From contig NZ_OX352320.1 in the NCBI RefSeq assembly GCF_947090785.1, positions 4,453,001 through 4,517,000 of the forward strand: a stretch of 64,000 nt of DNA. Reading direction: 5' to 3'. The DNA is from Rheinheimera sp. MM224. GTDB lineage: Bacteria > Pseudomonadota > Gammaproteobacteria > Enterobacterales > Alteromonadaceae. Position numbers and translations under genes: made by a program. How positions within the stretch are numbered: the first letter of the stretch is position 1; each line of letters starts with the position of its first letter. The notes beneath the pieces were generated by a model. It was not told the origin of the DNA. It worked only from the letters and a program-made list of their open reading frames with translations, and searched no databases. Below are positions 1 to 64,000 of this stretch, piece by piece.

Positions 1-693
1 TGTGATGGACCGAATTAACTGGTCATCACGAAATTTAATGCCTTCTGCCAAAGCTTCAGGAAAAGGACGCAGCGCTTCTTCACTCATCCAGGCTTCGACA
101 GGCGAGCCGCCCAGAGCATTATTTAAAATACCGATCGGCACGCCGTTATGCTGAAACAGGTCCCGACCAAAATAAAAGGCCAAAGCAGAGAAGTTATCTA
201 TGCTTTGTGGGCTGGCAGAAACCCATTCACCGCCGCTGAAATCCTGCTGTGGTGTTTTAAAATTGTATTCTTGCGGCACCTTAAACTGGCGGATAAGCGG
301 GTAGTTGGCGCTGGTTAAATCTTCTGGATACGCCTCAGCCACCCTGATCATTTCCAGTTCCATATTGGACTGGCCAGACGCCACCCAAACATCACCAAAA
401 TAAATATCTTTCAGCTCAATTAGGTTTCGGCCTTTAAAACTTAATTGATGTGGCCCACCGGCCTGCTGCGCTGGTAATTGCAGTATCCAGCGACCCTCTT
501 TTGTTTTGACCTGCCCTACTAACTGACCATTAAAACGCACTTCAACGGTTTCATCCGCGGCAGCCCAGCCCCACAGTGGAATGGCCGTATCACGCTGCAA
601 TACCATGCCTTCGCCAATCAACTTAGGCAGACGAATATCAGCGTGGGCCAAAGGGCTTAGCAGTAAAGCGGCGGTTAGTAAGAGTCTTAACAT
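1..693 (-). CDS. SASA-family (sialate O-acetylesterase-like) carbohydrate esterase, 3' end beyond window
   Basis: The reading frame is open from an ATG at 693 to the window edge (231 codons; the C-terminal half or more is missing). The first 18 residues form a signal peptide ending LAHA, so the enzyme is exported. A beta-sandwich-like stretch is followed near residue 110 by GQSNME, the nucleophile-serine block of SASA/GDSL-type acetylesterases. Family members remove O-acetyl groups from sialic acid or xylan. As last gene of a leftward operon with GH3 and GH43 enzymes and a sugar symporter, acetyl-xylan deacetylation is the likely job; that part is inference. The exact substrate cannot be read from the fragment. 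Confidence 0.8.
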   Translation of the reverse strand, partial: MLRLLLTAALLLSPLAHADIRLPKLIGEGMVLQRDTAIPLWGWAAADETVEVRFNGQLVGQVKTKEGRWILQLPAQQAGGPHQLSFKGRNLIELKDIYFGDVWVASGQSNMELEMIRVAEAYPEDLTSANYPLIRQFKVPQEYNFKTPQQDFSGGEWVSASPQSIDNFSALAFYFGRDLFQHNGVPIGILNNALGGSPVEAWMSEEALRPFPEALAEGIKFRDDQLIRSIT

Positions 694-732
694 AAAGCCT
701 ATCCCGTTAAACACATAGATTTCGTCGGACAT

Positions 733-758
733 AGGGTCAGAGCCAAGGCTCTGACCCT
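733..758. repeat. GGTCAG-type perfect palindrome
   Basis: AGGGTCAGAGCC, AA, GGCTCTGACCCT: 12-bp perfect arms with a 2-nt loop, between the GH3 lipoprotein stop codon and the esterase start. There is no T-tract on either strand, so it looks like a REP-type element rather than a terminator. It resembles the palindromes at 13131-13172 and 43879-43905. Confidence 0.7.
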
Positions 759-762
759 GATT

Positions 763-3375
763 TTAGTTACCGCATTGGCCCTGGCCTTCATTTTCTGCCA
801 GACGAACTTTAGCCAATTGCAGCTTTAAGCCTGCAGTTGCTTCCAGCACCAAAGGCTGGCTGATTTTGGTCAGATCAAAAGCGCTGTTGGCTTCAGTGAA
901 ACAGCGAAGTGGTATCTTCACACTGTTCCAGCCTTTGCCCGCCATACCGGCAAAATAACCACTGAAATCCAGAGTAGATTTACAGTTATCACCACACTGC
1001 ATCGCCAAACTGACTTTACCAGCAGTCATAGCAACCACCTGATATTCCAGCTCCAGCGTCATATCGCCATTGGCCTGACGACTTAGATCCAGCGCCACAC
1101 CCTGAGCATGGTTTAAAGCCACAGCTGCGTCTTTGTGGAAAGTCAGTAACACTGAGTCTTCCTGTTGTAATCTGTCTGTAGCTGCTGCTTCCAAAGCCCC
1201 ACCAGCAGATTTTTGCAGCGGTTCAGTCACTACTGTCACCTGACCCTTATCCAGCAATTGCAACTGCCATGGGTTGACCGCTTTACCCGCATGCAGATAA
1301 CGACTGAAGTTCAGCACCTGATCGGCGCTGATGCCAGACTCTTCGCTGAGCTTCGCCAGTTCCGTTTTGTCGCTGTACGTCAGGCCATAACCATAAGCAA
1401 ACTGTGGTTGATAATTTTTGTCACCCAGATTCAGCAACTCGCCCGTCGCTTTGGCTGGCCAGGAGAAGGACAACTTTCCCTGAAAATCATGACGGATTTC
1501 ACCTTCCGGCGAACGGATCAGCAGATCAGCCACTGCGCCACCTTCACTGCCAGGTAAAAAGGCGGCGACAAAAGCATCGGATTGATTCAGCTCAGGATTG
1601 ACCCACAAAGGCCGGCCTGACAAAAACACCGAAACCGTTGGAATACCCAGCGCTTTTAATTCAGTCAGAATTTGCAAAGCACGACCATCATCAAAAGCCA
1701 GATGACTGCGATCGCCAACAAATTCGGCATAAGGTTCTTCACCAAAGACCACAACGGCGACATCAGGTTTGTCAGTAAAGCGGCCATTTTCGCTCAGCTC
1801 TACTTTGCCACCACCAGTTTCTACCGCCTGTTTAATACCGGCATAAATGGATTCACCATTCGGGAAATCGGTATTTTTATTGCCAGAGCCTTGCCAGCTT
1901 AAGGTCCAGCCGCCACTTTGTTTGCCAATGTGGTCGGCACCATCGCCAGCTACTAACACCTTGCTACTGGTTTTGAGTGGCAGCAGTTGTTGGTTGTTTT
2001 TCAGCAATACCAATGACTTACGAGCCGCCTGACGTGCAATGGCTTTATGTTCAGTGCTGCCCAGTAATTCATAACGCCCAGCCAAAGGCCGCTCTGAAGG
2101 TTTCACCTGCTCAAACAAACCCATTTCGGCTTTGATCCGCAGCACCCGGGCAACGGCTTCATCCAGTCGTTCTGTAGAAATACGGCCGTCTTTCACCTGA
2201 GCCAACGTATTTTGATACAACTTTTCCCAGCTGTCCGGTGCCATAAACATATCCAGGCCACCCAACAATGAATTAGCGCAATCTGTTGGCGTACAACCTT
2301 TGACCTGACCATGACCATTCCAGTCGCCGACCACAAAACCGTCAAAGCCCATGCGGTTAACCAGCACGTCGTTCAGCATAGGACGGTAGCCGTGCATCTT
2401 TTCGCCAAACCAGCTGTTGTAAGACGCCATCACCACCCGGGCACCCGCTGCTATAGCTGTGTAATAAGGCGCGCCGTGGATATCACGCAATTGTGCTTCG
2501 GTATGCTGGTTGTCACCCTGATCTTTACCATCCACAGTGCCGCCATCGCCTAAAAAGTGTTTCACCGTCGCCAGCATATGCTGGCCTTTTAAGAAGTCTG
2601 CAGTGCCAGGAACGCCCTGAATACCTTGCAGAATATGAGGCGCATAAGAAGCCACCAGTTGTGGGTCTTCACCATAAGATTCATAAGTGCGACCCCAGCG
2701 GTCGTCCCTTACTACGGCAATAGTAGGAGCAAAGGTCCAGTCCAGACCTGTCACCTGCATTTCAGCTGCAGTGACGCGGCCAATTTCACGCATTAGCTCT
2801 GGTTCACGCATAGCGCCCAAACCTATGTTATGCGGAAAAATAGTCGCGCCTTTGACATTACTGTGACCATGCACAGCGTCTGTACCCCACATCACAGGGA
2901 TATAAGGCCGGCCATCACTGGTATCTGTACTGGCTTGCCAAAACGCATCGGCCAGTTCCAGCCAGGCTGCGGCGCCCGCTCTGTTATCGCGGCCAGGAGC
3001 TGAGTTACCGCCATTCAGTACAGACCCCAGATAATAATCCCGCACTTGTTTTGGCGTGACTGAGGCAATATCGGCCTGAATAATCTGCCCTACTTTTTGT
3101 TCAGGACTCATTTGTGCCAGCAAAGCTTTGATTTTGTCTTCTATCGCTTGAGTGCGCGCTATAGGCGGCTGTTGCAAAGGCCAGTTGGTTGGTGTGATCA
3201 CAGGTGTTTCAGCTGTACTTGGGCTGGCCGCTTGCTCCGGAACAGGTTCAGGCACCTGAACTGCGGGTTGACCACAACCAGTTAACACCAGACCACCAGC
3301 CAGAACTAACAACCCCTTACTCAGCTCTTTACGCTTACTTTTCTTTGCCACCGCTTTTGCCATTGCCTTCGCCAT
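763..3375 (-). CDS. GH3 exo-beta-glucanase / beta-glucosidase, lipoprotein
   Basis: This 870-residue glycoside hydrolase family 3 enzyme would release terminal beta-linked sugars (probably glucose from beta-1,4/1,3-glucans) outside the cytoplasm. The N-terminus is basic and Lys/Ala-rich, then hydrophobic, with lipobox LTGC (Cys34), so it is probably membrane anchored. The (beta/alpha)8 domain covers about residues 75-430 with nucleophile Asp351 in GFVVGDWNG; the alpha/beta sandwich follows to about 670, then a C-terminal beta domain of the kind seen in ExoP-type marine glucanases. GGAGGG lies 7 nt before the ATG, supporting this start. It follows the second GH3 gene by 45 nt in one operon. 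Whether glucan or xylan is preferred cannot be decided from sequence. Confidence 0.9.
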   Translation of the reverse strand: MAKAMAKAVAKKSKRKELSKGLLVLAGGLVLTGCGQPAVQVPEPVPEQAASPSTAETPVITPTNWPLQQPPIARTQAIEDKIKALLAQMSPEQKVGQIIQADIASVTPKQVRDYYLGSVLNGGNSAPGRDNRAGAAAWLELADAFWQASTDTSDGRPYIPVMWGTDAVHGHSNVKGATIFPHNIGLGAMREPELMREIGRVTAAEMQVTGLDWTFAPTIAVVRDDRWGRTYESYGEDPQLVASYAPHILQGIQGVPGTADFLKGQHMLATVKHFLGDGGTVDGKDQGDNQHTEAQLRDIHGAPYYTAIAAGARVVMASYNSWFGEKMHGYRPMLNDVLVNRMGFDGFVVGDWNGHGQVKGCTPTDCANSLLGGLDMFMAPDSWEKLYQNTLAQVKDGRISTERLDEAVARVLRIKAEMGLFEQVKPSERPLAGRYELLGSTEHKAIARQAARKSLVLLKNNQQLLPLKTSSKVLVAGDGADHIGKQSGGWTLSWQGSGNKNTDFPNGESIYAGIKQAVETGGGKVELSENGRFTDKPDVAVVVFGEEPYAEFVGDRSHLAFDDGRALQILTELKALGIPTVSVFLSGRPLWVNPELNQSDAFVAAFLPGSEGGAVADLLIRSPEGEIRHDFQGKLSFSWPAKATGELLNLGDKNYQPQFAYGYGLTYSDKTELAKLSEESGISADQVLNFSRYLHAGKAVNPWQLQLLDKGQVTVVTEPLQKSAGGALEAAATDRLQQEDSVLLTFHKDAAVALNHAQGVALDLSRQANGDMTLELEYQVVAMTAGKVSLAMQCGDNCKSTLDFSGYFAGMAGKGWNSVKIPLRCFTEANSAFDLTKISQPLVLEATAGLKLQLAKVRLAENEGQGQCGN

Positions 3376-3420
3376 TCAAACGCCCTCCAAACCTTTTACT
3401 CGAAGTCAGCCCAAGGGCCG

Positions 3421-5877
3421 TTATTCTGGGATGATCCGTGCCAGGCTTAAATAAGCCTTATTGGCACCGACCTCTGTGATGTCACCTTTGATAATAAAAC
3501 TGCCATTCAGACGGATATCTGCTGAAGAGCTGCCAAGCATCAGTTTGATTTCACCGGGTTCAACCACCCAGTTCATCTGCTGATCAAAAAATGCGAACAG
3601 GTTCACCGGCAAGTTAAATTCAACCTTTGCCTGTTGGCCTGCTTTGAGTGGTACACGTAAAAAGCCTTTTAACTGTTTTACAGGACGGGTTACGCTGGCC
3701 GCAGGGTCCTGAATATACAGCTGCACAACTTCGGTGGCATCAAATTGACCGCTATTGCGAATCGTCATACTGACAGTCACTTCGCCATTGGCTTTAGCTT
3801 TGCTTTCATCAATCTTCAGATCGCTGTAATCAAAGCTGCTGTAACTCAGGCCATGACCAAAAGCGTATAAAGGGCTGATATCGTCGAACAGATAACCCCG
3901 TTTGGCGGAAATTTTATGGTTGTAATAACTCGGAATATGGCCAGCACTACGAGGAAAAGTCAGAGGTAATTTGCCGGAAGGGCTTACATCGCCAAACAAC
4001 ACATTAGCTAAAGCTGAGCCGGTTTCCTGCCCCAGATACCAGGCTTCGATAATAGCCGGCATAGACAATGCCAGTTCGCCTAAAGCCAAAGGCCGGCCAT
4101 TGGTGAGCACCAGCACCAGCGGTTTACCTGTCGCCAAAATAGCTTTAGCTAACTCCAGCTGATTACCGACTAAATCTAAACTGCTGCGATCACCTAAATG
4201 CGTGTCAGCCCAGGCTTCACGCGACAAGCCTTCGTTTTCGCCCAACACTAACACCACAGCATCAGAATTTTTCGCCAGAGTCACAGCTTGCTCTAACAAA
4301 CCTTTGCGATCATTCTCGTCGGTTAAAGCTATATCGTCATAATTCCAGCGTTGCATCGAATAAGTGCCGGCGGCTTTACTGCGCTGTGCTATATCACTGG
4401 TGACAAAAGCAGCCTGTTTAGCTGGTGTTTGGGTTAAGGCCTTAGTGAGTTTGGTGCCTGCAGCAAATTCCACTTTGGCTTTACCTTGCAGCTTGTGCCG
4501 TAAACCATCGACAATACTGACAGTCTGGCGCGGAATGCTACTGTAACCACCTAACAAGACTTCATCAGCATGAGGACCAATTACCGCCAGTTGTTTGATC
4601 TTGTCAGCTTTTAGCGGCAAAGTACCGTCGTTTTTCAACAGTACCATCGACTTTTCAGCCACCTGACGGGCAAAAGCACGATCTGAATCAGCGCCCACAA
4701 TCCCATTGGCTTTTGTTGCATCCACATAAGGTTGTTCAAACAAACCTAACCTGAATTTCAGCGCCAATACCCGCCGTACTGCTTTGTCGATTGCGGCTTC
4801 ATCCAGCTGGCCTGATTTCACTAAGGCGGTTAAATGTGGAAAGGTTTTGGGATCCGGAGTTTCCATATCCACACCAGCTAACAACGCTGCTTTGCCTGCT
4901 GCCGCTTCGCTGCCGTATAAACCATGCCTGCTGCTGAGCTCTTCAATGGCAAAATAGTCACTAACAATAACGCCGTTAAAGCCCCATTGCTGGCGCACTA
5001 TATCTTCGAGCAAGGGCTTATTAACGTGAGATGGAATACCGTCAATTTCGTTGTAAGATGCCATAATACTGCTGGCATGCGCCAACTTTACCGCAGCTTC
5101 AAAAGGCGGTAAAAAAACTTCATGTAATTCACGTTCACCAATAAAAGCCGGCGCTATATTCACCCCTGCAGCTGGCTGACCATGTCCTGTCAGATGTTTT
5201 AAGGTGGCGACAACTTTATCTGCGGCAAAAGGGCCTGCTTTCCCTGTTTTACCCTGAAAACCTTGCACTGCGGCCACACCCATGGCCGACATCAGGTAAG
5301 GATCTTCACCCATGGTTTCTTCTATCCGGCCCCAGCGTGGGTCACGGGCTATATCCAGCACAGGAGTTAAAGCCCAATGTGAACCAGTAGCGCGCATTTC
5401 ACGAGCGGTCAGCGCATAGACATCATGCATATCTTGTGGTGACCAGCTGCTGGCAAGGGCTATCGCCTGCGGAAAACTGGTGGCGTCAAAAGCGGCATAA
5501 CCATGCAAAGCTTCTTCATGCATCATGGCCGGAATACCCAAACGAGTGTTTTCCTTTAACCAGCGCTGCAGCGCATTGTTAAATTCTGCCGTTTGCTGCG
5601 GGGTTTTAAACTCGCTGGGGCGGCCTATATGACCAATACCCAGTGGTATCAATTCTTTGGCCTTTTCCGGTAAAAACTGCAGTTCTTTATCTTCCAGAGT
5701 GCGACGTTTTTGCCAGACGGTTTGCAGCTGAGCGACTTTTTCTTCCAGCGTCATCCGGGACAATAAATCATCCACCCGCTGCTCTGTTGGCAAACTGGCA
5801 TTTTGATAGGGCTGCTGAGCTGAAGCCGCAAAAGCGACTCCTAAACCCAGCACCGCAGAGAGAAGTTGTTTGCCCAC
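3421..5877 (-). CDS. GH3 beta-xylosidase / beta-glucosidase (BglX-like), periplasmic
   Basis: An 818-residue GH3 enzyme. The start is GTG at 5877, chosen because AGGAGG lies 5 nt upstream. The signal peptide ends ASA/QQ (cleavage after residue 20). The barrel domain carries RDPRWGR and the nucleophile Asp307 in GVIVSDYFA; the second domain and a C-terminal fibronectin-III-like domain (about residues 690-790) complete the usual BglX layout. It should trim xylo- or gluco-oligosaccharides in the periplasm. It lies 24 nt after the GH43 gene and 45 nt before the lipoprotein GH3 gene, so all are probably co-transcribed. Xylosidase activity is inferred from context; BglX-type enzymes vary in specificity. 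Confidence 0.9.
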   Translation of the reverse strand: MGKQLLSAVLGLGVAFAASAQQPYQNASLPTEQRVDDLLSRMTLEEKVAQLQTVWQKRRTLEDKELQFLPEKAKELIPLGIGHIGRPSEFKTPQQTAEFNNALQRWLKENTRLGIPAMMHEEALHGYAAFDATSFPQAIALASSWSPQDMHDVYALTAREMRATGSHWALTPVLDIARDPRWGRIEETMGEDPYLMSAMGVAAVQGFQGKTGKAGPFAADKVVATLKHLTGHGQPAAGVNIAPAFIGERELHEVFLPPFEAAVKLAHASSIMASYNEIDGIPSHVNKPLLEDIVRQQWGFNGVIVSDYFAIEELSSRHGLYGSEAAAGKAALLAGVDMETPDPKTFPHLTALVKSGQLDEAAIDKAVRRVLALKFRLGLFEQPYVDATKANGIVGADSDRAFARQVAEKSMVLLKNDGTLPLKADKIKQLAVIGPHADEVLLGGYSSIPRQTVSIVDGLRHKLQGKAKVEFAAGTKLTKALTQTPAKQAAFVTSDIAQRSKAAGTYSMQRWNYDDIALTDENDRKGLLEQAVTLAKNSDAVVLVLGENEGLSREAWADTHLGDRSSLDLVGNQLELAKAILATGKPLVLVLTNGRPLALGELALSMPAIIEAWYLGQETGSALANVLFGDVSPSGKLPLTFPRSAGHIPSYYNHKISAKRGYLFDDISPLYAFGHGLSYSSFDYSDLKIDESKAKANGEVTVSMTIRNSGQFDATEVVQLYIQDPAASVTRPVKQLKGFLRVPLKAGQQAKVEFNLPVNLFAFFDQQMNWVVEPGEIKLMLGSSSADIRLNGSFIIKGDITEVGANKAYLSLARIIPE

Positions 5878-5901
5878 TAGAGCCTCCTGTGAAATACCTG
5901 A

Positions 5902-6903
5902 TTAATCCCTGTAGGGCTTTAACGTCTCGATCTTGCCGTCTGCGTCATACTGAATTTCCGCCATTTTTACTGAACGTAAATGAGTGACGCCTTCGGACAA
6001 AATAGAGTCGTGGTAAAACAGATACCACTTACCTTCAAATTCACAGATGGAATGGTGAGTGGTCCAGCCGACCACTGGCTCCAGAATCCGGCCCTGATAG
6101 GTAAAAGGTCCGTACGGGTTATCGCCTGTGGCATAACATAAAAAGTGCGTATCGCCTGTGGAGTAAGAGAAGTAGTATTTGCCCTGGTATTTATGCAACC
6201 AGGAGGCTTCAAAAAAGCGTCTGTCTGTATCGCCCGCCAATAGCAGCTGACCTTGTTCATCCAAAATCAGCACTTCACGCGGCGCTTCAGCAAATTCCAG
6301 CATATCGTCGCGTAATTTCGCTACTTTTGGCCCTAAAGCTGGCTCAGCGGCTGTGGGTTCTGCGTTGTCAGCGCTGTACTCATTGTTTCGGTAGTTTTGT
6401 AACTGACCACCCCAAATACCGCCAAAATACATATAAAAACTGCCGTCATCGTCTTCAAACACGGCAGGGTCTATTGAATAACTGCCTTCAATAGCTTTTG
6501 GCTGAGCCTTAAAAGGCCCTACAGGCGAGTCGGCCACAGCCACACCAATCTGGAAAATGCCGTCTGGCTTTTTGGCTGGAAAATAAAAGTAGTAGCGGCC
6601 ATCTTTTCTGGCCGCATCCGGTGCCCACATCTGACGTTCTGCCCATGGCACATCTTTGATATGCAAAGCTACACCATGATCTACAGCAGGGCTGTCGGGG
6701 CTATCCAGCGACAATACATGGTAATCCTGCATACCAAAGTGATCACCATTGTCGTTAAAGGGGATACCAGCCTCGATATCGTGTGACGGATAAATATAAA
6801 TGCGACCATCAAACACATGGGCCGAAGGGTCGGCTGTATAAATGTGCTCCACCAAAGGCTGAGAAATAGCTTTGGCTTTCAGCACTTTTAAATCGTCTGA
6901 CAT
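5902..6903 (-). CDS. GH43 arabinofuranosidase/beta-xylosidase, cytoplasmic
   Basis: A 333-residue single-domain GH43 five-bladed propeller enzyme. The three catalytic positions are visible: base Asp25 (YTADPSAHV), pKa modulator Asp145 (YSIDPAVFEDDDG) and acid Glu232 (RRFFEASWLHKY). No signal peptide is present, so it acts in the cytoplasm, unlike the other hydrolases of this locus. GGAG lies 8 nt before the ATG. It sits 5 nt downstream of the symporter gene, which suggests it cleaves an oligosaccharide brought in by that transporter. GH43 covers beta-xylosidases, alpha-L-arabinofuranosidases and arabinanases; I cannot separate the first two here. Confidence 0.9.
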   Translation of the reverse strand: MSDDLKVLKAKAISQPLVEHIYTADPSAHVFDGRIYIYPSHDIEAGIPFNDNGDHFGMQDYHVLSLDSPDSPAVDHGVALHIKDVPWAERQMWAPDAARKDGRYYFYFPAKKPDGIFQIGVAVADSPVGPFKAQPKAIEGSYSIDPAVFEDDDGSFYMYFGGIWGGQLQNYRNNEYSADNAEPTAAEPALGPKVAKLRDDMLEFAEAPREVLILDEQGQLLLAGDTDRRFFEASWLHKYQGKYYFSYSTGDTHFLCYATGDNPYGPFTYQGRILEPVVGWTTHHSICEFEGKWYLFYHDSILSEGVTHLRSVKMAEIQYDADGKIETLKPYRD

Positions 6904-6908
6904 AACTG

Positions 6909-8396
6909 TTACTCCGCTTGTGCTAAACCAGCAGCAGCGCGACGTTCGTTCAGCTCCTGCTCTATCTGGCTTTCTTTGTGTTTGTTAATTTCATAGAGGC
7001 AAACGCAGGCCACACCCATCAGGAAAGGTATTGACGCAAACAGGCTGACCGATAATTTAATGCCGTTAATAGTGTCTGGTGCCTGAGCCGCCAGCTGAGC
7101 ATCGTAGCCAAAGTGAGCCAGAATACCGGCCACCAAAGCACCACCTATGCTCAGGCCCAGTTTCAGGCCAAAAATCATCGCAGAGAAAATAATAGCGGTA
7201 GCGCGACGATGGTTTTTCCATTCGGAATAATCTGCCACATCAGCAATCATGGCCCACAGTAACGGAATAGTGATGCCGTAGAAAAAGCCATGCAAAAGCT
7301 GAGAGGAAAACACCAGACCTATGGCATCAGCAGGGAACAGGTAAAACGCCATCACAAATAAAGTGGAGATAAAAAGCGCTACAGCAAACACATCCCTTTT
7401 ACCAAAACGATCGGCCAGAGGTTTAGAAAAACCTATGCCGATAATCATGCAGATAATGCCACCGGCATTAAATAAGCTGAAACCTGAAGTAGCAGCATCT
7501 TTAGGCCAAAGGAATTCGCTCAGCCCCATGCCGGTCAACATAGAATTTAAACCAACAATAAAAGCGTTAAAGCCAATATCTTCCAGAAATACAGCAACTT
7601 CTTGTTCATTCAGATAGTTTTCGAAGTAAAAAATATACATGCCACCTTTCAGCGCCAGGGTAATAAACACCAGCACGGTCAGCACCAGCATAATAACCCA
7701 GGGCCGGTTTTTCAGCAGGTCACCAATGTCCTGACGAATAGTTGAACTTTGCGCGCTGCAGGTCAAAACCCGCTCTTTGGTGGTGATAAAAGTAATAAGG
7801 AAAAACACAATACCGACACAAGCAAACAGCGTCATGGTGTTTTCAAAACCTACAGCTTTATCACCATCGCCCAGAATCAGTACCAGCGGTAACAACAAGG
7901 CCTGAATAATAAATTGCGCCACCATCACGGCAACAAAACGGTAAGCCGACAAACTGTTACGGTCAGCCATATTGCCGGTCAGCACACCACTTAAGGCTGA
8001 ATACGGCAGGTTATTGGCTGAATACACCAGCACCAGCACCACATAAGTAATAAAAGCGTAAGCAATTTTACCTTCAGGACTGAAATCAGGTGTGCTGAAA
8101 GCTAACAACGCAATGATGCCAAAAGGAATAGAGGTCCAGAGGATCCAGGGTCTGAACTTGCCCCAACGGGTTTGAGTCCGGTCGGCGATAATGCCCATAA
8201 TGGGGTTAAAACAGGCGCCAATTAAGCCGCCGGTAAAAATAATAGTAGCCGCGGCGCCCGGTGGGATCTGGTAAACATCTGTGTAGAAAAAAGCCAAAAA
8301 GGTCATCAGGGTTTGGAAAATCAAATTGGCCGCCAAATCCCCGAGGCTATAACCGATTTTTTCGGTGACCGATAATTTTTGTACTTCTGTTTGCAT
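6909..8396 (-). CDS. GPH-family sugar:cation symporter (XynB/MelB-like)
   Basis: A 495-residue inner-membrane protein with about 12 hydrophobic segments. The N-terminal block GYSLGDLAANLIFQ and the loop ADRTQTRWGKFRPW are typical of the glycoside-pentoside-hexuronide:cation symporter family. A central insertion of about 40 residues (EDIGFNAFIVGLNSML region) matches the longer oligosaccharide-type members. It probably imports xylo-oligosaccharides or a xyloside with Na+ or H+. It is first gene of the leftward operon with GH43, two GH3 genes and the esterase. It shares a 213-bp divergent promoter region with the XylE-like porter, where a 12-bp motif also found at xylB/xylR lies. Confidence 0.9.
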   Translation of the reverse strand: MQTEVQKLSVTEKIGYSLGDLAANLIFQTLMTFLAFFYTDVYQIPPGAAATIIFTGGLIGACFNPIMGIIADRTQTRWGKFRPWILWTSIPFGIIALLAFSTPDFSPEGKIAYAFITYVVLVLVYSANNLPYSALSGVLTGNMADRNSLSAYRFVAVMVAQFIIQALLLPLVLILGDGDKAVGFENTMTLFACVGIVFFLITFITTKERVLTCSAQSSTIRQDIGDLLKNRPWVIMLVLTVLVFITLALKGGMYIFYFENYLNEQEVAVFLEDIGFNAFIVGLNSMLTGMGLSEFLWPKDAATSGFSLFNAGGIICMIIGIGFSKPLADRFGKRDVFAVALFISTLFVMAFYLFPADAIGLVFSSQLLHGFFYGITIPLLWAMIADVADYSEWKNHRRATAIIFSAMIFGLKLGLSIGGALVAGILAHFGYDAQLAAQAPDTINGIKLSVSLFASIPFLMGVACVCLYEINKHKESQIEQELNERRAAAGLAQAE

Positions 8397-8443
8397 ATCA
8401 ATTCGCCTGTTGCTGTTTTACGCCCGCTGCAAGCCGGCTGTTT

Positions 8444-8522
8444 TTATGATTTTTTCTGACCTTAACATACATTGAGAGTTACTAAAGTGGACTAACGGAA
8501 TGTACTGAAAGAATTATGATTT
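8444..8522. promoter_or_regulatory. candidate XylR-type operator / promoter between the two transporter genes
   Basis: TTATGATTT occurs at 8444-8452, and the longer GAATTATGATTT at 8511-8522. The identical 12-mer occurs at 17076-17087 in the xylB-xylR gap. Read on the minus strand it contains CATAAT, which could also simply be a -10 element for the symporter operon. XylR binding is inference. Confidence 0.4.
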
Positions 8523-8609
8523 TTAACAAGCTGGCTGTATTTCCGTCAAACAGAACTTATGCTCAGGCTATGCGCTAAGTCTTTGCGCGAACCGACAGGA
8601 GTTATTATT

Positions 8610-10025
8610 TTGCAGCACAGCAACGAGCCAGCAGTTTCAGAGGACAACAAGGTCTTTATTTTGTTTATTAGCTTAGTCGCCACCATAGGCGGCTTTTTAT
8701 TTGGGTTTGACAGCGGTGTGATCAACGGCACTGTCGATGGCCTGCAACAAGCCTTTAATTCACAGAGTGTCGGTACTGGTTTTAATGTCGCCAGTATGCT
8801 GCTGGGCTGCGCTGTAGGTGCATTTTTTGCCGGGCGATTGGCCGATATCAGTGGCCGCAAAACCATCTTACTCATCTCAGCCGTATTTTTTATTGTCAGC
8901 GCCTGGGGTTCAGGCGTTGCCGAAGGATCCTTTGAGTTTGTTATTTACCGCATTTTAGGTGGCTTAGCTGTAGGTGCTGCCTCTGTGATTACTCCAGCTT
9001 ATATTTGTGAAGTAGCTCCGGCCCGTTACCGTGGCATGCTAACCACTTTGCAGCAAATCGCCATCATCTTTGGTCTTTTTATGGCTTTTGTCAGCAACTA
9101 CTTACTAGCCGAATATGCAGGCGCTTCCACTGCGGCACTTTGGTTTGATTTCGCCGCCTGGCGCTGGATGTTCTGGATGGAACTTTTCCCGGCCATATTG
9201 TTTTTATTCATGCTGTTTTTTATTCCTGAAAGCCCACGTTTTCTGGTGTTAAAAGGCAGCAATGAAGCCGCAGCTGCAGTACTGACCCGCTTGTATGGCA
9301 GCGATGCCGCGACCCGCAAACTCGCCGAAATTCAGCAATCTTTATCTGCAGATCATCAACCCAGACTGACTGATTTATTAAGCAGCCAAACAGGCAAAGT
9401 GCGCAAAATTGTTTGGGTAGGTATTGGCCTCGCCAGCTTCCAGCAATTGGTCGGCATTAACGTGGTGTTTTATTACGGTGCTGTGCTCTGGCAAGCGGTT
9501 GGGTTTTCTGAATCTGACGCTTTACTGATTAACGTCATTAGCGGTGGTTTAAGTATTGCGGCTTGTGTCATTACCTTGCTGATTATCGACAAAGTGGGCC
9601 GTAAACCTCTGCTGCAATGGGGTTCAATTGGTATGGCCGTGACTCTGGGTTTGATGGTGCTTTGTTTTGCCAATGCAGGTCAGGACGAAAACGGCAATCT
9701 GTTGTTAGGTGACTGGGGACAGGTGGCTTTAATCAGCGCTAACGCTTATGTGTTCTTTTTTAATATGTCCTGGGGCCCTGTGATGTGGGTGATGTTAGGC
9801 GAAATGTTCCCGAATCAAATTCGTGGTTTAGGCCTTGCGGTCAGCGGTTTAGCACAGTGGAGCTGTAACTTCCTGATCACTATGACATTCCCTTTGCTGC
9901 TGGCCGGTATTGGCCTGGCCGGAACTTATGGTCTTTATACCCTGGGCGCTGCTTTTTCTATCCTCTTTGTGATCAAGATGGTGCATGAGACCAAGGGGAC
10001 AGAATTAGAAGATATGCAGGGCTAA
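8610..10025 (+). CDS. MFS sugar porter, XylE-like D-xylose:H+ symporter
   Basis: I place the start at TTG 8610 (471 residues), where AGGAG ends a few nt upstream and the N-terminus then aligns in style with E. coli XylE (LVATIGGFLFGFDSGVINGT). The frame is open further upstream to 8559, but that extension is hydrophilic and unlike the family. Sugar-porter signatures are GRLADISGRK, PESPRFLV, QQLVGINVVFYYG and a final HETKGTELEDM. Twelve membrane segments are expected. It probably imports free xylose, since xylA, xylB and xylR are nearby. It is transcribed divergently from the GPH operon, and aldose epimerase and GH10 genes follow on the same strand. Confidence 0.9.
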   Translation: MQHSNEPAVSEDNKVFILFISLVATIGGFLFGFDSGVINGTVDGLQQAFNSQSVGTGFNVASMLLGCAVGAFFAGRLADISGRKTILLISAVFFIVSAWGSGVAEGSFEFVIYRILGGLAVGAASVITPAYICEVAPARYRGMLTTLQQIAIIFGLFMAFVSNYLLAEYAGASTAALWFDFAAWRWMFWMELFPAILFLFMLFFIPESPRFLVLKGSNEAAAAVLTRLYGSDAATRKLAEIQQSLSADHQPRLTDLLSSQTGKVRKIVWVGIGLASFQQLVGINVVFYYGAVLWQAVGFSESDALLINVISGGLSIAACVITLLIIDKVGRKPLLQWGSIGMAVTLGLMVLCFANAGQDENGNLLLGDWGQVALISANAYVFFFNMSWGPVMWVMLGEMFPNQIRGLGLAVSGLAQWSCNFLITMTFPLLLAGIGLAGTYGLYTLGAAFSILFVIKMVHETKGTELEDMQG

Positions 10026-10026
10026 A

Positions 10027-10148
10027 AACCCTTCTTAATTGAAGCTGCAACGTTGTTGACCGCGCTCCTCGCCCCAGTCACATAGGTAACTATGCTCCTG
10101 GGGTCTCGCTCGCTTGTCGCCTAGTTGCAACTCCAATTACTTTGGGTT
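10027..10148 (-). repeat. dispersed intergenic element, copy A (full length, inverted)
   Basis: On the minus strand it reads AACCCAAAGTAATTGGAG, then TTGCA..GGCGACAAGCGAG, an inner dyad CCAGGAGCATAG/..CTATGTGACTGGGG, and ends GTTGCAGCTTCAATTAAGAAGGGT. Copies B (17164-17227) and C (47762-47876) share both ends. It fills the gap between the xylose porter and the epimerase gene. Confidence 0.8.
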
Positions 10149-10172
10149 GAATTTTCAGGAGTGAATACATTT

Positions 10173-11105
10173 ATGAACGTCTTTCATTTGACCAATAAAG
10201 CGGGTGACCAGTTGTCCATACTGGAGCGTGGTGCGGCTATGCAGCGCTGGACTACGGCTGTGGGTAATAGCAAACGTGAACTGATCTTAAGTTACGCCGA
10301 GCCGGATGCTTATGCGCAAGACCCCTTTTACCTCGGTGCTTTAGTTGGACCTTATGCCAACCGTATTGGTAAAGGCCGCTTGCTGATTGGTCAGCAGTTT
10401 TATCAACTGGAACAAAATGAAGGACAAAATCAGCTGCACGGTGGCGCTGCAGGTTTACACCAAATGAACTGGAAAGTGCTGGAACAGCAGGAATCCAGGC
10501 TGGTTTTGGGCTGCGAAATGGCTGATGGTCAGGGTGGCTATCCAGGCCCAGTGTCTTTTCGTGTGACTTATCAATTATCTGAACAAAGTGCTTTGGATGT
10601 AGAACTAGAAGCCAGCAGCAACGTCACTACGCTAGTGGGACCAACTTTACATCCGTATTTTAACCTGGCGCCTGATCAGGCTCCGATTGATCAACATAAA
10701 CTCTGCCTGCATGCGGCACATTACACCCTGACCGATGAGCAGAATATTCCAACAGGTGAGTTGCCTAAAGTGCAGGGTAGCCCGCTGGATTTCAGCACGG
10801 CGAAAACGCTGACCGGTATCCGGATGGATTATAACTTTGTGGTCAATGGCGATCTGCATCAGGCGGCGGCAGAACTGATAAGCCCGGATGGCTTAGTTCG
10901 CCTGAGTGTGTATTCCGACTATCCGGGCCTACAGGTGTATACCGGTGAACATTTAGCCGGCCCCTTTAAATCACGTCAGGGTATTTGCCTTGAGCCGCAG
11001 TTTTTCCCTGACTCACCCAACCAAAAAGGTTTTCCATTTCATTTTACCCGCCCAGGCCAACCTTTTAAGGCGCATATCCGCTATCAGTTAGACAAGGCGG
11101 GATAA
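10173..11105 (+). CDS. galM: aldose 1-epimerase (mutarotase)
   Basis: A 310-residue aldose 1-epimerase that interconverts alpha and beta anomers of free sugars, here probably xylose released by the locus. Family blocks are GALVGPYANRIGKGR, the QLHGG histidine motif (NQLHGGAAGLH), HPYFNLA with the catalytic histidine, and ICLEPQFFPDSPN with the catalytic glutamate. No signal peptide is evident, so it is cytoplasmic. I start at ATG 10173, with AGGAG 11 nt upstream; the open frame reaches 10125, but that extension would lie inside the dispersed repeat. It lies between the xylose porter and the GH10 gene. Confidence 0.88.
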   Translation: MNVFHLTNKAGDQLSILERGAAMQRWTTAVGNSKRELILSYAEPDAYAQDPFYLGALVGPYANRIGKGRLLIGQQFYQLEQNEGQNQLHGGAAGLHQMNWKVLEQQESRLVLGCEMADGQGGYPGPVSFRVTYQLSEQSALDVELEASSNVTTLVGPTLHPYFNLAPDQAPIDQHKLCLHAAHYTLTDEQNIPTGELPKVQGSPLDFSTAKTLTGIRMDYNFVVNGDLHQAAAELISPDGLVRLSVYSDYPGLQVYTGEHLAGPFKSRQGICLEPQFFPDSPNQKGFPFHFTRPGQPFKAHIRYQLDKAG

Positions 11106-11149
11106 CAGCAGCGGTTCTACTTATTTTTAATTACTTTTGGAGTCATCAC

Positions 11150-12277
11150 ATGCGATCTATCTCCTTTTGTATCTTGTTAAGCAGCCTGCTGATAGGCAGT
11201 GCTTATGCACAAGATCAAAGCTCCCCTTTAAAACAGGCGTACAGCAAACACTTCAGTATTGGCACTGCATTAAGTGCAACACAAATACAAGGCAAAGAGC
11301 TCGGAACACTGGAGCTGGTCAAGCAGCAGTTTAATGCGGTGACCGCCGAAAACGTGATGAAATGGGAAATTATTGAACCTGTAGAAGGCCAGTTTAACTT
11401 TGCTGCCGCCGACGCCATGATTGAATACGCCGAAGCCAACAATATCAACGTAATAGGTCATGTATTGTTATGGCACGAACAAACACCAGCCTGGGTGTTT
11501 CAGGACGCTAAAGGTCAACCGGCCTCAAAAGAGTTGGTGTTATCCCGACTGAAAAACCATATTAACGCCGTAATGGGCCGCTACAAAGGCCGTATTCAGG
11601 GCTGGGATGCGGTCAACGAAGCCTTAAATGAAGACGGCACTCTGCGCCAATCCAACTGGTATAAAGCCTTGGGTCAAGACTATATAGCCACAGTCTTTGA
11701 ACTGGCGCATCAGGCCGACCCTAAAGCCCAGCTTTATTACAACGACTTCAATTTATTTAAACCTGAAAAACGTGCCGGAGTGTTAAAGCTGGTTGCAGCT
11801 TTAAAAGCGAAAAAAGCACCTATCTACGGTATTGGTGAACAAGGCCATTACAGCCTGGATTACCCAACACTGCAGGAAGTGGAAGACTCTATTGTGGCTT
11901 TTAAAAACACAGGCCTGAAGGTGATGATTACCGAATTAGATATCTCGGTATTACCATTTCCTGATCCAGATAATGTAGGCGCTGATATCTCACTCAATAT
12001 GAAGTTAAAACAAGAATTTAACCCTTACGCCGATGGCTTACCAAAAGCAGTCAGCGATCAACTGACACAAAAATACCTGCAATTCTTTGAGCTGTTTTTA
12101 CGCCACAGCGACAGCATCGAACGGGTCACTTTATGGGGCGTCAACGACAACCAGACCTGGCGCAACAACTGGCCAATGAAAGGCAGAACAGACTACCCTT
12201 TATTATTTGACCGGAAAAATCAGCCAAAAGAAGTGGTACCGCAGTTGATTAAACTGGCGGAAAAGGCTGGTAAATAA
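11150..12277 (+). CDS. GH10 endo-1,4-beta-xylanase, secreted
   Basis: A 375-residue GH10 xylanase with a signal peptide ending SAYA/QD (cleavage after residue 20). Acid/base Glu157 lies in GWDAVNEAL and nucleophile Glu262 in VMITELDIS; substrate-site blocks FNAVTAENVMKWE and GHVLLWHEQTPAW are intact. It consists of the catalytic domain only, with no carbohydrate-binding module. It cuts the xylan backbone to oligosaccharides in the periplasm or outside. It lies 44 nt after the epimerase gene and ends at a clear terminator. Length and motifs are standard for single-domain GH10. Confidence 0.95.
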   Translation: MRSISFCILLSSLLIGSAYAQDQSSPLKQAYSKHFSIGTALSATQIQGKELGTLELVKQQFNAVTAENVMKWEIIEPVEGQFNFAAADAMIEYAEANNINVIGHVLLWHEQTPAWVFQDAKGQPASKELVLSRLKNHINAVMGRYKGRIQGWDAVNEALNEDGTLRQSNWYKALGQDYIATVFELAHQADPKAQLYYNDFNLFKPEKRAGVLKLVAALKAKKAPIYGIGEQGHYSLDYPTLQEVEDSIVAFKNTGLKVMITELDISVLPFPDPDNVGADISLNMKLKQEFNPYADGLPKAVSDQLTQKYLQFFELFLRHSDSIERVTLWGVNDNQTWRNNWPMKGRTDYPLLFDRKNQPKEVVPQLIKLAEKAGK

Positions 12278-12292
12278 CCTTATTCAATAGTC

Positions 12293-12322
12293 AAAAGGCT
12301 GGGATTTTCCCAGCTTTTTTTG
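12293..12322 (+). terminator. rho-independent terminator of the GH10 transcript
   Basis: GGCTGGGA, a TTT loop, then TCCCAGC followed by seven T, 16 nt after the xylanase stop codon. Confidence 0.85.
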
Positions 12323-12562
12323 CATTTGAAACTCCATTTATTGCAAATTGAGCCCGTCATTAATTCCGCGAAAAATGCCACTATAACTAGCGTACCGGCT
12401 GTATAGATTATGTCGGCCACAATTTTAGTGATTTCAGAAAAACCTGTTGAAATAGAGGTACATCAGCGTTAGTTTGGTATCAGTAAAAATCATAAAAAAA
12501 GGCAGAAAAATGCTCGATTTGCGGGCATACGGCCTTTTAAAACGGATTGTTAAAATTCACTC
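12323..12562. other. intergenic stretch, AT-rich, no gene seen
   Basis: No open frame with a credible ribosome site is visible. It marks the start of the AT-rich block that carries two hypothetical genes between the GH10 gene and xylA. A promoter for the next gene is presumably here, but no clear -35/-10 pair stands out. Confidence 0.4.
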
Positions 12563-13108
12563 ATGAAATGTAGTAGCTGCAATAAATTTATCAAAGAATC
12601 ATCTGTTATTGATAGCGTTGAATATTTTGTATGTCCTGATTGCGGCAACTGTGTTGATTTAGACTTGAAGCCTCAAAAACTAAGTTTGCATATTCTCCAT
12701 CGGAAGGGCTGTGACAACACTCATGAAAGCTATTCTTCAGGTTTCATTGTCGATGAATCGCCTTTGTTAGATATTTTATCTAACAATCAGGGTGAGCATG
12801 CTGACTATTTAGGCTGTTTTGCTCGTGGCTGGGACAAGCTTAATGAGCATAGTAAAAGACAACTTTTGCTTTTAGAAGCGCCCAAAATGGTTAGTGGAAG
12901 AAGGTTGATCTATGTATGTCCAGAATGTGCAGATGTTGGATGTGGTGCGTACGGCTGTATAATCAGGAAGGAAGATAATGTCTATATTTGGGAAAGCTTT
13001 GCCTACGAGAACGGCTACGAAGAACCCCAAGTATTAGTCGGCGTTGGTCCATTTCGGTTTGAGATTTCAGAATATGAGCAGGTTATTGACCGTGCTTATA
13101 AGCTCTAA
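12563..13108 (+). CDS. uncharacterised zinc-ribbon-like protein
   Basis: A 181-residue soluble protein. The N-terminus has two CxxC pairs (CSSCNKF and CPDCGNC, about residues 3-30), which could form a zinc ribbon. The C-terminal half has YVCPECADVGCGAYGC followed by VYIWESFAYENGYEEP. From memory that block resembles a widespread uncharacterised bacterial family with a CPECxDxGCG motif and an aromatic W..F.YEN stretch; no function is established to my knowledge. The ribosome site is weak. The gene is more AT-rich than the neighbouring sugar genes and sits with the next gene between GH10 and xylA, which suggests an insertion. An immunity-type or stress role would be guesswork. Confidence 0.65.
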   Translation: MKCSSCNKFIKESSVIDSVEYFVCPDCGNCVDLDLKPQKLSLHILHRKGCDNTHESYSSGFIVDESPLLDILSNNQGEHADYLGCFARGWDKLNEHSKRQLLLLEAPKMVSGRRLIYVCPECADVGCGAYGCIIRKEDNVYIWESFAYENGYEEPQVLVGVGPFRFEISEYEQVIDRAYKL

Positions 13109-13130
13109 CAAGTCAATAAACTACAGAGCA

Positions 13131-13172
13131 CTGGTGTCAGGTCTTGGGGCAAAGGGCAAGACCTGACACCAG
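13131..13172. repeat. GGTCAG-type perfect palindrome (16-bp arms)
   Basis: CTGGTGTCAGGTCTTG, a 10-nt loop GGGCAAAGGG, then CAAGACCTGACACCAG. The arms are perfect. It sits between the two AT-rich hypothetical genes, 25 nt upstream of the second start codon. Confidence 0.75.
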
Positions 13173-13197
13173 ATTTTGCCTAGGCCGGAGGTTGTTT

Positions 13198-13713
13198 ATG
13201 AAGTATATGTTGTTCTTTTTAATGTCTTTTAATGTCTGTTCTTGTAGTTTTGATGATCTAGTAATGAGTAACATTGGAAATAAAGTGGATTTCACTGACC
13301 AAAATGTATCTTTTTTCGGTCAAGGAGCAACATTGGCGCTTGTTTCCTATTCCTACGAAAAACAATATTCGTTAGCTGCTTCGCAAGGTGAAAAGGAGGT
13401 AAGAGACTTTACAGTTTATAAAAATGCACTTTGTCATATTCTTGGTGGCAAGTGCTCAGAAGTTACAATAGATAATCAACAAATTTTGAGTACATCCAGT
13501 GACGGATTAACAACACTTAGTAAGCCTGTTTTTATCAATGGCATTTTGGTAGGAGATATAACCTATGTGAGCTCCTCCGCTGAAATTACTGATGGAGTGC
13601 AATGTGGTAATTCAGAACTTGAGTATGTGAAAGAATCAATAAAACTATTTAATAATGCGGGCCAGATTGAAGTCGTGAAAAAATATTTGATCAGTGTGGG
13701 TAAGTTGAATTAG
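13198..13713 (+). CDS. uncharacterised small exported protein or lipoprotein
   Basis: A 171-residue protein I do not recognise. The ATG at 13198 has GGAGG 6 nt upstream; an open frame reaching 13144 would run through the palindrome and is not used. The first 18 residues (MKYMLFFLMSFNVCSCS) look like a short signal sequence with cysteines at its end; a lipoprotein is possible though the lipobox is not canonical. The rest is hydrophilic, with two further cysteine-containing stretches (LCHILGGKCSE, VQCGN). It is clearly AT-rich compared with the xylan genes. No operon partner other than the preceding hypothetical gene is seen. Confidence 0.65.
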   Translation: MKYMLFFLMSFNVCSCSFDDLVMSNIGNKVDFTDQNVSFFGQGATLALVSYSYEKQYSLAASQGEKEVRDFTVYKNALCHILGGKCSEVTIDNQQILSTSSDGLTTLSKPVFINGILVGDITYVSSSAEITDGVQCGNSELEYVKESIKLFNNAGQIEVVKKYLISVGKLN

Positions 13714-13896
13714 CTATCGCCAACGAATCCAAACCAATGGGGTCAGATTTCGCAAGGTACCCCAGTACAATTCCGCTTGCTTTCATGTCGATTACAGAAA
13801 AATAAAAAACAACTACTCGTACCCACCGAATGCGAACTGCTGTGATGAAGTAATGCTAAGGAAGAAAATAGGGCGCAGTAGCTTTCCCGCGCCCGG

Positions 13897-13920
13897 ATAA
13901 AATACCCGGCTAGCCGGGCA
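13897..13920 (-). terminator. terminator of xylA
   Basis: On the minus strand CCCGGC, TA, GCCGGG is followed by TATTTTAT, about 20 nt after the xylA stop codon. Confidence 0.75.
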
Positions 13921-13939
13921 ACGACAGGGTTCGGGAGGC

Positions 13940-15259
13940 CTATCTGAACAACACTAAATTCACCTGGTTTTCCAGTAATTCCTGACGGCCGCTGACGGCT
14001 TTCGGGCTTAACTGTTCGCGTTCAACCATAGCAGCCAGAGTTTGCAGTGAATGCTCGCTGCTCTGGATGGCTTTACCTAAAGAGCCATTCCAGCCGGCAT
14101 AACGCTCTGCGACTGCCTTACCTAAGAAGTCTTTTTCAACCAGAACTGCTGCACGTTTCAGTGCCATAGCCAGGTGATCCATACCACCAATATGACCATG
14201 GAACATATCGGCGCGGTCCATGCTCTGACGGCGTAATTTGGCGTCAAAGTTGAAACCACCAGTGGTGAAACCACCAGCTTTGAGAATTTCGTACATCACC
14301 AGGCTCAGCTCTTCTACGCTGTTCGGGAATTGGTCGGTATCCCAGCCGTTTTGTGCATCACCGCGGTTCGCATCGATGCTGCCAAAAATGCCAAGCGAAA
14401 TAGCAGTAGCCACTTCATGATGGAACGAATGACCAGCCAAGGTAGCGTGGTTAGCTTCGATATTGACGGCGAATTCTTTTTCCAGACCAAATTGCTTCAG
14501 GAAACCATACACTGTTGCCGAATCGTAATCGTACTGGTGCTTGGTGGGTTCCTGTGGCTTAGGTTCGATCAGTAAAGTGCCTTTAAAACCGATTTTATGT
14601 TTGTGCTCAACCACCATTTGCATAAAGCGGCCCAGTTGCTCACGCTCCTGACGCAGGTCGGTATTCAGCAGGGTTTCGTAACCTTCACGACCGCCCCACA
14701 ATACGTAGTTTTCACCACCTAAACGCTGAGTTGCGTTCATCGCATGGAAAACCTGCGTAGCGCCGTAGCTGAAAATTTCCGGATTTGGATTGGTAGCAGC
14801 ACCTGCAGCATAACGTGGGTTACTGAATAAATTCGCTGTGCCCCATAACAGTTTCACGCCGGTTTCAGCTTGCTTTTGCTCAAGCACATCCACCATAGCT
14901 GCGAAGTTGTTGATGTATTCTTTAATGCTGTTGCCTTCAGGCGATACATCGATGTCATGGAAGCAATAATAAGGAATGCTCAGCTTGCTGAAGAATTCAA
15001 AAGCTACATCGGCTTTAGCTTTGGCTTGCGCCATAGCGTCACCGGCTTCTAACCATGGACGGCCAAAAGTGCCTTGACCAAATACATCCTGACCATTCCA
15101 GCAGAAGTTGTGCCAGTAACAGGCAGCCATACGCAAATGCTCTGCCATGGTTTTGCCCAGCACTACTTCACTGGCATTGTAATGTTTAAACGCTAAAGGG
15201 TTAGTGCTGTCGGCACCTTCATACGCAATTTTATTAATCTGATCGAAATACTGAGCCAT
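13940..15259 (-). CDS. xylA: xylose isomerase
   Basis: A 439-residue cytoplasmic enzyme that converts D-xylose to D-xylulose using divalent metal. I use the ATG at 15259: AGGAGAGC lies just upstream and the N-terminus [15 protein letters not shown] then matches the E. coli XylA start in style; the frame is open to 15307. Visible family blocks are [10 protein letters not shown], the [11 protein letters not shown] region (catalytic His/Asp), [29 protein letters not shown] and the metal site NFDAKLRR. The upstream gene on the same strand is xylB, separated by three REP-like copies, and xylA has its own probable XylR-controlled promoter. It ends at a terminator. Confidence 0.96.
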
Positions 15260-15320
15260 TTTGCTCTCCTGTGTTACATCAATTCCAATGCTGCTAATGG
15301 TGGGCATTGCTGGCTAAGTT

Positions 15321-15340
15321 CACAATTATGTTTTTTCAAA
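15321..15340 (-). promoter_or_regulatory. candidate XylR site / promoter upstream of xylA
   Basis: The minus strand reads TTTGAAAAAACATAATTGTG, 62-81 nt before the xylA ATG. From memory the E. coli xylA promoter contains GTGAAATAACATAATTGAG about 70 nt before its ATG, a near match. CATAAT may serve as the -10. Assignment to XylR is inference. Confidence 0.5.
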
Positions 15341-15396
15341 GCCACCTTGTGCTTTTGCTTTATTGCCGTTGTTTTTGCTGTATCGCTTTCATGTCT

Positions 15397-15531
15397 GAAC
15401 GGGCAGGGATAAACCCCGCCCCTACAATTTATTTTTTAAAGGCATCGGCGTTCTGTTGAGACGGGCGGGGCAAGCCCTCAATAACATCGTCTTGTAATTT
15501 GAGACGGGCGGGGATAAACCACCGCCCCTAC
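15397..15531. repeat. three tandem copies of the GACGGGCGGGG REP-like palindrome
   Basis: Copies at 15397-15425 (GGGCAGGGATAAACCCCGCC then CCTAC), 15458-15479 (degenerate, GGGCGGGGCAAGCCC) and 15501-15531 (GGGCGGGGATAAACCACCGC). They fill the gap between the xylB stop codon and the xylA promoter. Confidence 0.8.
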
Positions 15532-15533
15532 CA

Positions 15534-16988
15534 TTAAAAATGCTCAGCCAACGACTGATACAAGGCTTTAAATTTGCTGTAGCGTTTGGCCAAAGCGGCG
15601 TGACGTTTGGCGTCTGGTTGATGCTGACTGACCACTGGAGGTGGCGGGCATAGCACATCCAGTGCTGTATCAGGCTCCATGGCTAATCTGGCCAAACGAG
15701 CAGCACCTAAGGCAGGCCCTACTTCACCACCTTCTCTGAAGGTGAGTGGTTGGTTCATCACATCAGCCAGCAACTGCCGCCAGTACGGACTGCGGGCACC
15801 ACCACCAATCAGATTAATTTCTGTAGGCATCAGGCCGCTGGCATGCAGAGCTTCTGCGCCCTGAAACAACGCAAAACTGACGCCTTCAAGCACCGAATAG
15901 GTCAGGGCTTTTTGGTCAGTGTTGTAGTCCAGACCAAACCAGACACCTTTAGCATTGGGATTGTTATGAGGAGTGCGCTCACCTGACAGGTAAGGTAAAA
16001 ACAGCGGCATATCTTCAATAGCGCCAAGCCCCTGCTCCAAATCGGCCAGCAAAGTAGCAACAGGGGTTTTCACTAAATGTTCGGCATACCATTGCAAACA
16101 ACTGGCAGCACTTAATGTCACAGACATCAAATGCCAGGTATTCGGCAAGGCGTGGCAAAAACTATGTACTGCGGATTCAGGGTTCGCCAGAAAGCCATCA
16201 CTGACAGCAAAATACACACCCGAAGTACCAAGAGATAACATGGCCTGACCCGGACGTACTATACCAGCACCCACAGCACCGGCGGCATTGTCACCACCAC
16301 CAGCGATCAGAGGCACAGCGGCTAAACCCCAGCGTTTCGCCAGGTCAGGTAACAAGGTGCCTGTGATCTGATTGCCTTCGTAAAGTTTTGGCATCTGATC
16401 ACGGCTTAAACCACAAGCGCACAACAGCTCGTCGTTCCAGTCACGTTTAGCCACATCCAGCCATAAAGTACCGGCTGAATCCGACATATCGGAAGCAAAG
16501 TCGCCACTTAAGCAAAAACGTAAATAATCTTTTGGCAGCAGTACTTTGGCGACCTTAGCAAAAGCTTGTGGCTCCTGCTGACGTAACCAAAGTAATTTAG
16601 GTGCGGTAAAACCAGGCATCGCCAGATTGCCTGTGATCTGTGGCAAATCGGCCACTTTCAATTGCAGCTGCTGGCATTGCTCAAAAGAGCGACCATCGTT
16701 CCATAAAATAGCTGGGCGAATAATCTGGTTCTGATCGTCCAGCAAAGTAGCGCCATGCATCTGGCCCGCTAAACCTATGGCTTTAACCGAAGCTAAAGAT
16801 TGACGCTGGCTAAGCTGATCCATACAAGACTGCAGCCCAAGCCACCAGTGCTCTGGGTTTTGCTCTGACCATAAAGGCTGGGGCCGGCTGACTAACAACT
16901 CAGCACTGGCGCTATCTATTACTTTGCCGTTCTCGCCAAGCAAAATCACTTTGATGCCCGAAGTGCCTAAATCTATGCCTATGTACAT
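15534..16988 (-). CDS. xylB: xylulokinase
   Basis: A 484-residue FGGY-family sugar kinase that phosphorylates D-xylulose to xylulose 5-phosphate. The N-terminal phosphate-binding block GIDLGTSGIKVILL, GQMHGATLLD (substrate site), GGGDNAAGAVGAG, LSLGTSGVYFA and GGGARSPYWRQLLADV are typical of XylB. Length is standard (E. coli 484). The start codon ATG is clear, but only a weak ribosome site is visible. It is transcribed divergently from xylR and followed by REP copies and xylA on the same strand. Confidence 0.95.
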   Translation of the reverse strand: MYIGIDLGTSGIKVILLGENGKVIDSASAELLVSRPQPLWSEQNPEHWWLGLQSCMDQLSQRQSLASVKAIGLAGQMHGATLLDDQNQIIRPAILWNDGRSFEQCQQLQLKVADLPQITGNLAMPGFTAPKLLWLRQQEPQAFAKVAKVLLPKDYLRFCLSGDFASDMSDSAGTLWLDVAKRDWNDELLCACGLSRDQMPKLYEGNQITGTLLPDLAKRWGLAAVPLIAGGGDNAAGAVGAGIVRPGQAMLSLGTSGVYFAVSDGFLANPESAVHSFCHALPNTWHLMSVTLSAASCLQWYAEHLVKTPVATLLADLEQGLGAIEDMPLFLPYLSGERTPHNNPNAKGVWFGLDYNTDQKALTYSVLEGVSFALFQGAEALHASGLMPTEINLIGGGARSPYWRQLLADVMNQPLTFREGGEVGPALGAARLARLAMEPDTALDVLCPPPPVVSQHQPDAKRHAALAKRYSKFKALYQSLAEHF

Positions 16989-17053
16989 AATCTGAAATCT
17001 GTTCTGACTTTTGGTGAGCTAATACTTGGCGAGGGATTGCTTACCAGCAATTA

Positions 17054-17087
17054 CGAAAATTCATAATTAGCTGCTGAATTATGATTT
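17054..17087. promoter_or_regulatory. candidate XylR operator between xylB and xylR
   Basis: CGAAAATTCATAATTAG on the plus strand faces an inverted CATAATTC in GAATTATGATTT (17076-17087): CATAATT, 8 nt, AATTATG. The 12-mer is repeated exactly at 8511-8522, and CATAATT also occurs in the xylA site. Binding by XylR is inference. Confidence 0.5.
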
Positions 17088-17163
17088 ATCGTTTGCCAAA
17101 AAAGCCTGACTGGCTAATATTTAACCCGCTTAAATACAAAAAATAAAAAAGATAACGATATAT

Positions 17164-17227
17164 ACCCAAAGTAATTGGAGTTGCAGTCAGGCGACAAGCG
17201 CAGTCAGCAGCTTCAGGTACTAAGGGT
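17164..17227 (+). repeat. dispersed intergenic element, copy B (short)
   Basis: ACCCAAAGTAATTGGAGTTG, then CAGTCAGGCGACAAGCG, directly joined to a CAGCTTCAGGTACTAAGGGT end. The central dyad of copies A and C is missing. It ends 19 nt before the xylR start. Confidence 0.8.
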
Positions 17228-17246
17228 AAACCGACAGGACGGGGAT

Positions 17247-18443
17247 ATGTTTAAAGCTAAACACAGCATTACACTTTTGTTTAATGCTAATAAGGTTTTC
17301 GACAGGCAAGTGATCGAAGGCATAGGTCATTACCTGCAATCATCAAAAGTCGACTGGGACGTGTATCTGGAGGAAGATTTCCTCTGTCGTCTCGAACACA
17401 TTCATGAATGGGGTGGCGACGGTATTATCGCCGACTTCGATGATATGAATATTCAACGCGCTTTGGCCGGAACCACCAAACCTATAGTTGGAGTGGGTGG
17501 CTCTTACAGTAAAGCGGCAGATTACCCTGAAGTTCCTTATGTCGCCACCGACAACTATGCGCTGGTGCAAGCCGCTTATGAGCACCTGAAACGCAAAGGG
17601 TTAGACCGTTTTGCCTTTTACAGTGTGCCAACCGACGAGCAGCATCGCTGGGCCAGCGAGCGCGAAAGTGCGGTGAAAAAATTAACAGCTCAGGATGGTT
17701 ACGACTGTCAGATTTATCAGGGGCACTGCACCAGACCTGAAACCTGGCAATATGCGATGAACCGCCTGACCGACTGGATCCAAAGCTTACCTAAACCTAT
17801 TGGCATTATCGCCGTCACAGATTCCCGCGCCCGCCATCTGCTGCAAGCTTGCGAACATTTGGGTGTGGTAGTACCGGATAATATTTCTATCATTGGCATA
17901 GATGACGACGATATAGCCCGTTTCCTTAATAGAATCAGCTTAAGCTCAGTAACTCAGGGTTGTTTTGAAATGGGTTATAAAGCCGCCAAGCTGCTGCATA
18001 CCCAACTGAATAATATCGAAGTAGGTCAAAAACGTATTCTGGTACCGCCTGTGGGCGTGGCTTCACGCCAATCAACAGACTTTAAAGCCTTGCGTGACCC
18101 TTATGTCATTCAGGCGATGCACTATATCCGCCGTCATGCGACTCGTGGTGCAAAAGTAGAACAAGTGACTGATTTTGTCGGTATTTCACGTTCTAACCTG
18201 GAACAGCGTTTCAGAGCAGAACGTGGCCATTCGATCCATACCGAACTGCATAACCAAAAACTGGTAAAAGCCTGCAAAATGTTGGTTGATACTCAGGTTA
18301 ACCCTATCGCCATCGCCAATATCTGCGGTTATCCGTCGCTGCAATATATGTATGCGGTGTTTAAACGCCATTTTGGCCAGACACCAAAAGAATACCGTGA
18401 AGCACGGGGTGAAATGCTGAATAACGTGGCGGTGAATGACTAA
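17247..18443 (+). CDS. xylR: xylose-responsive AraC-family activator XylR
   Basis: A 398-residue regulator with the domain order of E. coli XylR: a periplasmic-binding-protein-like xylose-sensing domain (about 1-285) and a C-terminal AraC double helix-turn-helix (about 295-390, VTDFVGISRSNLEQRF and ICGYPSLQYMYAVFKRHFG). The start MFKAKHSITLLFNANKVFDRQ matches XylR well, so I use ATG 17247; the frame open to 17175 lies in the dispersed repeat and is rejected. It should activate xylA, xylB and probably the hydrolase operons in the presence of xylose. It is divergent from xylB across a region with CATAATT dyads. Confidence 0.93.
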   Translation: MFKAKHSITLLFNANKVFDRQVIEGIGHYLQSSKVDWDVYLEEDFLCRLEHIHEWGGDGIIADFDDMNIQRALAGTTKPIVGVGGSYSKAADYPEVPYVATDNYALVQAAYEHLKRKGLDRFAFYSVPTDEQHRWASERESAVKKLTAQDGYDCQIYQGHCTRPETWQYAMNRLTDWIQSLPKPIGIIAVTDSRARHLLQACEHLGVVVPDNISIIGIDDDDIARFLNRISLSSVTQGCFEMGYKAAKLLHTQLNNIEVGQKRILVPPVGVASRQSTDFKALRDPYVIQAMHYIRRHATRGAKVEQVTDFVGISRSNLEQRFRAERGHSIHTELHNQKLVKACKMLVDTQVNPIAIANICGYPSLQYMYAVFKRHFGQTPKEYREARGEMLNNVAVND

Positions 18444-18458
18444 ATAACAAACAAATTT

Positions 18459-18533
18459 GTAGGGGCGGGTCTTGTACCCGCCCGTCGTGACGATACCCCG
18501 ATGGACGGGCCGGGACAAGCCGCGGCCCCTACA
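18459..18533. repeat. head-to-head pair of GACGGGCGGGG REP-like palindromes
   Basis: An inverted copy, GTAGGGGCGGGT CTTGT ACCCGCCCGTC (18459-18486), is followed by a direct copy, GGACGGGCCGGGACAAGCC then GCGGCCCCTAC (18503-18533). The pair forms a BIME-like unit after xylR. Confidence 0.75.
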
Positions 18534-18715
18534 ACCCGTCCTTCTAAATGCCAATCCGATACCAGGTATCGGTTAACCCGCGCCCTTATCGTTTTTAAAG
18601 CCTTACCACCGAAAAAACGCACAAAGCTGACGTATTTTCATAAAGCCGAAGCCTTTGATGGTCATGGTATTTTTCTGTTCAGACCTGACGCAACTAGTCA
18701 AAGGAACAGATAAAA

Positions 18716-20410
18716 ATGAAGACAACCTACGCTTCTGCGCTGATGGGCTTGAGCCTGTTGTTCAGCGGATGTCAGCCGGAAAAACCAACGGATGACGTCA
18801 GCACCATAGCGACTTTTCACTGGTTTGATTATCAGGGCCAAGACGCTGTTTTTGCCGAACCTTTAGCCAAAGGAAGCTACCAAAACCCTGTCGCAGCAGG
18901 CTTTTTCCCTGATCCCAGTATTACCCGCCGTGGTGATGACTATTACATGGTGTTGTCTTCGTTTTCCTATACACCGGGCTTACCGATTTTACACAGCACT
19001 GATCTGGTGAACTGGCAATTAGTCGGCCATGCACTAAGCCGCGCCTCGCAGGTCGACATGTCAGGCATGCAAGTCTCCCGTGGTATTTTTGCCCCTACTA
19101 TCCGCTATCACGACGGTACTTTTTACATCATCACCACTGTAGTGGATAAAGGCGGTAACTTTATTCTGACCGCAACAGACCCTGCCGGGCCATGGTCGGA
19201 TCCGATCTGGTTGCCGGAAGTGGAAGGCATAGACCCGGATCTATTTTTTGATGACGACGGTAAGGTCTATATCAGCCATAACGGCGAAGCACCTGGAGAA
19301 GCCTTGTATGAAGGCCACAGAGCCATTTGGATGTGGCAATACGATCCGGTGAAAAAAGCCGTGTTGCCGGATTCAAAAAAACTGCTGGTGAATGGTGGCG
19401 TCGATTTAAGCACTAAGCCGATTTGGATTGAAGCTCCGCATATTTACAAGCATAACGGCTGGTATTATCTGGTCTGTGCTGAAGGCGGCACTGCTGATCA
19501 ACATTCGGCCGTGGTATTCAGAACCCGCAGTTTGAATGAGCCTTTTGTGCCTTACAACGATAACCCTATTCTGACGCAACGTGATTTACCAGCCGACAGA
19601 GTTAACCCTATTACCACAGCTGGTCATGCCGATTTAGTGCAGTTACCTGATGGCCAGTGGTGGGCGGTATTTCTAGCCACCCGCACCTACGACCAGACTT
19701 ACTTTAATACAGGCCGCGAAACCTTTTTGCTGCCCGTCAGTTGGAAAGACGAATGGCCCACTATTCTGCCTCAGGGGCAAGAAATACCTTATCGTCATAC
19801 TGCACCAACCGGCTTAATCAGTAGCACTGGCGCTTTAACACAAACTGGCAACTTTAGCTGGCGTGATGAATTTGATAGCCAAAGCTTAAAGCCGGACTGG
19901 AACCTGTTGCGTGAATTTGATCAAAGCTGGCTCACTTTGGATGGACAAAACCTGCTGCTGAATGCCAAAGCTGTCGGCATGGATTCCTTATCACAACCTG
20001 CTTTTATAGGTCGTCGCCAGCAACATGCCAGCTTTGAAACCAGCACCAGCCTGCTGGTGCCAAAAGGCAAGATTTCAGCTGGTTTGGTGGTATTTCAGAA
20101 CGAGCAATATCATTACTATCTGGGGGTAAAAACTGCAGCTGGTAAAACTACTGTATTTCTTGAGCAAGCCAAAGGCGGTAAACCCAGCTTGGTTAGCAGC
20201 AAGGACTTACCTGCCAATACAGAACAATTGAAGCTAAGAATCCAAGGCAAAGCGGGAGAAATCAGCTTTTATTACGCTGATCAAAATGGCGAATGGCAAC
20301 AATTGGGTGAAGTGCAGGATGCCAAAATCTTAAGCACTCAGGTCGCTGGTGGTTTTGTTGGCACCACTTTAGGTGTGCATGCACGACAGGAAAAAGAGGC
20401 CACCCCATGA
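18716..20410 (+). CDS. GH43 beta-xylosidase/arabinofuranosidase with C-terminal beta-sandwich, lipoprotein
   Basis: A 564-residue enzyme with lipobox LFSGC (Cys19), so membrane anchored. The five-bladed propeller spans about residues 50-360, with base Asp66 (FFPDPSIT), Asp173 (EGIDPDLFFDDDG) and acid Glu239 (WIEAPHIYKH). The C-terminal region (about 380-560) is the concanavalin-like domain common in two-domain GH43 xylosidases (the beta-xylosidase C2 type). AAGGAACAG precedes the ATG. It probably removes xylose or arabinose from oligosaccharides in the periplasm. The stop overlaps the start of the next gene (ATGA), so the two are translationally coupled and head the rightward operon. Confidence 0.9.
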   Translation: MKTTYASALMGLSLLFSGCQPEKPTDDVSTIATFHWFDYQGQDAVFAEPLAKGSYQNPVAAGFFPDPSITRRGDDYYMVLSSFSYTPGLPILHSTDLVNWQLVGHALSRASQVDMSGMQVSRGIFAPTIRYHDGTFYIITTVVDKGGNFILTATDPAGPWSDPIWLPEVEGIDPDLFFDDDGKVYISHNGEAPGEALYEGHRAIWMWQYDPVKKAVLPDSKKLLVNGGVDLSTKPIWIEAPHIYKHNGWYYLVCAEGGTADQHSAVVFRTRSLNEPFVPYNDNPILTQRDLPADRVNPITTAGHADLVQLPDGQWWAVFLATRTYDQTYFNTGRETFLLPVSWKDEWPTILPQGQEIPYRHTAPTGLISSTGALTQTGNFSWRDEFDSQSLKPDWNLLREFDQSWLTLDGQNLLLNAKAVGMDSLSQPAFIGRRQQHASFETSTSLLVPKGKISAGLVVFQNEQYHYYLGVKTAAGKTTVFLEQAKGGKPSLVSSKDLPANTEQLKLRIQGKAGEISFYYADQNGEWQQLGEVQDAKILSTQVAGGFVGTTLGVHARQEKEATP

Positions 20411-23274
20411 ACAGCCAGGCCATGAAAACCGCTTTTACTTTCAGTTTAGTCTTAGCCCTTTTCAGCACGTCAGTTGTTGCTTTGCCAGCTGATTATCTGG
20501 CGCAACAACCAGCCAAAGGCGACTTTGCTTTGGTTAGCAAAAGCACGCAGGCAACAATTCAGCTGGATGAAAAGGACCATAAAGGCTTAAAACGTGCCGT
20601 ACAAAGCCTGCAACAGGATATTCAAAAAGTCAGCGGCAAAAGTTTAAGTATCAGTGAAACAGCGGAAAACAAGCAGCTGCTGATTATCGGCAGCCTGGGC
20701 AACAATACACTTCTCGATCAACTGATAGCCGCAGGAAAGCTGGATGTAAGCGCCATTCAGGGTCGCTGGGAAGCCTATTTAATTCAGGTGATTGAACAGC
20801 CTTTGCCGGGCGTCGAGCAAGCATTGGTAATAGCTGGCAGCGATAAAAGAGGCGCTATTTTTGGCGTTTATGATCTGGCCGAAACCATAGGGGTATCGCC
20901 CTGGAGCTGGTGGGCCGATGTGCCGGTGAAAAAGCAAGAACAGCTTTATATCAAAGCGGGCACCCGCCTGACTGATGCGCCCAAAGTAAAATACCGTGGC
21001 ATCTTTTTAAATGACGAACATCCGGCTTTAACCAATTGGACCAGCGAAAAATTTGGCGGCTACAACAGCCAGTTTTATCAGCATGTATTTGAGCTTTTAC
21101 TGCGGCTGAAGTCGAATTTCCTCTGGCCTGCGATGTGGAATAACGCCTTTGCCGATGACGATCCACAAAACGCTATTTTGGCCGATGAAATGGGCATAGT
21201 GATGAGCAACAGCCACCACGAGCCTATGATGCGCGCCGACAAAGAATGGAACAGATACGGTAAAGGACCATGGGAATACTCCAGCAACCGCGACACTATT
21301 TATAAGTTCTGGCAAGAAGGCGCGAAGCGGCATAAAAACCTGGAAAGCATTTTTACTCTTGGCATGCGTGGTCAGGAAGATGAGCCGATGAGCGAAGGTG
21401 AAAACATCGGCTTACTGGAGCAAGTAGTAGCCGATCAACGCCAGATATTAACAGAAACCTTTAAAGACAAACCGATCACCGACGTGCCACAAGTCTGGGC
21501 TTTGTACAAAGAAGTACAAGGCTTTTATGAGCGTGGTATGAGAGTGCCGGACGATGTGACCTTACTTTGGGCTGATGATAACTACGGCAATATCCGCCGC
21601 CTGCCCACAGCCGAAGAGCGTGGCCGTGCCGGTGGCGCTGGTGTCTATTATCACTTTGATTATGTCGGCAGCCCCCGCTCTTACCGCTGGATTAATACAG
21701 TGCCTATGGCAAAAATCTGGGAACAGATGAATTTAGCCTGGCAATTTCAGGCTGATCGTATCTGGATAGTCAATGTTGGGGATTTAAAACCGATGGAATT
21801 TCCCATCGACTTTTTCCTGCGTATGGCCTGGAACCCACCTGCTTTTAAAGCCGATAACTTAGAGCAATTTGCCGTCAGCTGGGCCACGCAACAATTCAGT
21901 GCACAACATGCGGCAACTATAGCTGAACTGATCCAGGGTTACACCACACACAACGGCCGTCGTAAACCTGAAGCTGTGGAACCCCATACCTACAGCATTT
22001 TCCATTATCAGGAAGCAGAGCGCGTCAGCCAGGAGCTTGCTGCTTTAGTGAAAAAATCGGATGAGCTGTACCGTCAATTACCGACTGAACAAAGAGATGC
22101 TTATATCCAGTTGGTATCGCATCCACTGAAAGCCAGTCAGGCTGTGTATGAATTAAACCGTGCAGTGGCGATGAATAAATTGCATGGCGAACAAGGCCGG
22201 GTGACTACCACTTATTGGGCAGAGCAGGTGCGCTTCTGGTTTAAACAGGATGCAGAGCTAACGAATCTTTACCACAGCCTGAGCGATGGCCGCTGGAACC
22301 ATATGATGTCGCAACCTCACATTGGTTTTACCTACTGGCGTAACCCACCTGCGAACTTAATGCCTGTGGTGTCAGTCGCAGAACCTATGCCCGTGGCAGA
22401 TATGGGCGTAGCGCCTGAAGGTTCGGCTTTTTCATGGCCTATCAGCGAATACAAAGGTCAGCCCTTAGCACTGGACCCTTTTTACCCTCATGGTCAAACA
22501 GAGCGCAGCATTGAAGTATTTAACAAAGGCAGTTTGCCCTTTGAGTTCAATGCTAAAGCATCAGCCGACTGGATCCAGCTCAGCCAAACGAAAGGCCAGA
22601 TTGAAGTTGCACAAACGATTCAGGTCAACATCGACTGGAGCAAAGTGAAAACCGGGCTGAATGTCGGCGAAGTGCATGTGCAGGGCACTGGCTGGGGCGG
22701 CGCCAAAATTAAAGTGTCGGCCGTGAAACCTAAAACAGAGCCGACTTCAGGTTTTGTTGAAGCAGACGGTTATATAGCGCTGGACGCCGCCAGTGCAAAG
22801 GTACAAGGCAATAACAACCAAAGCTGGTGGCAACTGATCCCGGGCCATGGCCGTGGTGAAGCCTCAATGGCAGCTATGACAGAACTGGATTATCAAATCA
22901 AAGATATTCGCAAAGCCCCTTATCTGGAATACCCGCTGTATTTCCATTCCACGGGTGAATTCACTTTGCATAGCGTGATAGCCCCCACTTTGGATCTGGT
23001 GCCTGGCCGTGGTTTGCGTTTTGCTGTGGCGCTGAATAATGACAAGCCCGAACTTGTAGACAGTCTGGCAAATAAAAACCCTGCTGTGTGGGATAACGCA
23101 GTGTTGGATGGGGTGCGGGTGATCAAAACTGCTATCAAAGTGAATAAGCCTGGCGAACATAAACTACGAATTTATCTGGTCGACCCGGCCTTAGTGCTGC
23201 AAAAACTGATGATTGATACAGGCGGCCTGAAGCCCAGTTATTTAGGGCCAGAGCAAAGCGTATATAAAAAATGA
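20407..23274 (+). CDS. GH115 xylan alpha-1,2-glucuronidase
   Basis: A 955-residue glycoside hydrolase family 115 protein, a family that removes (4-O-methyl)glucuronic acid side chains from intact glucuronoxylan. The signal peptide (about 26 residues) ends VVALPAD. The N-terminal domain is followed by the conserved central block (GVSPWSWWADVPV, KYRGIFLNDEHPAL, FLWPAMWNNAF, and WADDNYGNIRRLP near 390) and a C-terminal beta-sandwich region (about 780-945). Length is normal for GH115. The start overlaps the end of the GH43 gene. Being exported, it debranches xylan outside the cytoplasm and makes the backbone accessible to the GH10 and GH43 enzymes. Confidence 0.92.
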   Translation: MNSQAMKTAFTFSLVLALFSTSVVALPADYLAQQPAKGDFALVSKSTQATIQLDEKDHKGLKRAVQSLQQDIQKVSGKSLSISETAENKQLLIIGSLGNNTLLDQLIAAGKLDVSAIQGRWEAYLIQVIEQPLPGVEQALVIAGSDKRGAIFGVYDLAETIGVSPWSWWADVPVKKQEQLYIKAGTRLTDAPKVKYRGIFLNDEHPALTNWTSEKFGGYNSQFYQHVFELLLRLKSNFLWPAMWNNAFADDDPQNAILADEMGIVMSNSHHEPMMRADKEWNRYGKGPWEYSSNRDTIYKFWQEGAKRHKNLESIFTLGMRGQEDEPMSEGENIGLLEQVVADQRQILTETFKDKPITDVPQVWALYKEVQGFYERGMRVPDDVTLLWADDNYGNIRRLPTAEERGRAGGAGVYYHFDYVGSPRSYRWINTVPMAKIWEQMNLAWQFQADRIWIVNVGDLKPMEFPIDFFLRMAWNPPAFKADNLEQFAVSWATQQFSAQHAATIAELIQGYTTHNGRRKPEAVEPHTYSIFHYQEAERVSQELAALVKKSDELYRQLPTEQRDAYIQLVSHPLKASQAVYELNRAVAMNKLHGEQGRVTTTYWAEQVRFWFKQDAELTNLYHSLSDGRWNHMMSQPHIGFTYWRNPPANLMPVVSVAEPMPVADMGVAPEGSAFSWPISEYKGQPLALDPFYPHGQTERSIEVFNKGSLPFEFNAKASADWIQLSQTKGQIEVAQTIQVNIDWSKVKTGLNVGEVHVQGTGWGGAKIKVSAVKPKTEPTSGFVEADGYIALDAASAKVQGNNNQSWWQLIPGHGRGEASMAAMTELDYQIKDIRKAPYLEYPLYFHSTGEFTLHSVIAPTLDLVPGRGLRFAVALNNDKPELVDSLANKNPAVWDNAVLDGVRVIKTAIKVNKPGEHKLRIYLVDPALVLQKLMIDTGGLKPSYLGPEQSVYKK

Positions 23275-23304
23275 ATACACAAAACTTAAACGGATACAGA
23301 TGAT

Positions 23305-24246
23305 ATGAATCAGCTAGAACAACTCAGCAAAATAACGGTCGTAGTGGCAGATAGCGGCGATATTGCCGCTATACAACAGCTTCAACCTACCGAAGCGACC
23401 ACTAACCCATCGCTTATATTGCAGGCCAGCCAGCAGGCGGATTATCAGCATTTATTGCACAGCGCACTCAAAGGCAATGAGCAGGATATTGCTGCAGCCT
23501 GTGAGCAAGTGACAGTGAATTTTGGCTGTGAAATTTTGCGCCATATACCAGGTCGGGTCTCAACTGAAATTGACGCCCGCTTGTCTTTTGATACCGAAGC
23601 CAGTGTGGCCAAAGCCTTGAGTATTATTGGTCGTTACCGCGCAGCAGGCGTGGACTCCAACAGAGTGCTGATTAAACTGGCAGCCACCTGGCAAGGTATT
23701 CAGGCCGCAGCACGGCTGGAGAAGTTAGGTATTCATTGCAACCTGACGTTGATCTTTAGTCTGGCTCAGGCCAAAGCCTGTGCCGATGCTGGTGTGACCT
23801 TAATTTCACCTTTTGTTGGCCGTATTCTGGACTGGTACAAACAAAATCAGCCAGAGCTGGATTTTTCCGGTGATAAAGACCCCGGCGTCATATCAGTCAA
23901 AACTATTTATAACTATTACAAAAACCATGGCATTCCGACAGTGGTGATGGGTGCGAGCTTTCGTAATGTCGATCAAATCCGCCAACTGGCGGGTTGTGAT
24001 TTGCTAACGATAGCCCCTAATTTGTTACTGCAACTCAAAGACTCTTTTGACCCTTTACCAGCAGCTTTGCAGCCAGTGAGCACCCAAAGCCCCGCCACAC
24101 CCAAAGCCCTGAGTCAGGCTGAATTTTTATGGCAACTGAATGAAGACGCCATGGCTACTGAAAAGCTGGCCGAAGGTATTCGCAAATTTGCAGTGGATCA
24201 GCGCAAGCTGGAGCAACTGTTACAAAACCTGAACCAACAGTCTTAG
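23305..24246 (+). CDS. tal: transaldolase
   Basis: A 313-residue cytoplasmic enzyme of the non-oxidative pentose-phosphate pathway. The family blocks EATTNPSLIL and VLIKLAATWQGI (Schiff-base Lys124) are intact, as is CNLTLIFSLAQA with ISPFVGRILDW. It lies 30 nt after the GH115 gene and 9 nt before transketolase, so the pathway that uses xylulose 5-phosphate is encoded in the same transcript as xylan debranching enzymes. It is a dedicated, probably xylose-induced copy; a housekeeping copy may exist elsewhere in the genome. Confidence 0.95.
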   Translation: MNQLEQLSKITVVVADSGDIAAIQQLQPTEATTNPSLILQASQQADYQHLLHSALKGNEQDIAAACEQVTVNFGCEILRHIPGRVSTEIDARLSFDTEASVAKALSIIGRYRAAGVDSNRVLIKLAATWQGIQAAARLEKLGIHCNLTLIFSLAQAKACADAGVTLISPFVGRILDWYKQNQPELDFSGDKDPGVISVKTIYNYYKNHGIPTVVMGASFRNVDQIRQLAGCDLLTIAPNLLLQLKDSFDPLPAALQPVSTQSPATPKALSQAEFLWQLNEDAMATEKLAEGIRKFAVDQRKLEQLLQNLNQQS

Positions 24247-24255
24247 GATATTGCC

Positions 24256-26256
24256 ATGCATTCTCATCATCAAACTGATCACAAAACCCGCGCTAATGCC
24301 ATCCGCGCTTTAGCTATGGATGCAGTACAAAAAGCCAATTCAGGCCACCCCGGCGCCCCCATGGGCATGGCCGATATTGCCGAAGTACTCTGGCTACAAT
24401 TTTTAAAGCATAACCCGGCTAATCCGTCATTCAGCAACAGAGACCGTTTTGTGCTGAGTAACGGCCATGCTTCTATGTTGTTGTATTCATTGCTGCATTT
24501 AACAGGTTATGAATTATCTATTGAGGATATAAAGTCTTTCCGTCAGCTGCATTCCAAAACTCCGGGTCACCCTGAATTGGGTTACACCGCAGGCGTCGAA
24601 ACCACCACTGGTCCTTTGGGTGCTGGTATTGCCAATGCGGTAGGGATGGCAATAGCCGAAAAAACTCTGGCGGCGCAATTTAACCGGCCTGATTACCCAG
24701 TCGTCGATCACTTTACTTATTGTTTCCTCGGTGATGGCTGCCTGATGGAAGGTTTATCCCATGAAGCCAGTTCGCTGGCTGGTACCTTAGGCCTTGGAAA
24801 ACTGATTGCCTTTTGGGATGACAATGGTATTTCTATTGATGGCCATGTCGAAGGCTGGTTTACCGACGACACGCCGGCACGTTTTCACTCTTATGGCTGG
24901 CAAGTGATCCGGGTGGATGGCCATAACCCAGCTCAAATTGCCGATGCCATCACACAAGCTCAGGCAGAAACTGACAGACCCACGCTGATTTGCTGTAAAA
25001 CTATTATTGGCTATGGCAGCCCGAATAAATCAGGCTCTCATGACAGTCACGGCTCGCCTTTGGGCGATGGCGAAATAGCCAAAACCCGTGAATTTCTGCA
25101 ATGGGATCATATTCCTTTTGAAATTCCGGCCGACATTTATGCCGCCTGGGACTGCAAAACCAAAGGCGCAGCGCTTGAACAGCAATGGACAGAGTTATTT
25201 GCCGCCTACAAAAACGAGTACCCTGAACTGGCCGCTGAATACCAACGTCGTGTGATAGACAGGGTGTTACCGGCTAATTTTGAAGCGGCCACTCAAAGTT
25301 TTATCGAGAATTGCCAAAACCAACAGCAGGATATTGCCAGTCGCAAAGCATCACAGCTTTGTATCGCTCATTTTGCGGCACTGCTGCCTGAAGTTTTAGG
25401 TGGCTCGGCCGATTTGGCAGGTTCTAACCTGACCTTATGGTCGGGCAGCAAAGGCCTGACCAAAGACGATAGCTCCGGCAACTATATTTATTACGGCGTA
25501 CGCGAATTTGGCATGGTCGCCATAATGAACGGCATTACAGCCCATGGTGGTTTCCGCTGTTATGGCGCGACTTTCCTGATGTTTATGGAATACGCCCGCA
25601 ATGCGGTACGGATGTCGGCCTTAATGAAGCTGCCGAATATTTATGTTTTTACTCATGATTCTATAGGTCAGGGCGAAGACGGCCCGACGCACCAGCCAAT
25701 AGAGCAACTGACGAACTTACGGACGACGCCTAATCTGGTGACTTGGCGGCCTGCCGATTTAACTGAAACCGCTGTGGCCTGGAAAACAGCTTTAACGACC
25801 ACAACCTCACCTTCAGCTTTGGTATTTAGCCGACAAAATCTGCGTCAGTTCCAGCGTAATTCGGAGCAAATCAGGTTAATCAGCAAAGGCGGTTATATTT
25901 TAAAAGACTGTGGCACTGCACCAGACATAGTGCTGATAGCCACAGGCTCTGAACTGCAACTGGCGTGCGATACAGCTGACAAACTCAATGCAGCAGGTAA
26001 AAAAGTGAATGTGGTGTCTATGCCAAGCACTACTTTATTTGACCAGCAATCTGAGTTTTACCGTGATTCGGTGTTACCGGACCAGGCGAAAATTGTTGCG
26101 ATAGAAGCGGCTCACCCTGATTTTTGGTACAAATATGTCGGTAAAAAAGGCCTGATTATTGGTATCAGTAGCTTTGGTGAATCCGCACCTGGCCCTGCCT
26201 TGCTGGATTATTTTGGCTTTAATGCAGAGGTAATAGCAGCTAAGATTCTGGCCTAG
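24256..26256 (+). CDS. tkt: transketolase
   Basis: A 666-residue thiamine-diphosphate enzyme, the standard bacterial length. The N-terminal TPP domain has [19 protein letters not shown] and [22 protein letters not shown] (Mg/TPP motif). The middle domain has [12 protein letters not shown], and the C-terminal domain starts near residue 535. AGGA lies 7 nt before the ATG. It transfers two-carbon units between xylulose 5-phosphate and aldoses, completing pentose catabolism together with the adjacent transaldolase. It is co-transcribed with GH43, GH115 and tal. Confidence 0.96.
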
Positions 26257-26275
26257 ACCCCGGAAATCAAAATAA

Positions 26276-26321
26276 AGACTTCAACCTTATCTAGCCTGTT
26301 GGGGCAACAAGGTTGAAGTCT
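26276..26321. repeat. 13-bp perfect inverted repeat between tkt and the GH9 gene
   Basis: AGACTTCAACCTT, 20 nt, AAGGTTGAAGTCT. No T-tract follows (TGACTCCCTG). It may attenuate or protect the upstream mRNA, or be another REP-like palindrome; it ends 24 nt before the GH9 start. Confidence 0.6.
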
Positions 26322-26345
26322 GACTCCCTGAAAAAGGATTTTGTT

Positions 26346-28043
26346 ATGCGCCTGGCTTTTTCTGTGCTTTGTTTTGTCTCTGCTGCCAGTTGCTACGCAG
26401 CAGAACCAGCAGCTTTGCTTAAAGTGAATCAAAGTGGCTACCTGAACCAAGGCCAAAAGCTGGCGGTGATCCCCGGAAAAAGCCAACACACTTTTCAACT
26501 AGTCGCCTTACCATCGGGCCAGATTGTCTTTAAGGGCCAAAGCTCGGCAGCTCAACACTGGGCTCCGGCGGATGAAAAAGTCAGTATTGCTGATTTCACT
26601 CCAGTACAAAACAATGGCCGCTACCGGCTTGAAGTCGCTGGATTTACCGCTGTTGAACTACAAATCGCAGCTCAACCTTATACCCAATTGCATGATGCAG
26701 CTATCAAAGCCTATTACTTTAATCGCGCCTCACAGCAACTGGACTCTGCTTACGCAGGAGTATGGGCCCGCCCTGCCGGACACCCGGATGTTCAGGTGAA
26801 AATACATAGCTCCGCAGCCTCGGCCAGCAGACCCACAGGCACTGTAGTTCAGTCACCCAAAGGCTGGTACGACGCTGGTGATTACAATAAATACATAGTG
26901 AATTCCGGCATCAGTACTTTTACTTTATTGGATGCCTGGACAGACTTCAAAGACTTTTACCGCCAGCGGCAGTGGAATATCCCGGAATCCGGCAACAGCA
27001 TGCCGGACTTACTGGATGAAGTGGTATGGAATCTGGACTGGATGAGCAGTATGCAAGATCCGGCGGACGGCGGTGTTTATCATAAACTAACCAATCTGAA
27101 TTTTGACGGCACTGTTATGCCGCATCAGGCAGTCGCACCACGTTATCTGGTGCAAAAAACCACGGCAGCAGCTTTAAACTTTGCTGCTGTGATGGCCAAA
27201 GCCAGCAGAGTAATGGCCGAATTTGACAAAGAACAGCCAGGTAAAGCGGCTTTGTTCAGGCAACAAGCTATTCAGGCTTGGCAATGGGCAAGCAAAAATC
27301 CGGCTATTTATTATCAACAACCTGCAGATGTCAGCACAGGCGCTTATGGCGATAAAAATCTGGCGGATGAATTTGCCTGGGCTGCAGCTGAGCTTTATTT
27401 GCTCACGGGTGAACAGCCTTACCTGCAGCAGTTTTTTCAGTTAGCTCAGCCAGTACAAACCGCCTCCTGGGCTGACGTCGCCGCTTTGGGTTATTTCTCT
27501 TTGGCAAAAGAAGCAAATCGGCGGACGCCAGAGCAGCGCCAGTTGGTGTTCAGCGCTATTACGGCAATGGCCGATCAGTTTGTAACTCAACATCAGGCTT
27601 CAGCTTATAAAGTGGCTATGGTGCCGGAAGATTTTGTCTGGGGCAGTAATGCGGTGGCGATGAATAAAGCCATCTTGTTGTACAAAGCCAATCAAATTAC
27701 GGCAAAAGCCGACTACGTCGAGGCTATGCAAGGTTTGCTGGATTATGTGCTTGGTCGTAACCCACTGGATTTATCTTATGTCACAGGTTTTGGCGTAAAA
27801 AGCCCACAACATATCCATCACCGCCCTTCTGAAGCTGACGGTATAAAAGCACCGGTGCCGGGTTGGTTAGCTGGTGGTGCACAACCTGGACAGCAGGATA
27901 AATGTAAGTACAACAGCACATTACCAGCCAAATCTTATGCCGATGACTGGTGCAGCTATGCCAGCAACGAAGTCACTATCAACTGGAATGCGCCGCTGGT
28001 GTATATGCTGGCCGCTTTTTCTCAGCCAGTTCCAAAGCCTTGA
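26346..28043 (+). CDS. GH9 endo/exo-glucanase (cellulase-like), exported
   Basis: A 565-residue GH9 enzyme. ATG 26346 follows AAAAAGGAT; the frame is open to 26313 but that gives no better start. A signal peptide of about 18 residues ends CYAA. The N-terminal Ig-like domain (about 22-110, KVNQSGYLNQGQKLAVI) is typical of CelD-type GH9. The (alpha/alpha)6 domain shows GWYDAGDYNKY (Asp176 and Asp179) and the C-terminal catalytic Glu542 in SNEVTINWNAP. It would cleave beta-1,4-glucan or mixed-linkage glucan, or trim cello-oligosaccharides as some Ig-GH9 proteins do. It is last gene of the rightward operon, after a hairpin. Confidence 0.9.
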   Translation: MRLAFSVLCFVSAASCYAAEPAALLKVNQSGYLNQGQKLAVIPGKSQHTFQLVALPSGQIVFKGQSSAAQHWAPADEKVSIADFTPVQNNGRYRLEVAGFTAVELQIAAQPYTQLHDAAIKAYYFNRASQQLDSAYAGVWARPAGHPDVQVKIHSSAASASRPTGTVVQSPKGWYDAGDYNKYIVNSGISTFTLLDAWTDFKDFYRQRQWNIPESGNSMPDLLDEVVWNLDWMSSMQDPADGGVYHKLTNLNFDGTVMPHQAVAPRYLVQKTTAAALNFAAVMAKASRVMAEFDKEQPGKAALFRQQAIQAWQWASKNPAIYYQQPADVSTGAYGDKNLADEFAWAAAELYLLTGEQPYLQQFFQLAQPVQTASWADVAALGYFSLAKEANRRTPEQRQLVFSAITAMADQFVTQHQASAYKVAMVPEDFVWGSNAVAMNKAILLYKANQITAKADYVEAMQGLLDYVLGRNPLDLSYVTGFGVKSPQHIHHRPSEADGIKAPVPGWLAGGAQPGQQDKCKYNSTLPAKSYADDWCSYASNEVTINWNAPLVYMLAAFSQPVPKP

Positions 28044-28049
28044 TAAAAC

Positions 28050-28077
28050 AAAGCAGCCTGAGGATTCAGGCTGCTTT
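28050..28077. terminator. bidirectional terminator between the GH9 and MFS genes
   Basis: AAAGCAGCCTGA, GGAT, TCAGGCTGCTTT: perfect 12-bp arms. On the minus strand it is followed by GTTTTATC. It lies between two convergent genes. Confidence 0.75.
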
Positions 28078-28140
28078 GAACACTTTCGAGCCAAATGCTC
28101 GAGGCTCTACTCATTGGGATCGGGCTTTTGTATCATCAAT

Positions 28141-29319
28141 CTAGCAAGCAGGAACCGGGCTTTGTTGGCTGCGTTGCTGACGACTACGCATAAACCACAA
28201 CACCATAATAAGTCCAAGCAGAGCAGTACCGGCTCCAGCCAAAGGCACATAACCTAAGCCAAAACCTGTTTTGATAATGGCGGCACCCAATACGGCCCCC
28301 AAAGCATTACCCAGATTAAAAGCTCCTATATTCATAGCTGCGGCTAAATTTGGCGCTTCTTTGGCTTCTTGCACCACCAGGGACTGCAATGGTGGCACCA
28401 GTGCAAAACTGGCAATTCCCCATAAAAAAATCAAAGGCGCAACCAGCAACTGTGATGACAGCACCATGGAGAGCACGGCTAACAACAGAGTCACAGCCAC
28501 TAAAGAACTGATCAGGGTTAAGTTCAGCGAACGGTCGGCAAAACGGCCACCCAAATAATTACCTACAGCCAAACCTACACCGTACAACACCAGCATAGAG
28601 GTGACAAAAGCGGTTGAGGCATGGGTTTCATCCTGCAATATAGGCACAATATAGGTAAAGACGGTGAACATCGAACTTGAGCTAACCACTGTTAACAACA
28701 AGGCCGCTAACACCGAGCCTTTGCTCAACACTCTAAGCTCATTCCGTACATTGGCTTTGCCTTCGTTCGCCAGTGGCGGCAATGACAAGCGCAGCGCCAG
28801 CATAGTCACTAACCCTATGACGGCCATAGCAAAAAAGGCAGGACGCCAGCCAATCACTTCTCCAATATAAGCAGCCAAAGGCACTCCGCCTATAGTCGCT
28901 ATGGTCAAGCCGGAGAACATAGCAGCTACGGCACCAGAGCGTTTTTCTAGCGGCACAATACTCATAGCGACAACTGAGCCAACCCCAAAAAAAGCACCAT
29001 GATTAAATGACGTGACAATACGTCCAAATAACAACAGGTTGTAGCTATCCGCCATAGCGGAAATCAGATTGCCCAGAGTAAAAATGCCCATAGACAACAA
29101 CAGCAGGTTACGACGGCTCATATTGGCAAAAACTAAGGTCATTAAAGGTGCGCCAATCAGCACACCAAAGGCATAGGCACTGATTAACATGCCAGCTGTT
29201 GGAATAGAAACAGCTAGGTCATTGGCAATCACAGGTAACATCCCCATCGGGGAAAACTCGGTAACACCTATACCAAAAGCCCCCAGTGCAAGGGCCAGTA
29301 AAGGAATATTGATTTTCAT
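28141..29319 (-). CDS. MFS transporter of the DHA1/AraJ-YdhP type
   Basis: A 392-residue inner-membrane protein with about 12 membrane segments. I use ATG 29319, where the typical start MKINIPLLALALGAFGIGVTEF appears; the open frame to 29394 adds a tail with no ribosome site. GVTEFSPMGMLPVIA and the motif GAPLMTLVFANMSRRNLLLLSM are as in YdhP/AraJ-like sugar or drug exporters. Substrate is unknown. It is divergent from a LysR regulator gene, which probably controls it, with a TTGTGAT..ATCACAA dyad between them. Confidence 0.85.
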   Translation of the reverse strand: MKINIPLLALALGAFGIGVTEFSPMGMLPVIANDLAVSIPTAGMLISAYAFGVLIGAPLMTLVFANMSRRNLLLLSMGIFTLGNLISAMADSYNLLLFGRIVTSFNHGAFFGVGSVVAMSIVPLEKRSGAVAAMFSGLTIATIGGVPLAAYIGEVIGWRPAFFAMAVIGLVTMLALRLSLPPLANEGKANVRNELRVLSKGSVLAALLLTVVSSSSMFTVFTYIVPILQDETHASTAFVTSMLVLYGVGLAVGNYLGGRFADRSLNLTLISSLVAVTLLLAVLSMVLSSQLLVAPLIFLWGIASFALVPPLQSLVVQEAKEAPNLAAAMNIGAFNLGNALGAVLGAAIIKTGFGLGYVPLAGAGTALLGLIMVLWFMRSRQQRSQQSPVPAC

Positions 29320-29335
29320 ACAAAGTCTCGCTAAT

Positions 29336-29366
29336 TTGTGATGCGAAGGAATATAAACAATCACAA
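29336..29366. promoter_or_regulatory. dyad in the divergent MFS / lysR promoter region
   Basis: TTGTGAT (29336-29342), 17 nt, ATCACAA (29360-29366). The position between a LysR-family gene and its divergent target fits an operator, though the LysR core pattern is not clear. Confidence 0.35.
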
Positions 29367-29417
29367 CACCCAGAAAAAGTAGCGCAGGATACATTCAGTT
29401 TTGCTTCGGAGTCACAA

Positions 29418-30344
29418 ATGAGCGCTGAAAAGACAGGAAAGACAGATCGAACAGCTGAAATGGAGACCTTTTTGTCCGTTGCCTGCACAGGAAGTTTAAG
29501 TGCAGCAGCCCGTGAATTAGATCTCACCCCATCCGCAGTCAGTCGTATTATGACCCGTCTTGAAAAACGTCTGGGAGTCAGGCTTATTGTCCGCAGCACC
29601 CGCAAACTGCGTTTAACCAGTGAAGGGGAGTCTTATGCACTGGCAGCCCGGCGAATTTTAAAAGATTTAGAGGACACCGAAAGCAGTATTGCCAGCAGGG
29701 GCAGCCCAAGCGGCACTATTAAAGTGACTACAGCAACGGCGCATAGCCGCCTAACCATAGTGCCGTTACTAAAAGAGTTTTTACAACGCTACCCGGATAT
29801 CCGCATTGAAATAGATGTATCAGACCAAATCCGCGATGTTCATGCTGGCCATGTCGATGTTGCGATCCGTTTTGGACAATTGCCGGATAGCGGCCTGCAT
29901 GCCCGCCGTTTGGGTGAAACAGGCCGGGTTGTGCTTGCCTCCCCTGAATACCTGGCGAAAGCAGGAGTACCTCAAACACCAGCTGATTTAACAAATCACA
30001 ATTGCCTGGATTTCAGTTTTAGACGACTGGAACCGGGCTGGCCATTTCGTGAAGATGAACAGGACTATATGCTCGCAGTCAGCGGCAATGTGATAGCAAA
30101 CAATGGCGAAACTCTGGTAGAACTGGCCCTGCAGGGCATAGGCATTACCCGTGTAGGCCGTTTTCATGTGCAACAGGCGCTGGCAACAGGTCAGCTTGTA
30201 GCTTTGCTTGAGGAGTACAATCCGCAGGACCGCGAAGCCATTCATGCAGTTTTTATTGGTGGTCATACTATGCCAGCCAGAATACGGGTATTTGTTGATT
30301 ATCTGGTGGAGAAGATGACAGGCAATACTAAGGCTCAGGATTAA
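29418..30344 (+). CDS. LysR-family transcriptional regulator
   Basis: A 308-residue LysR-type regulator. The N-terminal winged helix-turn-helix (about residues 10-70) contains SLSAAARELDLTPSAVSRIM, and the effector-binding domain (about 100-300) begins GTIKVTTATAHSRL. GGAG lies 6 nt before the ATG. It is divergent from the MFS gene and probably regulates it; the inducer is unknown. The type resembles the CrgA/AaeR-like subgroup that often controls neighbouring exporters. Confidence 0.9.
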   Translation: MSAEKTGKTDRTAEMETFLSVACTGSLSAAARELDLTPSAVSRIMTRLEKRLGVRLIVRSTRKLRLTSEGESYALAARRILKDLEDTESSIASRGSPSGTIKVTTATAHSRLTIVPLLKEFLQRYPDIRIEIDVSDQIRDVHAGHVDVAIRFGQLPDSGLHARRLGETGRVVLASPEYLAKAGVPQTPADLTNHNCLDFSFRRLEPGWPFREDEQDYMLAVSGNVIANNGETLVELALQGIGITRVGRFHVQQALATGQLVALLEEYNPQDREAIHAVFIGGHTMPARIRVFVDYLVEKMTGNTKAQD

Positions 30345-30353
30345 CACCATCAA

Positions 30354-30372
30354 GGCGGGCCTTAAGCCCGCC
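30354..30372. terminator. hairpin between convergent lysR and hydrolase genes
   Basis: GGCGGGC, CTTAA, GCCCGCC: perfect 7-bp GC arms, 9 nt after the lysR stop codon. There is no clear T-tract, so termination would be weak. Confidence 0.45.
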
Positions 30373-30391
30373 GATGTTATGTCGATCAATC

Positions 30392-31327
30392 TTAAGGCTT
30401 GATGCTGCGGTCCAAAAACTCCAGCATAGCTGCTGCTATTTGGTTGCCATGTGTTTCGATAGCGAAGTGGCCACTATTCAGAAACTGCACTTCAGCTTTT
30501 GGATTATCACGCTGGAATGCTTTAGCGCCCGCAGGAAGAAAGAATGGATCTTTTTCGCCCCAAATAGCTAATAAAGGCGGCTGTTTGCTGCGGAAAAACT
30601 GATGCAACTCTTTGTATTGTTTCACGTTGCTACCGTAGTCCAGCAGTAAATCCATCTGCACTTCAACACCAATGCGCTCAATTGCAGCATGAGCTAACTG
30701 ATAAGTTTCAGGCGCTATCACTGAGGTATCTTCAACCCCTTCAGTGTATTGCCACTTCAGCATGTCTGCGGTGTTGAACTTACGTAAAGCTTCACGATTT
30801 TCGGCAGTTGGGTTCGCCCAGGCTTTGCGCATATCAGCCCAACCTTCACTCAGTCCTTCTTCATAGCCATTGCCATTTTGGCTCACAATGGCCGTGATCT
30901 TCTCCGGATTCTTTACCGCCAGACGCCAGCCGACCGGAGCGCCATAATCAAACACATACATAGCATAACGTTCGAGCTTTTTAGCCACTGTGAACGCATC
31001 AATAACTGATGCCAAATTGTCGAAGCTGTAATTAAATTTAACGCCGGGTTTGACCGTGGTTTGGCCAAAACCAGGTAAGTCAGGCGCTATCACATGATAT
31101 TTTTCTGCCAGTTTTGGCATTAAATCTCTGAACATATAAGACGAAGCACCAAAGCCATGTAACAACAGCACAGTAGGAGCTTGTGGCGAACCTGCCTCGC
31201 GGTAAAACACATTCACACCCTGCACATCCAGGCTTTGATAACGCACTTGCGTTTTATCTTCTGCAGCTGTGGCAGAAAGAGAAGCAGCTAAGGTTGCAGC
31301 TGCGAGCAGTATTTTTTTCGTATTCAT
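30392..31327 (-). CDS. exported alpha/beta hydrolase, haloalkane dehalogenase / epoxide hydrolase type
   Basis: A 311-residue alpha/beta-hydrolase with a signal peptide ending ATA/AED (about residue 22). The nucleophile elbow is YVFDYGAPVGW, so the nucleophile is Asp127, not Ser; this places it with haloalkane dehalogenases and epoxide hydrolases rather than esterases. The oxyanion block is LLLHGFGASSYMF, the acid is probably in WGEKDPFF and the catalytic His in NSGHFAIETHG. GGAG precedes the ATG. It is divergent from a CGNR regulator gene, with a duplicated dyad in between, so the two form a small regulated unit. Substrate unknown. Confidence 0.88.
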   Translation of the reverse strand: MNTKKILLAAATLAASLSATAAEDKTQVRYQSLDVQGVNVFYREAGSPQAPTVLLLHGFGASSYMFRDLMPKLAEKYHVIAPDLPGFGQTTVKPGVKFNYSFDNLASVIDAFTVAKKLERYAMYVFDYGAPVGWRLAVKNPEKITAIVSQNGNGYEEGLSEGWADMRKAWANPTAENREALRKFNTADMLKWQYTEGVEDTSVIAPETYQLAHAAIERIGVEVQMDLLLDYGSNVKQYKELHQFFRSKQPPLLAIWGEKDPFFLPAGAKAFQRDNPKAEVQFLNSGHFAIETHGNQIAAAMLEFLDRSIKP

Positions 31328-31452
31328 GGTTACTCCGTGAAGTTAAGGTTGGCAATATCACTTAGTAACCCATATAATCAATATTAATTGGTTACTTGAA
31401 GCAAGTTTGGCTGAAGATTAGTAACCTGTCAAACTTATTTTTAGAGGTTACT
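31328..31452. promoter_or_regulatory. duplicated AGTAACC-N19-GGTTACT operator
   Basis: AGTAACC at 31364 and 31420 is paired with GGTTACT at 31390 and 31446, each pair with the same 19-bp spacer. A fifth GGTTACT at 31328 touches the hydrolase start codon, and the last one lies 1 nt before the regulator ATG. This is the likely binding region of the CGNR regulator. Confidence 0.7.
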
Positions 31453-31453
31453 C

Positions 31454-32050
31454 ATGGTTATTTCTGCAATTCTGCACGGCGAGGCTCAGAGTGGCGCTCC
31501 GATGCTTGGGGATCATTTGGCAATGGACTTGCTGAATACAGAAGCACGTGACAATGATCAGGCTATTGAATTCTGGAACAATGATGCAGAAGTACTGCAA
31601 TGGCTGGCCCGTTACGGCATAGCTCCGGCAGCAGAAAACAGCTCATTTGCTCCGGCTGAATTACTAGTGCAAGCCAAAGCACTGCGCACGCTGGCACGTA
31701 AACTGATCACAGGGTTTAAAGAGGGTAAATCGCAGGACATCAGTGAGTTAAACCAGTATTTGCACACTTTCGATACTACGCCTTCTCTGGCAATGAATGC
31801 AGAGGGCAAGCTAACGTTAAGCCGTATCTCTCGCAGCACCAGTATTGGATCTTTATTAGGCCCTGTCGCAGAGGCTGTTGCTGAACTATTGGTTGAAGGT
31901 AACTTCGATTTGGTCAAACAATGCGAGCACCCGGACTGTATTTTGTGGTTCTACGATAGAACCAAAGCCCATAAACGCCGTTGGTGCAGCATGGCTTTAT
32001 GTGGCAACAGGCATAAAGCGGCGCAGTTTAGGAAAAGAAGTAGTAGTTAA
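31454..32050 (+). CDS. CGNR zinc-finger transcriptional regulator
   Basis: A 198-residue protein with the two-part layout of CGNR regulators: an N-terminal stress-responsive (ABATE-type) domain (about 10-140; LGDHLAMDLLNTEARD) and a C-terminal zinc-binding domain with CEHPDCILWFYD and RRWCSMALCGNR, the family signature. AGAGG lies just before the ATG. It is divergent from the hydrolase gene, and repeated AGTAACC/GGTTACT half-sites lie between the two, suggesting autoregulation and control of the hydrolase. The ligand is not known. Confidence 0.9.
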   Translation: MVISAILHGEAQSGAPMLGDHLAMDLLNTEARDNDQAIEFWNNDAEVLQWLARYGIAPAAENSSFAPAELLVQAKALRTLARKLITGFKEGKSQDISELNQYLHTFDTTPSLAMNAEGKLTLSRISRSTSIGSLLGPVAEAVAELLVEGNFDLVKQCEHPDCILWFYDRTKAHKRRWCSMALCGNRHKAAQFRKRSSS

Positions 32051-32078
32051 GGTTATTCACAGAGAAACAGGCATAAAA

Positions 32079-32108
32079 AAGCCCCTGATTTCAGAGGCTT
32101 AATTTTAT
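32079..32108. terminator. bidirectional terminator between the CGNR gene and ssb
   Basis: AAGCCCCTGA, TT, TCAGAGGCTT with one mismatch. On the minus strand it runs into TTTTTT, giving a strong terminator for ssb; on the plus strand AATTTTAT follows. Confidence 0.8.
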
Positions 32109-32127
32109 AGCGAACAAACCCTGTTCA

Positions 32128-32790
32128 TCAGAACGGAATATCGTCATCAAAGTCGATTGGTGGTTCCATTGGGCCACGTTGTTGTGGTGCTGCCTGATTA
32201 AAACCGCCTTGTGGCTGGTTAAAATTGCCCTGAGGCTGGAAGCCACCCTGAGCTGGACGTTGCTGGTAACCACCTTGTGCCGGTGCTGCAGCAGCTGGAG
32301 CTTGCGGAGCGTAACCGCCCTGAGCAGCAGGAGCCGCTTGTGGCATACGTTGTTGTGGTGCAGCTGCAGGTTGTTGATAGCCACCCTGGTTACCCATAGG
32401 AGCACCGCCACCCATAGCCGGAGCCTGACCCATGCCAGCGCCTTGACCTTCACCACGGCCGTCTAACATTTGCAGCTCATTGGCAATGATTTCAGTGGTG
32501 TAACGTTCAACACCTTGCTGATCCTGCCACTTACGGGTACGTAAACGACCTTCGATATAGACCTTGCTGCCTTTACGCAGATATTCACCGGCAATTTCAG
32601 CTAAACGCTGATAAATCACTACACGGTGCCATTCGGTATTTTCTTTCTTTTCATTGGTGGTTTTGTCCGTCCAGCTCTCGCTGGTAGCAATAGTCAGGTT
32701 AGCGACTGCGCCACCTGTAGGCATATAACGGACTTCCGGATCGGTACCTAAGTTACCAATCAGGATTACTTTATTAATTCCACGAGCCAT
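32128..32790 (-). CDS. ssb: single-stranded DNA-binding protein
   Basis: A 220-residue SSB. The OB-fold (about 1-112) starts [22 protein letters not shown]; a long Gln/Gly/Ala/Pro-rich linker (about 115-205) follows, and the acidic tip DFDDDIPF closes the protein, the partner-docking tail of SSB. It is longer than E. coli SSB (178) because of the linker, which is common in marine gammaproteobacteria. GGAGAAG precedes the ATG. It lies 11 nt downstream of yajR on the same strand; a transcript shared with yajR is possible. No LexA box was noticed here. Confidence 0.97.
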
Positions 32791-32801
32791 GCGACTTCTC
32801 C

Positions 32802-34169
32802 TTAACTTTTTTGGCTGCTCTCAACCAAAGACTGTGCCTCTGCCAAATCAAAATGTTGCTGGCCGACTTTTAAATACAAACGTTGTTCCGCAACCACCAC
32901 TGTGACTTCCAACACACCTTTGAGTTGGGTCAGGCGCTCTGCCAATTGGGCTGCGGCGGCTTCATCGGCCACTTTGACAGGCAATGACAGCCGTTGCGAT
33001 CGCGCTGGCACTGTCATGCTGCTGGCATAAGCCAACCATAGTAAACCAATCAGGGCAGCCACGGCAAACAAGGATTCACCGCTGCTGAAACTAGCCACAG
33101 CACCGCCTAAAATACCGCCAGCGAAGGCGCCAAAAAACTGCGCACTGGCATAAGTACCCATAGCAGTACCTTTTAATCCAGCAGGGGCAATACGCGACAA
33201 CAAAGCAGGCATGCTGGCTTCTAAGTAGTTAAAGCCAACAAAAAACAACAACAGCGCCAGGGCGATCGACCACAACTGCTGATTGATTAAAATTAACACA
33301 AAACTAACAATAAGCAGGCTTATTGCCAGTAATAAATAACCTTTTTCCTGCTGCTTGCGGCTGGCGAGGATCATCAGTGGCACCATCAAAATAAAAGCAC
33401 CAACTAAAACAGGCAGATACAACTGCCAGTGTTGTTCTGATACAAAATCTTGCTGCAGCAACAAAGTCGGCAACACCACAAAAATAGCCGTCAGTAGTAA
33501 GTGCAGTACCAGCACACCAAAGTTCAGTCTTAATAATTCGGGATGACGAAACAGCGCCGTGATTTGGCCTTTGGTGGCTAGAGTTTCAGAAGCTGGTGCT
33601 TTACTGACAGCCACCGGTACCACTTTCCAAACCAACAACAAGCCAGTAACAGCCATTAACGCTGTGCACCAGAAAATACCACTTAAACCACTGGCTGCGG
33701 CTATGGCTGGGCCTGCCACCATAGCTATGGTGAAAGACAAACCTATGGTCATGCCGATCACAGCCATGACTTTGGGTCGTTGTTCTTCGCGGGTAAGGTC
33801 GGACGCCAACGCCATCACAGCACCGGAAATTGCGCCCATGCCTTGCAACACCCGGCCAAAAGTCACCATATAAACTGAGTCAGCCAAAGCTGCGACCACA
33901 GAACCCAGCACAAAAAAGCTAAGCCCCAATAGCATGACCGGCTTTCTACCCCACTTATCGGACAGCCAGCCCATAGGAATTTGTAACAGTGCCTGAGTTA
34001 AACCATAAGCACCTATGGCTAAGCCTATCCACAAAGGCGAAAAGCCGATCAGGTCTTTACCAAAAATGGCAAACACAGGGATCAGCATAAATAAACCAAG
34101 CATCCGGAAAGCAAATACCAGTGCCAAAGACCAGGCGGCACGTTTTTCCAGTGGATTCAGATGGGACAT
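32802..34169 (-). CDS. yajR: MFS transporter YajR with C-terminal YAM domain
   Basis: A 455-residue inner-membrane protein, the same length as E. coli YajR (454). About 12 membrane segments are followed by a soluble C-terminal domain (about 385-455, [27 protein letters not shown]) with a ferredoxin-like YAM pattern. Motif A ([13 protein letters not shown]) and [17 protein letters not shown] match YajR. Its substrate is unknown; proton-driven efflux is assumed for the family. It precedes ssb by 11 nt. The diguanylate cyclase gene upstream is on the same strand. Confidence 0.88.
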
Positions 34170-34238
34170 CCGCGACTCTTCTCCGGGTTAAAGCGGGCGG
34201 CGATTGTAGCACAGCTCGCCTCACCTGCCACAGCCGAA

Positions 34239-35366
34239 CTAAAAGGAATCTGTCGCAAATTCTATGCGATCACGGCCTCTTGCTTTGGCCTGATACAAAG
34301 CATGATCAGCACGGCGTAGCTGACAGTCAAAATCGAAGTCAGCGTTAAATACCGCTATGCCTAAACTGATGGTCAAGTGTTGCGGTTGTGCGGATTGTGG
34401 CAATTGCATGCTTCGCACAGCCAGCAATAAACGTTCTGCAGCTAACTGCGCAGAATCTCTGTCGGTTTGAGGGAGAAATACAATAAACTCTTCGCCGCCA
34501 TAACGCGCCAGTACATCACTTTGCCGAAGTTCCTTTTGCAGCACTTCAGCCACAGCAATTAATACTTCATCACCACCGTCATGGCCTATCTTGTCGTTAA
34601 TTTGTTTAAAGTGGTCTAAATCAATCATAAAAAGTGCTGCACTGTGGCGCTGACGCTGCAAATAAGCCAGGCAACCCTGAATAGCATTCACTAATCCACG
34701 GCGGTTCAGTAAGCCGGTTAACGGGTCATGTAAAGCCTCGTCTTTAAACTTTTGTTGGGTTTCCTCCATATAACCTGTCAAAGCAAAAATACAGTAACCC
34801 GCTGATACTGCAGGCCAAAAAGACTGCGAAATAAGTAAGCCCGACAATAACCAGTCTGGTGCTATCAGCAACATCAAAGAGCGAAGTAAACAAATCAGCA
34901 GCCAGGCCGCAAAAACTGCAGCCATCATAAAATCAGACAAAGTAAGGTTTGGCTTTAAATAGCGGAAACACCAAAAGCTGGGGCCTATCAGCAATAAGGT
35001 AAATAAGGTCATCAGATGTAAGCTAACCCCTTGCTGTTGATGGTAAGAAAAATAACTGTAAGAACAAGCCAGCGCTAAACCTACAGGCGCAATCCACCAC
35101 CAAGGCACAGTCCTGCCCGCTCGCTTAAAACAAAAGGCCGTCAGCAAACTCATATTCAGCGCAGACAAACTTAAAGACAGCACTAAGCTCAGGCCCACAG
35201 CAGGCCAAAAGTAGAATAACCAGCTCAGTAATTCAGCGCAGATAGCGCCCTGCAGCAGAGGTAAAGCTTTGCTGTTTTGATCATTCGCGCGCAAACGAAA
35301 GCTCGCCAGTAAAAATACCAGCAACACCTGGATCATGGCGAAGCAATAGAGTTGCTCTGAGGTCAT
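34239..35366 (-). CDS. membrane diguanylate cyclase (GGDEF)
   Basis: A 375-residue protein. About seven hydrophobic segments fill residues 5-200, without an obvious named sensor domain. The C-terminal GGDEF domain (about 210-370) has an intact active site, RYGGEEF, and the inhibitory I-site RQSD five residues before it, so it should make cyclic di-GMP and be product inhibited. DPLTGLLNRRGL marks the domain start. The ribosome site is weak. It stands alone, 69 nt upstream of yajR on the same strand. Confidence 0.92.
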   Translation of the reverse strand: MTSEQLYCFAMIQVLLVFLLASFRLRANDQNSKALPLLQGAICAELLSWLFYFWPAVGLSLVLSLSLSALNMSLLTAFCFKRAGRTVPWWWIAPVGLALACSYSYFSYHQQQGVSLHLMTLFTLLLIGPSFWCFRYLKPNLTLSDFMMAAVFAAWLLICLLRSLMLLIAPDWLLSGLLISQSFWPAVSAGYCIFALTGYMEETQQKFKDEALHDPLTGLLNRRGLVNAIQGCLAYLQRQRHSAALFMIDLDHFKQINDKIGHDGGDEVLIAVAEVLQKELRQSDVLARYGGEEFIVFLPQTDRDSAQLAAERLLLAVRSMQLPQSAQPQHLTISLGIAVFNADFDFDCQLRRADHALYQAKARGRDRIEFATDSF

Positions 35367-35497
35367 AGTACGTCTGAAACTAAGAAGACACTTTCAACTT
35401 AGCTTCAACTGATTCAATCCGCAAATCTGGCTCAAAAACAGCGAAAATCCGGCCTGCTACTTTGTTGTTTTTCTAAGCGGCTGGCTTGCTATAAAGC

Positions 35498-35513
35498 ATG
35501 TATTTATATACAG
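35498..35513. promoter_or_regulatory. LexA (SOS) box upstream of uvrA
   Basis: ATGTATTTATATACAG matches the E. coli LexA consensus CTGTATATATATACAG at 14 of 16 positions. It lies about 150 bp before the uvrA start in the 293-bp gap after the diguanylate cyclase gene; nothing else is seen in this gap. Confidence 0.75.
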
Positions 35514-35659
35514 TATCGCCAATTGAATTATTGCTTTACTGATCCGGTTAAAGCTTTGCCGCATAAAGCTTCAACCAAAGTCAAACTGACTGCCTCATAG
35601 CAATTTTTGCGATAATTCGTTTTCCCCAAGCCGACTCAACAGGCAAGAGACCCAAACGT

Positions 35660-38488
35660 ATGGATAAAATAGATATTCGGGGTGCCCGCACCCACAACCT
35701 GAAAAATATTTCACTGGAAATTCCACGTGACAAACTGGTGGTGATCACTGGTTTATCCGGTTCAGGTAAATCCTCTTTGGCCTTTGATACGCTGTACGCT
35801 GAAGGTCAGCGCCGTTATGTTGAGTCTTTGTCAGCCTACGCCCGGCAGTTTTTAAGCCTGATGGAAAAACCCGATGTTGATCATATCGAAGGTTTATCAC
35901 CAGCTATTTCTATTGAGCAAAAGTCTACCTCGCATAACCCACGTTCCACTGTGGGCACTATCACTGAAATTTACGACTACCTGCGTTTATTGTTTGCCCG
36001 TGTTGGTGAACCCCGTTGTCCTACTCACGATTTACCCTTAACTGCCCAGACGGTCAGCGAAATGGTCGATAAAGTAGTGGCCTTTCCTGAGGGCACCAAG
36101 CTGATGGTATTAGCGCCTGTGGTGCAGGAGCGTAAAGGTGAGCACGTAAAAACGCTGGAAACCTTGGCGGCTCAGGGTTATATCCGCGCCCGTATCAATG
36201 GCGAAATTTGTGATTTGTCGGATCCACCAAAGCTGGACTTACACAAAAAACACACCATTGAAGTGGTGATTGACCGGATTAAAGTGCGCGACGATATTAA
36301 ACAGCGTTTGGCCGAAAGTTTTGAAACCGCGCTTGAGCTGTCTGGTGGTATCGCCAAAGTAGCGTCGATGGACGATGAAAAAGCGCCAGAGCTAATCTTC
36401 TCTGCCAACTTTGCCTGCCCGACGTGCGGTTATTCAATGGCCGAGTTGGAACCGCGTTTATTTTCCTTTAACAATCCGGCCGGTGCCTGCCAAAGCTGTG
36501 ATGGCTTAGGTGTAAAACAGTATTTTGATGCCAATAAGGTTATTGTCAGCGACGAGCTGAGTTTATCCGGCGGTGCTATCCGTGGTTGGGATAAACGTAA
36601 CTTCTATTATTTCCAGATGCTGAAATCCTTAGCCGACCATTATGGCTTTGAGCTGGAAGTGCCTTTTGCCAGCCTGACCAAACAGCATCAACAAGTGATT
36701 TTAAACGGCACAGGCAAAACCGATATTGAGTTTAAATACCTGAACGACCGTGGCGATATCATCAAACGTAAACATCCGTTTGAAGGCATTTTGCCGAATA
36801 TGGAGCGGCGTTATCACGAAACCGAATCCAATGCGGTACGTGAAGAACTGGCCAAGTATTTAGCTTCGCAGTCTTGCCCAACTTGTAACGGCTCACGTTT
36901 ACGTGAAGAAGCGCGCCATGTGTTTATTGGCAAAACTACCTTGCCTGAAGTGGTCGAGCTGTCGATAGGTGACTGTTTAGAGTTTTTCCGTCAACTGACC
37001 TTAATGGGCCAGAAAGCTCAGATCGCCGAAAAAATTCTGAAGGAAATTCAGGACCGGCTGATGTTTTTAGTCAACGTCGGCCTGAATTACCTGAACCTGT
37101 CCCGCAGTGCCGAAACCTTATCAGGTGGCGAAGCCCAGCGTATTCGTTTAGCCAGTCAGATTGGTGCAGGTTTAGTGGGCGTGATGTATGTGCTGGACGA
37201 ACCCTCTATTGGTTTACACCAGCGCGACAACGACAGATTATTAGGCACCCTGACGCATTTACGCGACTTGGGTAACACCGTCATAGTGGTAGAACATGAC
37301 GAAGACGCAGTGCGCGCCGCCGACCATATTATCGACATTGGCCCTGGTGCCGGTGTGCATGGTGGTTATATTGTGGCGCAAGGCAGCCTGGAAGATATCA
37401 AAAACACCCCAGAGTCGTTAACAGGCCAGTATTTATCCGGCGTGCGTAAAATTGCGGTGCCAGACAAACGCCATGAAGGCAAAAAAGGCAAAGAATTGCG
37501 GGTGTTAGGCGCAACAGGCAACAACCTGAAAAACGTCGATTTGGAAATTCCTTTTGGCGTCATGACCTGTATCACAGGGGTATCGGGTTCTGGTAAATCT
37601 ACCTTAATTAACGACACTTTATTCCGTGTAGCTCACCGTGTATTGAACAAAGGCGAAGGCGACGAACCTGCAGCCCACAAAGCCATTCAGGGCATGGAAC
37701 ATTTTGATAAATGTGTCGACATCGACCAAAGCCCGATAGGCCGTACGCCACGTTCTAACCCGGCAACCTACACAGGTATTTTCACTGCAGTACGGGATTT
37801 ATTCGCTGGTACTCAGGAATCCCGTTCTCGTGGTTATCAGGTAGGACGTTTTAGTTTTAACGTCAAAGGCGGCCGTTGTGAAGCCTGTCAGGGCGACGGT
37901 ATGATCAAGGTTGAAATGCACTTCCTGCCAGATGTGTACGTGCCATGCGACGTCTGTAAAGGCAAACGCTACAATCGCGAAACGCTGGAAGTGAAATACA
38001 AAGGTAAGAACATTCACGAAGTGCTGGAAATGACAGTGGAAGACGCTCACGAGTTTTTCGAAAGCATTCCGGCTATAGCCCGCAAACTGAAAACCCTGAT
38101 GGACGTAGGTTTAACCTATATTCGCCTCGGCCAGTCGGCGACAACCTTGTCGGGCGGCGAAGCCCAACGGGTGAAACTGGCGCGCGAACTCAGTAAACGC
38201 GACACAGGCAAAACTCTGTATATCCTTGATGAGCCGACCACAGGTCTGCACTTCTTTGATATCCAGCAACTGCTAAACGTACTACATAAACTGCGCGACG
38301 CTGGTAACACCATAGTCGTGATTGAACACAACCTCGACGTGATCAAAACCGCAGACTGGGTGGTCGATTTAGGCCCTGAAGGCGGCAGCGGCGGCGGTGA
38401 AATTCTGATCGCAGGCACACCAGAACAAGTGGCAGCTTATGAGAAATCTTACACAGGGCATTATTTAAAGCCGCTGTTGGGGATGTAA
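35660..38488 (+). CDS. uvrA: excinuclease ABC subunit A
   Basis: A 942-residue DNA damage-recognition ATPase of nucleotide excision repair, of standard length. Two ABC ATPase modules are visible (Walker [15 protein letters not shown] near residue 31 and [14 protein letters not shown] near 640; signatures LSGGEAQR twice) and two zinc-binding elements (CPTCGYS..CQSCDG and [14 protein letters not shown]). It acts with UvrB and UvrC. An SOS box upstream indicates LexA control. It ends at a small terminator. Confidence 0.98.
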
Positions 38489-38503
38489 ATTCATGCACTT
38501 TGT

Positions 38504-38530
38504 AAGGGCGCGATGGATCTGCGCCTTTTA
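38504..38530 (+). terminator. terminator of uvrA
   Basis: AAGGGCGC, GATGGATCT, GCGCCTTTT, about 15 nt after the stop codon. Confidence 0.65.
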
Positions 38531-38565
38531 ACCTGCCAGAGTAAGTCTATTCGCAAGACACAAGC

Positions 38566-39093
38566 TTAGCTGTTCGAAACAGCCAGCTCTATCTGGGTTA
38601 AATGCTGTTCTATATGCAGTTGATGTGCGGCCATAAAGTCTTTGTGGTTGAGATTGCCGTAGGCGAAATGGGGTTGCAGTGTGCTGCTGCGCTGGAATAA
38701 CTGCAGCGCGTTGATCAGTTGATCGAGAGCTGTATCCACCGGCAAGTTCGCATCCAGCTCCAGCATGCCCGGAATGGCTTGATCCAACGGATGGTGCATG
38801 GCGCCTGCGGTTTTAAATACCTTCAGCGCCAGTGGTCCTACTGTATGGGTAAACCAGGCCGCTTTATGTTCAGGATAACCTGTGACCGAACCTATGACAC
38901 TTTGCGCAAGATGCTGAAATACCATAGTGGGGCTCCAGCTGCCGCTGCTATGTAGCTGTTGGCCTTTAAAGGAGTTCAGCTTTGCCAGTAACAGATCGGG
39001 GTCTGGCGTAAAACGGCGGCTGGCCAGTTCTACGCCCGCTACGGCAACCAGCGGCACTACGGCAAGGCTGACTAAAAAATGTCGTCTGTTCAT
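38566..39093 (-). CDS. DUF1569-type protein with twin-arginine-like signal
   Basis: A 175-residue protein beginning MNRRHFLVSLAVVPLVAVAG, a hydrophobic signal with an RR motif that may use the Tat route. The mature part is helical with PTMVFQHLAQSVIGSVTGYP and spaced histidines, as in the DinB-like DUF1569 family, which is uncharacterised. ATG 39093 has AGGAG 5 nt upstream; an in-frame ATG at 39111 lacks one. It follows the next hypothetical gene by about 14 nt, so the two probably form an operon. Confidence 0.75.
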   Translation of the reverse strand: MNRRHFLVSLAVVPLVAVAGVELASRRFTPDPDLLLAKLNSFKGQQLHSSGSWSPTMVFQHLAQSVIGSVTGYPEHKAAWFTHTVGPLALKVFKTAGAMHHPLDQAIPGMLELDANLPVDTALDQLINALQLFQRSSTLQPHFAYGNLNHKDFMAAHQLHIEQHLTQIELAVSNS

Positions 39094-39107
39094 GGGTACT
39101 CCTGCTG

Positions 39108-39644
39108 TCAAGCCGTCACTATGCCTTTGATCAACTGAACAGTAAATTCAATCTTCTCATTACTCAGCTGACGGTAATCAAAATAAGGCGTGACCAGTAC
39201 TTTGTTACTTGGATCTATCGCAAACTCTTCATTCAGCCAATGCAACTGGCAGCCTAAACCTTGTTGGATCAGTTGCTTAGCATGGGTGCGGCCAGCAATT
39301 AAATGAATAGTGTTATCGCCAGGCTTTAGCAGCGGCATATCAAATAACAGCGCTGTATCTGAAGATTTTTGTAGCAAAAACTGGTCGCGATACTGCTGCC
39401 AGCTGGCGGCCTGAGTCGGGAAGCTAAATAGCTTTGGATCCAGAGCGCATAGCAACTTGGCGTAGACATTAAACAACTTGCGCCAACCATTACCGCAGTG
39501 GTGATAAATCAGGTCTATATCGCCCGCTTGCATCGCTTCGCAGTCAAACAACTGCTGGTACTGGGGCATTTTAGGTCGGTTTTCTACATAGACCCTAAAG
39601 CTGGCGTTTTGATCCCCTAGTCCAATCACGTTTTGCTGTCTCAT
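39108..39644 (-). CDS. conserved hypothetical protein
   Basis: A 178-residue soluble protein with no signal peptide. I do not know a function; its sequence style (VYVENRPKMPQYQQLF near the start, IYHHCGNGWRKLFNVYAKLL in the middle, LVTPYFDYRQLSNEKIEF near the end) recalls an uncharacterised family common in Alteromonadales, possibly DUF6942. It is co-directional with the DUF1569 gene, with only 14 nt between them. A short dyad CCGTTA-TGG-TAACGG (39658-39672) lies just upstream of the start. Confidence 0.7.
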   Translation of the reverse strand: MRQQNVIGLGDQNASFRVYVENRPKMPQYQQLFDCEAMQAGDIDLIYHHCGNGWRKLFNVYAKLLCALDPKLFSFPTQAASWQQYRDQFLLQKSSDTALLFDMPLLKPGDNTIHLIAGRTHAKQLIQQGLGCQLHWLNEEFAIDPSNKVLVTPYFDYRQLSNEKIEFTVQLIKGIVTA

Positions 39645-39657
39645 CCGATAAAAACTG

Positions 39658-39672
39658 CCGTTATGGTAACGG
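39658..39672. promoter_or_regulatory. 15-bp dyad in divergent region
   Basis: CCGTTA, TGG, TAACGG between the minus-strand hypothetical gene (start 39644) and the plus-strand amidotransferase gene (start 39837). No regulator is known; this is a possible operator only. Confidence 0.25.
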
Positions 39673-39836
39673 ATTTTATGATTTCGTCCTTACTCCTTTT
39701 TACGCTATTTGAACTCTTTGCTAGCGACAAGAAAGCAAAACTTACGAATTTTTTACCCAGCCTCCCTGCTTCTTTACAGTCTTTTTGCGCAGAGTTTTTT
39801 TATCATAAGGCTGTGTTGATAACCCGGACTTCTGTC

Positions 39837-40595
39837 ATGTTTAGTCAGTTAAAACCTATCGCCATTTGCCAGCACGACGCCACTCAGGGCCCTGCTTATT
39901 TGCAGTCTTATCTGGATTTATGCCAGTTGCCTTATCAGATTTTTGCCATCAACAATGGCGAAGCTCCGCCTCTAAGCAGCAAAGATTACAGCGCTGTAGT
40001 GCTGCTGGGTTCAAACGCCAGCGTCAACGACCCTTACCTCTGGATTAAGCAGGAAGAAGTGTTAGTGCAGGACGCTTTGGCGCGTCACCGGCCAATGTTA
40101 GGTCATTGTTTTGGCGGGCAATTGCTGGCCAAAGTATTAGGTGCTCAGGTTAGACCCAACGCTGTGCCACAAATAGGCTGGGATCCGGTAAGGGTAACGG
40201 CTTTTCCCGAAGCCAGGGAATGGCTAGGCGATCAACCTGAGCTGAACCTGTTTCACTGGCATTTTGAAACCTTCCAAATTCCAAGAGGTGCAAAGCGTTT
40301 GTTATATGGCCGTTATTGCCTTAACAAGGCCTTTGCTTACGGCCCTCATCTGGGCTTGCAATCGCATTTAGAAGTCACAGCCGAAAGCGTGAAAGCCTGG
40401 TGTAAACAGGACAAACAATCCTTGCTGAATTTTCAGCATCTGAATTCAGTGCAAAGTGAAGAAGATATTTTGCAAAACCTGCCTGCTAAAGTAGCGGCGC
40501 TGCATAAAGCTGCCAACTTCACTTATCACAAATGGCTGCAACAACTACCAGGGTACAGGCCTTGCCTGAATAGTGCTGAACATCTGGCTTGTTAA
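39837..40595 (+). CDS. class I glutamine amidotransferase-like protein
   Basis: A 252-residue stand-alone class I GATase domain. The nucleophile elbow GHCFGGQLLAKVLGA carries the catalytic Cys, and FHWHFETFQIP carries a His in the usual position of the triad. Such proteins hydrolyse glutamine or a gamma-glutamyl compound; the acceptor is unknown. I start at ATG 39837; the frame is open to 39633, but that would overlap the divergent gene and adds a hydrophobic stretch. A hairpin (40618-40650) follows the stop codon. Confidence 0.85.
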   Translation: MFSQLKPIAICQHDATQGPAYLQSYLDLCQLPYQIFAINNGEAPPLSSKDYSAVVLLGSNASVNDPYLWIKQEEVLVQDALARHRPMLGHCFGGQLLAKVLGAQVRPNAVPQIGWDPVRVTAFPEAREWLGDQPELNLFHWHFETFQIPRGAKRLLYGRYCLNKAFAYGPHLGLQSHLEVTAESVKAWCKQDKQSLLNFQHLNSVQSEEDILQNLPAKVAALHKAANFTYHKWLQQLPGYRPCLNSAEHLAC

Positions 40596-40617
40596 AGCTG
40601 ATGCTATGCTGGCAAAA

Positions 40618-40650
40618 CACTGTCAGGCCAACTCTGTGTGGCCTGCAGTG
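40618..40650. terminator. hairpin after the amidotransferase gene
   Basis: CACTG-TC-AGGCCA, 8-nt loop, TGGCCT-GC-AGTG. There is no T-tract; it lies between convergent genes. Confidence 0.4.
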
Positions 40651-40665
40651 CTCCCTTCTCGCGTT

Positions 40666-41019
40666 CTAACTGAAGATCCAGCCCGGTTTGCTGACATGTA
40701 CTATGCCAAGCACCAAACCATAACCACTGCTTTGGCGACCTTTGGCGAATAAAGCAGTCAGTTCTGTGGGCTGATCGTCGTCTTGCAGCGGGTTACGAAT
40801 AAGCAATTGCTCTGAGTTGGCGCTGATATAAATGGTAGCGGCAACGCAAGGCCAGCCTTTTTTACGAGTGTGGATTTCATCTTTTGTTACTCCATGTTCA
40901 GGGTTCGCCTGCAGAGTGACAAAACAAAAGTGAAAAGGGCGTGAAAGACTGCAAATCTTTCTGCAAGCCATACTGAATTTTTCATCAACACTGGCATTCA
41001 CCAGAAACGGGACTAGCAT
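40666..41019 (-). CDS. small protein, possible histidine-kinase ATPase remnant
   Basis: 117 residues from ATG 41019 (a TTG at 41040 would add seven). The C-terminal half reads LLIRNPLQDDDQPTELTALF then AKGRQSSGYGLVLGIVHV, which looks like the N-box to G-box part of a sensor-kinase ATPase domain with the N-box shortened and the usual GLGL turned to GLVL. The N-terminal half is Cys-rich and unfamiliar. There is no dimerisation histidine box and no partner regulator. A decayed fragment or a small HATPase-like protein are both possible; the ribosome site is weak. Confidence 0.45.
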   Translation of the reverse strand: MLVPFLVNASVDEKFSMACRKICSLSRPFHFCFVTLQANPEHGVTKDEIHTRKKGWPCVAATIYISANSEQLLIRNPLQDDDQPTELTALFAKGRQSSGYGLVLGIVHVSKPGWIFS

Positions 41020-41076
41020 TGATTTGGTCTTCAATATCAATAGCGACTATCAAAAAACAGATAAAGGAACCACAGC

Positions 41077-41853
41077 ATGAATCGTTATTCTTTAATTGTT
41101 TTCAGTACTTTATTACTACTCAGCGGTTGTAGCCAGATAGCGGCAAATTATCGGGTTGACCCTGTATTAAAACCTGTCGGCTCCGTCAAACCTTACATCA
41201 AGTTTAACGCTGATACAGGTGAAGCTTATGCCGAAATCAATACCGAAAGTTTCCAGGAGATTTTATCTGCAGCAAACACCAAAGAAAAAAAAGAAGCGCT
41301 GGCTTTTGAACTGATCAGCTTGTCTGATGAAAGTTGCGAGCGGCACAAATCGCTGATTATTTCTAATGCCAATACCTGGAATATCAGTACAGGCACGGTC
41401 ACCAATGTGTTGGCTGGACTGGGAACTGTAGTGGGCGGCGAAAGTGCCAAAGCGGCATTATCAGCAGGAGCAGCTTTATCAAATTCAAGCCGGTCTTTAG
41501 TCAACGAACAAATTTATGCCAACGCGTTGGCCACCACCATACTGCGCTCTATTGAGCTGAAAAGAAGTGAAGTCAAAAAACAGATTTATAACGGTCTGGC
41601 AGCTAGCCAGCAAAGCAGCTACAGCGCATACCAAATGCTATACGACATAGATTATTACCACCAGCAATGCTCTTTTATGGTCGGTATGGTAGAAATAACC
41701 AAAGCACTGGAAAACCGTAAACCTACTCAGTCTGACATTAAAGAGCAGATAAAATTTGTTGAGCAACAGTTAAAAAGTCCCAACAGCAATACTGAAGTGC
41801 TGAAAGGCGAGCTGGAAAAACTTCAGCTTGAGTATAAAAATGCCACTCAGTAA
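41077..41853 (+). CDS. uncharacterised lipoprotein
   Basis: A 258-residue protein with a clear lipoprotein signal, lipobox LLSGC (Cys18). It includes a Gly/Ala-rich possible membrane-associating stretch (about 108-136, VTNVLAGLGTVVGGESAKAA) and a C-terminal charged coiled-coil-like segment (IKEQIKFVEQQL..LKGELEKLQLEYK). AAAGGAACC precedes the ATG. I do not recognise a family; a cell-envelope structural role is plausible. It ends at a bidirectional terminator shared with the convergent amidohydrolase gene. Confidence 0.75.
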   Translation: MNRYSLIVFSTLLLLSGCSQIAANYRVDPVLKPVGSVKPYIKFNADTGEAYAEINTESFQEILSAANTKEKKEALAFELISLSDESCERHKSLIISNANTWNISTGTVTNVLAGLGTVVGGESAKAALSAGAALSNSSRSLVNEQIYANALATTILRSIELKRSEVKKQIYNGLAASQQSSYSAYQMLYDIDYYHQQCSFMVGMVEITKALENRKPTQSDIKEQIKFVEQQLKSPNSNTEVLKGELEKLQLEYKNATQ

Positions 41854-41875
41854 CCCGCTGATAGGCGTGCCGAAA

Positions 41876-41898
41876 AAGGCCGGATCAACTCCGGCCTT
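41876..41898. terminator. bidirectional terminator
   Basis: AAGGCCGGA, TCAAC, TCCGGCCTT; on the minus strand TTTTTCGG follows. It lies between convergent genes and is strongest for the amidohydrolase. Confidence 0.85.
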
Positions 41899-41916
41899 AT
41901 CCCGAACTCAAGTGAG

Positions 41917-43359
41917 TTAACCGGCTTTTTTCTCCAGCTCCAGCTTACGTTGTTCGGCTTGCTGTAGCAGTTGATCCAGAGTAGCGCGGTTATAGACTTT
42001 GCCCTGATACAACAGAGTTTCAATACTGCGGCTGGCTTTGATATCCAGCAGTGGGTTTTGATTCAGCAACACTAAATCTGCTTTTTTCCCAACAGCTATG
42101 CTGCCGTAGTCTTTGTCCTGATGCATAAAACGCGCACCATTGATGGTGGCCGTTTGTAAAATTTGTGCCGGAGTTAAACCTGCCTGCTGAAACAGTTCCA
42201 GTTCGTCGTGTAATGCCTGAGCCGGATACACATAAGTGTTCAGCGCCGCCGAGTCGCTGCCGGCCAGCAAGGTCACTCCGGCTTGCAGCAGATAAGGTAG
42301 CTGGCTGGCGATCAACTGCTCTTTGTCTTTACGCTGTTGTTGCTGCTCTGGCGTTTCGTTGGCCATACGGTCGATACGCCATTGATAGTTAGAGGTAAAA
42401 TCTTTGGTCAGATACTTTAAAAATTCATCGTGACTATGGTCAGTGTCATGTAAATGCGCCAACTGCCGTCCGCCAATTAAAGTAGGGGTCACAGCAACAT
42501 TCAGCTGTTTTAACATGCGGTATCCCAACAGCGCCTGCTGCTGATTAAAACCAGTTTTGTAATGTTCTGCCGCCTGTTGATTCGTCATAGTTCCGGCACG
42601 TACCTGAGCCGCCACAGCAGCTTCGTCAGCAAAACCCAGCCGCAGCAGGTAAGATGCATGTTCAAGGCTAGATAAACCTGCTTGTGCTAGTTGCGCAATA
42701 CTGGTGCCATAAGGTACATGGCTGGACACTAACAGACCGCGTTTTTTTGCTTCTTTAATAGTCGCCAGATATAAATCCGGTTGCAGGGTATTTTCAGTGA
42801 TCTTGATAAAATCGACCTGCATCTGCTGCAACTTATCCATACCAGCGAGCATATCGGCTTCGCTGCCTATTTCTAAGTCGCCATCCCACAACGAATTGAT
42901 GCCTTCAAACTTCTGGCCTGCGGTAAAGATTTTAGGCCCAAGCAGCTTTTGCTGATTAACCTGCTCACGCCAGTTCAGCACTACAGGAGCCAGATTGCTG
43001 GCGGCCTCACGCACGCCGGTAATGCCATAAGCCAGATAAACAGGTAATAACAGCGCGTTATCTTCCACCAAATCACGGCCTTCAAAATGCACATGCATAT
43101 CCCACAAACCCGGAATTAAATAGCGGCCACCACCATCCAGTTGCTGCGCTTGTGGGTAATCACTTAACTGAGCTTCAGGCAAAATCGCCTGAATACGGTC
43201 TTGTTTGATCACCAGCAGTTGATCTTGCACCAACTGACCTGTGGTTACATCCACCAACTGAACATTATGTAAAACCAGCAGAGGCTCATTCACTTTAGGG
43301 GTGCAACTGAATAAAACCACCGCAGCAGTGGCAATCAACGAAAGGCGAATTAATTTCAT
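41917..43359 (-). CDS. amidohydrolase-family lipoprotein
   Basis: A 480-residue metal-dependent hydrolase of the amidohydrolase superfamily, in the imidazolonepropionase/prolidase-like branch. ATG 43359 gives a lipoprotein signal with lipobox VLFSC (Cys20); the open frame to 43401 adds residues before it. Metal-site blocks are GLWDMHVHFEG (HxH), the Lys-containing DFIKITEN, SSHVPYG, SLEHASYLL and GSDSAAL. GKKADLVLLNQNPL marks the C-terminal small domain. It probably hydrolyses a cyclic amide or dipeptide in the periplasm; substrate unknown. Confidence 0.85.
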   Translation of the reverse strand: MKLIRLSLIATAAVVLFSCTPKVNEPLLVLHNVQLVDVTTGQLVQDQLLVIKQDRIQAILPEAQLSDYPQAQQLDGGGRYLIPGLWDMHVHFEGRDLVEDNALLLPVYLAYGITGVREAASNLAPVVLNWREQVNQQKLLGPKIFTAGQKFEGINSLWDGDLEIGSEADMLAGMDKLQQMQVDFIKITENTLQPDLYLATIKEAKKRGLLVSSHVPYGTSIAQLAQAGLSSLEHASYLLRLGFADEAAVAAQVRAGTMTNQQAAEHYKTGFNQQQALLGYRMLKQLNVAVTPTLIGGRQLAHLHDTDHSHDEFLKYLTKDFTSNYQWRIDRMANETPEQQQQRKDKEQLIASQLPYLLQAGVTLLAGSDSAALNTYVYPAQALHDELELFQQAGLTPAQILQTATINGARFMHQDKDYGSIAVGKKADLVLLNQNPLLDIKASRSIETLLYQGKVYNRATLDQLLQQAEQRKLELEKKAG

Positions 43360-43623
43360 CACAAACTCACAACAAATAATGATGACTTTATAGTGCCGCA
43401 ATACTGCGGCTTAAGGCCAGATCGTCAAACGCGGCAATAACTACGCTGGTCTTATTACTGTCTAGTGTCCACTTGTGCTGGATCAAAGACCAATCAGATA
43501 AAAGGCGTAGCATGAGGGACAGAGCACAGACAGCACAACTGTAACCAAGCAAGATAAAGCTGTACTGTCTGCACCGGAGCATGTTTTACCGGCACAGCGA
43601 ACTAAAACCAACGGGGAAAAACT

Positions 43624-43872
43624 ATGCCAGATAAACACGATTTACATTCTGAATTTCCGGAATTCAAAGAACAAATTCATCAGTTAAAACAGCACAATAA
43701 CCACTTTGCAGTGCTGTTTAGCCGCTACCATGAAATTGACCACGAAATACACCGCATTGAGCAAGGCGCGGAGGTATGCAGTGACGATTATCTGGAGCAG
43801 CAAAAAGTACAACGTTTGCATTTAAAAGATGATTTATTCACTATGCTCAAGGCTGCAGAAGTCACGGCCTGA
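43624..43872 (+). CDS. YdcH-family small protein (DUF465)
   Basis: An 82-residue helical protein of the YdcH/DUF465 type: PEFKEQIHQLKQHNNHFAVL, then EIDHEIHRIEQG and QQKVQRLHLKDDLFTML. Family members are short coiled-coil proteins of unknown function common in proteobacteria. GGGGAAAAACT precedes the ATG. It stands alone; a perfect GGTCAG palindrome follows the stop codon. Confidence 0.9.
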   Translation: MPDKHDLHSEFPEFKEQIHQLKQHNNHFAVLFSRYHEIDHEIHRIEQGAEVCSDDYLEQQKVQRLHLKDDLFTMLKAAEVTA

Positions 43873-43878
43873 ACGACT

Positions 43879-43905
43879 TGGGGTCAGGCACAGTGCCTGA
43901 CCCCA
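43879..43905. repeat. GGTCAG-type perfect palindrome (27 bp)
   Basis: TGGGGTCAGGCAC, A, GTGCCTGACCCCA: 13-bp perfect arms with a single-base centre, between the convergent YdcH and beta-helix genes. It may also end transcription, but no T-tract is present. Confidence 0.75.
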
Positions 43906-43913
43906 CTCAAAAA

Positions 43914-46754
43914 TTAAGGCTGGAACTCCACAGCACCAATATCTGGTGCCGCGATTCCATCCCCATTGCCATCGACAGGACGGATAGCTCCGTTTACGTC
44001 TGTGGTTAAGCCTACATCAACAGCGGCGTCTATGACTGGTGAGCCAGCTACGGGCAAACCATTTTGATTTAACCCAGGATTAGCAGATATCTTTCCCGAC
44101 TCCAGCGGTACACCTGCCACTCCCTCATAGTTGGCGTAATTATCCCAGTACAGGTTATTTTTAAGTTGGGCAGATATCTCAGAAGAATAGTCTGAAGACC
44201 AATTCAATCTCACGGCATAAAGTGACGCAGAGAAGATATTATTGTTGATCTGTACTTCAGCCACGCTATCGAAACTGTATTGTTCAACAGACACACCGTA
44301 CCCAACACCAGAGATTGTGTTGTGATTAAATGCCAATTTAATAGAACCACTGGCTGAAAACACAGCCCCACCACAAATCTCGCCTGAACCAGGCTCACGC
44401 TTCAGCGGTCCCAAAAACAGATTATTCTCTACAACTACCTCTACCGGATTTACATCTTTATTCAGTATCTGTATTGAACTACAGCCTTTAATACTACTTG
44501 TAGAGTAATTAAAATCAGGAACAATAAAATTACCTGTAGCTGTATTCTTACGGATTACTAAATCGTGTTCGCTGTAAATTGAAGCGCCTGGACGATGCCA
44601 CTCCGTTTTACCAAACACGTTGTTTTCGACAATGCTACCGTCTTGCTCAGTAAGAATGAAGTGGCTGATTGTAAAACCTGAAACTGAGCTGCCATAGGCA
44701 AGCTTTATGGTACTTGCAGGCAAGCCAAGTTTAAATTTAGATGCAAACAAAAAGGTCGTGTCCGCACCAAAGGCAGACTTGAGCACAGTTTTTTTGGCCG
44801 TTAAATCTATGGAACCAATGTAAATGCCGGCAGGTACTTCAACGATTGCGCCATCTGCTGAGGCGTCAACCGCGAGCTGAATAGTTGAAGCCGACTGCCC
44901 CACAACTATCGGCATTTTAAAAGATTTGAGTGCGCCCATAGATGGATGAGATACCGATAGAGTCAGTTCGTCATTCCCAAGCAACTCTCCCTTTAAAGTC
45001 ATGCGGAAATGTAACGAATCCACCTGCAAATTCCACATTGTCCGAAGATCACAATTCACCCAGGATTGAGAGCCTTTGTCATAACAGGTCATGCTTTCAA
45101 TACTGACCTGTGGCGGCACCGTCATTACCACTGACGAGCCCTCAAGATTGTCACCTTTGTTTATTAAAGTGAACTCATAGTTAGCAACATCACTCACGAG
45201 ACCAAGGAAATGAGTGATCGGCTCATTTTGGGTAATATGAGCATATATACCGTAATCCGGCTGAGCTTTTGATCTGGATATCTGGAACGATTGCTGGTTA
45301 TCATTAGGATTAGGATCATGGGCAAAACTGGTTATATTTGCAGTTATGCTCACTGACAGGCCCCCAGTTCCTTTGGCCGGATCCAACAGGCCATATGAAA
45401 CGTTGGTAATACTTCTTGCATTAAGCTTATCAAAACGACATACCAGCTGTTTATTTTGCTGAGTTAATAAACAACCCATTGTTTGCCTGAATTCTGCATC
45501 CCCCCTCAAGTTCAATGTCAGCACGACATCGGTAGCGTCAACATTTGACGAAAGATTACTTAACTCAATAGGCACATGGAAGTCATCACCAAAGCCAAAC
45601 TCACGATCTGAAACTCCCAACTGCAAATCGGCAATAGCCGGCTTCACAAGCGAATCATTCGGATTACCTAAATACCTGAACTCGTCAATATTTGTAAATC
45701 CGTCAGCATCCCTGTCTTGTAAGGCGTCAGCAGGGTCTGTCGGAGATAAACCAACCTTCAACTCCCAAGTATCTTGTATACCATCCCCATCATTGTCCTC
45801 AAAAGAGGTAAGCAACTCAGCAGAAAAATATTCATTTAAATACCGATAATTTACTTCAAATTCCTGATCGCCGTCGGCATCAATGTCAAAACGATAAAAG
45901 GTATCTGTAGAGCTGCCATTTTGGTAACTGTTAACTGACCAAATTGCACTGGCATTATTTGCTCCTGTTAGTTGCAAACGCCCCTTTTCTGGACCAATGA
46001 TCATTGTGTTGAGTATAAAAACTTCAGAGGATAAAAACGACATTCCACCATAACGGGAATCCATTACTTCGCCAGCCAAATAAATACCATTTGCGCTGCA
46101 ATACACTTGTGCATTACCTACACGGTTGAATTTAAAATTATTAAAAAAGATCTGATGCGATGCAGGACCATTTAACAACAGATTGTATGTGGTAGTGGTA
46201 TCAGTGCAGACGTCTCCTGTTGAAGTCTGTCGCATCACCCCCCTTAAAGTATAAGTACCGAAATCTGCGGCGAGCTGAACATCCTGAAAAATAAACTGAG
46301 CTTCGGTGACCTCTCCCATACTATTTGTGGATAGAATCCTCGCAGTAACTGGGCCCGTGACAATAGTTCCTTCACTTTGGCATGACGCAAAAGTGAACTT
46401 CAGTTCATTTTCTTTTGACGTCTTTTCAATATTGACTGAACCACCTTCAGGACATGAGTCATTCAAGAAACCAGAATTGTCGGAATCATCATAGTCAGGC
46501 AAAAGCTCAGGAGCTACAAAAAACAGATAGTCATTGAAGGTTGCCAAAGTAGTCAGATTAACATCTGCCTTATTTTTGTTCCCATTATACGAAGAAGATA
46601 TATTGATATATTGCGCCAAAGGATCCGCAGAATTCCCACCTCCTGAACCCCCACCATTTCCACCGCCTGAACCACCCTCAACCGAATCACCACCACCGCC
46701 ACCGCCACATCCCGACAGCAGTAAAGCACCTAACACTGCATAAAATAACTTCAT
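43914..46754 (-). CDS. large surface lipoprotein with calcium-binding repeats and beta-helix
   Basis: 946 residues from ATG 46754 (GGAG 7 nt upstream; frame open to 46790). Lipobox LLSGC is followed by a long Gly/Ser linker. An unassigned domain (about 45-320) precedes thrombospondin-3/EF-type acidic repeats (EDNDGDGIQDTWEL, DRDADGFTNIDEF, about 320-365). Two Ig-like or DUF11-like beta domains (about 375-610) follow, then a right-handed beta-helix (about 620-940) ending in AVDVGLTTDVNGAIRPVDGN..DIGAVEF, the choice-of-anchor-Q style end. It is probably surface exposed; polysaccharide binding or adhesion is inferred only. No catalytic motif was seen. Confidence 0.8.
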   Translation of the reverse strand: MKLFYAVLGALLLSGCGGGGGGDSVEGGSGGGNGGGSGGGNSADPLAQYINISSSYNGNKNKADVNLTTLATFNDYLFFVAPELLPDYDDSDNSGFLNDSCPEGGSVNIEKTSKENELKFTFASCQSEGTIVTGPVTARILSTNSMGEVTEAQFIFQDVQLAADFGTYTLRGVMRQTSTGDVCTDTTTTYNLLLNGPASHQIFFNNFKFNRVGNAQVYCSANGIYLAGEVMDSRYGGMSFLSSEVFILNTMIIGPEKGRLQLTGANNASAIWSVNSYQNGSSTDTFYRFDIDADGDQEFEVNYRYLNEYFSAELLTSFEDNDGDGIQDTWELKVGLSPTDPADALQDRDADGFTNIDEFRYLGNPNDSLVKPAIADLQLGVSDREFGFGDDFHVPIELSNLSSNVDATDVVLTLNLRGDAEFRQTMGCLLTQQNKQLVCRFDKLNARSITNVSYGLLDPAKGTGGLSVSITANITSFAHDPNPNDNQQSFQISRSKAQPDYGIYAHITQNEPITHFLGLVSDVANYEFTLINKGDNLEGSSVVMTVPPQVSIESMTCYDKGSQSWVNCDLRTMWNLQVDSLHFRMTLKGELLGNDELTLSVSHPSMGALKSFKMPIVVGQSASTIQLAVDASADGAIVEVPAGIYIGSIDLTAKKTVLKSAFGADTTFLFASKFKLGLPASTIKLAYGSSVSGFTISHFILTEQDGSIVENNVFGKTEWHRPGASIYSEHDLVIRKNTATGNFIVPDFNYSTSSIKGCSSIQILNKDVNPVEVVVENNLFLGPLKREPGSGEICGGAVFSASGSIKLAFNHNTISGVGYGVSVEQYSFDSVAEVQINNNIFSASLYAVRLNWSSDYSSEISAQLKNNLYWDNYANYEGVAGVPLESGKISANPGLNQNGLPVAGSPVIDAAVDVGLTTDVNGAIRPVDGNGDGIAAPDIGAVEFQP

Positions 46755-47010
46755 CAAACGACTCCACATCCCTGTACGAGATCCAAACAATTACCTAACC
46801 TGTGTCCGCAATTTATCATTTCGCATCTGAACACGGAATCTGTTCCTAAAGTTTATTTTTCACCTTCATGTTCAGAAAACTAGTAATTGTTTCAGAAAAA
46901 AACATCAAGCTTTGAAGCACTTAAGGAAACAGTGTTATTACTTTGAGGCAGGCTGTGTTTTGCCATAAAAGCTTTACCATAGCGCTAACTCGAAGCAGTG
47001 GATCACGGCG

Positions 47011-47631
47011 ATGCAGCAGTGGTGGTTATTTTTTAGTATTGCGTTGGTCACAACCTTTTCGCCTGGCCCTGCCGTATTGTTTGCCGTCAGTAATGCCTTG
47101 GGCATGGGCGCACGCACTGCCGTCTTTGGCTCTTTGGGAAATGTGCTCGGCCTAAGCTTATTGTCTTTGCTGGCTTTTGTTGGCTTAGGTGTGGTGCTTG
47201 CTACTTCTCCGTTGGCCTTTTTAACGCTGAAGATAGCCGGGGCCGGTTATCTGGTCTATTTGGCATTGCAGCAATGGCAGCAGAGCCGGCACATCAAAAA
47301 CCTACAGGCTGGTGCACCGCAAAAACGCCGGCAAATATTCCGTCAGGGTTTTGTGGTGGCCATCACCAACCCCAAAGCTATTTTGTTTTTCTCCGCTTTA
47401 TTTCCGCAGTTTATTCAACCCGATCAGGCAGCATGGCCGCAGTTTAGCCTGCTGACCGCTACTTTTATTCTCTGTTCTTTGATTTCGCATGGCAGTTATT
47501 TACTGCTGGCGCATAAGCTTCAACCTTACCTGCAACAAGCTAAACCAGCACGCTGGCTGAACCGGATCAGCGCTTTGTTATTGCTGCTAATTGGCGTCAG
47601 TTTGTTATGGACTGAAAGCGGCCGCTGGTAA
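47011..47631 (+). CDS. LysE/RhtB-family amino-acid exporter
   Basis: A 206-residue membrane protein with six hydrophobic segments. The start WLFFSIALVTTFSPGPAVLFAVSNALGMG carries the PGP motif and the GxxxA pattern of LysE/RhtB exporters, and VAITNPKAILFFSALFPQFI is the second signature. It would export an amino acid or derivative (homoserine, threonine or similar). It stands alone, with a weak ribosome site before the ATG. Confidence 0.9.
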   Translation: MQQWWLFFSIALVTTFSPGPAVLFAVSNALGMGARTAVFGSLGNVLGLSLLSLLAFVGLGVVLATSPLAFLTLKIAGAGYLVYLALQQWQQSRHIKNLQAGAPQKRRQIFRQGFVVAITNPKAILFFSALFPQFIQPDQAAWPQFSLLTATFILCSLISHGSYLLLAHKLQPYLQQAKPARWLNRISALLLLLIGVSLLWTESGRW

Positions 47632-47695
47632 AAGCCACGTTATGTTTTTTCACAAAGCGACTTCATCTTTTTCCTCTGTGCAAGGTTAATCGTTG

Positions 47696-47710
47696 TATTG
47701 TCCTACAATA
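47696..47710. promoter_or_regulatory. candidate GntR (FadR-type) operator upstream of GH51
   Basis: TATTGT, CCT, ACAATA: a perfect dyad fitting the TnGTnnnACnA pattern of FadR-subfamily GntR regulators, about 190 bp before the arabinofuranosidase start. No GntR gene is in the window, so the link is inference. Confidence 0.4.
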
Positions 47711-47761
47711 GGATGTATAAAAAACCCGCACTACCGACAGCACATCAAACTCCCCACCTAG

Positions 47762-47876
47762 CCAAAGTAATTGGAATTGCAGGGAGGCGACAAGCTAGCA
47801 CTATCCAGGGAGCACACCTATGCAACCAGGGTGAGTAACGCAATAAACAAAGCTGCGGTTTCAAGTACGAAGGGTA
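47762..47876 (+). repeat. dispersed intergenic element, copy C
   Basis: CCAAAGTAATTGGAATTGCA, GGGAGGCGACAAGCTAG, a central dyad region CCAGGGAGCACACC/TATGCAACCAGGGTGAG, and an end GTTTCAAGTACGAAGGGT. It ends 20 nt before the GH51 start. Confidence 0.8.
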
Positions 47877-47896
47877 GAAATCAACAGGAGAAGTCG

Positions 47897-49438
47897 ATGA
47901 GAATAATAAAACCACTATTGCTGGCCCTTGGTTTTGGCTTGAGCGCCAGCGCTCTTTCCGCCACACAAATTCAGCTTGATAGCAGTGCCAAAGGTGCTGT
48001 GATCAATAAAAATATCTACGGTCAGTTTGCCGAACATTTGGGCCGTGGCATTTATGAAGGCCTTTGGGTTGGCCCGGATTCTAAAATTGCCAATACCAAA
48101 GGCTTTCGTAACGACGTTTTAGCCGCACTAAAAGACTTACATGTACCTTTGATCCGTTGGCCAGGCGGTTGTTTTGCCGACGAATACCATTGGCGTGATG
48201 GCGTAGGCCCTAAAGATAAAAGACCAGTCAAATTAAACACCAACTGGGGCGGCGTCGAAGAAGATAACGCTGTCGGCACCCATGAGTTTTTTGATCTGGT
48301 GGAATTGCTGGGCGCCGAAGCTTACGTCAATGGCAACCTCGGCACAGGCACGCCACAGGAAATGGCTGAATGGCTGGAATATATGACGGCCGAAGGCAAA
48401 TCAACGCTAGCCGAATTGCGTCGCAAAAATGGCCGCAATAAGCCATTTAAAGTGCATTATTTTGGTGTAGGCAATGAAGCCTGGGGTTGTGGCGGTAACA
48501 TGTCGGTGGAGTACTACACCAACTTGTATAAGCATTACACCACCTTCCTGAAAACTCCGGCCAACAATACCCCCAAATGGATAGCCAGCGGCAGCCACAG
48601 TGAAGACACCTCCTGGGCTGACTATATGACAGCCAATATCAAACAAAAAATGGATGCAGTCAGTTTCCACTACTACACCCTGCCAACAGGCAAATGGGAT
48701 GTAAAAGGCGCGGCGCTGCAATTCCCGGAAAGCGAGTGGATCAGCACCATGCAGCGCACACTGGCAATGGACGGTTTTATCACCAATAACAAAAAGGTGA
48801 TGGATAAACATGATCCTGAGAAAAAAGTCGGCTTTTACGTCGATGAATGGGGCACCTGGTTCGACGTGGAAAAAGGCGAGAACCCGGGCTTTTTGTATCA
48901 GCAAAACAGCTTAAGAGACGCCATAGTGGCGGCACTAAACTTCAATATTTTCCATAAGCATGCCGACCGGGTGCATATGACCAATATTGCGCAGATGGTG
49001 AACGTATTACAGGCCATGATACTGACGGATAAGGAAAAAATGATCCTGACTCCTACTTATCACGCCTTTAAAATGTATGTGCCATTTCAGGACGCCACAG
49101 CCTTACCGCTGAAGCTGAGTAATGTACCGGATTACAAACTGGGTGAGGTGTCAGTACCAGCAATTAGCGCAACAGCAGCCAAAGCTAAAGATGGTTCTGT
49201 CTATCTCGCGCTGGTGAATGCCAATCCAAATAAAGCGGAAACAGCAGATATCAATCTGGATGGTATTAAGATTAACAGCGTATCAGGCCAGTTACTGACT
49301 GCGCACGCTATGGATACTCACAATACTTTCGCTAAACCAGAAGCCATCAAGCCAACAGCCTTCAGTGCCAAAGGTAAAAACGGCAAACTAAGCCTGGAAC
49401 TGCCTGCGAAGTCTATAGTGGTGGTAAAAGTGCAATAA
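47897..49438 (+). CDS. GH51 alpha-L-arabinofuranosidase, exported
   Basis: A 513-residue GH51 enzyme that releases terminal alpha-L-arabinofuranose from arabinoxylan or arabinan. ATG 47897 follows CAGGAG; the frame open to 47771 lies in the repeat and is rejected. A signal peptide ends ALSA (about 21), unlike most GH51 proteins, which are cytoplasmic. Acid/base Glu194 is in GVGNEAWGCGG and nucleophile Glu317 in YVDEWGTW; RWPGGCFADEYHWRDGVGP is the family block. The C-terminal beta domain spans about 395-513. It sits about 20 kb from the xylan locus but fits its biology. Confidence 0.94.
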   Translation: MRIIKPLLLALGFGLSASALSATQIQLDSSAKGAVINKNIYGQFAEHLGRGIYEGLWVGPDSKIANTKGFRNDVLAALKDLHVPLIRWPGGCFADEYHWRDGVGPKDKRPVKLNTNWGGVEEDNAVGTHEFFDLVELLGAEAYVNGNLGTGTPQEMAEWLEYMTAEGKSTLAELRRKNGRNKPFKVHYFGVGNEAWGCGGNMSVEYYTNLYKHYTTFLKTPANNTPKWIASGSHSEDTSWADYMTANIKQKMDAVSFHYYTLPTGKWDVKGAALQFPESEWISTMQRTLAMDGFITNNKKVMDKHDPEKKVGFYVDEWGTWFDVEKGENPGFLYQQNSLRDAIVAALNFNIFHKHADRVHMTNIAQMVNVLQAMILTDKEKMILTPTYHAFKMYVPFQDATALPLKLSNVPDYKLGEVSVPAISATAAKAKDGSVYLALVNANPNKAETADINLDGIKINSVSGQLLTAHAMDTHNTFAKPEAIKPTAFSAKGKNGKLSLELPAKSIVVVKVQ

Positions 49439-49462
49439 GCTGACGGGTCACTCACAGCTATC

Positions 49463-49490
49463 AAAAGGGCAATTCAATTTGCCCTTTTTT
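49463..49490 (+). terminator. rho-independent terminator of the GH51 gene
   Basis: AAAAGGGCAA, ATTCAA-type loop, TTGCCC followed by six T, about 25 nt after the stop codon. Confidence 0.88.
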
Positions 49491-49501
49491 ATAGGCCAGA
49501 G

Positions 49502-49999
49502 CTAACGCAGAAAAGAAAAACCTTCCGGATACTGATGCCAGCCATCAAAATCACCTTTAGTTAAAGGCACTTTCTGAGCCCGGGCTATGGCGTACACCAT
49601 GCCGTAGTGAAAGTAGAAATTCGGCAAAGCATAGAGATACAAAAACTGCTCCCCTGTTAGTTCCAGCTCTGCAAAACCAGCCGTAGTTTCAATACGTTTT
49701 TGCTGCCAACCGACAAAATCCTCAGCGTGAAGTGACTGTAAGAACTCTATGGTTAAATGGATTTGCTGCTCTAAATCAGCCCAACTTGGTTTGGGCTTGC
49801 CAAAAATTGGTTTTTCCTTATCAGCCAATGGACTACAAGCACGCAACGAAAAACAAATAGCGGTTTGCGCCTGCTGCCATAACGGAAATTGTTCAGGTGT
49901 TAAAGCGGCATCCAACAAAGCAGCATCGTGCTGCTGAATTTTCTGCAGCGACAAAGCCAACTGGCGCAAAGGATGAATAAAAAGCACATTGGGTAACAT
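49502..49999 (-). CDS. DUF1993-family protein
   Basis: A 165-residue soluble helical protein of the DUF1993 type (DinB-like fold expected). Family-like blocks are LPNVLFIHPLRQLALSLQK, KPSWADLEQQIHLTIEFL and LYALPNFYFHYGMVYAIAR. ATG 49999 has AGGA 7 nt upstream; the frame is open to 50053. Function unknown. It is convergent with the GH51 gene and separated from it by the GH51 terminator. Confidence 0.8.
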   Translation of the reverse strand: MLPNVLFIHPLRQLALSLQKIQQHDAALLDAALTPEQFPLWQQAQTAICFSLRACSPLADKEKPIFGKPKPSWADLEQQIHLTIEFLQSLHAEDFVGWQQKRIETTAGFAELELTGEQFLYLYALPNFYFHYGMVYAIARAQKVPLTKGDFDGWHQYPEGFSFLR

Positions 50000-50247
50000 A
50001 GAGTTGTCCTTTCTCAATGCTAAAAATCCTGGAATAAATTGCGGAGCAAACAACCTTTAGGGTTATCCGCCAACACCCGCAGCATAACGCCAAAATCAGT
50101 TTAATACAGCCATCTAATATTGATGAGATCGACATGACACAAATACGTGTCGAAAAAATACGTTTTTTTAAACATGTTTTCCTGATATGTCGATGCTATC
50201 GACCTATTTCGGCTTGGGCAGGAACAGAATTTGAAGATTAATTGTAG

Positions 50248-50268
50248 GGGTGACCTTTATGGTCACCC
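50248..50268. repeat. variant GTAGGGG REP-like palindrome
   Basis: GGGTGACC, TTTAT, GGTCACCC, flanked by TGTAG on the left as in the GTAGGGGCGGG copies. It lies just after the higA stop codon and may end the higBA transcript. The rest of the gap to 50000 holds AT-rich dyads (GACAC..GTGTC near 50136) but no gene. Confidence 0.5.
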
Positions 50269-50284
50269 GCTGCGGTGTGTGATG

Positions 50285-50581
50285 TCAGGCAAATTCCAAC
50301 TGATAAGGCAACACCTGTAATTGTGCTTGTTGCTCACGCACCAGCCACAGATCGTAGGCGTTTTGTAACCGAAGCCAATGCTCAGCCGAAGGTTTGCTAA
50401 ATGCCAGTTCCAGACGCAGTGCCATTTCCGGTGTAATAGCGCCTCTGGCATTCAGTACTTTGGATAAGGTTTTACGGCTGATATTTAAATGCGCCGAAAC
50501 ATCAGTCACAGTTAAAGCCAAAGGCTCAATAATCAGCTCTTTCAGAATCTCACCAGGGTGAGCCGGGTTATGCATACTCAT
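50285..50581 (-). CDS. higA: HigA antitoxin
   Basis: A 98-residue Xre-type antitoxin. It starts MSMHNPAHPGEILKELIIEP, the family start, followed by a helix-turn-helix (about 25-60, LTVTDVSAHLNISRKTLSKV) and KPSAEHWLRLQNAYDLW. It binds and neutralises HigB and represses the operon. Its ATG overlaps the higB stop by one base (TAATG), and the toxin gene comes first, the order typical of higBA. Confidence 0.93.
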   Translation of the reverse strand: MSMHNPAHPGEILKELIIEPLALTVTDVSAHLNISRKTLSKVLNARGAITPEMALRLELAFSKPSAEHWLRLQNAYDLWLVREQQAQLQVLPYQLEFA

Positions 50582-50859
50582 TAGTGATAATCCTCGTAGT
50601 TAACAATTTCAGCATCCCGGCCAACAAATCTGAATGTGACGCGCCAATTTCCATTCACGGTGACAGACCAAATACCTTTCCGGTCACCCGAAAGTTCATG
50701 CAGCCGAAGGCCAGGCAGATCCATATCATCTATGGCTTCCGCCTGATCAAGGTTTGACAGGATAAGTCTCAGGCGATTCTGATGCTTGGCCTTTATGCCA
50801 GCCGTACTGCCTGTTTTATAGAAGCGCTCAAGACCTTTATGTTTAAAGTTCTTAATCAT
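50581..50859 (-). CDS. higB: HigB toxin (RelE-like mRNA endonuclease)
   Basis: 92 residues from ATG 50859, the usual HigB length and start (MIKNFKHKGLERFYKTGS). An upstream ATG at 50877 falls between the -35 and -10 boxes of the operon promoter and cannot be the start. Conserved blocks are LDQAEAIDDMDLPGLRLHEL and NWRVTFRF..AEIVNYEDYH. It cleaves mRNA at the ribosome. With the -10 box ending 6 nt before the ATG, the mRNA is probably leaderless or nearly so. Confidence 0.93.
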   Translation of the reverse strand: MIKNFKHKGLERFYKTGSTAGIKAKHQNRLRLILSNLDQAEAIDDMDLPGLRLHELSGDRKGIWSVTVNGNWRVTFRFVGRDAEIVNYEDYH

Positions 50860-50865
50860 GTCAAA

Positions 50866-50893
50866 ATTGTAACCCATGAGGTTACATTGTCAA
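50866..50893 (-). promoter_or_regulatory. higBA promoter with overlapping HigA operator
   Basis: On the minus strand TTGACA (50893-50888), 16 bp, TACAAT (50871-50866). A perfect dyad TGTAACC-CATGA-GGTTACA (50868-50886) covers the spacer and part of the -10 box, the expected place for HigA repression. Confidence 0.75.
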
Positions 50894-50930
50894 GATCGTG
50901 CAGCTGATCCCAAACAACTATCTCGCCACC

Positions 50931-50978
50931 GCGACAAATGTCGCAGATTTTGCTTGACCTTGCTGTGACATTTGTCGC
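50931..50978. promoter_or_regulatory. pair of BlaI-type operators
   Basis: GCGACA-AA-TGTCGC (50931-50944) and GTGACA-TT-TGTCGC (50965-50978), with centres 34 bp apart, before the blaI-like gene. The GACA..TGTC dyad has the shape of BlaI/MecI operators. A possible promoter is TTGCTG (50960) with TAAAAG (50983), 17-bp spacing; the second dyad lies across it. Confidence 0.7.
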
Positions 50979-51014
50979 ACTCTAAAAGCATAGTGAAATC
51001 ACAGACTCCATTTT

Positions 51015-51413
51015 ATGCACCAACCTACGGCCCCTGAGCTGGAAATTCTGAAATTATTGTGGTTAAAACAACCTCTGACTGCGCGTGAATTGCATGATGA
51101 GCTGGAGTCTGTATTGGGCTGGGGTTATTCTTCTACCCGCAAAACTCTGGAGCGTATGGGCGAAAAAGGTTTTGTCGCTTGTGAAACTTTGGGCAATAAA
51201 AATAGCTATAAAGCGCTACTGGATAAAATGCCAACGCTGGCAGCTTTTGCGCAGGATTTTGCCCGCAGGGTATTTGAGCTGAATGGTCCTTTGCCCGTGG
51301 CCATGTTTGCCAACAGCAAGCTGGTGAATGCCGATGAAATGGCTGATTTGGAAAAACTGCTGGCTGATTTAGCGCAGCAGCAAAAGGCTCCAATCAACAA
51401 TGGGGAGGCTTAA
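51015..51413 (+). CDS. BlaI/MecI-family repressor
   Basis: A 132-residue winged-helix repressor of the BlaI/MecI/CopY family: MHQPTAPELEILKLLWLKQP, LTARELHDELESVLGWGYSS then TRKTLERMGEKGFV. In known systems the repressor is cleaved after an M56 membrane protease is activated. The next gene encodes an M56 protein, separated by 1 nt. Two GACA-NN-TGTC dyads lie upstream, suggesting autorepression of the whole operon. The ribosome site is weak. Confidence 0.92.
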   Translation: MHQPTAPELEILKLLWLKQPLTARELHDELESVLGWGYSSTRKTLERMGEKGFVACETLGNKNSYKALLDKMPTLAAFAQDFARRVFELNGPLPVAMFANSKLVNADEMADLEKLLADLAQQQKAPINNGEA

Positions 51414-51414
51414 G

Positions 51415-52797
51415 ATGGCTGAACAATTGTTGTTGTCCTTGCTGCTTTGTAGCCTTTGGTCTGGTTTACTTTGGTTTTCCAGTCAGTTTTTGCTAAAGAA
51501 ATTCAGCGCTTTGCAGCATTGGCCCGCTTTGTATTGGTGTTTACTGGCTTTAAGTTTTTTACCTTTATTGCCTATGCCGGAGCTGTATCAGCACTGGACT
51601 GTACCTTCGGTATTACTGCTGGATACGGTCAGCTCGGTGCAAGCTTTAACGGCTCAGCCACTACACCCGTCTTTACTAGAACCTCCGATTGAGACCGCCT
51701 TTTACTGGCGTATGGCCTTGAGTTTGATTGCCATTATCAGCCTGTTATCGCTTTGGCGTTTAGTTAAACAATGGCAGCAGGTGCAGCGGCTGATCCAGCT
51801 GTCCGAACCTTTAGACAAGACTTTGCTGCTCAACAAAACACAACTGGAATGCTTACCCAGTCAATTTGAAATTCGCCAAACCCAGGCCGCTATTTCGCCT
51901 TTTGTTGCCGGCTGGAACCGCATGGTATTGGTGTTGCCCGCTTATATAGAAGATATGTCAGAGCAGCAGCGCCAGTTATTGCTCGATCACGAACTGGTGC
52001 ATTTACAACGACGCGACCCACAACAGCTGTTACTACTGAGGGTTCTGGTGGCTTTATGCTGGTTTAACCCGGTATTACGACGGATTGAACAGGCCTTTAT
52101 TCGCAGTATGGAATTGGCGGTAGACAAAGCTGTACTTCAAAAGCAGCCAGAGCAAGCGCTGTTGTACGGCCAAACCTTGCTTTGCAGCTTAAAGCAAAGT
52201 CAGGCAGAGCAGATGCCAGCGCTGATGCCGGGTTTTATTCAAAGCAATGCCAGCCAAAGTTTTTATCAGCAACGTTTGCAGCAGTTATTTCAGCCAGCTC
52301 CTGTGTTGTCCTTCTGGCAAAAATGGCGCGCTACAGCGGTTTTATGTAGCACTGCTTTGCTGCTGAATGTGGGCTGTGCTCAGCTTAGCTTCAGCTCGCC
52401 GCCACAAGAATGGGTATTACCGGTTGGCAAAGTGCCTATCAACTCTTTTTATGGTGAAAAACACCCGTTTCGCAAAAACCGCCCACACCAGGGGCTGGAT
52501 TTTGGTGCCAAACGTGGCGCTACTGTAAAAGCGGCGCAAAAAGGCAAAGTGCTGATAGCGGATGCCAAAAGCTTACATGACAGATATGGCAAAGCTGTGT
52601 TGATTGACCATGGCCATGGTTATCAAACGCTGTATGCACATCTGGATGATTTTTATATAAAACCAGGCCAGACAGTAGAACCGGGCCAGCCTATAGGCAA
52701 AGTGGGATCGACAGGCCGGGTGACAGGGCCACATTTACATTTTGAATTGCTGGTCGAAGGCAAACAGCAAGATCCAACTCCTTATTTAAAGTTGTAG
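51415..52797 (+). CDS. M56 (BlaR1-type) membrane protease fused to M23 peptidoglycan endopeptidase
   Basis: 460 residues from ATG 51415 (GGGGAGG upstream). Residues 1-320 form the M56 part: membrane segments near 5-30, 38-53, 98-115, 205-218 and 303-320, zinc motif HELVH (192-196) and SMELAVDKAV (Glu233). BlaR1 has a penicillin-binding sensor after the last membrane segment; here there is instead an M23/LytM domain (about 333-460) with all zinc ligands (HQGLD 358-362, His409 in YAHLD, HLH 440-442). It could sense or cut peptidoglycan and signal to the BlaI-like repressor. The fusion is seen directly; the signalling role is inference. Confidence 0.9.
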   Translation: MAEQLLLSLLLCSLWSGLLWFSSQFLLKKFSALQHWPALYWCLLALSFLPLLPMPELYQHWTVPSVLLLDTVSSVQALTAQPLHPSLLEPPIETAFYWRMALSLIAIISLLSLWRLVKQWQQVQRLIQLSEPLDKTLLLNKTQLECLPSQFEIRQTQAAISPFVAGWNRMVLVLPAYIEDMSEQQRQLLLDHELVHLQRRDPQQLLLLRVLVALCWFNPVLRRIEQAFIRSMELAVDKAVLQKQPEQALLYGQTLLCSLKQSQAEQMPALMPGFIQSNASQSFYQQRLQQLFQPAPVLSFWQKWRATAVLCSTALLLNVGCAQLSFSSPPQEWVLPVGKVPINSFYGEKHPFRKNRPHQGLDFGAKRGATVKAAQKGKVLIADAKSLHDRYGKAVLIDHGHGYQTLYAHLDDFYIKPGQTVEPGQPIGKVGSTGRVTGPHLHFELLVEGKQQDPTPYLKL

Positions 52798-52813
52798 CAG
52801 TTAAGGCAACCTG

Positions 52814-53941
52814 ATGAAATTATTTATAAAAACCACCTTATGCAGCCTCTTGCTCTGCGCTTTTTCAACCTCAGCACAGTTTCAGCAAACCGAACTGCTG
52901 CAAGGGCTGGATTTGCAGTTTAGGGTGCAGCTAAACAAAGCCAAAGTGCCAGGCGGTGCTTATGCGGTAGTGCGTGGTAACCAGATTATTGCCACTGGCA
53001 GTTATGGTGTGCGTGCTATGGGCAAGCCAGAAAAAATTGATGCCGATACCGTATTCCGGCTGGCCTCAGTATCAAAAACTTTTACCGGTGGCATCAGCGT
53101 ATTAGCCGCTCAGCAAGGCAAAGTGAATTTAGACTTGCCGTTGATTAACTATGTACCTGAATTTAAATTAAAAACATCTGCTGCCACCCGGCAAATTAAG
53201 GTGGATCAGGTACTCAGCCAAAGCACGGGTTTAATGCCGCATGCTTATGAAAACCTGTTGGAAGCTAAACAAACTCCAGAACAAATTTTGCCAAAGTTTC
53301 AAGAGCTGGCGCCAGGCTGTAAACCTGGTACTTGTTACAGCTATCAGAATATTGTGTTTGCTTTACTGGATCAGGTTTTAAGCCGTGGCACCGGAAAAGC
53401 TTATGAAGAGTTACTGCCTGAACGTATTTTTAAACCTCTGCAAATGAGCACAGCCTCTGTGGGTTATGCACCATTTTTAGCCACTGAAAACAAAGCCATG
53501 CCACATAAAAGAGGCGGTAAAGGCTGGCGTCCGGTCAAAATAGACCCGAATTTTTATTGGGTCAATCCAGCCGCAGGAGTCAATGCCAGCGTCAATGATA
53601 TGGCCAAATACCTGATAGCCATGCTGGGTCATAAGCCTGGTGTATTCAGCGCTGAAGCTTTGGCGCAGTTGCAACAACCTATGGTGAGGTTACGAGGCAA
53701 ACCTCGCTGGCCGGTTTGGCAACAATTCAAGCAGGTATCCAGCTGGTATGGCCGTGGCTGGCGGGTGATCCAATACGATGAAAACAAACTGTTTTATCAC
53801 GGTGGTGTAGTGGACGGTTTCCGGCCTTATATCGCTTATTCACCAGAGCAGGACATAGGTTTAGTACTGCTGACCAATGCCGAAGCTGATATCACAGGCG
53901 ATTTAGCCAAATGGTTCTGGCAACAGGTGTTAAGTTCATAA
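52814..53941 (+). CDS. class C beta-lactamase-like serine hydrolase, exported
   Basis: A 375-residue protein with a signal peptide ending STSA (about 21). The penicillin-binding fold motifs are SVSK (Ser85, Lys88), YQN (Tyr177-Asn179) and HGG (329-331). This set is shared by AmpC lactamases, EstB-type esterases and DD-peptidases; HGG in place of KTG is more usual for the esterase/peptidase side. It lies 16 nt after the M56-M23 gene and is probably controlled by the BlaI-like repressor. True beta-lactamase activity is uncertain; peptidoglycan remodelling is a reasonable alternative. Confidence 0.85.
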   Translation: MKLFIKTTLCSLLLCAFSTSAQFQQTELLQGLDLQFRVQLNKAKVPGGAYAVVRGNQIIATGSYGVRAMGKPEKIDADTVFRLASVSKTFTGGISVLAAQQGKVNLDLPLINYVPEFKLKTSAATRQIKVDQVLSQSTGLMPHAYENLLEAKQTPEQILPKFQELAPGCKPGTCYSYQNIVFALLDQVLSRGTGKAYEELLPERIFKPLQMSTASVGYAPFLATENKAMPHKRGGKGWRPVKIDPNFYWVNPAAGVNASVNDMAKYLIAMLGHKPGVFSAEALAQLQQPMVRLRGKPRWPVWQQFKQVSSWYGRGWRVIQYDENKLFYHGGVVDGFRPYIAYSPEQDIGLVLLTNAEADITGDLAKWFWQQVLSS

Positions 53942-53957
53942 TTCATAAGGATTCGAT

Positions 53958-54857
53958 ATGAGATGGTTTATCGTTTTGTGTGCCTTGTTCAGCCTGAACT
54001 TATCGGCAGAAGAACAATTCCCGGCCTGGGAATTACCTAATACTCAGGTGCATCAGTTACCAGCGCAAAGCAATGGCCGCCATTACGAAGTTTGGGTTGA
54101 ACTGCCACCTTCCTATGGCAAAACAGAGAAGAAATTTCCGGTACTTTTTGTGTCTGATGCCAATTACGCTTTTCCGCTGATCCGTAGTATCCGCAACCGT
54201 TTGGGCGCTGGAGGTCAGAATATTGAAGACTTTATCATTGTAGGTTTGTCCTACGCCCAGGGAGATAACCCAACAGATAGCCGCAGCCTGGATTACACCC
54301 CAACTAATGTCTTAAAGCGGGCAAAGAAACCGGGTGAAAATTTCAGTGCTAAAGCTTATGGCGGCGCGGCTTTATACGCCCAGTATCTGCAACAACAAGT
54401 GATCCCTTTTGTATTAAATAACTATCAGGTAGACCCCAAACGTAAGCTTTTTGTTGGTCATTCGTATGGTGGCCTATTAGGTGCACAAATCCTGCTGACC
54501 CAGCCCGATACTTTTGATACCTATATTCTAAGCAGCCCATCCTTGTGGTTTGACGATAAAACAATGTTCAAGCTGGAGCAGCAGTACGCGGCCACACACA
54601 AAGATTTAACAGCCAGGGTGCAGCTCTATGCCGCTGAATTTGAACAGATAAAACCAGGGCCACGTTATGCCAACAGAGTGAGCATAGTGGATGACATGCT
54701 ATTGTTTGAGAAAACCCTGAAAAGCCGTAATTACTCAGGCTTACAGATCCAAAGCCAGATTATTGCCGACGAAGATCACCTCTCTGTGTTTCCGTCTATG
54801 ATAAGCCGGGCTCTGGTTACACTCTTACCAGGCTATGGCCCTTATACGCCGGGCTAA
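53958..54857 (+). CDS. exported alpha/beta hydrolase, IroE/BesA-like esterase
   Basis: A 299-residue alpha/beta-hydrolase with a signal peptide of about 17 residues. The nucleophile elbow is FVGHSYGGLLGA and the catalytic His is probably in DEDHLSVFPSM. PVLFVSDANYAFPLIRS and SSPSLWFDDKTMF match the esterase-D / siderophore-esterase (IroE, BesA) group, some members of which hydrolyse peptides or cyclic esters. AAGGA precedes the ATG. It is last gene of the four-gene BlaI-type operon; its role there is unknown. Confidence 0.85.
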   Translation: MRWFIVLCALFSLNLSAEEQFPAWELPNTQVHQLPAQSNGRHYEVWVELPPSYGKTEKKFPVLFVSDANYAFPLIRSIRNRLGAGGQNIEDFIIVGLSYAQGDNPTDSRSLDYTPTNVLKRAKKPGENFSAKAYGGAALYAQYLQQQVIPFVLNNYQVDPKRKLFVGHSYGGLLGAQILLTQPDTFDTYILSSPSLWFDDKTMFKLEQQYAATHKDLTARVQLYAAEFEQIKPGPRYANRVSIVDDMLLFEKTLKSRNYSGLQIQSQIIADEDHLSVFPSMISRALVTLLPGYGPYTPG

Positions 54858-54918
54858 ACATTGCTAAAACAAGGTGTAACTGCTGTAATGCTTTTATCTT
54901 GATTCAGATGGGTCTGTT

Positions 54919-55347
54919 ATGGAAATTCTGGATTTATCCGCTTTAGTTTTGGCTTGCAAGTCCTTGTCTGAAGCAGTGCAGGACAGCAAAAATCAGAGTT
55001 TTATCGCCAGCTTATCTGACAGTCAGAAGCGTCTGGTGGTGGCTGGTGTGATCCAAAACTTTGAGTTCTGTTATGAGCTTTGCGTCAAAATGATTAAACG
55101 TCAGTTGGAACAAGATGCGGCGGCATTAAGCGATATAGACCAATACTCTTTTCGGGATTTAATTCGTACCGCTATGGAAAAAGGTTTGCTGGACGACCCA
55201 GAGCTTTGGTTTGAGTTCAGGCGGCAACGCAATATTACGTCTCACACTTATGATCAGGACAAAGCTTCTGTTGTGTATCAGGCCGCTTTGAGTTTTGAAA
55301 CGCAGGCTTTATCTGTGCTAAAGCGGTTGCAGCAACGTAATGCTTAA
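54919..55347 (+). CDS. HEPN-domain protein of the HI0074 / HepT type
   Basis: A 142-residue all-helical protein of the nucleotidyltransferase-substrate-binding family. The HEPN ribonuclease motif Rx4H is present (Arg104-His109, RNITSH). LVVAGVIQNFEFCYELCVKMIKRQL is the family dimer block. With the next gene it forms a HEPN/MNT pair, a class that includes toxin-antitoxin systems in which the MNT enzyme AMPylates the HEPN toxin. The stop overlaps the next gene by 8 nt. Confidence 0.88.
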   Translation: MEILDLSALVLACKSLSEAVQDSKNQSFIASLSDSQKRLVVAGVIQNFEFCYELCVKMIKRQLEQDAAALSDIDQYSFRDLIRTAMEKGLLDDPELWFEFRRQRNITSHTYDQDKASVVYQAALSFETQALSVLKRLQQRNA

Positions 55348-55642
55348 TCTGTCGGATGCTCAGCTGTCTCTATTGCAGCATCTGCTTAGCAGCCATGTAC
55401 CTGGTGTTAGGGTTTGGGCTTTTGGTTCCAGAGTCAAAGGTACGGCTAAAGCATGGTCTGATTTAGATTTGGTTTTGGTCACTAAACAAGCTTTGCCACC
55501 AAACCAGGTCTTTAAGCTACAGGATGCACTAGAAGAGTCTGATTTACCTATTAAGGTGGATCTGGTGGACTGGCATGATATTTCGGCTGAGTTTCAACAA
55601 CTGATCCTTAAAAATTATCAGGTTATCCAACAAGGTGAATGA
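55340..55642 (+). CDS. minimal nucleotidyltransferase (MNT) antitoxin-type protein
   Basis: A 100-residue minimal nucleotidyltransferase: WAFGSRVKGTAKAWSDLDLVLV carries GSR and the SDxD metal site, and IKVDLVDWHDIS holds the third acidic residue. It probably modifies the HEPN partner encoded immediately upstream, with which it overlaps. The next gene overlaps its stop (ATGATG), so three genes may be read together, although the third is unrelated in function. Confidence 0.9.
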   Translation: MLNLSDAQLSLLQHLLSSHVPGVRVWAFGSRVKGTAKAWSDLDLVLVTKQALPPNQVFKLQDALEESDLPIKVDLVDWHDISAEFQQLILKNYQVIQQGE

Positions 55643-56106
55643 TGAAATTACGAAAAAAGCTGTTTTTGAGCACAACTCTGGCCCTGCTTACTTTTACCGC
55701 AGCAGCCACTAGTTTTGGTGGTGTTGTCGATAAAACTAAGCTGGTAGAGGTCGCTGATATTCTGGCTAAACCACAAAGTTATCTGCAGCAACAAGTGACA
55801 GTCAAAGGCACAGTGGAAGCTGTCTGTCAGAAAAAAGGCTGCTGGATGCAATTCGCTGCTGATGCTAACCAACCCACTTTTCGCATTAAGGTAAAAGACG
55901 GCGATATGGTGTTTCCGGTCAGCGCCAAAGGTAAAACGGCTTATGCCAGTGGTAAGCTGGATCCGATAGAAATGGATTTAGAATCCACCCGTGAATATCT
56001 GGCGCATAAAGCCGAAGAACAAGGCCAAGCCTTTGATCCGGCCAGCGTGACTGAAGCCATCACTTTGTATCAGTTGGTGCCTGTTGCCGTTGAAATTGCC
56101 GATTAA
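55639..56106 (+). CDS. DUF4920-type exported protein
   Basis: A 155-residue protein with a signal peptide of about 23 residues (LLTFTAAATS). The mature part has an OB-fold-like pattern, VTVKGTVEAVCQKKGCWMQF then FRIKVKDGDMVFPVSAKGK, as in DUF4920, with CxxxxC where a metal or redox role has been suggested for relatives. Function unknown. It overlaps the MNT gene by 4 nt. Confidence 0.78.
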   Translation: MMKLRKKLFLSTTLALLTFTAAATSFGGVVDKTKLVEVADILAKPQSYLQQQVTVKGTVEAVCQKKGCWMQFAADANQPTFRIKVKDGDMVFPVSAKGKTAYASGKLDPIEMDLESTREYLAHKAEEQGQAFDPASVTEAITLYQLVPVAVEIAD

Positions 56107-56127
56107 ACATCAATTCTGATCACAGCA

Positions 56128-56958
56128 ATGACCATTCAGCCCACTCCGGAACAGCTGGCTTTTCAACAAAATAGCCAGCTGTCTGCTTTGGGTTTTAGTC
56201 AGCGTCAGCCTTGTTTACAACTACAACAATGGGTTCAGCTATATTGGGCTGTGCAAGTGCCAGAGCAGGCCGATACCACTCAAGCTCATGCTTTATACCC
56301 GGATGGCGGCAGCAATCTGACCTTCGACTTTATCCCCAACCAGCTGCCTGCTGTCTATTTTCAGTACACTCAACAGCTAAGCCAACGCTGTTTTTCTGCA
56401 GGCCAGCATCAGCTCAGCGTGCGTTTTCATGCTAGCGGAGCTTTTCAGTTATTGGGCATTAGCCCTACCGAGCTGGCAACAGAGCAACTGGATTTACGAC
56501 TATCCAACCTGGTCGGATTGGACTGGCTGTTAGAGCAATTAGCCAGCAGCAGCGATTTGCCTGTTCAAATGACAGCTGTTGAATGTTGGTTATTGCACCT
56601 TGCTGAGCGGATGATTACCAACACCAGCCTGGTGCAAAAAAGCCTGCAACTGTTACAACAACCCGCTGCTGATCTGCAACATCTATATCATCAGCTGCCA
56701 AAAAGCCGCCGACAGTTTGAACGGCTGTTTAAGCTGGAAACAGGTTTATCGCCTGCGCAATTACAACTGCTGTTTAAAGTAAAACTGGCGAGATTTTTAA
56801 TCAGCAAGAACCCGCTGAGTGATTTAGCCAGTGTGGCACAACAAGCGGGTTTTTATGATCAGGCTCATATGCATCAGCATTTTGTCCGCACCACAGGCCA
56901 AACCCCGGGTCAGTATAAAAAACGCAAGATGTCGCAATTGTCCAATTCTGCCGGATAA
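56128..56958 (+). CDS. AraC-family transcriptional regulator
   Basis: A 276-residue regulator. The N-terminal half (about 20-150, with LYPDGGSNLTFDFIP and VRFHASGAFQLLGI) is the sensor type found in many stand-alone AraC proteins, and the C-terminal helix-turn-helix pair (about 180-270) ends DLASVAQQAGFYDQAHMHQHF then VRTTGQTPGQYKK. It lies 40 nt before the AhpD-like gene on the same strand; this regulator-enzyme pairing is common. Inducer unknown. Confidence 0.88.
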   Translation: MTIQPTPEQLAFQQNSQLSALGFSQRQPCLQLQQWVQLYWAVQVPEQADTTQAHALYPDGGSNLTFDFIPNQLPAVYFQYTQQLSQRCFSAGQHQLSVRFHASGAFQLLGISPTELATEQLDLRLSNLVGLDWLLEQLASSSDLPVQMTAVECWLLHLAERMITNTSLVQKSLQLLQQPAADLQHLYHQLPKSRRQFERLFKLETGLSPAQLQLLFKVKLARFLISKNPLSDLASVAQQAGFYDQAHMHQHFVRTTGQTPGQYKKRKMSQLSNSAG

Positions 56959-56998
56959 GCTCTTTGTACACTGGACGCCTCAACCAATGGAGGTGTTT

Positions 56999-57451
56999 AT
57001 GTCAGAACGTATCAGCCGTACTCAAGTCTATAAAGCTCAACCAGCCATAGTGCAGCATTTGGTTGGCCTGGCCAAAGCAGCCGAAGATTCTGGTCTTGAT
57101 AAAAGCCTGATCCACTTAATGAAAATTCGTGCTTCCCAACTCAATGGCTGCGCCTTTTGCCAGCATATGCATGCCAATGAAGCGAGAAAAGACGGTGAAC
57201 AACAACATAGACTGGATGTGTTGCCGTCATGGCAGGAAGTGAAATCAGCGTTTACAGCCCGTGAACAAGCTGCTTTGATCTGGACTGAAGCTTTAACTTT
57301 AGTGGCAGGTAAAGGTGTGTCTGATCAGGATTACGCTACTGTTGCAGCAGAATACTCAGAGCAGGAAATTTTGAACCTGACTGCGCTCATCGTCACCATC
57401 AACAGCTGGAACCGTATCGCAGTGGCCTTTCATTTTCAGCCTGAGTTTTAA
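56999..57451 (+). CDS. carboxymuconolactone decarboxylase / AhpD-like protein
   Basis: 150 residues from ATG 56999 (GGAGG 5 nt upstream; the longer frame back to 56831 overlaps the AraC gene and is rejected). The CMD fold shows KIRASQLNGCAFCQHMHANE with the CxxC-H redox motif of AhpD-type alkylhydroperoxidases. It probably takes part in peroxide or thiol chemistry. It follows an AraC regulator gene that may control it. A REP-like palindrome lies 15 nt after the stop codon. Confidence 0.9.
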   Translation: MSERISRTQVYKAQPAIVQHLVGLAKAAEDSGLDKSLIHLMKIRASQLNGCAFCQHMHANEARKDGEQQHRLDVLPSWQEVKSAFTAREQAALIWTEALTLVAGKGVSDQDYATVAAEYSEQEILNLTALIVTINSWNRIAVAFHFQPEF

Positions 57452-57465
57452 GTTTTCGTTGGATA

Positions 57466-57493
57466 GACGGGCGGGGATAAACCCCGCCCGCAG
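57466..57493. repeat. GACGGGCGGGG REP-like palindrome
   Basis: GGGCGGGG, ATAAA, CCCCGCCC with perfect arms, between the convergent AhpD-like and lipase genes; it may also serve as a terminator. Confidence 0.8.
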
Positions 57494-57495
57494 TT

Positions 57496-58209
57496 TTATT
57501 TAATCAAATCATACTGTTTAGCCGCAGTATCAGTTTGCAAGCCAAAATGTCCGGTTGCATAAGTATAAGTGCCGTCCTGCCCCCAGATACTACTGCTATG
57601 CACGCCATAGACTAAGCAGGAGCCCGAAGAGCAGACAACCTGGTCGATATTACTTTTGATGGAATACACTCTGCTGCCAAAACGCACACCATATAAATCA
57701 TCCAGAAAAGGGCTTCCGACCGACAAGCCATAAGCACCACAAGTGCTGGTGATCACATTCCACGGATAAACCCCACAACTTAATAAACCACGGAAGGCTC
57801 CGGCGACACCAACAAAAGCATCCACCTGATTATGCACAGCCAGTTTAGTAATTTGTTGCGCCGCCAGAGTAGCGCCCATCGAATGCCCTATCACATCAAT
57901 TTTGCCGGTGCAGGAAGTGGCCAGCGCATTTTGAATAGCGATCCGCACTGGTGTTTCTTCAGAGCCATTGTGATCATTACAAGCGGCACAACTACTGCTG
58001 CCCCAGCTGGGCCTGTAGATATCAGCTGGCGTATAACCTTTGGTGAGCAACAGGTTATAGGTATTGTTCCAACTGGACGGCGCCGCCGTATTGCCATGCA
58101 CCAGCACTACAGCATCCAGACAAGCCGCCTGTAATAGTGGGCTAAACAGCAGCAGGCAGGACACTAACTTCAGAACTAAACCACGGATGTACTTTGTTAT
58201 TGTTTTCAT
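57496..58209 (-). CDS. secreted lipase (alpha/beta hydrolase, class 2 type)
   Basis: 237 residues from ATG 58209 (CGAGGAAAATCT upstream; the frame is open to 58242). A signal peptide ends LLQA. VVLVHGNTAAPSSWNNTYNLL is the oxyanion region, and VIGHSMGATLAAQ carries the nucleophile serine, as in small lipases of the class 2 / EstA type. Six cysteines in the mature part (CAAC, CGVYPW, CGAYG, CSSGSC) suggest disulphides. The C-terminal GHFGLQTD likely holds the catalytic His. Substrate not determined. Confidence 0.88.
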   Translation of the reverse strand: MKTITKYIRGLVLKLVSCLLLFSPLLQAACLDAVVLVHGNTAAPSSWNNTYNLLLTKGYTPADIYRPSWGSSSCAACNDHNGSEETPVRIAIQNALATSCTGKIDVIGHSMGATLAAQQITKLAVHNQVDAFVGVAGAFRGLLSCGVYPWNVITSTCGAYGLSVGSPFLDDLYGVRFGSRVYSIKSNIDQVVCSSGSCLVYGVHSSSIWGQDGTYTYATGHFGLQTDTAAKQYDLIK

Positions 58210-58340
58210 AGATTTTCCTCGGTTAATAAGCGGATTAACCATAGAAGAATGTACAAAAATTCAACATAACACTTTGGTGCAGTATGGGGGTTTGGAGCTC
58301 TGGCAGGGATAAACTTTTATTGCGATTTGACTTAACCCGA

Positions 58341-58410
58341 TGCACGGACGGGGATAAAGCCTGGATTTGGCCTAAACGAATAGACGGGCGGGGATAAACC
58401 CCGCCCCTAC
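58341..58410. repeat. GACGGGCGGGG REP-like palindromes (one half copy, one full)
   Basis: A decayed half copy ACGGACGGGGATAAAGCC (58341-58358) and a full copy, GGGCGGGG ATAAA CCCCGCCC then CTAC (58383-58410). Confidence 0.75.
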
Positions 58411-58439
58411 GGGTCGTCTGCCCGAATTACAAATCTATA

Positions 58440-58982
58440 TCAGCCGACATCCACCACACGGCGCTGCATTTGTACTAGCGTGATCAGATAACAAATCACA
58501 GTGACCAGAGCCGCGGCAGCTATAGAATTCAGTGGCAACCATAAAAACGCGGCAAAAAGACCAAAAGCCCGCATTAATAAATGCTGCAAACCCAAACTGT
58601 GTTGAATAACCCAGCCATATAAAGGCCAGTGGATAGCCAAACCTAAGGCCAGGCTATAAGGCACCAGTTTAGGCTGGACGAACAGCAGAATAAGATGCAA
58701 AACCCAGAGTGAGTTGGCCATAATCACGCCAGTTAACATCAACTTGCCCAAGCCATGGCCTTTCATAAAAAAGTCTTCGTTGCGCCATTTGGCAAATAAC
58801 AAAGCAAGCGGGAAAATACAGCCTGAGCCAAACAACATTACCAGCAAGGCGGTGTTATAAGGCAAAACAAAACTCAGCCCCAGCACCACAGACCAAAACA
58901 CTGTGCCTGCCAGTGGCATAGACATAGATCGGTTTGTTCTTTGTTCAAAACTTTGCCGCAATTGACTTAAAGTTAACTCCAT
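58440..58982 (-). CDS. small membrane protein (possibly DUF7010)
   Basis: A 180-residue protein with about five hydrophobic segments (28-45, 50-65, 83-103, 112-128, 140-170). ATG 58982 has AAAGGAG upstream; the GTG directly before it is an alternative. The family may be DUF7010, from memory only; function unknown. Its promoter (TTGACA, 17 bp, TAATTT) is overlapped by a long nested dyad that includes the ribosome site, so tight repression is likely. It stands alone. Confidence 0.75.
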   Translation of the reverse strand: MELTLSQLRQSFEQRTNRSMSMPLAGTVFWSVVLGLSFVLPYNTALLVMLFGSGCIFPLALLFAKWRNEDFFMKGHGLGKLMLTGVIMANSLWVLHLILLFVQPKLVPYSLALGLAIHWPLYGWVIQHSLGLQHLLMRAFGLFAAFLWLPLNSIAAAALVTVICYLITLVQMQRRVVDVG

Positions 58983-58983
58983 C

Positions 58984-59042
58984 ACACACTCCTTTGTTTA
59001 AAATTATGTAAACAAATTAGTGTGTAACTTTAAAGCTGTCAA
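58984..59042 (-). promoter_or_regulatory. promoter with 42-bp nested dyad operator
   Basis: Minus strand: TTGACA (59042-59037), 17 bp, TAATTT (59019-59014). The dyad TTTGTTTA-AAATTATG-TAAACAAA (58993-59016) is nested within ACACACT (58984-58990) and AGTGTGT (59019-59025). Confidence 0.7.
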
Positions 59043-59072
59043 ATTTTAAATTGTTGATTTAAAAGGAAAAAA

Positions 59073-59441
59073 TCAGACTTCAGGGCGACGCCACAACCAA
59101 ATGGCAACACAACAAAGAAAAGCAGGTAACACAAGTTTAAGCCAGAAGGGCGCGGTGGATAACAGCAACATAACCACCGACAAGGACATCATCACAGTCG
59201 CCAGATATTTGGCTTTACGTGGTAAAGCGCCATGTTCACGCCAGCCTTTAAGCGGTGGACCAAAGCTGGGGTGCTCTAATAACCAGATTTCTAAACGTGG
59301 CCAGCCTTTACCTGCAGACCAGGCAGACACCAGCAAAAAAGGTATTGTAGGTAAACCTGGCAACACCACGCCTATTAAACCCAGCAGCAAACTAATGCAG
59401 GCCAATAAACGCCAGAATGAAACTGTCAGTAGCTTTAACAT
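59073..59441 (-). CDS. YbaN-family inner-membrane protein (DUF454)
   Basis: A 122-residue protein with the DUF454 pattern: two N-terminal hydrophobic segments with LIGVVLPGLPTIPFLLVSAW, then WLLEHPSFGPPLKGWREHGALPRKAK and two further segments. Function unknown in the family. It is co-directional with the isochorismatase-like gene, 23 nt after its stop, so the two are probably in one transcript. Confidence 0.9.
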   Translation of the reverse strand: MLKLLTVSFWRLLACISLLLGLIGVVLPGLPTIPFLLVSAWSAGKGWPRLEIWLLEHPSFGPPLKGWREHGALPRKAKYLATVMMSLSVVMLLLSTAPFWLKLVLPAFLCCVAIWLWRRPEV

Positions 59442-59464
59442 AACAAGGTCACCGCACTATCACT

Positions 59465-60010
59465 CTAGCGGATCCAGCCTTTGCTGATGGTTCGGAAATT
59501 ATCTGTACCAGCTTTATCCAGCCACTCAAAAGCCAGCATTTCTTTACTGATAATTTGTGCACCAGCCTGCTGTAAACGCAATAAAGCCAACTGACGGTTT
59601 TGTTCAGTACGCGAGCCTACAGCTTCTTCAACTATAAACACCTGATAATCAGCAGCTAACGCATCCATAGCGCTTTGCAGCACACAAACATGAGTTTCAG
59701 TGCCAATAATCACCAGTTGGGTTTTGCCGCTTAGTTTTAAACGCTCAGCAATCAGAGGTTCACGCAAAGCACTGAAATGGATTTTTTCCATCACGCAGTC
59801 TTCAGGTACCAACTCAGCCAAAGCAGGCAAAGTGACACCTAAGCCCTGTGGATACTGTTCGGTGGCAAGGATAGGCACACCAAGCTGCACCGCGATTTGT
59901 AATACCCAGGCTGCGGCTTGTTCAACTTCTTTGCCTTGATCGATCACCGGAGCCAGTTTTTCCTGCATATCAATCAGCAACACTAAGCTGTCTGCTTGTT
60001 TCACCAACAT
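59465..60010 (-). CDS. isochorismatase-family hydrolase
   Basis: A 181-residue cysteine hydrolase. The N-terminal catalytic Asp is in LVLLIDMQEKL and the catalytic Cys in IGTETHVCVLQSA; the Lys is probably in the MEKIHFSAL region. This type (YcaC/VibB-like single-domain) hydrolyses amides or vinyl ethers; substrate unknown. ATG 60010 has GGAG 6 nt upstream; the frame is open to 60025. It follows the RIO kinase gene by about 33 nt on the same strand. Confidence 0.88.
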   Translation of the reverse strand: MLVKQADSLVLLIDMQEKLAPVIDQGKEVEQAAAWVLQIAVQLGVPILATEQYPQGLGVTLPALAELVPEDCVMEKIHFSALREPLIAERLKLSGKTQLVIIGTETHVCVLQSAMDALAADYQVFIVEEAVGSRTEQNRQLALLRLQQAGAQIISKEMLAFEWLDKAGTDNFRTISKGWIR

Positions 60011-60043
60011 ATCCTGCTCCCCCACCTGAAGTATCAGGCGTTG

Positions 60044-60901
60044 TTAATCCGGTTCATTGGCGGCCTGTTGCCGTTCTTTGCGTTCCTGCATTTCAGCAAA
60101 AGCAGCGTTGATTTCATCCAGCACAGCGCCAACATCAGCGGCCTGTTCTGCTTCAGCGAACTCGCCTGTCAGTTCTGTATTTGGATTTAAATTACCGGCT
60201 TCAAATAAGGCCCAGATTTCTTTGGCATATTTAGTGGCAGCAAGTTCAGGTGCAAACTGAGCGTAATATTGGGTGATATTATTGACATCCCGTTCCAGCA
60301 TCCACTGCGCGTTGTTATTCGCAGCAGCGTCTACGGCTTGCGGTAAGTCGATAATGACAGGGCCTTGTGGGTCCTGCAGTACGTTAAATTCGGATAAGTC
60401 GCCGTGCACTAAACCCACAGATAACATGCGCAGAATATCCTGCATCATGGTTTTATGGTCGCGCCGGGCTTGTTCTGCTGTCAGCTGAATATCATTTAAA
60501 CGAGGGGCAACATCACCTTCGGCGTCTAAAATCAATTCCATCAGCAAAATGCCGTCAAAACAGCCATAAGGCACAGGCACCCGTACACCAGCATCGGCCA
60601 GTTTGTATAAAGCGTCCACTTCAGCGTTTTGCCAGCTTTCTTCTGCTTGCTCACGACCAAAACTCGAACCTTTTTCCATAGCCCGGGCTCGTCTGGAACT
60701 GCGTACTTTACGACCTTCCTGATACTGCACTGCTTTTTTAAAGCTGCGCTGACTGGCATCTTTATAAACTTTGGCGCAGCGAATATCGTCCCCGCAACGT
60801 ACCACGTATACGGAGGCTTCTTTGCCACTCATCAGTGGCCTGAGTACTTCATCCACCAGACCTTCGTCGATCAGGGGTTGAATGCGTTTTGGAGTTTTCA
60901 T
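60044..60901 (-). CDS. RIO-type serine protein kinase
   Basis: A 285-residue RIO1-like kinase, the bacterial form found in Pseudomonas (PA4780-like). The ATP-binding block is MSGKEASVYVVR with Lys in CAKVYKD, the catalytic loop is VHGDLSEFNVL and the metal motif is VIIDLPQAVD, all intact. A charged, acidic C-terminal tail follows (about 240-285). Substrates are unknown in bacteria. It is first of a likely three-gene leftward group with the isochorismatase-like and YbaN genes. Confidence 0.92.
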   Translation of the reverse strand: MKTPKRIQPLIDEGLVDEVLRPLMSGKEASVYVVRCGDDIRCAKVYKDASQRSFKKAVQYQEGRKVRSSRRARAMEKGSSFGREQAEESWQNAEVDALYKLADAGVRVPVPYGCFDGILLMELILDAEGDVAPRLNDIQLTAEQARRDHKTMMQDILRMLSVGLVHGDLSEFNVLQDPQGPVIIDLPQAVDAAANNNAQWMLERDVNNITQYYAQFAPELAATKYAKEIWALFEAGNLNPNTELTGEFAEAEQAADVGAVLDEINAAFAEMQERKERQQAANEPD

Positions 60902-61019
60902 TGCGCACTTATACCTTGTTTAACGCAGGGGTAAAAGAGTAAATCCGGATTTTTATTGAGGCAAAGAAAGAGCCGCTGATTAAGGCGGCTTCCTGCGAGA
61001 CACAATATACCCGTCGTAC

Positions 61020-61616
61020 TTAGTACTTGATACTACAGCCGTATGGTTTAGTCACTGCCGGACTAGCCGGATTACCAGCTAATACAGCGGTTAAAGCATC
61101 AGAAAAATAGGGAGTGGCTTTGGCGATGTCATCCACTTTAGCAGACGCAATGCTGTCGATACCGCCCATATATTGCAATACCCCTTTTTTATCAATTACA
61201 TACATATGAGGGGTAGTTTTGGCGTCATAAGCTTTGCCTGTAACACCTGTCTCATCAAAGAGTACAGCGTCCGGCATTGCATTGCGGCTGCTGGTCAGTT
61301 CATCAGCTTTAGCTCCTGTGACATGACCCTGCTTGCCTGGCGCTGACGAAATTACGGTCAGCCAGACCACATCGTCTGTACCAAATTGTTTTTGTAAACT
61401 TTGCATATTACCGCTGTAATGTTTCACCACAAAAGGACAATCGTGATTGGTCCATTCCAGCACTACGGTTTTACCGGAAAAATCGGCTAACGAATGGCTT
61501 TTGCCTTTGCTGTCAGTCAGATTAAAGGCTGGTGCAGCCTGACCTACCTGGGGGGCGGCAAACAAAGAGCCGGCAAAAAATAATGCAGATAAACTTAAAG
61601 CAAGCTTGAGTTTCAT
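61020..61616 (-). CDS. exported redoxin/thioredoxin-like protein
   Basis: A 198-residue protein with a signal peptide ending SLFA (about 20). The thioredoxin-fold core has LEWTNHDCPFVVKHY; only the first Cys of the CxxC motif is present, as in peroxiredoxin-like redoxins. KTTPHMYVID is the cis-Pro loop. A second Cys lies near the end (PYGCSIKY) and could form the resolving disulphide. CAGGAG precedes the ATG. It follows the DsbD/ScsB-type gene by 16 nt, so it is probably reduced by that transporter in the periplasm. Confidence 0.88.
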   Translation of the reverse strand: MKLKLALSLSALFFAGSLFAAPQVGQAAPAFNLTDSKGKSHSLADFSGKTVVLEWTNHDCPFVVKHYSGNMQSLQKQFGTDDVVWLTVISSAPGKQGHVTGAKADELTSSRNAMPDAVLFDETGVTGKAYDAKTTPHMYVIDKKGVLQYMGGIDSIASAKVDDIAKATPYFSDALTAVLAGNPASPAVTKPYGCSIKY

Positions 61617-61632
61617 GGTTTAACTCCTGTGG

Positions 61633-63714
61633 CTATTGACTGGTAATTAAGGGTTGTTTACTGCTCAATTGCTCCAACGCCTGACGTAATGAATCCGGCG
61701 TTAAAATTTGTGGCAACACTTCAGGCGGCTGTCCAGGCCAATACAACACATACAAAGGCACACCGTCGCGCTGAAACTGCCGTAAATACGCACTGATGGC
61801 TGGATCTTTGTTAGTCCAATCACCCTTGAGATATTTAAGCCCATATAAAACCATAGCGGCTTTGCTGCTGTCTGTGTCCAGGGCCACACGCTCATTGACT
61901 AAACAGGTAATACACCAGTCGGCTGTCATATTGACCAGTACAGGCTGACCTTCCTGCACCAGTTGTTTTAAGCGTTGCTCCGACCAGACCTCAGCATGAT
62001 CAGTTTGTGTAACCTGTTGCGTAGCAGGCTGCGGATACCATAACAATGCAAAGGCACCCAGCAGCAGTATCAATGCGAGCAGACTACTTATTTTTCCTGC
62101 CTGCTGCAGTTGTTGTTGCCCCCATAACCAACAGGCAGCCCCAACCAATACCAGCCCCACTAAAGCCAGAGCTAAGGCATCTAACCCTTGCTGGCGACCA
62201 TAAACCCACAACAGCCAGACCGCACTTAAATACAATGGATAAGCCAGCCATTGCTTCAGCTTTTCCATCCAAAGGCCGGGTTTAGGTAATAAAGCAGCAA
62301 AACCCGGCCACCAGGCTAATAACAGGAAAGGTAATGCCATACCCAATCCCAAAGCCGCAAAAATAGCCAAAGCCGCTAAAGCAGGCTGAGTTGCGGCATA
62401 ACCTAAAGCTGTGCCCATAAATGGCGCCGTACATGGGCTGGCCACTACTACAGCCAACACACCGGTAAAAAACGAGCCTTTATGACCTTGCTGTTGGGTC
62501 AGTTGTTGGCCTGAATTCATCCAGCCTAAACCCAACTGCACTACACCGGACAAACTTAAACCCAATACAAAGAGCACATATGCCAGTACGCCAACTACCA
62601 GCGGATTTTGCAGCTGGAAACCCCAGCCAGCCGCTTGGCCTGCGGCTCTGAACAACAGCAACAAAGCAGCTAACAACACAAAACTAAGCACCACTCCAGC
62701 GCTATACCATAAAGCTTCAGCTTTGATTTGTTGGGTCGAATTCTGGTTATTGACCAAATTCAGCGCTTTTAAAGACAACACAGGAAATACGCAGGGCATT
62801 AAATTCAGGATCAAGCCACCCAAAGCGGCCAGCACCAGCATCCCCAACCAATCCAGCAGGCTGAAACTTGCCAAAGTAACTTCAGAGATCTGTGGAGCAC
62901 TTTCATGTTGCAATTGCAGTAATACAGGGCCTGCGGCCGTATTCAGTACCAAATCAAACTGGGATGGAGTCTGGCTAAAGTAGGTGTTTTGCTGCTGACG
63001 TAATAATAATTCGCCATCCACCCAATCAATTTGCTGAGGTGCGGCGTGATCGACCAGCTCAGGCGCAGAGACAAAAAAGGCAGATACTTTTAAATCTTCC
63101 GGCATCTGCACAGCAGCAGAAAATTTCTGGTTTTGCACATCATAACGGCCTTTTAACTGCAGCAGTTTTGGCTGTTTTTGTGTGGCTTGTTCAAAAAGCG
63201 CCAAGTAGTCGTTGGCCTGCATTGCGGTCTGAGTCACAGGCAAGTTCAGCTCAAAACTGGCATCGGCCGGAATACAAATCTCTTTACAGACCAGCCAGTC
63301 CACTTTGGCTTTGATCTGTAGTTGAGAGCCTTTGAAATCAGCAGGAATACGCAGTTCCGACACCAAAATAGTCGGACCTTCAAAGCCATAATTCACCAGC
63401 GGAGGCACTGAGATGGCCATTGGAGCGGGCCACTGAATAGCGCCTGCCTCTACGCCATCGGGTAAATCCCATTCTATGCTGGTGGCTAAGCCTGAATCAC
63501 CGGGGTTTTGCCAGTAGGTATGCCAATGGTCATCCGGAATAAAATGCAGCGCCAGCTTCAGGCTTTGGCCTGGCCGCACGTCCTGATGATCACTGACTAG
63601 TTCAGCTTTTAAATGACTGGCCTTGACCCAGCCGCTGGTTTGCGCCTGAACTGGCCCAATGGCCAGAGCCATTAAAACTATCCATAAGAAAAGAAAACGC
63701 TGAAACAGAATCAT
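61633..63714 (-). CDS. DsbD/ScsB-type thiol:disulphide electron transporter
   Basis: A 693-residue protein with a signal peptide (ending PVQA, about 24), a periplasmic N-terminal domain (about 30-270, with DWLVCKEICIPADASF), about eight membrane segments with ALGGLILNLMPCVFPVLSLK and VVASPCTAPFMGTALG (the two membrane cysteines), and a C-terminal thioredoxin domain (about 560-690, TADWCITCLVNE). It moves electrons from cytoplasmic thioredoxin to periplasmic partners. The long N-terminal domain is nearer to the ScsB branch than to classical DsbD. Its likely partner is the redoxin encoded next. Confidence 0.92.
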   Translation of the reverse strand: MILFQRFLFLWIVLMALAIGPVQAQTSGWVKASHLKAELVSDHQDVRPGQSLKLALHFIPDDHWHTYWQNPGDSGLATSIEWDLPDGVEAGAIQWPAPMAISVPPLVNYGFEGPTILVSELRIPADFKGSQLQIKAKVDWLVCKEICIPADASFELNLPVTQTAMQANDYLALFEQATQKQPKLLQLKGRYDVQNQKFSAAVQMPEDLKVSAFFVSAPELVDHAAPQQIDWVDGELLLRQQQNTYFSQTPSQFDLVLNTAAGPVLLQLQHESAPQISEVTLASFSLLDWLGMLVLAALGGLILNLMPCVFPVLSLKALNLVNNQNSTQQIKAEALWYSAGVVLSFVLLAALLLLFRAAGQAAGWGFQLQNPLVVGVLAYVLFVLGLSLSGVVQLGLGWMNSGQQLTQQQGHKGSFFTGVLAVVVASPCTAPFMGTALGYAATQPALAALAIFAALGLGMALPFLLLAWWPGFAALLPKPGLWMEKLKQWLAYPLYLSAVWLLWVYGRQQGLDALALALVGLVLVGAACWLWGQQQLQQAGKISSLLALILLLGAFALLWYPQPATQQVTQTDHAEVWSEQRLKQLVQEGQPVLVNMTADWCITCLVNERVALDTDSSKAAMVLYGLKYLKGDWTNKDPAISAYLRQFQRDGVPLYVLYWPGQPPEVLPQILTPDSLRQALEQLSSKQPLITSQ

Positions 63715-63939
63715 CAGAAAATTTTTGCCCTCAAATTATCTATCACTTTAGTGTACGGCAATACCGGAACAGCGATCAGCAGCCAACCGCAGCTGGTTGG
63801 GTTTCTGCCTTGTTCGTTCAGCTGTTGCAGGACAAAAACAATACCCAGACATCAGACAAGATAGTACTGGCCAGATCTTGATTTTATCTGACTCAGGCTT
63901 TAGCGTGGCTTAACACCAAAGCTCTGAAATCATAAGGAT
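63715..63939. other. intergenic stretch, nothing clear
   Basis: Between the DsbD-type gene start and the possible gene at the window edge. Promoters for both directions are expected here; no strong -35/-10 pair, repeat or hairpin stands out. Confidence 0.4.
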
Positions 63940-64000
63940 ATGCGCCGGATGTCGTTGCAGTTTAATAAATTCGATCAATGGCTTATGTCCGTTAGAGCAC
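63940..64000 (+). CDS. possible start of a gene cut by the window edge
   Basis: AAGGAT precedes ATG 63940 (second ATG at 63949). The frame then reads MRRMSLQFNKFDQWLMSVRA to the edge. Too little is present to name a product; a minus-strand reading ending near 63910 is also open, so this call is weak. Confidence 0.35.
   Translation, partial: MRRMSLQFNKFDQWLMSVRA

Follow-up and report, generated by a model that had tools for sequence, protein, structure and literature searches.

A four-gene locus of Rheinheimera sp. MM224 probably encodes a signalling pair of the BlaR1 type with an M23 (LytM-type) peptidoglycan endopeptidase in the place of the beta-lactam sensor, a reading that we base on sequence comparison. 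In the textbook case, BlaR1, a single membrane protein acts as sensor and destroys a repressor, and what is known of this signalling comes from work with a beta-lactam sensor. Within the analysed stretch of 64,000 nucleotides (the window), a tandem operator and then four plus-strand genes lie at 50930-54857. A preliminary description had named these genes, in this order, as BlaI, an M56-M23 protein, a serine hydrolase and an esterase, and Pfam matches and motifs bear it out; it did not mention the tandem operator. The features are as follows.

50930..50945, no strand: operator O1, CGCGACAAATGTCGCA, an inverted repeat with 1 mismatch to TGCGACAnnTGTCGCA
50954..50959, plus strand: proposed -35 element TTGACC, read by eye, with O2 directly after it
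50964..50979, no strand: operator O2, TGTGACATTTGTCGCA, an inverted repeat
51015..51413, plus strand: BlaI/MecI-family repressor, 132 aa (PF03965)
51400..52797, plus strand: M56-M23 fusion, 465 aa in a single frame (PF05569 and PF01551)
fusion residues ~1-331: M56 protease domain and membrane helices, then a short linker
fusion residues ~341-465: M23 endopeptidase domain (PF01551)
52814..53941, plus strand: S12-type serine hydrolase, 375 aa (PF00144), signal-peptide-like N-terminus
53958..54857, plus strand: IroE-like esterase, 299 aa (PF00756), signal-peptide-like N-terminus

The fusion protein and its relatives

Stop-free fusions occur in 19 of the 22 genomes of the genus, and matches spanning both M56 and M23 occur in 13 of the 295 genomes of the order (MM224 is counted in both). 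We therefore take the single frame to be real, and the sequencing error that the preliminary description had allowed for can be dismissed. A search for M56 plus M23 architectures beside BlaI genes, proposed in the same description, found blaI directly upstream of the fusion in 37 of 37 relatives examined, which favours a BlaR1-type reading.

The M56 match covers fusion residues 31-272 (93 bits), with the HELVH motif at 197-201. The BlaR1 residues H201, E202, H205, D210, E242, D246, Y261, F284 and R294 (PMC9834060) align with H197, E198, H201, D206, E238, D242, Y256, F279 and R292 of the fusion, giving the gluzincin pattern HEXXH...EXXXD with its supporting Asp, Tyr and Arg, and apart from F279 all of these are the same in every one of the 30 aligned rows. 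F279, the hydrophobic P1' residue of the autocleavage loop, aligns with SHSF of BlaR1 (Phe284) and is kept in 27/30 rows; its change to Ala in L063, L078 and L079 counts against our reading. BlaR1 has four membrane helices, with both its N- and C-terminus on the outside. A profile of the M56 part aligns with solved BlaR1 (8exp) over BlaR1 residues 2-329 and reaches the last membrane helix. Hydropathy also counts against us: TM1, TM3 and TM4 were detected in the window protein and TM2 was missed, and TM4 fell below threshold in 12/30 rows. We rejected a lipoprotein reading of TM4 (LNVGC), as the Cys is present in only 12/30 rows, all of them close relatives.

Residues 362-459 match M23 (113.4 bits), with the motifs HQGLD (363-367), YAHLD (containing H414) and HLH (445-447). 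The metal and catalytic residues of the HXXXD, H, HXH pattern (H363, D367, H414, H445 and H447) are invariant in 30/30 rows. A Pfam scan of the fusion found no class D-like penicillin sensor (PF00905), and its score against blaR1_generic was 46.5 bits for a cut-off of 400, so it is not a BlaR1 proper. With PF00905 missing and the M56 part aligning with BlaR1 to the last helix, the earlier claim that M23 stands in place of the penicillin sensor holds: judged from the alignment, the M23 domain is in the slot of the BlaR1 sensor domain. It is presumably catalytically active, and its intact site fits an enzyme no less than a sensor, a point against our reading.

The closest comparison comes from genome G927, where a second blaI (L164) has the same operator sequence as the fusion-type loci and encodes a BlaI ~51-57% identical to the fusion-type queries. 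Its M56 protein has a class D-like sensor and is followed by genes for B3 and class D beta-lactamases. Of the M56 proteins compared, it is the nearest to the M56-M23 protein of G927 itself, and in the tree the two are sisters with support of 100/100. Because a sister M56 protein under the same operator has a class D-like sensor, the M23 domain looks like a sensor module swapped onto an M56 chassis. Two rows of the tree, N_L164 and F_L125, have an odd composition that is able to draw rows together, which counts against our reading, and they are each other's best BLAST match within the set. The M56 tree, in which 21 of the 35 rows are fusions, requires 4 label changes and leaves several deep forks open, so a single origin of the fusion is unsupported. 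L195, one of the rows scored as non-fusion, runs up to the limit of its stretch and is perhaps a truncated fusion.

The intact M23 residues in all 30 rows also fit a different, somewhat unlikely account: M23 would be the output, the M56 membrane and loop parts would sense stress, and derepression would yield more of a membrane-tethered endopeptidase, which signal peptidase might shed. In six loci (L068, L069, L070, L071, L080 and L126), the next frame 3' of the fusion is convergent, and therefore the fusion is the last gene of the operon there; because no operon gene follows it, M23 may itself be an output. Agreeing with this, the sole operator genome-wide at ≤1 mismatch in G215 and G078 is the one at blaI, and in L080 a divergent M1-esterase operon has a common upstream region with the blaI operon. 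Shedding has a precedent, since signal peptidase cuts off the BlaR1 sensor directly after the last helix (PMC9834060), and TM4 of the window fusion ends in NVGCA-Q. Against this account stand the position of M23 in the sensor slot and the G927 sister M56 proteins, which bear M23 and a class D-like sensor. Furthermore, sensor-free sensing is not established, because the sensing mode of Mycobacterium tuberculosis BlaR, which is without a sensor domain, is unclear (PMC9834060).

Repressor, operator and promoter

The repressor matches PF03965 with 74.8 bits (cut-off 22.6), and its profile matches the MecI/BlaI structures 1okr and 1sd4, placing it in the BlaI/MecI fold. Its Phe98 corresponds in the alignment to the Phe of MecI's NFVEKE, and this P1' Phe of the cleavage site is present in 22 of 23 aligned rows (Leu in L081).

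A palindromic operator in its own promoter is a trait of the BlaI family, and O1 and O2, which lie 34 bp apart (start to start, O2 downstream), are predicted BlaI binding sites. The operator consensus is TGCGACAnnTGTCGCA, and when core variants are allowed (e.g., TACA-nn-TGTA in L072), some form of it lies 5' of blaI at every one of the 38 loci, that of the window included. At ≤1 mismatch, O1 and O2 are the only sites in the MM224 genome. The 38 carrier genomes contain 100 sites at this threshold vs 24 for the reversed pattern, and 12 non-carrier genomes contain 7 vs 9. A strict operator-pair pattern was found in 4 of 295 genomes of the order, every one a fusion carrier.

The proposed -35 element TTGACC was not reported by a consensus promoter scan, which gave GTGACA-18-CATAGT at 50965-50994 in its place; promoter-like matches in the scanned stretch numbered 3, fewer than the 6.8 in shuffles. 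In L066, L068, L069 and L070, TTGACA or TTGACG lies 17-18 nt 5' of a -10-like hexamer with the operator within the spacer. L067 has the -35 element and a weak -10.

Genes with the operator and their predicted control

Remote operator pairs were found in 6 of the 38 carriers: 5 before PF00756 esterases, homologues of the window's esterase, and 1 before an M1 peptidase. In another order of the class, a 56% homologue of this peptidase sits together with an esterase in divergent orientation to blaI. The preliminary description had proposed that the system switches on wall-active hydrolases. These pairs speak for the switching on of hydrolases, and we suggest from them that exported hydrolases are governed by the fusion system; that these act on the wall does not follow from them. 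Neither the esterase nor the M1 peptidase is known as a wall enzyme, and this counts against our reading. So does the lack of any remote pair at ≤1 mismatch in the MM224 genome and in 32 of the 38 carriers.

A wider regulon in MM224 was looked for by pattern search (up to 3 mismatches) and not found. With TGCGACAAATGTCGCA at ≤3 mismatches there were 18 + 20 matches on the two strands vs 27 + 25 for the reversed control, and because the control gives more matches, we regard these sites as background. Two MM224 sites have 2 mismatches: that of L084 is within reading frames, and that of L085, which has no second site beside it, is ~30 bp 5' of an ATG that may start a small exported protein. Among the single remote sites of other genomes, ten were inspected (L163, L165-L169 and L171-L174): 9 fell within mechanically called reading frames, and that of L167 was intergenic, 5' of a 75-aa frame; we set them aside as targets, as they are probably chance. 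Single sites in G255 (C32:47906), G283 (2), G096 (3), G165, G302, G313, G052, G663 (2), G902 (2), G934, G1002 (2), G300 (C71:107852), G311 (C140, C189) and G014 (C1:2582915) were left out.

The window's serine hydrolase (PF00144, 205.3 bits) has the motifs SVSK (from 85), YQN (from 177) and HGG (from 329), and its nearest solved structures are Flp, IS11, AmpC and ClbP peptidase. The esterase (PF00756, 54.5 bits) has GHSYG from residue 167 and is nearest to BES (2qm0) and siderophore esterases. These neighbours also suit an unlikely alternative, in which the system responds to peptide or depsipeptide antibiotics, or serves nutrient or siderophore use, and its enzymes inactivate or digest foreign molecules: the operator-bearing genes are an esterase (lactone), an S12 peptidase (D-residues) and an M1 aminopeptidase. 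M23 itself suggests the wall instead, as do genes 3' of the fusion and in the same direction in other lineages, which favour our reading: SLT-LysM transglycosylases in L064 and L065, and polysaccharide deacetylases in L072 and L081. Other downstream genes are not wall-like and count against it: an efflux pump (L124), a TonB receptor (L123), a pirin (L127) and a PKD-domain trypsin-like protease (L066).

Beta-lactam induction of the ordinary kind, reached by another route in which the fusion would answer PBP inhibition as BlaR1 does and the S12 hydrolase would be a resistance enzyme, seems quite improbable. Class C beta-lactamases carry a KTG motif, at the place of which the hydrolase has HGG, and it scores 112.1 bits against a curated class C profile with a cut-off of 415; the fusion, according to Pfam, is without a penicillin-binding domain. 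In favour of this route are the BlaI family of the repressor and an effect in Bacillus licheniformis, where a wall dipeptide destabilises BlaI-DNA (PMC3305447).

Proposed mechanism and known systems

In the mechanism that we propose, BlaI dimers at rest would occupy both GACA-nn-TGTC operators of the promoter and keep the operon repressed, together with, in some relatives, remote genes bearing the same pair. By analogy with BlaR1 (PMC9834060), the fusion would lie in the inner membrane with the M56 site cytoplasmic and M23 periplasmic. Envelope damage would change the occupancy of M23 by nascent peptidoglycan or wall fragments, and this change would be relayed to M56 through the last helix and a periplasmic loop. 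The loop ahead of TM3 (fusion residues ~60-100), which has a His-Pro pair in close relatives, might plug the M23 site in the way that EL1 plugs the sensor of BlaR1. M56 would then cut BlaI before Phe98, again by analogy with BlaR1 (PMC9834060), and the operon would be made, yielding more fusion (and so more M23) and exported hydrolases. What we infer is that peptidoglycan, whose state the preliminary description likewise supposed the system to read, is the M23 ligand, that the signal runs in this direction and that envelope repair or remodelling is the purpose of the output.

M23 is perhaps effector as well as sensor. That it is both in one, gauging its peptidoglycan substrate as it binds or cuts it, is a possibility that we advance tentatively; if true, derepression would give more endopeptidase, a self-amplifying wall-remodelling switch. 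If the swap is true, a beta-lactam-trapping class D sensor and a working wall enzyme would have been exchanged on one M56 chassis, in either direction. The fusion branch offers a way into the question of how the wall itself is perceived by M56 receptors, and bears on whether beta-lactam sensing came from, or became, wall sensing. With an intact wall hydrolase in the BlaR1 sensor slot, a sharp operator and few operator-bearing genes, it offers a Gram-negative model.

M56+M23 architectures have already been mentioned in print; among the matches listed in the open-licence PMC literature, we found no account of their function. The best NCBIfam matches of the fusion's M23 are Pgp3, ShyA/ShyC and MepM, with which it has the complete metal and catalytic residue set in common. 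However, it scores far below their curated cut-offs, is joined to M56 and, by Pfam, has no LysM or other extra domain. Of 10 M56 proteins scanned, 4 are M56-TonB_C proteins with a BlaI-like gene next to them, their BlaI matches being only 22-33% identical to the queries; they likewise join M56 to another periplasmic C-terminus, TonB_C rather than M23.

The staphylococcal BlaI-BlaR1 and MecI-MecR1 systems (8exp-8ext, 1okr, 1sd4) share with the fusion locus the BlaI/MecI repressor, the M56 catalytic residues, the autocleavage Phe (27/30 fusion rows) and an operator built on ACA-nn-TGT, which in staphylococci takes the form TACA-nn-TGTA. They differ in having a class D-like penicillin sensor rather than an M23 endopeptidase, in their targets (blaZ/mecA rather than other hydrolase genes) and in gene order, as blaI precedes the receptor gene at fusion loci but the staphylococcal repressor gene is not ahead of its receptor gene. 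The L164 system of G927 has the fusion systems' operator and differs by its class D-like sensor and beta-lactamase genes, so with the same operator and sister M56 proteins but different sensors, these twins make the sensor question testable by comparison.

The fusion protein and its conserved residues

The preliminary description placed a BlaI repressor, an M56-M23 fusion, a serine hydrolase and an esterase in that order, and all four genes are present, intact and so arranged. It also assigned M56 and M23 to one protein, which is borne out by a single frame of 465 residues (window 51400-52797, + strand) with Pfam matches to both domains:

Fusion residues 31-272: M56 protease domain
Fusion residues 362-459: M23 endopeptidase domain

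The genome (4.64 Mb, one contig) encodes one BlaI and a single M56 protein that passes the family cut-off, with two weak M56 matches below it. We aligned 30 fusions (the window protein, 9 from close relatives and 20 further sequences), and M56 residues H197, E198, H201, D206, E238, D242, Y256 and R292 are invariant, as are M23 residues H363, D367, H414, H445 and H447, while F279 occurs in 27 and is Ala in 3. A profile of 15 fusion M56 parts matches the structure of BlaR1, the staphylococcal antirepressor (8exp; E 9.9e-28, BlaR1 residues 2-329), and aligns with its metal ligands, D210, D246, Y261, the autocleavage Phe284 and Arg294, with functional roles as given in PMC9834060. With a full-fusion profile, the BlaR1 match extends to profile position 351, approximately where M23 matches start. 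Phe98 of the window's BlaI (present in 22 of 23 BlaI rows) lines up with the Phe in MecI's NFVEKE, and PMC9834060 describes a P1' Phe as almost invariant in BlaI. Together, the conserved M56 residues, the autocleavage Phe and BlaI Phe98 suggest that the repressor-cutting chemistry of BlaR1 is probably kept.

In Rheinheimera-type fusions, but not in distant ones, the loop before membrane helix TM3 (fusion residues ~60-100) contains the His-Pro pair H89-P90; this loop may plug the M23 site.

Gene order, operator and candidate regulon

The proximity of M56-M23 to BlaI recurs in relatives: blaI lies directly upstream of the fusion at 37/37 loci examined (29 + 6 + 2, reading frames called mechanically). 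Downstream genes differ between loci. A PF00144 hydrolase follows in 9/9 close relatives (L004-L012) and at L063 and L073-L079, and the operon contains an esterase gene in five of those nine and at L062, L063, L064 and L078. There are also SLT-LysM transglycosylase genes (L064, behind the esterase, and L065) and polysaccharide deacetylase genes (L072, L081), and some downstream genes are not wall-like, i.e., an AcrB-type pump (L124), a TonB receptor (L123), a pirin (L127) and, further downstream in L066, a PKD-domain trypsin-like protease. At six loci (L068, L069, L070, L071, L080, L126) the next frame is convergent, so the fusion is the last gene of the operon. The fusion that precedes the pump gene (L124:5707-8058) has ~300 extra C-terminal residues, in which no Pfam family was matched.

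Directly upstream of the operator are a HigB-like toxin (PF05015) and an HTH antitoxin (window 50285-50877, - strand), matches to which adjoin the locus in two of the nine close relatives (L008, L011). The esterase is separated from a DUF4920 gene by a nucleotidyltransferase substrate-binding protein and a nucleotidyltransferase (54919-55642), which we take to be a toxin-antitoxin-like pair; it is found in three of the nine (L004, L007, L010).

The operator is an inverted repeat upstream of blaI (consensus TGCGACAnnTGTCGCA), often in two copies 33-34 bp apart, and a form of it was found there at 38/38 loci in a search that was not blind and allowed core variants. At L072 it reads TGCTACATTTGTAGCA and has the TACA-nn-TGTA form, which is the operator form of BlaI/MecI. 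By reading, the operator at L066, L068, L069 and L070 lies inside a 17-18 nt spacer between -35-like and -10-like hexamers. A simple promoter scan of a stretch within the window gave fewer promoter-like sites than in shuffles, and it did not report TTGACC, the proposed -35 element, giving another candidate instead. Allowing ≤1 mismatch, summed counts were 100 operator sites vs 24 for the reversed pattern in 38 carrier genomes (those with the fusion), and 7 vs 9 in 12 non-carriers. The strict pair occurs in 4/295 genomes of the order, all carriers with the pair at blaI; in the remaining carriers of the sample the site is single or has diverged.

Two further sites were seen. A TACA-nn-TGTA type palindrome with a half-variant lies upstream of an M56 protein (L183:1026-1062), and the surrounding stretch that was examined gave no match to blaI. 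In the window's own genome, an operator-like sequence with 2 mismatches and no second site (L085, C1:1390655-1390670) lies ~30 bp upstream of an ATG that may start a small exported protein.

A second operator pair, remote from blaI, is present in six of the 38 carriers; at ≤1 mismatch there is none in the other 32, own genome included. G298 and G301 lack an esterase gene in the blaI operon, and their remote pair sits ~35 bp upstream of an esterase that shares 76% identity with the window's (L162, L159). In G300, G308 and G312 the pair is ~175-195 bp upstream of another, second esterase (32% identical; L158, L160, L161), and in G273 the gene behind it encodes an M1 peptidase (L170). Divergent from blaI in G568 (L080) are an M1 peptidase with 56% identity to the one in G273 and, after it, an esterase. 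Esterase and M1 peptidase genes therefore recur, and retention of the operator pair at an esterase gene outside the operon is hard to attribute to chance.

Distribution and a probable C-terminal exchange

Among named organisms, Rheinheimera species are the nearest (R. faecalis fusion 95%). Counting the own genome each time, the fusion is in 19/22 genomes of the genus, a match across both domains is in at least 13/295 of the order, and the class sample gave at least 3/369 at E 1e-30, a lower bound because G326 of that sample also carries the fusion. The phylum sample gave 14/398 at E 1e-25, of which 8 are M56-M23 fusions (by span, or later Pfam and tblastn), while in the other 6 the match is confined to M23. 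M56 proteins as such are uncommon in the class (15/274 genomes at E 1e-10).

One genome, G927, holds two systems: blaI with M56-M23 (L125), and blaI with an M56 protein bearing a class D-like sensor (277.3 bits, slightly below the cut-off of 280):

L164:5086-9221: second BlaI-M56 system of G927, including B3 and class D beta-lactamase genes

Here the M56 gene is followed by the gene for the B3 metallo-beta-lactamase (332.8 bits against a cut-off of 240), with the class D beta-lactamase gene also downstream (257.5 bits against 250). The operator of this second blaI, TGCGACACCTGTCGCA, is found at the first blaI too. In a tree of 35 M56 parts the two from G927 group as sisters (100/100), and they are mutual best matches in the compared set (42-43% over 306-336 residues), with the caveat that both are of unusual composition. 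The L164 sensor reads STFN in place of the expected STFK.

Among 20 newly fetched M56 loci of the class sample, two (L189, L202) are M23 fusions already met. Of the other 18, eight are short or cut; a scan of the remaining 10 gave four with TonB_C, one with a transpeptidase domain and five with nothing recognised, and a BlaI-like match adjoins 8 of the 10. Taken with the twin systems of G927, M56 proteins next to BlaI therefore seem to have an exchangeable C-terminal module, M23 being one version.

The role of M23 and comparison with BlaR1/BlaI

Judged from sequence, the system is most likely an antirepressor of the BlaR1 type whose sensor slot is filled by an M23 peptidoglycan endopeptidase. 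M23 may be a sensor, in view of that position and of its interchange with a class D-like domain. M23 may also be an effector: its catalytic and metal residues are intact throughout the alignment, some operons end with the fusion, and two carriers (G215, G078) are without any further operator at ≤1 mismatch. The two roles are compatible, and both can hold. The tether between TM4 (the last helix before M23) and M23 is about 10-30 residues, which suggests that an anchored M23 would encounter newly made wall or soluble fragments and not the sacculus as a whole, unless it is shed, as the BlaR1 sensor domain is according to PMC9834060.

Among the open-licence papers listed by our searches we found no functional account of any M56-M23 protein. 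An M23 review lists M56 as a rare M23 partner and states that M56 has no demonstrated part in peptidoglycan cleavage (PMC9662197). In B. licheniformis, a wall dipeptide is reported to destabilise BlaI-DNA (PMC3305447), so wall signals to BlaI have precedent, and M. tuberculosis BlaR is described as without an equivalent sensor (PMC9834060). The M56-M23 system, with a predicted wall signal and a predicted M23 activity, is a real and conserved variant of the BlaR1/BlaI kind, and the finding is strengthened by its operator, by the genes that bear this operator and by the exchange of sensors.
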